A stretch of DNA of 20,183 bases, taken from a virus. Every line of letters begins with the position of its first letter. Position 1 is the first letter of the stretch. The stretch spans positions 1-20,183 of the IMG/VR virus record IMGVR_UViG_3300006793_000392, one strand, 5' to 3'. The notes beneath the pieces are model-generated. The model saw nothing but the letters and a program-made list of their open reading frames with translations. It was not told where the DNA came from and searched no databases. Positions 1 through 20,183 of this stretch are shown one piece after another. A program made the translations under genes and the position numbers.

Positions 1-813
1 GCTAAGAAGTCAAAAGGCTGGTTTTGTGAGCTGCTAACCGTCAATGATACAAAGCGAGAAGATGGCGCGCCGGTTATAGGTCCAGATATAATCCAGCAAG
101 AGCGTGACGAAGGGATGAGCGAGGAAAAGATACAGCAAGAATACTACTGCTCTTTTGATGCTCAAATACCTGGGGCTATTTATGCGACTCAACTAGCAAC
201 AGCAAGAGATGATAGAAGGATAGGTTCTATACCTGTTGAGCCGTCGATAAAAGTCCACACTGCTTGGGATTTAGGTATAAGCGACGCTATGTCTATTTGG
301 TTCTTTCAGATAGTTGGTAAAGAGGTTCGATTACTTCACTATTATGAGAATAACAATCAGGGAATAGAGCATTACATCCAATATCTTCAAGAATTCGCTG
401 CAAAGCATGGTATTAGTTATGATCAACATCTAGCGCCACACGATATAGAAGTTAGAGAGCTATCAACAGGTAAGACTCGCAAAGCTACAGCAGCTAGGAT
501 GGGCATTAGCTTTCGCACAGTGCAGCGACCTAAAACAAAATCAGAAGGCCATGATGCAGTAAGACGTATATTTCCACGACTATGGATAGACGACACAAGA
601 GCGGAGCATGGTTTAAATTGCATATCTAGTTATCAGTATGAGTGGGATGATAAGAAAGGCATATTTAAAACCCAACCGCTGCATGATTGGGCCTCTCACG
701 GTGCTGACGCACTACAAACATTAGCTTTAGGCTGGTCTGAGAATATGGGAGGCAAGCCGAGAGCATCAAATAACGCTAGACCAATGCAGGTTAAATTCAA
801 TGTGTTCGGTTAG
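1..813 (+). CDS. Terminase large subunit, C-terminal part (5' end outside window)
   Basis: Packaging motor subunit that cuts concatemeric DNA and drives it into the prohead through the portal. The frame is open from base 1, so the gene enters from the left. The visible 270 codons are the end of the ATPase region and the whole RNase H-like nuclease domain. The Walker A/B motifs lie upstream and cannot be checked. Candidate nuclease acids are Asp at codon 90 (in AWDLGISDA), Asp at codon 148 (after PH) and Asp at codon 236 (in HGADAL), the spacing and context usual for large terminases. It is followed by portal and capsid genes, as expected. An internal ATG at 115 gives a shorter reading, but coding signal continues to the window edge, so that ATG is not the start. 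The next gene begins 14 bases before this stop, in another frame. Confidence 0.93.
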   Translation, partial: AKKSKGWFCELLTVNDTKREDGAPVIGPDIIQQERDEGMSEEKIQQEYYCSFDAQIPGAIYATQLATARDDRRIGSIPVEPSIKVHTAWDLGISDAMSIWFFQIVGKEVRLLHYYENNNQGIEHYIQYLQEFAAKHGISYDQHLAPHDIEVRELSTGKTRKATAARMGISFRTVQRPKTKSEGHDAVRRIFPRLWIDDTRAEHGLNCISSYQYEWDDKKGIFKTQPLHDWASHGADALQTLALGWSENMGGKPRASNNARPMQVKFNVFG

Positions 814-1138
814 CGTTTATGTCGTGTTTGAGGATGGAGAGACAAACCATATCCTAAAGCCGTTCCTGAATCCTTTGATTAACCACTGCTTTCTAATCAT
901 ACCGGACGGCGACAGATTAATAGTAAGCAACAAAACAATAGATAAGCTTGAAATTTATACACTTGCCAAAATTGGTGATATACTACAAAACAAATCCGTT
1001 ATCAAGATAAAGCCGAAGAAATCAAAAAGAGCTATCATGATGAATACTTGCGTGGGGCATGTTAAACAATATCTAGGTGTTAGAAATCCTTTTATCCTTA
1101 CACCTTACCAGTTATACAGGAGCTTACAAAATGGGTAG
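800..1138 (+). CDS. Small phage protein with permuted papain-like (His...Cys) arrangement
   Basis: 112-residue protein of uncertain function between the terminase and portal genes. The start overlaps the terminase end by 14 bases and has an AGG at 788-790 as a modest ribosome binding site. Two segments stand out. Around residue 29 is NHCFLI followed by a hydrophobic strand and a polar turn. Near the C-terminus is NTCVGHVKQYLG with Cys84 at a helix start, then TPYQLYRSL. His-first, Cys-later order with a Cys-led helix is what circularly permuted NlpC/P60-like (papain-fold) proteins show, so a small thiol hydrolase or an inactive relative is possible. This is inference from the pattern and from memory of similar phage ORFs beside terminase genes. 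There is no signal peptide or membrane segment. It could equally be a small virion or packaging accessory protein. Confidence 0.72.
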   Translation: MCSVSVYVVFEDGETNHILKPFLNPLINHCFLIIPDGDRLIVSNKTIDKLEIYTLAKIGDILQNKSVIKIKPKKSKRAIMMNTCVGHVKQYLGVRNPFILTPYQLYRSLQNG

Positions 1139-1439
1139 CAGTCCGAAACGTCCAGCTAAGACAGCAGAAGAAAAAGCATTAGAAGTGCGTCAACGCTCTT
1201 TGCTTGATAAAGAGATAGAAGAAAACGAAGAAAGATTCAAAATGCTTGCTAGAGGTAAGCTTGGTCGAGCTTCACTATTATCGGGCGCAGCAGTAACGCC
1301 AGCAACAGCAGCGAGCGCAGGTACTAGAGGCGGTAGTGGCGGTGCAGGCTCTTTAATTGGCGCGAGTGGTGGAAGTGCAACATCAGGCGCAACAAGTCGA
1401 ACAATATCAAGTTCAAGACCTTCACGGGTAGTGCGATAA
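1131..1439 (+). CDS. Small Gly/Ser/Ala-rich phage protein upstream of portal
   Basis: 102-residue protein starting at ATG 1131. I prefer this start to the in-frame ATG at 1077 because an AGGAG site (1118-1122) sits 8 bases before it and the earlier start would lie deep inside the previous gene. The N-terminal half is charged and probably a helix (KTAEEKALEVRQRSLLDKEI). The C-terminal half is low-complexity Gly, Ser, Ala and Thr and ends in a basic SRPSRVVR. Short proteins beginning MGSSPK-like just before a T7-type portal are common in podoviruses and their role is not known to me. Its stop overlaps the portal start (TAATG), so the two are translationally coupled. A minor virion or assembly factor is a guess from position. 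Confidence 0.75.
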   Translation: MGSSPKRPAKTAEEKALEVRQRSLLDKEIEENEERFKMLARGKLGRASLLSGAAVTPATAASAGTRGGSGGAGSLIGASGGSATSGATSRTISSSRPSRVVR

Positions 1440-3007
1440 TGGCTGCTATACCAGAAGGTCTAGGTAGCCTTAGAAGTATTAAAGAGCGCGAAAAGAAAGC
1501 GTTTGAGCAAATGTCGAAGTGGGAGGATGTGCTTGATGATGCTTATGAATACTTCCTGCCTCAAAGAAACCTATTTAACAGAGATGATAAAGGCCAAAAG
1601 AAGATGGATAGAATCTTTGATTCGACCTCTCTCGACTCTATCAAACAGGGGGCATCTAAACTTCAAGAGAATATCGCGCCTATTTGGTCAAGATGGGCTA
1701 AGTTCGAACCTTCTAACGAAGTGTTAAGACTTATAGAGGAGTCAGGGCAAGAGTCTGAGACTGAAATAAGGAAAGCACTGGAAGAACAGGCGGAAGTACT
1801 CTTTGATGTACTTAATAGGAGTAACTTTGGCACTCAGTTTTTTGAGTTTGCTTTAGATCTACTTATCGGTACAGCAACCATGATGGTTGACGAGGATGAA
1901 TCAGAAGAAATGCCTGTTATCTTTAGTTCGGTTCCTCAGATTGGTATAGCATTTGAGGAAGGTCCGCATGGAACAGTTGAAACTCACTTTAGGCGATTTA
2001 AGGTAAAGGCGCGCAATATCGAGCGTAAATGGCCTGGGTTTGAGGTATCAAGCGAGTTAGACGCATTAATCAAGGATTCACCTGATACAGATGTTGATAT
2101 TTGTCAGGGTTTAATGTTTGAGCCTAAAGAGCAAGAATATCACGCGGTTGTATGGTGTAAGAATGAAGAGAAAGCATCTTGGGTTGAGTCTTACGGTGAA
2201 TCATCCCCTATGGTTACATCTAGATACTCTAAAACGGCTGGTGAAATCAGAGGTCGTGGCCCTTGTTTGGATGTATTACCTGATGTTAAGTCGCTGAATA
2301 AGGCAAAAGAATTTGCATTGACTAAGTCGGCTATTGATCTGAGTGGTATCTGGACTGCAACCGATGACGGTGTGAGCAATCCTTACAATATCACTATAGC
2401 GCCAGGTGTAGTCATTCCGGTAGGCTCCAATAACACATCTAACCCTTCGTTAGCTAGACTGGACACAGGTGCTAATCTTGAGCTAAGTCTATTTGAAATC
2501 AATGAACTACAAACCTCTATTAAACGAGCTTTATTCAGTGATGTTAGAGAGCCAAGCGACGCGGTAGTTTCAGCAACTCAATTTGCTATTGAGGCTAGAG
2601 AGTTAGCTAAGAGGATAGGGTCTGCATTTGGTCGATTGCAAACTGAGGCGCTAATTCCAATACTAAAGCGCGTACACTTCATCCTAAAGAGCAGAGGCGT
2701 AGTTCAGCCGATTGTTATCGGTGGTCGCGAGGTAAATATCAAGTTCACTTCACCGCTAGCGAGGGCGCAAGATGCAGAAGATTTACTCTCAGTACAACAA
2801 GCGGTTGCCTTCACGCTTGAAACAGCAGGGCCAGATCAAGCTAAAATGGCCTACAAGCTTGAAGACTTCGGAACCTGGGCGGCAGAGAAGACAGGCATGC
2901 CACAAGAGCTAGTCAGAACGTCATCTGAGAAAGCTCAAGTAATCCAAGCTGGTGCAGAGGCAGCGCAACAAGGCATGGTTCAAGGTCAACCGCCACAGGG
3001 GGCTTAA
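1439..3007 (+). CDS. Portal protein (T7-type head-to-tail connecting protein)
   Basis: 522-residue connector, close in length to T7 gp8 (536). It would form the dodecameric ring at one capsid vertex through which DNA enters and leaves. The N-terminus has the family look: a charged helix, then YFLPQRN at residues 38-44, RIFDST at 58-63, and a Trp-containing PIWSRWAKF segment near 81-89. The middle carries the clip/stem-like region and the last ~25 residues are Gln/Ala/Gly-rich and probably flexible. The order terminase, small protein, portal, scaffold, capsid is typical. The start is the ATG in TAATG shared with the preceding gene, and the stop overlaps the next start the same way. No truncation or frameshift is seen. 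Identification rests on family knowledge and context, with high confidence. Confidence 0.93.
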   Translation: MAAIPEGLGSLRSIKEREKKAFEQMSKWEDVLDDAYEYFLPQRNLFNRDDKGQKKMDRIFDSTSLDSIKQGASKLQENIAPIWSRWAKFEPSNEVLRLIEESGQESETEIRKALEEQAEVLFDVLNRSNFGTQFFEFALDLLIGTATMMVDEDESEEMPVIFSSVPQIGIAFEEGPHGTVETHFRRFKVKARNIERKWPGFEVSSELDALIKDSPDTDVDICQGLMFEPKEQEYHAVVWCKNEEKASWVESYGESSPMVTSRYSKTAGEIRGRGPCLDVLPDVKSLNKAKEFALTKSAIDLSGIWTATDDGVSNPYNITIAPGVVIPVGSNNTSNPSLARLDTGANLELSLFEINELQTSIKRALFSDVREPSDAVVSATQFAIEARELAKRIGSAFGRLQTEALIPILKRVHFILKSRGVVQPIVIGGREVNIKFTSPLARAQDAEDLLSVQQAVAFTLETAGPDQAKMAYKLEDFGTWAAEKTGMPQELVRTSSEKAQVIQAGAEAAQQGMVQGQPPQGA

Positions 3008-3297
3008 TGAGCTGGCAAGATATAGAAGATTCGCTATCGCCTGAATCCAAGCTAAAGGCAGAGAAAGCGGCAGCAGTAAGAAAGCAAGCTGAATCAGACA
3101 TAGCTAAAGCTTACGCTCGCTGTTTTGCGTCAGATGATGGAAAGAGGGTGATTGCTGATTTGACTAACCGTTTCATTATTACTAATAACACCCCTCTTGA
3201 TGCTGTTAATGTGAATTATGTTGCAGCTTACAAGAATGGCGAGAAAGGCGTAGTGAATACAATAATCAGTCTAATAACAAAAGCAGAGGTGATCTAG
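3007..3297 (+). CDS. Bbp19-like phage protein
   Basis: 96-residue protein. After a charged N-terminal helix (about residues 12-40) comes the compact motif CFASDDGKRVIADLTNRF, then NVNYVAAYKNGEKGVVNTII. The 'DGK-x-V-x-x-DL ... R-x-GE/K' pattern is the one I associate with the Bbp19 family, named after Bordetella phage BPP-1 and found between portal and scaffold genes in podoviruses. A role in head assembly is inferred from position; no biochemical function is known to me. The start lies in a TAATG overlap with the portal stop and is preceded by a strong AGGGGG site. The stop overlaps the GTG start of the next gene (TAGTG). This is part of a tightly packed head operon. Confidence 0.82.
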   Translation: MSWQDIEDSLSPESKLKAEKAAAVRKQAESDIAKAYARCFASDDGKRVIADLTNRFIITNNTPLDAVNVNYVAAYKNGEKGVVNTIISLITKAEVI

Positions 3298-3728
3298 TGG
3301 AGTATATAGTCAATATCGAGCAAATGAGGGCGGAACTTAAGGAGTCCGGCATCAAGCAAGCTATGAATATGAAAGAAGAAACAATAATTAAAAAGCACAA
3401 AGAGCTTAATAATCCTGATGAGGCTGAGCAAGGGGCTAAAGCATCTTTTGAGGTTAATATAACTAAAGCTGATCAAGTGTTCTTTGATAATATAGGTCTA
3501 GAGGCTGAATGGTTAGCTTCTATCGCTAATCAGTATGACTTTGATAGATTCGCCTATGTTCACAAATTTAAGGCGTTTAGGTGTTATCGAGGTAACAATC
3601 AGGTTGAGTGGGTTAGTATCAACGATTTAAGTTTAATCAACATCAAAAAAGAAATAACAAGCACAATGATGACGTTCCAACCGTTACAAAAAGATAAACA
3701 AATTATAAAGCTACCGTGGAGAAAGTAA
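3297..3728 (+). CDS. Hypothetical phage head-region protein (GTG start)
   Basis: 143-residue protein that I do not recognise. It starts with GTG at 3297, overlapping the previous stop by one base (TAGTG). An AGAGGTGAT ribosome binding site immediately upstream supports this start. The first ~60 residues are charged, probably helical (KQAMNMKEETIIKKHKELN). Residues ~60-143 look globular, with aromatic segments (FDRFAYVHKFKAFRCYRG, VEWVSIND) and a basic C-terminal LPWRK. No signal peptide, membrane segment or catalytic motif is visible. Its place between the Bbp19-like protein and the scaffold suggests a part in portal or head assembly. This position often holds variable small proteins, so an accessory function is equally possible. 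Confidence 0.75.
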   Translation: MEYIVNIEQMRAELKESGIKQAMNMKEETIIKKHKELNNPDEAEQGAKASFEVNITKADQVFFDNIGLEAEWLASIANQYDFDRFAYVHKFKAFRCYRGNNQVEWVSINDLSLINIKKEITSTMMTFQPLQKDKQIIKLPWRK

Positions 3729-3729
3729 G

Positions 3730-4473
3730 ATGAGTGAAGAAGCAAACGAAGCGCCAGAGGTTCAAGAGAGCGCGCCAGAGAGTCTATTAGATGAGTCTGC
3801 GCCAGAGCTAACAGAAGGCGAGTGGTTTCAGTCTGATGGTGTTAAGGGTGTAGGTGAGACGCCAGAGTGGTATCAATCAGATCACTTTAAGAACGTAAAC
3901 GAGCAAGCTAGAGCCTATGGTGAGCTACAAAAGAAGTTTGGATCTTTCACTGGCGCACCGAAAGACGGTTATGAGTTGCCAGGAGGTTTCGATAAGGATG
4001 ACGCATTAGCGGCTGAGTATATCGAACTAGCTACAAACATGGGCATGAATCAAGAAGGGTTCACGAAAGGCTTTGAGTTGTTGTCAGCTCAAACCAATGT
4101 CGCACAGGAAATTAGCCAAGAGGCAGAGCTGGCTAAACTAGGCGATAATGCAGGGCAGCGCATTAAAGCGGTTGAAAGCGCGCTTAAATTTAAAGCCGGC
4201 GATAAGTATGATGAGGTCAAAGATATGATCACAACTGCTGATAGTGTCTTGCTGGCTGAGAGTTTAATCAAAGCTTTCTCGCCTAAAAAGCTACCGATTG
4301 ATGGCGGTGAAAATCCGACTGGCATTACCTGGAGAGACATTGAGATAGAGATGGAACGCAAGGATGAGAATGACAACTGGCTGCGCTCTGTTGACCGCGA
4401 TCACGAACTAAAGATCCAGCGAATGATGAAAGAGTACGGCGGTAACAAACCAAATATTCAACAATTTGGTTGA
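3730..4473 (+). CDS. Capsid assembly scaffolding protein
   Basis: 247-residue acidic protein that would guide capsid protein into proheads and then leave. The first 30 residues are acidic and contain repeated APE/SAPE units (residues 8-26). Residues 31-58 hold two near-copies of the family motif EW(F/Y)QSD-x2-K-x-V. Then comes RAYGELQKKFGSFTGAPKDGYELP, which is typical of podovirus scaffolds. The middle is helix-forming (about 90-160) and the C-terminus is basic and helical (HELKIQRMMKEYG), as expected for the capsid-binding end of a scaffold. A GGAGA site at 3718-3722 supports ATG 3730. It lies directly before the capsid gene, the usual order. No protease gene is seen, so the scaffold may exit without cleavage. 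Confidence 0.88.
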   Translation: MSEEANEAPEVQESAPESLLDESAPELTEGEWFQSDGVKGVGETPEWYQSDHFKNVNEQARAYGELQKKFGSFTGAPKDGYELPGGFDKDDALAAEYIELATNMGMNQEGFTKGFELLSAQTNVAQEISQEAELAKLGDNAGQRIKAVESALKFKAGDKYDEVKDMITTADSVLLAESLIKAFSPKKLPIDGGENPTGITWRDIEIEMERKDENDNWLRSVDRDHELKIQRMMKEYGGNKPNIQQFG

Positions 4474-4477
4474 ATAC

Positions 4478-4506
4478 TTGCAACAAATAGTCAGAATAGC
4501 TATAAT
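4478..4506 (+). promoter_or_regulatory. Sigma70-type promoter for the capsid unit
   Basis: A -35-like TTGCAA (4478-4483) is separated by exactly 17 bases from a perfect -10 TATAAT (4501-4506). It begins just after the scaffold stop and points at the capsid gene, in the only sizeable non-coding gap of the head operon. Expected transcript start is near 4513, giving a leader of about 130 bases. The -35 matches 4 of 6 consensus bases. Use by host RNA polymerase is inferred. Confidence 0.72.
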
Positions 4507-4535
4507 TTAGCCAATCGGACAACTTCCCACCGAAG

Positions 4536-4583
4536 CCCGTTTAAAGTTTTAAAGGTTTTAGTACAGACCTCGCTTTAGGCGGG
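4536..4583 (+). promoter_or_regulatory. Structured RNA hairpin in capsid mRNA leader
   Basis: CCCGTTTAAAG (4536-4546) pairs along its full 11 bases with CTTTAGGCGGG (4573-4583), using two consecutive G-U pairs. Inside, AGGT (4553-4556) pairs with ACCT (4567-4570) around a 10-base loop, leaving an asymmetric internal loop. No T-run follows, so this is not a terminator. It sits shortly after the predicted transcript start. Possible roles are mRNA stabilisation, RNase III processing, or protein binding. All are inferences. Confidence 0.6.
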
Positions 4584-4600
4584 ACAATCAAATACTAAAT

Positions 4601-4637
4601 CCTCAAAGAAATATTTAATTCAATTCTATTTTTGAGG
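4601..4637 (+). promoter_or_regulatory. Hairpin covering the ribosome binding site of the capsid gene
   Basis: CCTCAAAGA (4601-4609) pairs with TTTTTGAGG (4629-4637), giving nine base pairs including one G-U, with a 19-base A/T-rich loop. The 3' arm contains the GAGG (4634-4637) that serves as ribosome binding site for ATG 4646. Folding would hide that site. This suggests translational control of the capsid protein, but no regulator is identified. Confidence 0.58.
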
Positions 4638-4645
4638 TAATCAAA

Positions 4646-5476
4646 ATGAGTAAGACACTATCTAGTGTAGCAGTCACAGAATTTGATTCAATGGTAAAGA
4701 AAGCCTACCAAGGCAAGGGTGTGTTAAAACCCTCTGTTACCATTCGGAACAATGTTGTAGCTGATACATATAAATTTCGCAAGTTAGGCAAAGGTCTAGC
4801 TAACCAAAAATCGACATCAGACTTAGTTACGCCTATGGATGTATCGCATAGTCTAGCAACTGCAACTTTAGCTAATTGGAATGCTCCAGAATATACGGAT
4901 ATTTTCGATCAAGCAGAAGTTAACTTTGACGAAAAGCAAGAATTAGCAGAGGCTATCGCTGGCGCTTTGGGTCGTCGTTCAGATCAAATCATCATTGATG
5001 CGATGGACGCAGGTACGCCAGACGCAAGTGATATTACAGTTGCTACCAACTTGAAGGTTGCTAACCTAATCTCAGCTAAGGTCGCTCTAAAAGACCAAGG
5101 TGTGGGTGATGGCGAGTTGTTTTTTGTTGGCTCTGCTTTAGGTCTAAGTGGTCTATTAAACGACAGCACAGCAACTAACGCGGATTACGCGAACATCAAA
5201 GCTTTAGTTAACGGTGATATTAAGTCATTTATGGGCTTCACTTTTAACTTTATCGAAACACGCGACGAAGGCGGCTTAACGGTTGCATCTGATATCGTTG
5301 ATTCATACGCATACCATAAAGGTGCAATTGGTATGGCTCAAGGTTTCGAGAACAAAACTAGTGTTGATTGGGTTCCTGAGCGTACAGCTTGGTTATCTAA
5401 TGGTATGCTAAAAGCGGGGGCCGTGGTTCGTGACACTGGCGGTTATGTTAAAGTTCAATACGACCAAACGGCTTAG
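4646..5476 (+). CDS. Major capsid protein
   Basis: 276-residue protein expected to form the icosahedral shell with the HK97 fold. It follows the scaffold and precedes a small probable decoration protein. The N-terminal segment SVAVTEFDSMVKKAYQ and the later stretches WNAPEYTDIFDQAEVNFDE and ALGRRSDQIIIDAMDAGT resemble capsid proteins of BPP-1-type podoviruses as I know them. The length is in the range for that type. No N-terminal delta domain or protease site is obvious. The start is ATG 4646, with GAGG at 4634-4637 as ribosome binding site; that site lies in a hairpin. It has its own promoter (4478-4506), and a terminator follows the next gene (5757-5784), so this protein should be made at a higher rate than its neighbours. 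Family assignment is from memory and context. Confidence 0.88.
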   Translation: MSKTLSSVAVTEFDSMVKKAYQGKGVLKPSVTIRNNVVADTYKFRKLGKGLANQKSTSDLVTPMDVSHSLATATLANWNAPEYTDIFDQAEVNFDEKQELAEAIAGALGRRSDQIIIDAMDAGTPDASDITVATNLKVANLISAKVALKDQGVGDGELFFVGSALGLSGLLNDSTATNADYANIKALVNGDIKSFMGFTFNFIETRDEGGLTVASDIVDSYAYHKGAIGMAQGFENKTSVDWVPERTAWLSNGMLKAGAVVRDTGGYVKVQYDQTA

Positions 5477-5485
5477 GGGGTTATC

Positions 5486-5755
5486 ATGGCTTTTTCAAGA
5501 GATGGTTTAGCGCGCATTGGTTCGGGTACAGGTTCAGCACCTTCAATCTGGTCATACGCAAGCACTGATGCAATAGCAACAGTAAATACTGCGGGTTATT
5601 TTAATGACGCATCAGCAGAGTTAGGGATTAGAGATGTCATTTTAGTTACTGACACTGCTACTCCAACAACTAATTGGTGTGTCGTTTTAACTAACGCGGC
5701 TGGCGTTGTTGATGTTTCTGACGGCACAGCGATCGCGGAAACCGACACTGACTAA
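5486..5755 (+). CDS. Probable head decoration/cement protein
   Basis: 89-residue protein just after the capsid gene with a strong AGGGGG site (5475-5480) before ATG 5486. It shows the pattern MAFSRDGLARIG...APSIWSYASTDAIATVNTAGYFND followed by beta-rich hydrophobic strands (IRDVILVTDT, WCVVLTN) and VSDGTAIAETDTD at the end. Small proteins with 'DA-x-ATV-x-x-x-GYFN' are frequent in phage head operons and are usually listed as hypothetical or virion-associated. Co-transcription with the capsid gene alone, bracketed by a promoter and a terminator, suggests it is needed in similar amounts, which fits a capsid-decorating protein. That function is inferred, not shown. No Cys-rich, membrane or catalytic feature is present. 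Confidence 0.8.
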   Translation: MAFSRDGLARIGSGTGSAPSIWSYASTDAIATVNTAGYFNDASAELGIRDVILVTDTATPTTNWCVVLTNAAGVVDVSDGTAIAETDTD

Positions 5756-5756
5756 C

Positions 5757-5784
5757 AAGGGGGCTTCGGCCCTCTTTCTTTTCT
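5757..5784 (+). terminator. Rho-independent terminator after capsid/decoration unit
   Basis: AAGGGGGC (5757-5764) pairs with GCCCTCTT (5769-5776), eight base pairs with one G-U, around a stable TTCG tetraloop. It runs into a T-rich tail (TCTTTTCTTT). It begins one base after the decoration gene stop. Tail genes start 18 bases further on with no clear promoter, so partial read-through probably lets them be expressed at a lower level. Confidence 0.88.
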
Positions 5785-5801
5785 TTCATATAGGTTAACT
5801 C

Positions 5802-6356
5802 ATGGCTAGTAAATTAGATTTAGTTTCTAACGCCCTAATTTTAATTGGCGATGAACCCTTAAATAGTTTGGTGGGTAATTCCCGCGCTCAAAAAGTAGCA
5901 GCCAACCTATATGACAATATAGTCCAAAACGAATTAACAAAGCATAGATGGGGGTTTGCTAGACGCAAGGCTCAATTAGCTTTATTAACAGAAACACCTT
6001 TAGACGACTGGCAGAACGCCTATCAACTACCAGCGGACTTGCTTACGCTAATTAAGATTAATCCTAATGTTGGCTACCAAATATACGGCAGCAAAGTTTA
6101 TACAAACTTATCAGAGGCTTTATATTGCGATTATATAAGTAATGTAAGCGAATCAGAATGGCCTGTTTATTTCTCTAAGATGGTCGAATACGCCCTAGCC
6201 AGGGACTTTGCTTCATCTATAAGGGATAGCGCGGCCTCAGCGGATAGGATGGCGCAAGAGTACCTAAATGCTTCAAGAATGGCGAGAGCTACAGATTCTA
6301 TGCAGCACCCACAAACACCTATCGTTAACAAGCCTTTTATTAATGTGAGATTCTAA
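5802..6356 (+). CDS. Tail adaptor / tail tubular protein A (T7 gp11-like)
   Basis: 184-residue protein, close in length to T7 gp11 (196). It should form the ring joining the portal to the nozzle. Family features seen: N-terminal DLVSNALILIGDEPLNSL, then AANLYDNIVQNELTKHRWGFARRKAQLA, then a YQLPADLLTLI segment (near residue 75), and a C-terminal helix with MVEYALARDFASSI. These are the recurring parts of the gp11 family. A short AGG (5792-5794) precedes ATG 5802. It is the first gene after the terminator, so its transcription depends on read-through or an unseen promoter. The stop overlaps a 40-residue ORF start (TAATG). High confidence. Confidence 0.92.
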   Translation: MASKLDLVSNALILIGDEPLNSLVGNSRAQKVAANLYDNIVQNELTKHRWGFARRKAQLALLTETPLDDWQNAYQLPADLLTLIKINPNVGYQIYGSKVYTNLSEALYCDYISNVSESEWPVYFSKMVEYALARDFASSIRDSAASADRMAQEYLNASRMARATDSMQHPQTPIVNKPFINVRF

Positions 6357-6478
6357 TGGCGTTTGACTTCAATTTTTTATCAAATACGGGGGGCTGCAAC
6401 TCCGTAGGAGCCCGAGCTATTGTTTTATGTGTGGAGGGTGCAACCTCGACCGCAGATATACATTTGGTGGCTCGCTAA
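6356..6478 (+). CDS. Small ORF (40 residues) between the two tail tube genes
   Basis: This ORF exactly fills the gap between gp11-like and gp12-like genes. Its ATG overlaps the preceding stop (TAATG at 6354-6358) and its TAA (6476-6478) directly abuts the next ATG at 6479. The peptide begins MAFDFNFLSNTGGCNSVGAR and ends TSTADIHLVAR, has two cysteines, and has no membrane segment. The beginning 'MAF....L...G' weakly recalls the decoration-like protein at 5486-5755. The ribosome binding site is poor (GTGAG near 6345). It could be a real small protein, a coupling ORF that hands ribosomes to the nozzle gene, or a remnant. The tight fit is the main support. Confidence 0.5.
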   Translation: MAFDFNFLSNTGGCNSVGARAIVLCVEGATSTADIHLVAR

Positions 6479-8983
6479 ATGGCTAAATCAAGATTCATTC
6501 AGAACGCTTTTACTTCAGGGGTTTTATCTCCATTATTAAAGGGTCGGACTGATATAGATCAGTATTACCAAGGGTTAGAGATTGGCCGTGATTGGGTTTT
6601 AATGCCTCAAGGCGGTATTAGACGCAGGCCCGGAACTGAATTTATCCAGAAAGCTTTACCTATATTATCCAGAAACACCACTACCAACACCATGCCTAAC
6701 GGCGGCACAGGTGCAAACATTAGTGATGAAGATGACACAACAGCAACCGTAACGACTACGAATATATCCACGCTTGACCCCTATGTCGTTGCTAAACAAG
6801 ATTTAGGCACAGCTACTTATATTGAAGTTGTGGACGTTAGGGGTATTTTTTTAACAAGCGGTACAAGCTCAGAGTTTGTTGTTCAGTCATCAACTGATGA
6901 TATTACTTATACAACGAGAGCCACAGTCCCTTTAATTGGAACCAATTCTCAAGACTTTAGATTAGCCGTAAAAACTAGCGCAAGATATTGGCGTCTAGCT
7001 CGCATTGGTTCAACTGATTTAGGTGCTAATAGGGTTAACTTGTCAGACTTTAATCTATGGGAGTTAACCTCAACACTATCAGAGGTAAAGCTAAAAGATT
7101 TTAGTATAGAGTCGGACAGGCATTATTTATTTAGCTTCACTGATGGTAATTTGCGTATATTCAGAAAAAACACTAATGTGCATGTAGCTGATATTAAAGT
7201 GCCATACACAACCGGTATGGTTAAAGCTGTTAGAGACATCCAGTCGGAATCGGTTATGCTGTTAATTCAAGAGGATAACGAGGTTAAAAGAGTGATCAAT
7301 CTTGGTACTGATACAGATTGGTCTATAGATAGTGCGCCATTCACTAATATACCTCAATTTGATTATAATGATACATTAAGCCCAACACCTACAAGTGATG
7401 TTCAAGTATTAACCTTTACCGCTTTTGTTGCTGGCGATACATTTCAGATCGATGTAGAGGGAATATTTAGCAAAAATATAACCTTTGCTGGTGATGCTAC
7501 AGCCGACGAGCAAAGCTCAACAGCAGAGAATATCAGAAAGAACTTACAAGACATGCCTAATTTTGGAGAAACTGGCGTATCTGTTGCTAGAACTGGCGCG
7601 TTACAATATACGATCACAGTTGCAGATGAATCAGCAAAAGCCTTTGAACTGTTTAGCGCATTTCCAACAAGCGGAACAGCATCTAAATCAATAGCATTTA
7701 CCCATACAACAACAGGCGTTCCACGCAAAGAGGATGTCTGGTCAAGTACCAGAGGTTATCCAAAAACGGGTTGTTTTTATGAGGGACGGCTAGTGTTTGG
7801 TGGTACAAAATCAAAACCTCAGAGTGTATTCTTAAGTAAGTCCGGTTCAGCTTTTAACTTTGATATTGATGAGGGAGATGACGATGACGCGATATTCACT
7901 ACAATATCTAGCCGAAAACTAAACAATATTGTTGATGTATTCCCAGGGCGAAACCTTCAAATATTTACAGATGGATCAGAATTTACAGTTAATATAAGCC
8001 CTGTTACGCCAACAACCTTTACTATCACACCTCAAACAAGTCATGGCTCATTGAATATGGAAGCTAAAGAGATTGACGGCGCAACTATATTTGCAGACAG
8101 AAACGGTAAAAGCATAAAAGAATATATATTCTCTTTCCAAGAGGACGCATATACATCAAGAGATGCTAGCGTATTAAGCCCTGAGCTAATCAAAACACCT
8201 CAAGATATAGCGATCCTTGGCGGCACTTCGTCAGATAGCGCGAACTGGGTGTTTATAGTTAATAATGACGGTAGCGCAACAGTGTTGAATACGTTAAGGA
8301 GTCAAGATATAAACGGCTTCACAGAGTGGACAACAAGCGGGTTTATTGATGATGTGTCTGTGGTTGATGACGAGCTTTACATGATTAATAAAAGAACGAT
8401 TGATGGTGTTGAGTCCAATTTCATTGAAAGATGGGATTTTGATCACTATGTAGATAACGGACTGACTATCGCTAATGTAGCGCCATTAACAGAGATTGCA
8501 GGTCTAGAGCATCTGGAAGGTGCAACAGTTAAAGTGGCAGCTATTGATCCATCAAACGCACTAAGCGTTATAGCCTTAGAGGATAGAGTTGTTTCAAGCG
8601 GAAAAATTACATTATCATCATCAGAAACGAAGTATGCTAAAATTCAGGTCGGATTAAGCTATATTCCAACACTAAAGACTATGCCTATTAACACGAATAT
8701 AGGTAGCGGCCAAAACTCTATGCGCCGCAAAAAGATAGTCAGAATGAACATGAGGATTAAAGATGCTAGCGGGCTTATGGTTGACAGAATTCCTTTACCT
8801 GTTAGATTCTTTGATGAGTCAACATCAAGCCCTTTGGATAGCTTTCCTCAGATTACTACAGGCGTTATAGATGATATACTAGGCGTCTTAGGTTGGGGTG
8901 TCGATGAAATGCCAGTTTTTACAGCAGAAGACCCTACACCGGTAACCATTTTAGCTATAGAATACGAGGTCGAATCATCGTGA
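6479..8983 (+). CDS. Tail nozzle / tail tubular protein B (T7 gp12-like) with inserted discoidin-like domain
   Basis: 834-residue protein forming the distal tail tube (T7 gp12 is 794). The N-terminus is the family signature: residues ~6-56 run from FIQNAFTSGVLSPLLKGRTD through QGLEIGRDWVLMPQGGIRRR to PGTEFI. In relatives this continues straight to a segment like VKLKDFSIESDRHYLFSF. Here that resumes only at about residue 203. Residues ~65-197 form an extra beta-rich module with DLGTATYIEVVDV, FVVQSSTDDITY and SARYWRL, resembling an F5/8 type C (discoidin) fold. Residues ~295-415 hold a further beta domain, then GYPKTGCFYEGRLVFGGT (~420), a hallmark of the family, and a long beta-propeller-like remainder. 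GGTGG (6466-6470) may serve as ribosome binding site. The stop overlaps the next GTG start. Confidence 0.92.
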   Translation: MAKSRFIQNAFTSGVLSPLLKGRTDIDQYYQGLEIGRDWVLMPQGGIRRRPGTEFIQKALPILSRNTTTNTMPNGGTGANISDEDDTTATVTTTNISTLDPYVVAKQDLGTATYIEVVDVRGIFLTSGTSSEFVVQSSTDDITYTTRATVPLIGTNSQDFRLAVKTSARYWRLARIGSTDLGANRVNLSDFNLWELTSTLSEVKLKDFSIESDRHYLFSFTDGNLRIFRKNTNVHVADIKVPYTTGMVKAVRDIQSESVMLLIQEDNEVKRVINLGTDTDWSIDSAPFTNIPQFDYNDTLSPTPTSDVQVLTFTAFVAGDTFQIDVEGIFSKNITFAGDATADEQSSTAENIRKNLQDMPNFGETGVSVARTGALQYTITVADESAKAFELFSAFPTSGTASKSIAFTHTTTGVPRKEDVWSSTRGYPKTGCFYEGRLVFGGTKSKPQSVFLSKSGSAFNFDIDEGDDDDAIFTTISSRKLNNIVDVFPGRNLQIFTDGSEFTVNISPVTPTTFTITPQTSHGSLNMEAKEIDGATIFADRNGKSIKEYIFSFQEDAYTSRDASVLSPELIKTPQDIAILGGTSSDSANWVFIVNNDGSATVLNTLRSQDINGFTEWTTSGFIDDVSVVDDELYMINKRTIDGVESNFIERWDFDHYVDNGLTIANVAPLTEIAGLEHLEGATVKVAAIDPSNALSVIALEDRVVSSGKITLSSSETKYAKIQVGLSYIPTLKTMPINTNIGSGQNSMRRKKIVRMNMRIKDASGLMVDRIPLPVRFFDESTSSPLDSFPQITTGVIDDILGVLGWGVDEMPVFTAEDPTPVTILAIEYEVESS

Positions 8984-9372
8984 TAGAGGAACTACAAGCA
9001 GCAATGCTGGAAATGCCTCAAGCAGAATGCAAAACAGTTCACACGTTCTGTAGTGGTGTTTATGCTAGAGAGATGTTTATTCCTAAAGGCGTTTGTTTAG
9101 TTGGCGCAAAACATAAGACTGAATTTTTTATAACTATAAGTAAAGGTCGATGTGTCATTAAAGACGGCGATAGAGAGCAGATATTTTCAGCTCCCTACAC
9201 TGGCATATCAAAGGTAGGCGCAAAGAGGGCTATCTTGGCGATTGAAGATACTATAATTACTGGTTTTCATCCGACAGATAAGACAGATATTACGGAAATA
9301 CAAAGAGACATTATCGAGGATGAAGGCTTAAAAATAGCCAATAATCACGGGAGTAAATTAGTATGTGGTTAG
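8980..9372 (+). CDS. Cupin-like phage protein
   Basis: 130-residue protein starting with GTG 8980, overlapping the nozzle stop by four bases (GTGA), with GAGG at 8966-8969. The sequence looks like one double-stranded beta-helix (cupin-type) domain: GVYAREMFIPKG, then KHKTEFFITISKGRCVIKDG, then a turn, SAPYTGISKVGAKRAILAIE, and TGFHPT. The KHKTE and FHPT histidines are in positions where cupins bind metal, but too few ligands are clear to claim activity. Small proteins of this sort lie between nozzle and internal virion genes in several podoviruses. A structural or assembly role is inferred from position. It has no signal peptide or membrane segment. Ten bases of its end overlap the next gene. 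Confidence 0.75.
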   Translation: MIEELQAAMLEMPQAECKTVHTFCSGVYAREMFIPKGVCLVGAKHKTEFFITISKGRCVIKDGDREQIFSAPYTGISKVGAKRAILAIEDTIITGFHPTDKTDITEIQRDIIEDEGLKIANNHGSKLVCG

Positions 9373-9770
9373 TTACCGCCGTAGTTGTTGTTTCCGGCGT
9401 AGTTACAGCAAAAGGCCAAATGGATGCTGCGAAAGCGCAAGAATATGAACTAGAAAGACAGGCCGAGCAAGAAAAAATATCCGCAGAAGGTCGAGAGCTA
9501 CAACGCAGACAGCAACTTAACAAGGTGTTAGCTGCTAACGTAGTCGGTCAAGCTACATCAGGCATTGCGGGTGAAGGCACTCCAGAATCTATCGCTTTAG
9601 CGAGCGCAGAACAAGCATCTATTAGTGAAGGTCTTGAAGGTTTAAGCTCAAGGTTGAGGCAGGCTCAACTACAAAGACAAGCTAAAAATGTAGCCTCACA
9701 AGGCAAATGGCAGGCAGCGTCAACCTTGTTAAAAACTGGCACTAAAGCCGCAAAGTTAACTAAGCCGTAA
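9363..9770 (+). CDS. Internal virion protein, gp14-like
   Basis: 135-residue protein with a hydrophobic N-terminus (VTAVVVVSGVVTAKG, residues ~4-18) followed by long charged helices (ERQAEQEKISAEGRELQRRQ) and the segment ANVVGQATSGIAGEGTPESI. Short membrane-plus-helix proteins with this 'GRELQRRQ-x-LN...A..G.A.SGIAGEGTP' arrangement are the podovirus equivalents of T7 gp14, an ejected protein that inserts in the outer membrane to start the DNA channel. Length is shorter than T7 gp14 (196). It is encoded between nozzle and larger internal protein genes, as in T7. The start at 9363 lies inside the previous gene's last codons. No strong ribosome binding site is seen, so translational coupling is likely. 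Confidence 0.78.
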   Translation: MWLVTAVVVVSGVVTAKGQMDAAKAQEYELERQAEQEKISAEGRELQRRQQLNKVLAANVVGQATSGIAGEGTPESIALASAEQASISEGLEGLSSRLRQAQLQRQAKNVASQGKWQAASTLLKTGTKAAKLTKP

Positions 9771-9784
9771 CCGCAGGATTAGCA

Positions 9785-11431
9785 ATGCCAAGACAACAAC
9801 AAGTAAGTTTATTTAGTGCGTTAAGACCTACAGGCGTAGATCCAACCGCAGGGGCTAGATCAAGCGCTATATCAGGCTTATTTGAGCAGGTAGGCGATCT
9901 AGCATTTCAGGAGGGTGCAAAGCGCAGAGAGAAAGAGGGGCGCATTGCTGGCGCTAAAGCTGGGCTAAAGAAGGCCGAAAAAGGTGAAAAACTAGAAGAA
10001 ACAAAAGGTAGTTTATTTAGTATTTACGATCAATCTTATGACGATGCTATGCAGGCAAGTTATTTGGCGGGAGTTGGGAACGATGTAAAGGCAAAACTAT
10101 CACAATTAGCTAGCGATCACTCAACAGACACGGCAGCATTCAGCAAGCTTGCGGGGGAGTATAAAAAAAGCGTTATAGAAAACGTGGAACCTGAAACACA
10201 GTTATTATTAACTCAATCTCTAGATGAAAGCATCACCAACCTATCTATAAAGATACGCGAATCAGAAAAGCAGAAGAACTTAATAGAGGCAGATGACGAG
10301 ATAACGTTAGGAGTTAACGGTAATACGGAATCAGCACTAAGTTTTGCGTTTGAAGGTGATTATAAATCAGCATCTGATAGCCTAGTTAAAGCTAAACACC
10401 TTATCGGCGCTAGACTTAAAAGCGGCGCTATAAGTAAAGTTGAGCATGATAATCAAGTAAAAACCTTAATAGATAGCGTTTACATAGAAGCTAATAGATA
10501 TGCATTCAAAGGGGTTCTAGATAAAGGTGGAGCTATTAAGTTCTTGCAGAAGGTGAAAGATGAGAAGACAAAAGGGAAAACACCAGAGCAGCACAGAAAC
10601 CTATTAAATATTTTACATGCAGATATGACGAATTATTATGACCTGCAAGACAGGCAAGAGCTAAAGGCGAAAGAGGCTAAAGACGACTATCAATTAAGCA
10701 ATGTAGAGGCTCTATGGTTAGGGATGTCATCTGGTGACACTAATCTTAGTAAAATCAACACAGCAATAAAGCTCAACGCTATTAGCTTTGAGCAAGGCAA
10801 ACTATTAACTAACACTTATCATTCGAGAGGGAAGGGTCAAGACGACCCAGAATTAATATTAAATATTAACGAGATGATTTTAGAGGATCCCAAAAAAGCA
10901 AAAGAGATTATCAGGGATAATATCGGTAGTAGCTTGTTATCTGATACGGCAATCACTTTATTCACTAAAGCTAACTCTATTATTGAAGAAGAAAAGGGAG
11001 GCGGAAAGTCAATATTAAACTCAAGCGAATCAAAAAGGTTTAAAAAGTTTTTAGTTGATTCTGTTTTTGATCCGGGTATCGGTGGTTTTGGCACGATAGA
11101 AAACAAAAAGAAAGTAGCCAAGTTAGAGCTGGTTTTTGATGAGCGGATATTGGGCGGAGAGCGTCCAGCAGATGTGGCGAGAGATTTGATCGACGTTGAT
11201 AAGTTTATAGGTTACAACCCCTCGTTTGGTAGCACCGACAATATAGATGAATCGGCAAGACTATTGGTTGAAGAATATCAAAGACAACAAACCTCAAGAG
11301 CTAATCAGCGCACATTAAGTGAAGATGAGTTCAAAAGGCAGTACAATGAAATCCAAGAGTTCAAGAAATACCAAACACTAATAAACCAATTCCACAAATC
11401 ATACGAGGCAGCTTTAAATGAGCGTGATTAG
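9785..11431 (+). CDS. Probable internal virion (ejection) protein, gp15-position
   Basis: 548-residue protein, mostly charged and helical, with no membrane segment or catalytic motif that I can name. The N-terminus (QVSLFSALRPTGVDPTAGAR) is followed by basic helices (KRREKEGRIAGAKAGLKKAE). Several more helix-rich stretches follow, and the C-terminus has YQRQQTSRANQRTLSEDEF. AGGA at 9775-9778 supports ATG 9785. It sits where T7 has gp15, between a gp14-like protein and the large ejection protein, so a role in the periplasmic DNA-ejection tube is the most economical reading. Sequence similarity to T7 gp15 is not evident by eye and the protein is shorter (gp15 is 747). The last 14 bases overlap the next gene in another frame. 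Confidence 0.75.
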   Translation: MPRQQQVSLFSALRPTGVDPTAGARSSAISGLFEQVGDLAFQEGAKRREKEGRIAGAKAGLKKAEKGEKLEETKGSLFSIYDQSYDDAMQASYLAGVGNDVKAKLSQLASDHSTDTAAFSKLAGEYKKSVIENVEPETQLLLTQSLDESITNLSIKIRESEKQKNLIEADDEITLGVNGNTESALSFAFEGDYKSASDSLVKAKHLIGARLKSGAISKVEHDNQVKTLIDSVYIEANRYAFKGVLDKGGAIKFLQKVKDEKTKGKTPEQHRNLLNILHADMTNYYDLQDRQELKAKEAKDDYQLSNVEALWLGMSSGDTNLSKINTAIKLNAISFEQGKLLTNTYHSRGKGQDDPELILNINEMILEDPKKAKEIIRDNIGSSLLSDTAITLFTKANSIIEEEKGGGKSILNSSESKRFKKFLVDSVFDPGIGGFGTIENKKKVAKLELVFDERILGGERPADVARDLIDVDKFIGYNPSFGSTDNIDESARLLVEEYQRQQTSRANQRTLSEDEFKRQYNEIQEFKKYQTLINQFHKSYEAALNERD

Positions 11432-14400
11432 CGGGGCTATAAAAGGGTTGAAAAAATCCAATCCAGACGTTGATTTAATGATAAGAGAGTCAGACGAAGT
11501 TATCACTGTAGATAAAATAGTGGCAAAAGAAAGAGGGCGAGGCGCAGGCTCAAAAGCTATGAGCGACTTGGTTCGCGTGGCTGATGAGCAGGAAAAGGCG
11601 CTAGCTCTAACACCTTCTAGCGACTTTGGCGGAAACAAAAAAAGACTGGAAAAGTTTTATAAAAGATTTGGCTTTGTAGAAAACAAAGGGGTGGAGAAAG
11701 ATTACACAATTAGCGAGTCGATGATCAGACCGAAGCAAAGCGCTACCGCAGGTTTAAGCGTCACATCAGCCCTAATGCTATCAAGCGGCGAAACTCAAGC
11801 GCAGGACGATCTATCATCAAGCTACTTAGACGCTAGAGCTAACTCAAACTTAACACCAGCAGACAAACTACTTAAATCGCTAAAACCAGTTGAGCCAGAG
11901 GATGAGTCTTTTGATTTAATGGCATCAGCAAAAGGTATTGCATCTACGGTTGGCGGAATTGCTTCTGATGTGGTTGGAGGTATTATTGAGGCTCCAAGGC
12001 AGATAGTCGGGGGCATAAGCGAGGGGGTTCAAGAAGCCCTATATGCAGTTGATGACTTAGGCTCAAGCATTGAAGATTTGTTTGGGATGGACGATTGGGA
12101 AACTATTATTCAGTTTGTTGATGAAAAAGGCAATCTTGATATTGAGATGATTACACGAGCAGAAGCAGAGAAGCGCGGCGGAGTGGGTGACATTATGCCG
12201 GAGCTTGATGATCCTAGAACTGTTACTGGTGGACTAATTAAAGGCATCTCACAATTTTTAGTTGGGTTTCTTCCTGGTGTGAAGGCTGTTAAAGCAATGG
12301 GTGTTAAAGGTGCGGTTTCATCTGCTATGGCTGGCGGCGCGATCGCTGACTCAGTTGTATTTGACCCTAGCGACGAGAGACTATCTGATTTAATCGAAGA
12401 ATACCCTGCATTAAGCAATCCAGTTACATCATATCTAGAGGCCGATCCAGAAGATTCAAAAGCAGAAGGGCGCTTTAAAAACGCTCTAGAAGGGTTTGCT
12501 CTTGGGGGTGTAGCTGATACATTCCTAAAAGCTGTAAAGACTGTCAGAGCTAAAACAATCGCATCTAAAGAAGCAAAAGCGGCTAAAGCTGACATAGAAA
12601 AAGCAGAGCAGTTATCAAAGACAAAAGAATTAAAAGTTGACGATACAAAAGAAGGTGACTTTATACCTTTTGAAGAAAAAGCAGCAAAGCAAGAGCAAGA
12701 ATTTAAACAGGCCGCCGGCGTGGCAGATGATGAGGCTGCAAAGAACATTAACCTATCAAGGCTGGAAACTACAGATGACGTAAAAAGCTTGATAGATAAT
12801 GTAGCGGAAGCAGACTCAACCAAGATAAATGAAGCAAGACGCGAAGCTATAACGCTGGAAGAAACTGAAAAACTAGCTGACGACCTAGGTATGACTGTTG
12901 ATGATCTGCTTGATAGACGTAGAGGTCAAGCCTTCAATGCCGAACAAGCTGTCGCGTCCAGAAAAATATTAGTCGCTAGCGGTGAAAAGTTATTTGATTT
13001 AGCTGACAAAGCAAAAGGTGGAGGTGTAGAAGATTTAGCCTTATTCCGCAGAGCAATGGCGCAACATCAAGCCATACAACAGCAAGTATCTGGATTGACG
13101 TCCGAAGCTGGGCGGGCATTGTCAAGTTTTAGAATTATGGCAAAGAGCGCAAAGGAGCAGGAACGAGCTATTAAAGAGGCTTTGGAAGTTGGTGGTGGTG
13201 AAAATGTCACAAGAGGACTAGCTGAAAAAATGGGAGACTTAAAAACAACCCACCAGATAAATCAGTTTGTTGATGGTGCGGCCAAGGCAACAAAGCCTGA
13301 AATGATCTATGAAGCATGGATAAACGCCTTACTATCAAGCCCTGCAACTCATGTGGTCAATGTTGTGTCGAATAGTGTTGTGTCTGGGTTGGCGGTCGGT
13401 GAAAGAAAGATAGCGTCTTTACTTGGACAGGCTAGAGGTTCGGCGGATTCAGTGGCAGTAGGTGAGGCCACAATGCAGTTTAAAGGCATGATCGAGGGTT
13501 ATAAAGATGGAATGAAAATGGCCTGGGATGTTATTAAGACTGGCGAGCCTACTGATCCATTGCAAAAAGCAGAGATGACAAAATTCAGGTCTATAACTGC
13601 AAAAAACCTAAATCTAACAGGAACAGCAGGCAGGGCAGCTGATCTTCTTGGGGAGATAGTTAGATTGCCAGGGCGATTCCTAATGGCTGGTGACGAGTTA
13701 TTCAAAACTATCGGGTATAGAATGGAGTTGAACGCCCAAGCATTTAGAGCAGCAAGCAAAGAAGGCTTAGAGGGTGACGAGCTAGCAGAAAGAATATCCT
13801 CACTAATAACCAACCCGCCGGAAAACTTGCATTTAGAGGCAATTGACACAGGCAGATATCAAACATTCACTAAAGAGCTAGGCGATGCCGGAAAAGCAAT
13901 CCAGTCAGCAAGAGAGAAGGTACCAGGCGCTAAGGTGATCATGCCATTTATTAGAACACCAATAAATATAATGAAGTATGTAGGCGAGAGAACTATTCTA
14001 GCTCCATTATCGCAACGCGTTCGCGCTGAGATTGCGGCGGGTGGTGCGAGAAAAGATATGGCTTTAGCAAAGATAGCAACAGGATCAACTCTAATGGCGA
14101 TAGGTGCTGACTATACGGCATCCGGAGACATTACTGGTAAAGGTCCTGCTAACTGGCAACAAAATAGAATGTTAAGGGAAACGGGGTGGCAGCCTTATTC
14201 GATTAAGATTGGCGACACCTATTACAGTTACAACCGCTTAGATCCTATAGGGGCATTTTTAGGGCTTTCTGCTGATATGTCAGAGATACTTTTGCACGCT
14301 GATGAGAAGGACGGGTTCGACGTGGCTTACGCGTCAATTATGGCAACAGCTCAAAATGTAACCAGTAAAACCTACTTACGGGGTGTTGCTGAGTTCTTTG

Positions 14401-15050
14401 ATATGATGAGTTCAACTAGCTCAGAGGTTGGGGCAGAACAAACAAAAGTTAAAAACTGGATCAAGCGGTTAGCTGGAACAGTTATTCCTTCTGGTGTTGC
14501 ATCACTAGAAAGGGTTATTAGTCCAGAGATGAAAGCAACTTACAGCATCATAGACCACATTAAATCTAGAACGCCAGGGCTATCAGAGGATTTACCTCCA
14601 AGAAGAAATGTTTTTGGTGAGAAGGTGGTTTTACAGGGCGGATTAGGGCCAGACATTTTAAGCCCTGTTTACACAAGTGAAGTAAAGCGTGATTTGGTGA
14701 TTGAAGAAATTGTAGCGCAAGGAACTCCGGTCCCAATGCCAAGAAAAAGCATTATGGGGGTTGAGTTAACGCCGGAGCAATACGATAGATACGTTGTATT
14801 GGCATCAGGCAAAGATAATGCCGAAGTTGACAGAAAACCGATAAAGCAAGCACTTAGGGAGCAATTTAGATCGAGCTTATACAAAGGTTTAGGTAGTGGA
14901 GTTGATGGTGGAAAATCCCAATTAATATTAAATAAATTCTCAGAGTATAAGCAGGCAGCTAGAGCTCAAATGTTTAAAGAATTTCCAGAACTACAAACAA
15001 ACGCAGAGCAGCAATCAACCGAAAAACAACGCAAGATAATGGGCAAATAA
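11418..15050 (+). CDS. Large internal virion / polyvalent ejection protein with N-terminal GNAT domain
   Basis: 1210-residue protein in the gp16 position, expected to be carried in the virion and ejected with DNA. Residues ~17-104 form a compact GNAT-like acetyltransferase: a strand VITVDKIVAK, the acetyl-CoA loop RGRGAG (residues 39-44, fitting R-x-x-G-x-G), then LALTPSSDF and FYKRFGFV (80-87). Next is a short, signal-peptide-like stretch ending TQAQDD (~131). Residues ~306-365 (VVFDPSDERLSDLIEEYP, NPVTSYLEADPEDSKAEGRF), ~635-655 (ALLSSPATHVVNVVSNSV), ~845 (PFIRTPINIMKY) and ~925-950 (YYSYNRLDPIGAFLGL) are recurring blocks of phage large polyvalent/ejection proteins. GAGG at 11405-11408 precedes the ATG. 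A stop codon lies directly upstream in frame, so this start is firm. No lysozyme motif is seen. Confidence 0.85.
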   Translation: MSVISGAIKGLKKSNPDVDLMIRESDEVITVDKIVAKERGRGAGSKAMSDLVRVADEQEKALALTPSSDFGGNKKRLEKFYKRFGFVENKGVEKDYTISESMIRPKQSATAGLSVTSALMLSSGETQAQDDLSSSYLDARANSNLTPADKLLKSLKPVEPEDESFDLMASAKGIASTVGGIASDVVGGIIEAPRQIVGGISEGVQEALYAVDDLGSSIEDLFGMDDWETIIQFVDEKGNLDIEMITRAEAEKRGGVGDIMPELDDPRTVTGGLIKGISQFLVGFLPGVKAVKAMGVKGAVSSAMAGGAIADSVVFDPSDERLSDLIEEYPALSNPVTSYLEADPEDSKAEGRFKNALEGFALGGVADTFLKAVKTVRAKTIASKEAKAAKADIEKAEQLSKTKELKVDDTKEGDFIPFEEKAAKQEQEFKQAAGVADDEAAKNINLSRLETTDDVKSLIDNVAEADSTKINEARREAITLEETEKLADDLGMTVDDLLDRRRGQAFNAEQAVASRKILVASGEKLFDLADKAKGGGVEDLALFRRAMAQHQAIQQQVSGLTSEAGRALSSFRIMAKSAKEQERAIKEALEVGGGENVTRGLAEKMGDLKTTHQINQFVDGAAKATKPEMIYEAWINALLSSPATHVVNVVSNSVVSGLAVGERKIASLLGQARGSADSVAVGEATMQFKGMIEGYKDGMKMAWDVIKTGEPTDPLQKAEMTKFRSITAKNLNLTGTAGRAADLLGEIVRLPGRFLMAGDELFKTIGYRMELNAQAFRAASKEGLEGDELAERISSLITNPPENLHLEAIDTGRYQTFTKELGDAGKAIQSAREKVPGAKVIMPFIRTPINIMKYVGERTILAPLSQRVRAEIAAGGARKDMALAKIATGSTLMAIGADYTASGDITGKGPANWQQNRMLRETGWQPYSIKIGDTYYSYNRLDPIGAFLGLSADMSEILLHADEKDGFDVAYASIMATAQNVTSKTYLRGVAEFFDMMSSTSSEVGAEQTKVKNWIKRLAGTVIPSGVASLERVISPEMKATYSIIDHIKSRTPGLSEDLPPRRNVFGEKVVLQGGLGPDILSPVYTSEVKRDLVIEEIVAQGTPVPMPRKSIMGVELTPEQYDRYVVLASGKDNAEVDRKPIKQALREQFRSSLYKGLGSGVDGGKSQLILNKFSEYKQAARAQMFKEFPELQTNAEQQSTEKQRKIMGK

Positions 15051-15051
15051 T

Positions 15052-17634
15052 ATGGCTATAAATGACAACGGAACACGCAATCAATACACAGCTACAGCAG
15101 CGCAAACTATATTTCCATACACGTTTGAAGTGTTCAGCAAGGACGATATTGCTGTAGAGCAAAACGGCGCACTATTAACAGAAGGTACTCACTATACCGT
15201 TTCTGGTGTTGGTGTTGATGCTGGTGGAAATGTAACGCTAGTAACTGGCGCGACTTCTGGCGATATTATGACGCTTTATAGAAATATGAACCTAGAGCGT
15301 TTAACCGATTACCAGCAGAACGGTGACTTTTTAGCTGCTGAAGTTAATGATGACTTCGATCGCTTATGGGCGGCTCAACAGCAAATTAACGGAACGGCGG
15401 AGCTATCAATAAGAGCGCCAATTGATGATACTGCTTTAAATTCCAGCAATACTGAGCTAGCCGACATAGCGACCCGAAGCGGCAAGGTTTTAGGTTTTGA
15501 TTCTAATGGGCGCTTAGAATACGTGAACGCGGCTATCGGCGCCGGCAACATCGACATGAATAGTTACCAAATTAACAATCTAGGTAAACCAACCGACCTA
15601 ACGGATGCAGTGCGCCTAGGTGATGTGCTAGGTATCACAGAAGACGGCCTAATAACCATACCCTCAGTGTCAGAGTCAAAGACACTCACTGATGGACAGA
15701 CAGTAGTTACATTCACAGAGTACACTACTACATTAGCAGAGTTCCACATTAATGGCGTGGGTGTAGATAGTAGGCGTTTGAACAGTAACGATATGGATGT
15801 GCCTGCTGCAACTGAAACCTCTATAACCTTACTTGAATCATACCCAGCAGGGACAATAGTTACATTGACTAAGCGTACTGGTACTGGTGAAGGGATAGAT
15901 AGTGGTATCCGCAGAGAGTTCGTACACAACTTCGCTACACTAGCCGATGCGATAGCTAGCACTAAAATACTAGCAGGTGATAGCGTAAACCTTAAAGAGC
16001 GTACCACGGGTAATGGTGGCGGTGCTATGTGGGACATTGTGTTAGCTTCAAGCGTTACAGCTAATACTTATAATATTGTGGCTTGTACGGGTGTTGCTAG
16101 TTTAGCTTTAGTGTTGAGGGTTGGGACTGTAGCTAATGTCAAGCAGTTTGGAGCTGTTGGTGACGGGGTAGTGGATGATACAGCAGCTATACAAGCGGCC
16201 TTGGACTATTCTGCTAGTGCCTGCGTAAATGTACCAAAGGGAACTTATAAGATAACAGCAGCGTTAACGATGCTAACGTCTGACAGTACACTCGTAGGAG
16301 ACAATATGCGAGGTACTATCATACAACAAACTACACCTAATACGCCTGTGCTACAAGTGGGTGGATCATTTAATAAGGTAGAGAGTCTATCCTTAAACTT
16401 TAGTCCGAGTCTGCCTTACACAGATAGCAGCGCTGTATGCCTTAACCTTGTAGATGTGAACTTTAATTCGAGTTTCCGAGACTTAAGATTGACGAACGGT
16501 GCTTATGCAATAAAACTGACCACGAAGGACACAGCGAACGCTAACTGCTTCTCATGCTCTTTTGACAATATCTACGCCTTTGGTGTATCGCATACAGGTA
16601 TGGATTTAACCTCTGTAAATGGCGGTTCAACAGGGAACGTATTTACTAACATGTACATTAATTTCAAAAGAGCAGGAGTTGCACAAAACGCTGTACGCGG
16701 TGTTAAACTCAGTGCGGTGAATGAGTCTGTATTTAACCAACTTAACATAGAGCATGGTAAAATAGCCCAAGCTATACTAGCAAATGGTGGGGAAACTTTA
16801 ACAATAAACTCCCTACATTTAGAAGGCCTAGAACCTATGGATGGTGTAGATGGAGTAGTAGCAACGTCCACGGGATTTATTAGTGGCACACAGGACACGA
16901 TAATCGTTAATAGTTTGTCGATTATTAACTGCACGTTTGATGATACTTACCTGGCAACTTACGCTGTTATCCATAGCACATCAGGTATGAGATCAGAAGT
17001 ACACGGGTTAGTAACTAGAACAAACACAAAAACAGGAACGCCAAATTTTAGAATTTATAGTAATGATTCTGATGCAAATAATGGTTTGTGTTGGGTTTAC
17101 AATCAAGAAGATGATAGCGGTGAATTAAATACAAATCTTAATAGTCAGAACTTACATATCGACGGCTTTGAGAATTCTACCTTTGTTAATGCCAATGAAA
17201 TATCGTTATTATCTGGCACACCAACACTCGCAACTTGCGGCGGTGCAAGGCAAGTTTGCTGGACGTTATCAGATGCAGCGACAGATACTTTGTCCGGAAA
17301 AGTTCCAGAGCTTTGCAAGAACTGGCTGAAATTTAATGTGTATGGTTATTTCACCCAAAACTCGTTGGCGGCTGGCGTTGCTAGAATCAGCCTAACCTAT
17401 GACACTTATGATGATACAGATGCTTTAAATGTATCTGGAACCACAACTAATCTAGACCACACTGTTGGAAATGTTAAGCATCAGCTTGATACACCTAAGA
17501 TAACAGCAACATCGTTGACGATGGACGGAAAAGATTTTCAATCATTTAGGATATCTAGAGCCGGCAGCCATGCTAATGATACTTTGGCGGCTGATTATGA
17601 GCTAATAGGTCTAAGATTTGAGCGCGCTCAATAA
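15052..17634 (+). CDS. Tailspike 1: T7 gp17-type anchor fused to a beta-helix (pectate-lyase-like) domain
   Basis: 860-residue receptor-binding protein. Residues 1-~112 are the T7 tail fibre N-terminal anchor that docks to the tail: FPYTFEVFSKDDIAV, then YRNMNLERLTDYQQNGDF, then DDFDRLW. Residues ~200-285 are a small beta module with FHINGVGVDSRRL. Residues ~287-360 resemble a spike 'head' module (FATLADAI...GGGAMWDI). The beta-helix begins at VKQFGAVGDGVVDD (363-376), the pectate-lyase-3/tailspike signature, and runs to about 690. A C-terminal beta domain follows (~715-860). It likely binds and may cut surface polysaccharide. The substrate cannot be read from sequence. Start ATG 15052 is one base after the previous stop with a weak GGG site. 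The beta-helix part is probably exchangeable between phages. Confidence 0.88.
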   Translation: MAINDNGTRNQYTATAAQTIFPYTFEVFSKDDIAVEQNGALLTEGTHYTVSGVGVDAGGNVTLVTGATSGDIMTLYRNMNLERLTDYQQNGDFLAAEVNDDFDRLWAAQQQINGTAELSIRAPIDDTALNSSNTELADIATRSGKVLGFDSNGRLEYVNAAIGAGNIDMNSYQINNLGKPTDLTDAVRLGDVLGITEDGLITIPSVSESKTLTDGQTVVTFTEYTTTLAEFHINGVGVDSRRLNSNDMDVPAATETSITLLESYPAGTIVTLTKRTGTGEGIDSGIRREFVHNFATLADAIASTKILAGDSVNLKERTTGNGGGAMWDIVLASSVTANTYNIVACTGVASLALVLRVGTVANVKQFGAVGDGVVDDTAAIQAALDYSASACVNVPKGTYKITAALTMLTSDSTLVGDNMRGTIIQQTTPNTPVLQVGGSFNKVESLSLNFSPSLPYTDSSAVCLNLVDVNFNSSFRDLRLTNGAYAIKLTTKDTANANCFSCSFDNIYAFGVSHTGMDLTSVNGGSTGNVFTNMYINFKRAGVAQNAVRGVKLSAVNESVFNQLNIEHGKIAQAILANGGETLTINSLHLEGLEPMDGVDGVVATSTGFISGTQDTIIVNSLSIINCTFDDTYLATYAVIHSTSGMRSEVHGLVTRTNTKTGTPNFRIYSNDSDANNGLCWVYNQEDDSGELNTNLNSQNLHIDGFENSTFVNANEISLLSGTPTLATCGGARQVCWTLSDAATDTLSGKVPELCKNWLKFNVYGYFTQNSLAAGVARISLTYDTYDDTDALNVSGTTTNLDHTVGNVKHQLDTPKITATSLTMDGKDFQSFRISRAGSHANDTLAADYELIGLRFERAQ

Positions 17635-17671
17635 TCTAACTGCAAACCATGCTCCCCCAACATAACTTTAG

Positions 17672-17693
17672 AGCCTCCCCTCGGAAGGAGGCT
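17672..17693 (+). promoter_or_regulatory. Hairpin just before the second tailspike gene
   Basis: AGCCTCC (17672-17678) pairs with GGAGGCT (17687-17693), seven perfect base pairs with an eight-base loop. No T-run follows, so it is not a standard terminator. The 3' arm holds a GGAGG, while the spaced ribosome binding site AAGGA (17694-17698) starts right after the stem. It may act as an mRNA-stabilising or translation-modulating element between the two spikes. The rest of the 17635-17704 gap shows nothing else. Confidence 0.5.
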
Positions 17694-17704
17694 AAGGAAA
17701 CAAT

Positions 17705-19105
17705 ATGAAAACATTTGATACAGTTGCTAAACTTAAATTAGCTAAATTAAAAGAAGGTCAGTTTGTAGAGACTGGTGGATATTACGCTAAGGGTGATGCA
17801 GGGGCTGCTAGGTATTTGATAGTAACCCCACAAGCATTCGATGGTTACGGAGACCATGAGTTAGCTAATGGGAATGTTGCTGTATTACAGGGCGCAGGAA
17901 CTGTGGATGTTAAGCAGTTTGGCGCGGTAGGTGATGGCGTGACGGAGGACACTGGCCCATTCTTAGCAGCGCGAGATCACATTGACGCAGGAACAGCATC
18001 AATATTTTATGTGCCCAAACCAAGTAGCTTTTATGTTGTCGATTTAATTAAATTCACCGGCGCAAAGTACACAATAGAGCATGAGAGTAGAGATACAAAA
18101 GTTCAATTAAAACCTAAAGATGTCACAGCAATAACTAATACTTATGTTTACCAACTTGACGGCGGTACACCAACCGTAAAAAACGGCCTGCTAGACGGTA
18201 ATAAAGCGAATCAGATCAATGTAGGTGGGTCAAACAATGATCATGAGTGCCTGGATTTAAAGAGCTGTATTGACGCTCAGGTATTTAACGTTCATGCAAT
18301 AAATTCCGTGGGTGATGGCATTGATCTTGATTCATGCACCAACGCAACTGTTCAAGGATGTAAAGCCGAAGGCACTGGTGGTTATGGTATCCATAATTCT
18401 CTTGATTCTACTGGATCAAGGATTTGGAATAATGCCGTCGATAATTGCGGCCATGATAAACTACGAGGTGGAATAGATGCTTTTAAAGCTGTGGGGACGC
18501 CAGCCCTTAACGGTGACTACAGAGGAAATATAGTTTCAAACTGTTACCGAAACTACAATATAGAATTCAATGACGATACAGCAAAATTAAAGACACATTA
18601 TTTTGATGCTAGCAATTTATCTCTCGGAACAACGGTGCTAGATGATGTTTTGACCGGCGCAAGAGATAATCAATATTACTCGGCTACGCCTACAACAGTA
18701 TTTAATAGAGGTTTCGCCGCTACTGGATGCAAGATAACAATGCCAGATGCCAACATATTAACTTTCAATGAGTTTAAGGAGTCCACTTCAACGGATACAG
18801 TTCAGTTATCCATTAAAATACTAGGTGGTGGAGGTATTGACATACCATTAGCTAGCGGCGGCATAGATATCAGCCCTTCATCAGGTACAAAATGGAGATT
18901 TAAACGTAATGGTGGTGACGGATTTATGGAGATAATGAATGATGATTCAAGCTCTATGATTAGAACCTTCTTTTTTGATAAAACTGGTGACGCTGGATTA
19001 ACCCAGAGCGGTAAAGGTATAGTATTAGTTAGCCCTAATGGTCTGGTAACCAAAAAGCTAACTATAGACAATGCCGGAGCATTATCTATTCTGAATTATC
19101 CTTAA
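17705..19105 (+). CDS. Tailspike 2: beta-helix protein without T7 anchor
   Basis: 466-residue second spike. It begins with a short module (FDTVAKLKLAKLKEGQFVET, then GYYAKGDAGAARYLI, residues 4-39) seen in many depolymerase spikes as a head or adaptor domain. DVKQFGAVGDGVTED (68-82) then starts the right-handed beta-helix, nearly the same words as in tailspike 1. Inside, repeats such as VKNGLLDGN, HECLDLKSCIDAQV and DGIDLDSCTNATVQGC fit beta-helix coils and a polysaccharide-binding groove. A smaller beta domain ends the protein (~330-466). It lacks the gp17-type anchor, so it may attach through tailspike 1 or another tail part. AAGGA at 17694-17698 supports ATG 17705. It is the last late gene before the strand switch. 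Enzyme specificity is unknown. Confidence 0.85.
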   Translation: MKTFDTVAKLKLAKLKEGQFVETGGYYAKGDAGAARYLIVTPQAFDGYGDHELANGNVAVLQGAGTVDVKQFGAVGDGVTEDTGPFLAARDHIDAGTASIFYVPKPSSFYVVDLIKFTGAKYTIEHESRDTKVQLKPKDVTAITNTYVYQLDGGTPTVKNGLLDGNKANQINVGGSNNDHECLDLKSCIDAQVFNVHAINSVGDGIDLDSCTNATVQGCKAEGTGGYGIHNSLDSTGSRIWNNAVDNCGHDKLRGGIDAFKAVGTPALNGDYRGNIVSNCYRNYNIEFNDDTAKLKTHYFDASNLSLGTTVLDDVLTGARDNQYYSATPTTVFNRGFAATGCKITMPDANILTFNEFKESTSTDTVQLSIKILGGGGIDIPLASGGIDISPSSGTKWRFKRNGGDGFMEIMNDDSSSMIRTFFFDKTGDAGLTQSGKGIVLVSPNGLVTKKLTIDNAGALSILNYP

Positions 19106-19179
19106 TCATTATTGAAAAGCCTAGTTGCTATTGCAGTTACTACAACGGATAGCGCTAGGTATATTGAAAAGTAAGTCAT
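19102..19179 (-). CDS. Possible 25-residue membrane peptide downstream of ninG
   Basis: Minus-strand ORF starting at 19179 and ending at 19102. The ATG overlaps the ninG stop by four bases (ATGA). A full AAAGGAG ribosome binding site lies in the last ninG codons, about eight bases before it. The peptide is MTYFSIYLALSVVVTAIATR followed by LFNND: one hydrophobic span of roughly 17 residues with a polar tail, so a single membrane segment. Its stop overlaps the convergent tailspike stop. Small holin-like or regulatory membrane peptides look like this, but no family is recognised. The hairpin at 19120-19159 lies within it and would compete with this reading if it terminates transcription. The ribosome site may partly reflect the Lys-Glu codons of NinG. 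Confidence 0.42.
   Translation of the reverse strand: MTYFSIYLALSVVVTAIATRLFNND
19110..19171. repeat. Inverted repeat flanked by 10-bp direct repeats at the convergent gene junction
   Basis: CCTAG-tt-GCTAT (19120-19131) is complementary to ATAGC-g-CTAGG (19149-19159), ten base pairs interrupted by a small internal loop, with a 17-base loop. The direct repeat TATTGAAAAG occurs on both sides at 19110-19119 and 19162-19171. On the minus strand the stem is followed by CTTTTC, so it could terminate the ninG transcript. On the plus strand TTTTT occurs only about 20 bases later (19179-19183). A weak or bidirectional terminator is plausible. Confidence 0.45.
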
Positions 19180-19736
19180 TTTTGTAGCTCCTTTAATTTT
19201 TCTTTGTAGTATTTTTCAATAACCAAATAATCATCAGGTGTACGCTTCACAGTGCCACCTTGAAGGTTTAACAATTGATTTACAGCAAACTCACCTATCT
19301 TATCAATTAAGTTTTCTTTGTATGAGCCAGAATCACCACCTCTGAAAAAATTACAATCTAGCCGCTGTCCGTGGATATTATCTTCATCATATCTAATTTG
19401 GGGATTATTGCCAGACTCCAGGAAGTGACCAGCATGATAATTTGTTCCTAATGGTTTGCCGCAGCAGATACAAGGCTTTCCTGAGTCTCTAACTCTAATG
19501 TAATCATGGCACGCTTTTTTTGCCGCATCTTTTCGAGTTTTAAGGTTTGATTTCTTCGCTTGATTAATCGCTTTGCGTTCGGCTTGATCAATTTTCTTTC
19601 TCCCTTTATCTTGGTTGTCTATCGACCATTGAACAGCGTGATCTTTAGTGCAAAACCGACCAGAAGGAAACTGAACCATTGTTTCACGCTTAAAATACTC
19701 TTTACAGTGCTTACACCTTAATTTTGCTACACTCAT
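19176..19736 (-). CDS. ninG: NinG-like recombination protein
   Basis: 186-residue homologue of lambda NinG (Rap), a structure-specific DNA-junction endonuclease that promotes recombination between phage and host or plasmid DNA. The N-terminus has a zinc-ribbon-like C8-x2-C11...C29-x3-H33. A Lys/Arg-rich helix (~45-80) follows, then the HNH-like core with C89, C91 and C92, YHAGHF (H101, H104), and C128 in LDCNFFRGG. These are the family landmarks and the length fits (lambda NinG is 204). The start ATG overlaps the stop of the upstream 59-residue ORF (ATGA). AAAGG lies about 12 bases before it, a little far. It is transcribed leftward, toward the tailspikes. As in lambda, the neighbours are short early-type genes. 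Confidence 0.93.
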   Translation of the reverse strand: MSVAKLRCKHCKEYFKRETMVQFPSGRFCTKDHAVQWSIDNQDKGRKKIDQAERKAINQAKKSNLKTRKDAAKKACHDYIRVRDSGKPCICCGKPLGTNYHAGHFLESGNNPQIRYDEDNIHGQRLDCNFFRGGDSGSYKENLIDKIGEFAVNQLLNLQGGTVKRTPDDYLVIEKYYKEKLKELQK

Positions 19737-19912
19737 AGCAGATCATAACCTTTAGCCACATTTACCCGCTTAACAAAAGCTCTTGATTTAGCGGTTGGTT
19801 TTCCCTTGTCTGTTTCATACTTGCTTTTTAAGCGCTTAGCCTTGCTAATATCCATATCAGCGTAATACCGCCTGAGACAGTCTTTTTTGAATTGAATATC
19901 ATCAACTATCAT
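19733..19912 (-). CDS. Small hypothetical protein (59 residues) between a conserved phage gene and ninG
   Basis: Minus-strand ORF from ATG 19912 to TGA 19733. Both ends show ATGA overlaps, with the upstream gene's stop and with the ninG start, which strongly suggests a real co-translated gene. An AGG about eight bases before the ATG is the likely ribosome binding site. The peptide is basic and helical: IQFKKDCLRRYYADMDISKA, then RLKSKYETDKGKPTAKSRAF and KRVNVAKGYDLL. No membrane segment, zinc motif or known domain is visible. It sits where lambda has small nin genes, but I see no similarity to NinE or NinF. A nucleic-acid-binding helper is possible from its charge only. Confidence 0.72.
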   Translation of the reverse strand: MIVDDIQFKKDCLRRYYADMDISKAKRLKSKYETDKGKPTAKSRAFVKRVNVAKGYDLL

Positions 19913-20183
19913 TTTATTAACCTGTCTTTTTCAGGAAAAGCAACGCTCACACAGAAGGATTCAGCCGTATACCTATTAATCACCTCGTAAACATCGCTAA
20001 TTTGGCTCACATCAAGCTTTGTTGTTGATTCTATATCAAACATCGCCTTTTGTACTTTACGCCATATAAGCTCCTTTACAAGATTTTGGGTCCATGGTAT
20101 GGGTGCATCATGCCTCATTGCCTTTCTAACGTCATAACCAGCATTATTAAGAGAATCAGCCAGCATATCGAAATACTTATGTA
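19909..20183 (-). CDS. Conserved phage protein, C-terminal part (5' end outside window)
   Basis: Minus-strand frame open to the right edge. An internal ATG at 20166 gives 85 residues, but the frame continues upstream (HKYFD before MLADSLNNAGYDV), so the gene probably starts outside. Recognisable blocks are LNNAGYDVRKAM, PWTQNLVKELIWRKVQKAMF, STTKLDVSQISDVYEVINRY and VAFPEKDR. I recall this layout (LN-x-AGYD, W-x-x-x-x-VKE-x-x-WR-x-x-Q, STT-x-L, Y-x-x-x-NR, FP) from a widespread short phage protein often near recombination or NinG-type genes, without a named function. It is not NinB by its visible sequence. It overlaps the next small ORF by four bases (ATGA), forming the first visible gene of the leftward operon. 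Confidence 0.72.
   Translation of the reverse strand, partial: HKYFDMLADSLNNAGYDVRKAMRHDAPIPWTQNLVKELIWRKVQKAMFDIESTTKLDVSQISDVYEVINRYTAESFCVSVAFPEKDRLIK

Follow-up and report, generated by a model that had tools for sequence, protein, structure and literature searches.

Why should a phage ejection protein, of the kind expected to leave the virion together with the DNA, begin with an acetyltransferase domain? The question is raised by a 20,183-base IMG/VR virus record, the whole of which was analysed and is referred to here as the window. It holds late genes of podovirus type from a marine-type short-tailed phage, namely the terminase end, the portal (PF12236), the capsid (PF19821), tail tubular proteins A and B, three genes in the gp14, gp15 and gp16 positions and, after these, beta-helix tail proteins. 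A NinG/Rap-type recombination endonuclease is encoded in the opposite orientation to the late genes (19176–19736, minus strand). When hosts were sought through the gp16 core among 84,980 genomes, no relatives were found.

The internal virion proteins are encoded consecutively on the plus strand. The gp14-position protein (9363–9770) matches phrog_418 (E = 8e-5), and the gp15-position protein (9785–11431) is assigned by synteny, with no family match in the Pfam or PHROGs scans. The third reading frame (11418–15050) encodes a gp16-like internal virion (ejection) protein of 1210 aa with an N-terminal GNAT cassette; it starts with ATG, shares 14 nt with the end of gp15, stop codon included, and is preceded at about 9 nt by a GAGG. 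The C-terminal part of this protein, the gp16 core (residues 127–1210, 11796–15050, plus strand), is conserved in 80 viral contigs whether or not a cassette is present, and it is an internal virion protein by its match to phrog_6651 (E = 3.6e-58) and, in tblastn, to internal virion protein D of Pelagibacter phage HTVC011P (E = 7e-57). The fusion of a GNAT to a gp16-position virion protein, as originally predicted, is therefore borne out, and homology suggests, as far as homology goes, that the GNAT would be delivered with the genome. In the Pfam scan, no lytic transglycosylase (SLT) domain was detected in the gp14, gp15 or gp16 proteins of the window and no ART domain in the 1210-aa protein, which by family scans consists of the GNAT and the virion ejection domain only.

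The original prediction placed the GNAT at 11466–11729 (residues ~17–104). The family and fold stand, and only the extent needs correcting, with the minimal domain reaching slightly further (~11430–11735, plus strand, residues ~5–105) according to blastp, the family alignment, AlphaFold2, Foldseek and profile searches. Taken alone, the window domain matches PF13508 with E = 0.0019 and misses the Pfam cut-off, and because this single-sequence match is marginal, evidence from the family was needed. In blastp, the domain matches regions within proteins of 932–3875 aa and one 120-codon ORF at 42–64% identity, with a best E of 1e-29 against domains of giant phage and plasmid proteins; the relatives include a “PLxRFG protein” of Klebsiella phage ZX1, a “DarB-like antirestriction” protein of Pseudomonas phage Skulduggery, Acinetobacter plasmid sequences and Vibrio phages. 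The proposed kinship with the GNATs of polyvalent proteins is thus confirmed. An alignment-based scan of viral contigs found 57 loci that match the family, set in giant proteins of 2000–3400 aa (many with HExxH, several with LPD22 or LPD39), in mid-sized ones or standing alone at 117–184 aa, and 42 of 48 members match PF13508. Among the 84,980 genomes, the family occurs at three loci, in Neptunomonas, Janthinobacterium and Vreelandella.

Both motifs on which the original prediction relied are conserved in a 50-row family alignment. In the putative R-x-x-G-x-G acetyl-CoA loop (RGRGAG, residues 39–44, 11532–11549, plus strand), which in GNATs has the form R/Q-x-x-G-x-G/A and joins beta4 to alpha3, R39 is kept in 94%, G42 in 100% and G44 in 76% of members, and in FYKRFGF (residues 80–86, 11655–11675, plus strand) Y81 is kept in 98%, G85 in 96% and F86 in 100%; D56 is kept in 96%. 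A chance motif is ruled out by the 57 viral loci and this strong conservation. The window domain itself has a 2-residue deletion in the beta4 loop and lacks the VP typical of the family (P in 84%). Two relatives deserve mention for their settings. A 932-aa protein (L007:4951–7746) combines a GNAT of this family with sub-threshold matches to a 2'-5' RNA ligase and to the anti-CBASS protein Acb1, company that hints at a counter-defence setting. In Vibrio phage 431E45.1, a solo 107-aa member (L010:7974–8297) precedes, by a few hundred bases, three genes sized like gp14, gp15 and gp16.

Structure prediction agrees with these assignments. An AlphaFold2 model built with eight sequences (helix 6–14, strands 18–24 and 28–36, helix 43–57, strand 61–64, helix 74–82, strand 102–104; pLDDT 73, pTM 0.62) is predicted to be a reduced GNAT, with the acetyl-CoA-binding core and without the first half of the fold. 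In the model, the beta1-alpha1-alpha2-beta2 half is missing, and the domain opens with one short helix followed by the equivalents of strands beta3 and beta4. Nearly all top Foldseek matches are GNATs. Both chains of AcrVA5 (6iuf) rank first in the PDB (E = 6e-5 and 1.6e-4, TM 0.69 normalised by target), with Naa50, GCN5 and RimI next. A search of the PDB with the family profile likewise returned almost exclusively GNAT structures, from E = 1e-4, and AcrVA5 appeared there at rank 15 (E = 0.014) as one of many weak GNAT matches. Membership of the window domain in the AcrVA5 family by sequence was rejected, since its sequence kinship with AcrVA5 is no closer than that with other GNATs. We speak of the same reduced fold and not of an AcrVA5 member because the sequence match is weak and small size favours the structural match.

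The same position can be compared in a sister contig (L015, IMGVR_UViG_3300025133_005230). The two sequences are identical at 127 of 127 positions through 11431, where the gp15 stop codon ends, are unrelated from 11432 to ~11754, and are again 99.8% identical across 8,293 bp to the right; in protein, their gp16 cores share 99.7% identity. Exactly the GNAT has been replaced, in an exchange that begins immediately behind the gp15 stop codon, and the exchangeable cassette DNA of the window (11432–11754, plus strand) has an unrelated segment of ~488 bp in its place. The replacement (L015:114–656) is a conserved phage domain found at 31 viral loci, with invariant R103, D116-W117 and E159 that fit an R-S-E-like ART. 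The Pfam scan gave no ART match for it, and we call it a probable ART because its closest Foldseek matches are ARTs, although they are not significant (prob 0.1). It also matches phrog_2579, “ParB C-terminal domain” (E = 1e-34), a label that may be misleading given the ART-like invariant residues. An assembly chimera is unlikely, as the reading frame is open and in frame through both joins, and is also disfavoured by a left edge that falls exactly after the gp15 stop and by an inserted domain that comes from a conserved family of its own. In a more distant cousin (L017, core 54–56% identical), the protein begins directly at the core, and the cassette is likewise absent in L054–L057, L097 and others. 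One further contig (L016) begins just inside the right-hand join, almost exactly where the cassette ends, a position that fits the coexistence of several alleles in the population. The GC content of the cassette shows no shift (43.7% versus 43.6% for the core).

The exchange is not peculiar to this pair. Across the 80 gp16-core loci surveyed in viral contigs, the proteins fall into two groups, a cassette-free group with 0 to ~50 residues before the core and a group with ~110–485 extra N-terminal residues. The extensions include ART-PolyVal domains (L059, L061, L062, L071 and L112; best E = 7.5e-12 in L112, some under the Pfam cut-off), the domain of the sister contig (L074) and two further kinds that could not be named with confidence (L069/L075 and L076/L083). 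A cassette of ~460 aa precedes the gp16 cores of L075, L078, L079, L081 and L069, where a weak LPD14 match in L069 was the only one obtained; L076 and L083 have a 111-aa extension without a hinge. An apparent extension in L108 was set aside as a probable start-codon artefact. On the core tree, cassette labels change 8 times against a minimum of 5, and the sisters L069 and L074, with cores 92.9% identical, hold unlike cassettes behind a common 15-residue start.

A second gp16 clade holds the GNAT family of the window as a 140-aa internal insertion (L102/L104), and the GNAT has therefore been joined to gp16 at least twice. Nearby in the same clade, L110 has a 177-aa insertion that looks ART-like by eye only. 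The insertions in L104 (5866–6322, compared with L103) and L110 (5771–6337) are bounded by imperfect direct repeats of target sequence of ~36–37 bp, that flanking the GNAT insertion in L102/L104 being 37 bp; neither insertion is present in the siblings L088, L103, L105 and L115 (~98–99% protein identity) or L100 (~96%). Unlike in L104 and L110, no direct repeats of at least 8 nt were found at the cassette edges of the window, between 11381–11470 and 11701–11830. At both joinings, the slot that holds the GNAT is occupied in relatives by a domain of ART-like appearance.

Between cassette and core, the window protein has a hydrophobic, signal-peptide-like hinge (ATAGLSVTSALMLSSGETQAQ, 11742–11804, plus strand), which is suggestive only. 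Such hydrophobic stretches stand behind most N-terminal cassettes (SVTSALMLSSGETQAQ in the window; ALPMAGLMLANQDAQA and LLAGVGGGALLVGITPEEAKA in others), with equivalents in L059, L061, L062, L074 and L112, and are missing from L076 and the internal insertions. Their hydrophobicity lies in the top 2–6% of windows for 8 of the 11 proteins tested, and an A-x-A often follows (T-Q-A in the window). The hinge could be a membrane segment or a cleavage site, which we treat as a lead only. An amphipathic N-terminal leader common to all cassettes was also considered and proved inconsistent by hydrophobic moment.

We consider it reasonably probable that the GNAT on gp16 is an ejected, interchangeable payload that modifies host protein, most likely for counter-defence. 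In this mechanism, the product of 11418–15050 would be a T7 gp16-type ejection protein that serves as carrier, and its N-terminus an interchangeable payload, which in the window phage would be a GNAT N-acetyltransferase in minimal form, belonging to the polyvalent-protein family. The protein would be synthesized late, packaged with gp14 and gp15, and at infection would exit the virion with these two proteins and the DNA, whereupon the GNAT would acetylate a host protein at the very outset, ahead of all phage gene expression. The target would most likely be a variable defence protein, neutralised as AcrVA5 neutralises Cas12a, and not a part of particle building, and the benefit would be limited to some hosts. 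AcrVA5 acetylates Cas12a and, under over-expression, numerous further proteins (PMC9114340), and Cas12a is also inhibited by structural relatives of AcrVA5 that are dissimilar in sequence (PMC10799925). The GNAT and ART domains of injected polyvalent proteins have been proposed to modify host proteins (Iyer et al. 2017, PMC5512222), and the anti-restriction proteins injected from the T4 virion form a variable set in a variable hotspot (PMC12373910). Phages with cores up to 99.7% identical have the payload exchanged or missing, which suggests an accessory, host-dependent function.

Acetyl-CoA is not expected in the periplasm, and a periplasmic N-terminus, as in T7 gp16, is hence the main objection to a GNAT that would have to reach a target in the host cytoplasm. 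In T7, the N-terminus of gp16 remains periplasmic and attached to the gp15 tunnel (PMC8954989). A more specific version, which we regard as improbable when taken in full, holds that the podovirus gp16 slot swaps protein-modifying enzymes, that the GNAT is a virion-delivered, AcrVA5-like counter-defence acting ahead of transcription, and that the hinge takes the cassette across the inner membrane. The slot could then hold a GNAT, several ARTs, other domains without a name, or none, and a cut by host signal peptidase could free the cassette from the gp16 core.

The main rival is that the ejected GNAT acts on host transcription and favours early phage promoters, as do phiKMV Rac, which acetylates the RNAP alpha subunit (PMC7824862), and T4 Alt, which ADP-ribosylates it (PMC5512222). 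The alternation of GNAT and ART cassettes in one slot speaks for this reading, as Rac (a GNAT) and Alt (an ART) share the same RNAP subunit. However, many cousins are cassette-free and the slot differs between near-identical phages, which a host-variable target fits better than the conserved RNAP, and we hold a transcriptional role to be rather unlikely.

Somewhat less likely still is that the GNAT fold has been retained just for structure or for binding DNA/CoA, as an aid to packing or ejection of the protein and with no catalysis. The domain does belong to a virion protein, the window copy has the deletion in its beta4 loop, and the periplasmic site known for the T7 gp16 N-terminus would leave it without acetyl-CoA; against this, R39, G42, G44, Y81, G85 and F86 are all kept and mostly near-invariant in the family, and a swap for an unrelated, probably enzymatic domain, or for nothing, fits a structural role poorly. 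That the GNAT works in the cell that produces the virions, or on components of the phage (self-acetylation, the capsid or internal proteins), instead of in the next host seems highly improbable: the gene is in a late position and solo family copies adjoin late genes in Vibrio phages, but the fusion to an ejection protein would be left without explanation, and published polyvalent proteins with a GNAT of this type are inferred to be injected (PMC5512222).

With an ejected, host-modifying payload as the preferred reading, the locus gains a wider interest. Anti-CRISPRs and other counter-defence proteins are usually made after genome entry, and a payload on an ejection protein would act first. The window and its sister contig, differing in exactly the GNAT cassette, amount to a natural allele-replacement experiment that makes the role of ejected effectors directly testable, and the gp16 slot, with at least two cassette types without a confident name, is a place to seek new effectors. 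Polyvalent proteins that include a GNAT have been described (Iyer et al. 2017, PMC5512222), and both the GNAT domain and the idea of an injected GNAT are already known. Cassette exchange on gp16 was not found described: a literature search, with most subscription journals outside it, returned no account of GNAT or ART payload exchange on gp16, and a review of ejection proteins speaks of swapping for the transglycosylase/lysozyme domain alone (PMC8954989).

Several known systems resemble this one in part. The window protein is like T7 gp16, or internal virion protein D, in core homology and in the gene order gp14-gp15-gp16, but has no transglycosylase domain, the GNAT occupying the N-terminal slot. 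AcrVA5, the GNAT anti-CRISPR of Moraxella, has the same reduced GNAT core in minimal form and is the best Foldseek match, a match that size may drive; it is a solo protein, whereas the window GNAT is fused to gp16. Rac of phiKMV and Alt of T4 are likewise a phage GNAT and ART that modify host proteins early, but Rac is described as a phage-encoded enzyme and not as part of an ejection protein, and Alt is a separate packaged ART. T4 Ip1-3, which are injected anti-restriction proteins, share the character of highly variable accessory payloads that are injected from the virion and encoded at a fixed genomic position (PMC12373910) and differ as separate small proteins with a packaging leader, where the payload of the window is fused to the ejection protein. 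The polyvalent GNATs that form the first family of Iyer et al. 2017 (PMC5512222), found in virion-associated late proteins often of gammaproteobacterial phages, are homologous in sequence to the window GNAT (up to 64% identity to the GNATs of giant phage proteins, a kinship judged via giant phage and plasmid proteins). Those GNATs typically have an ART neighbour in the same chain, whereas the window GNAT forms the N-terminus of a 1210-aa gp16 by itself, in a chain without ART, peptidase or LPD domain, and is exchanged whole for an ART-like domain in the sister phage.
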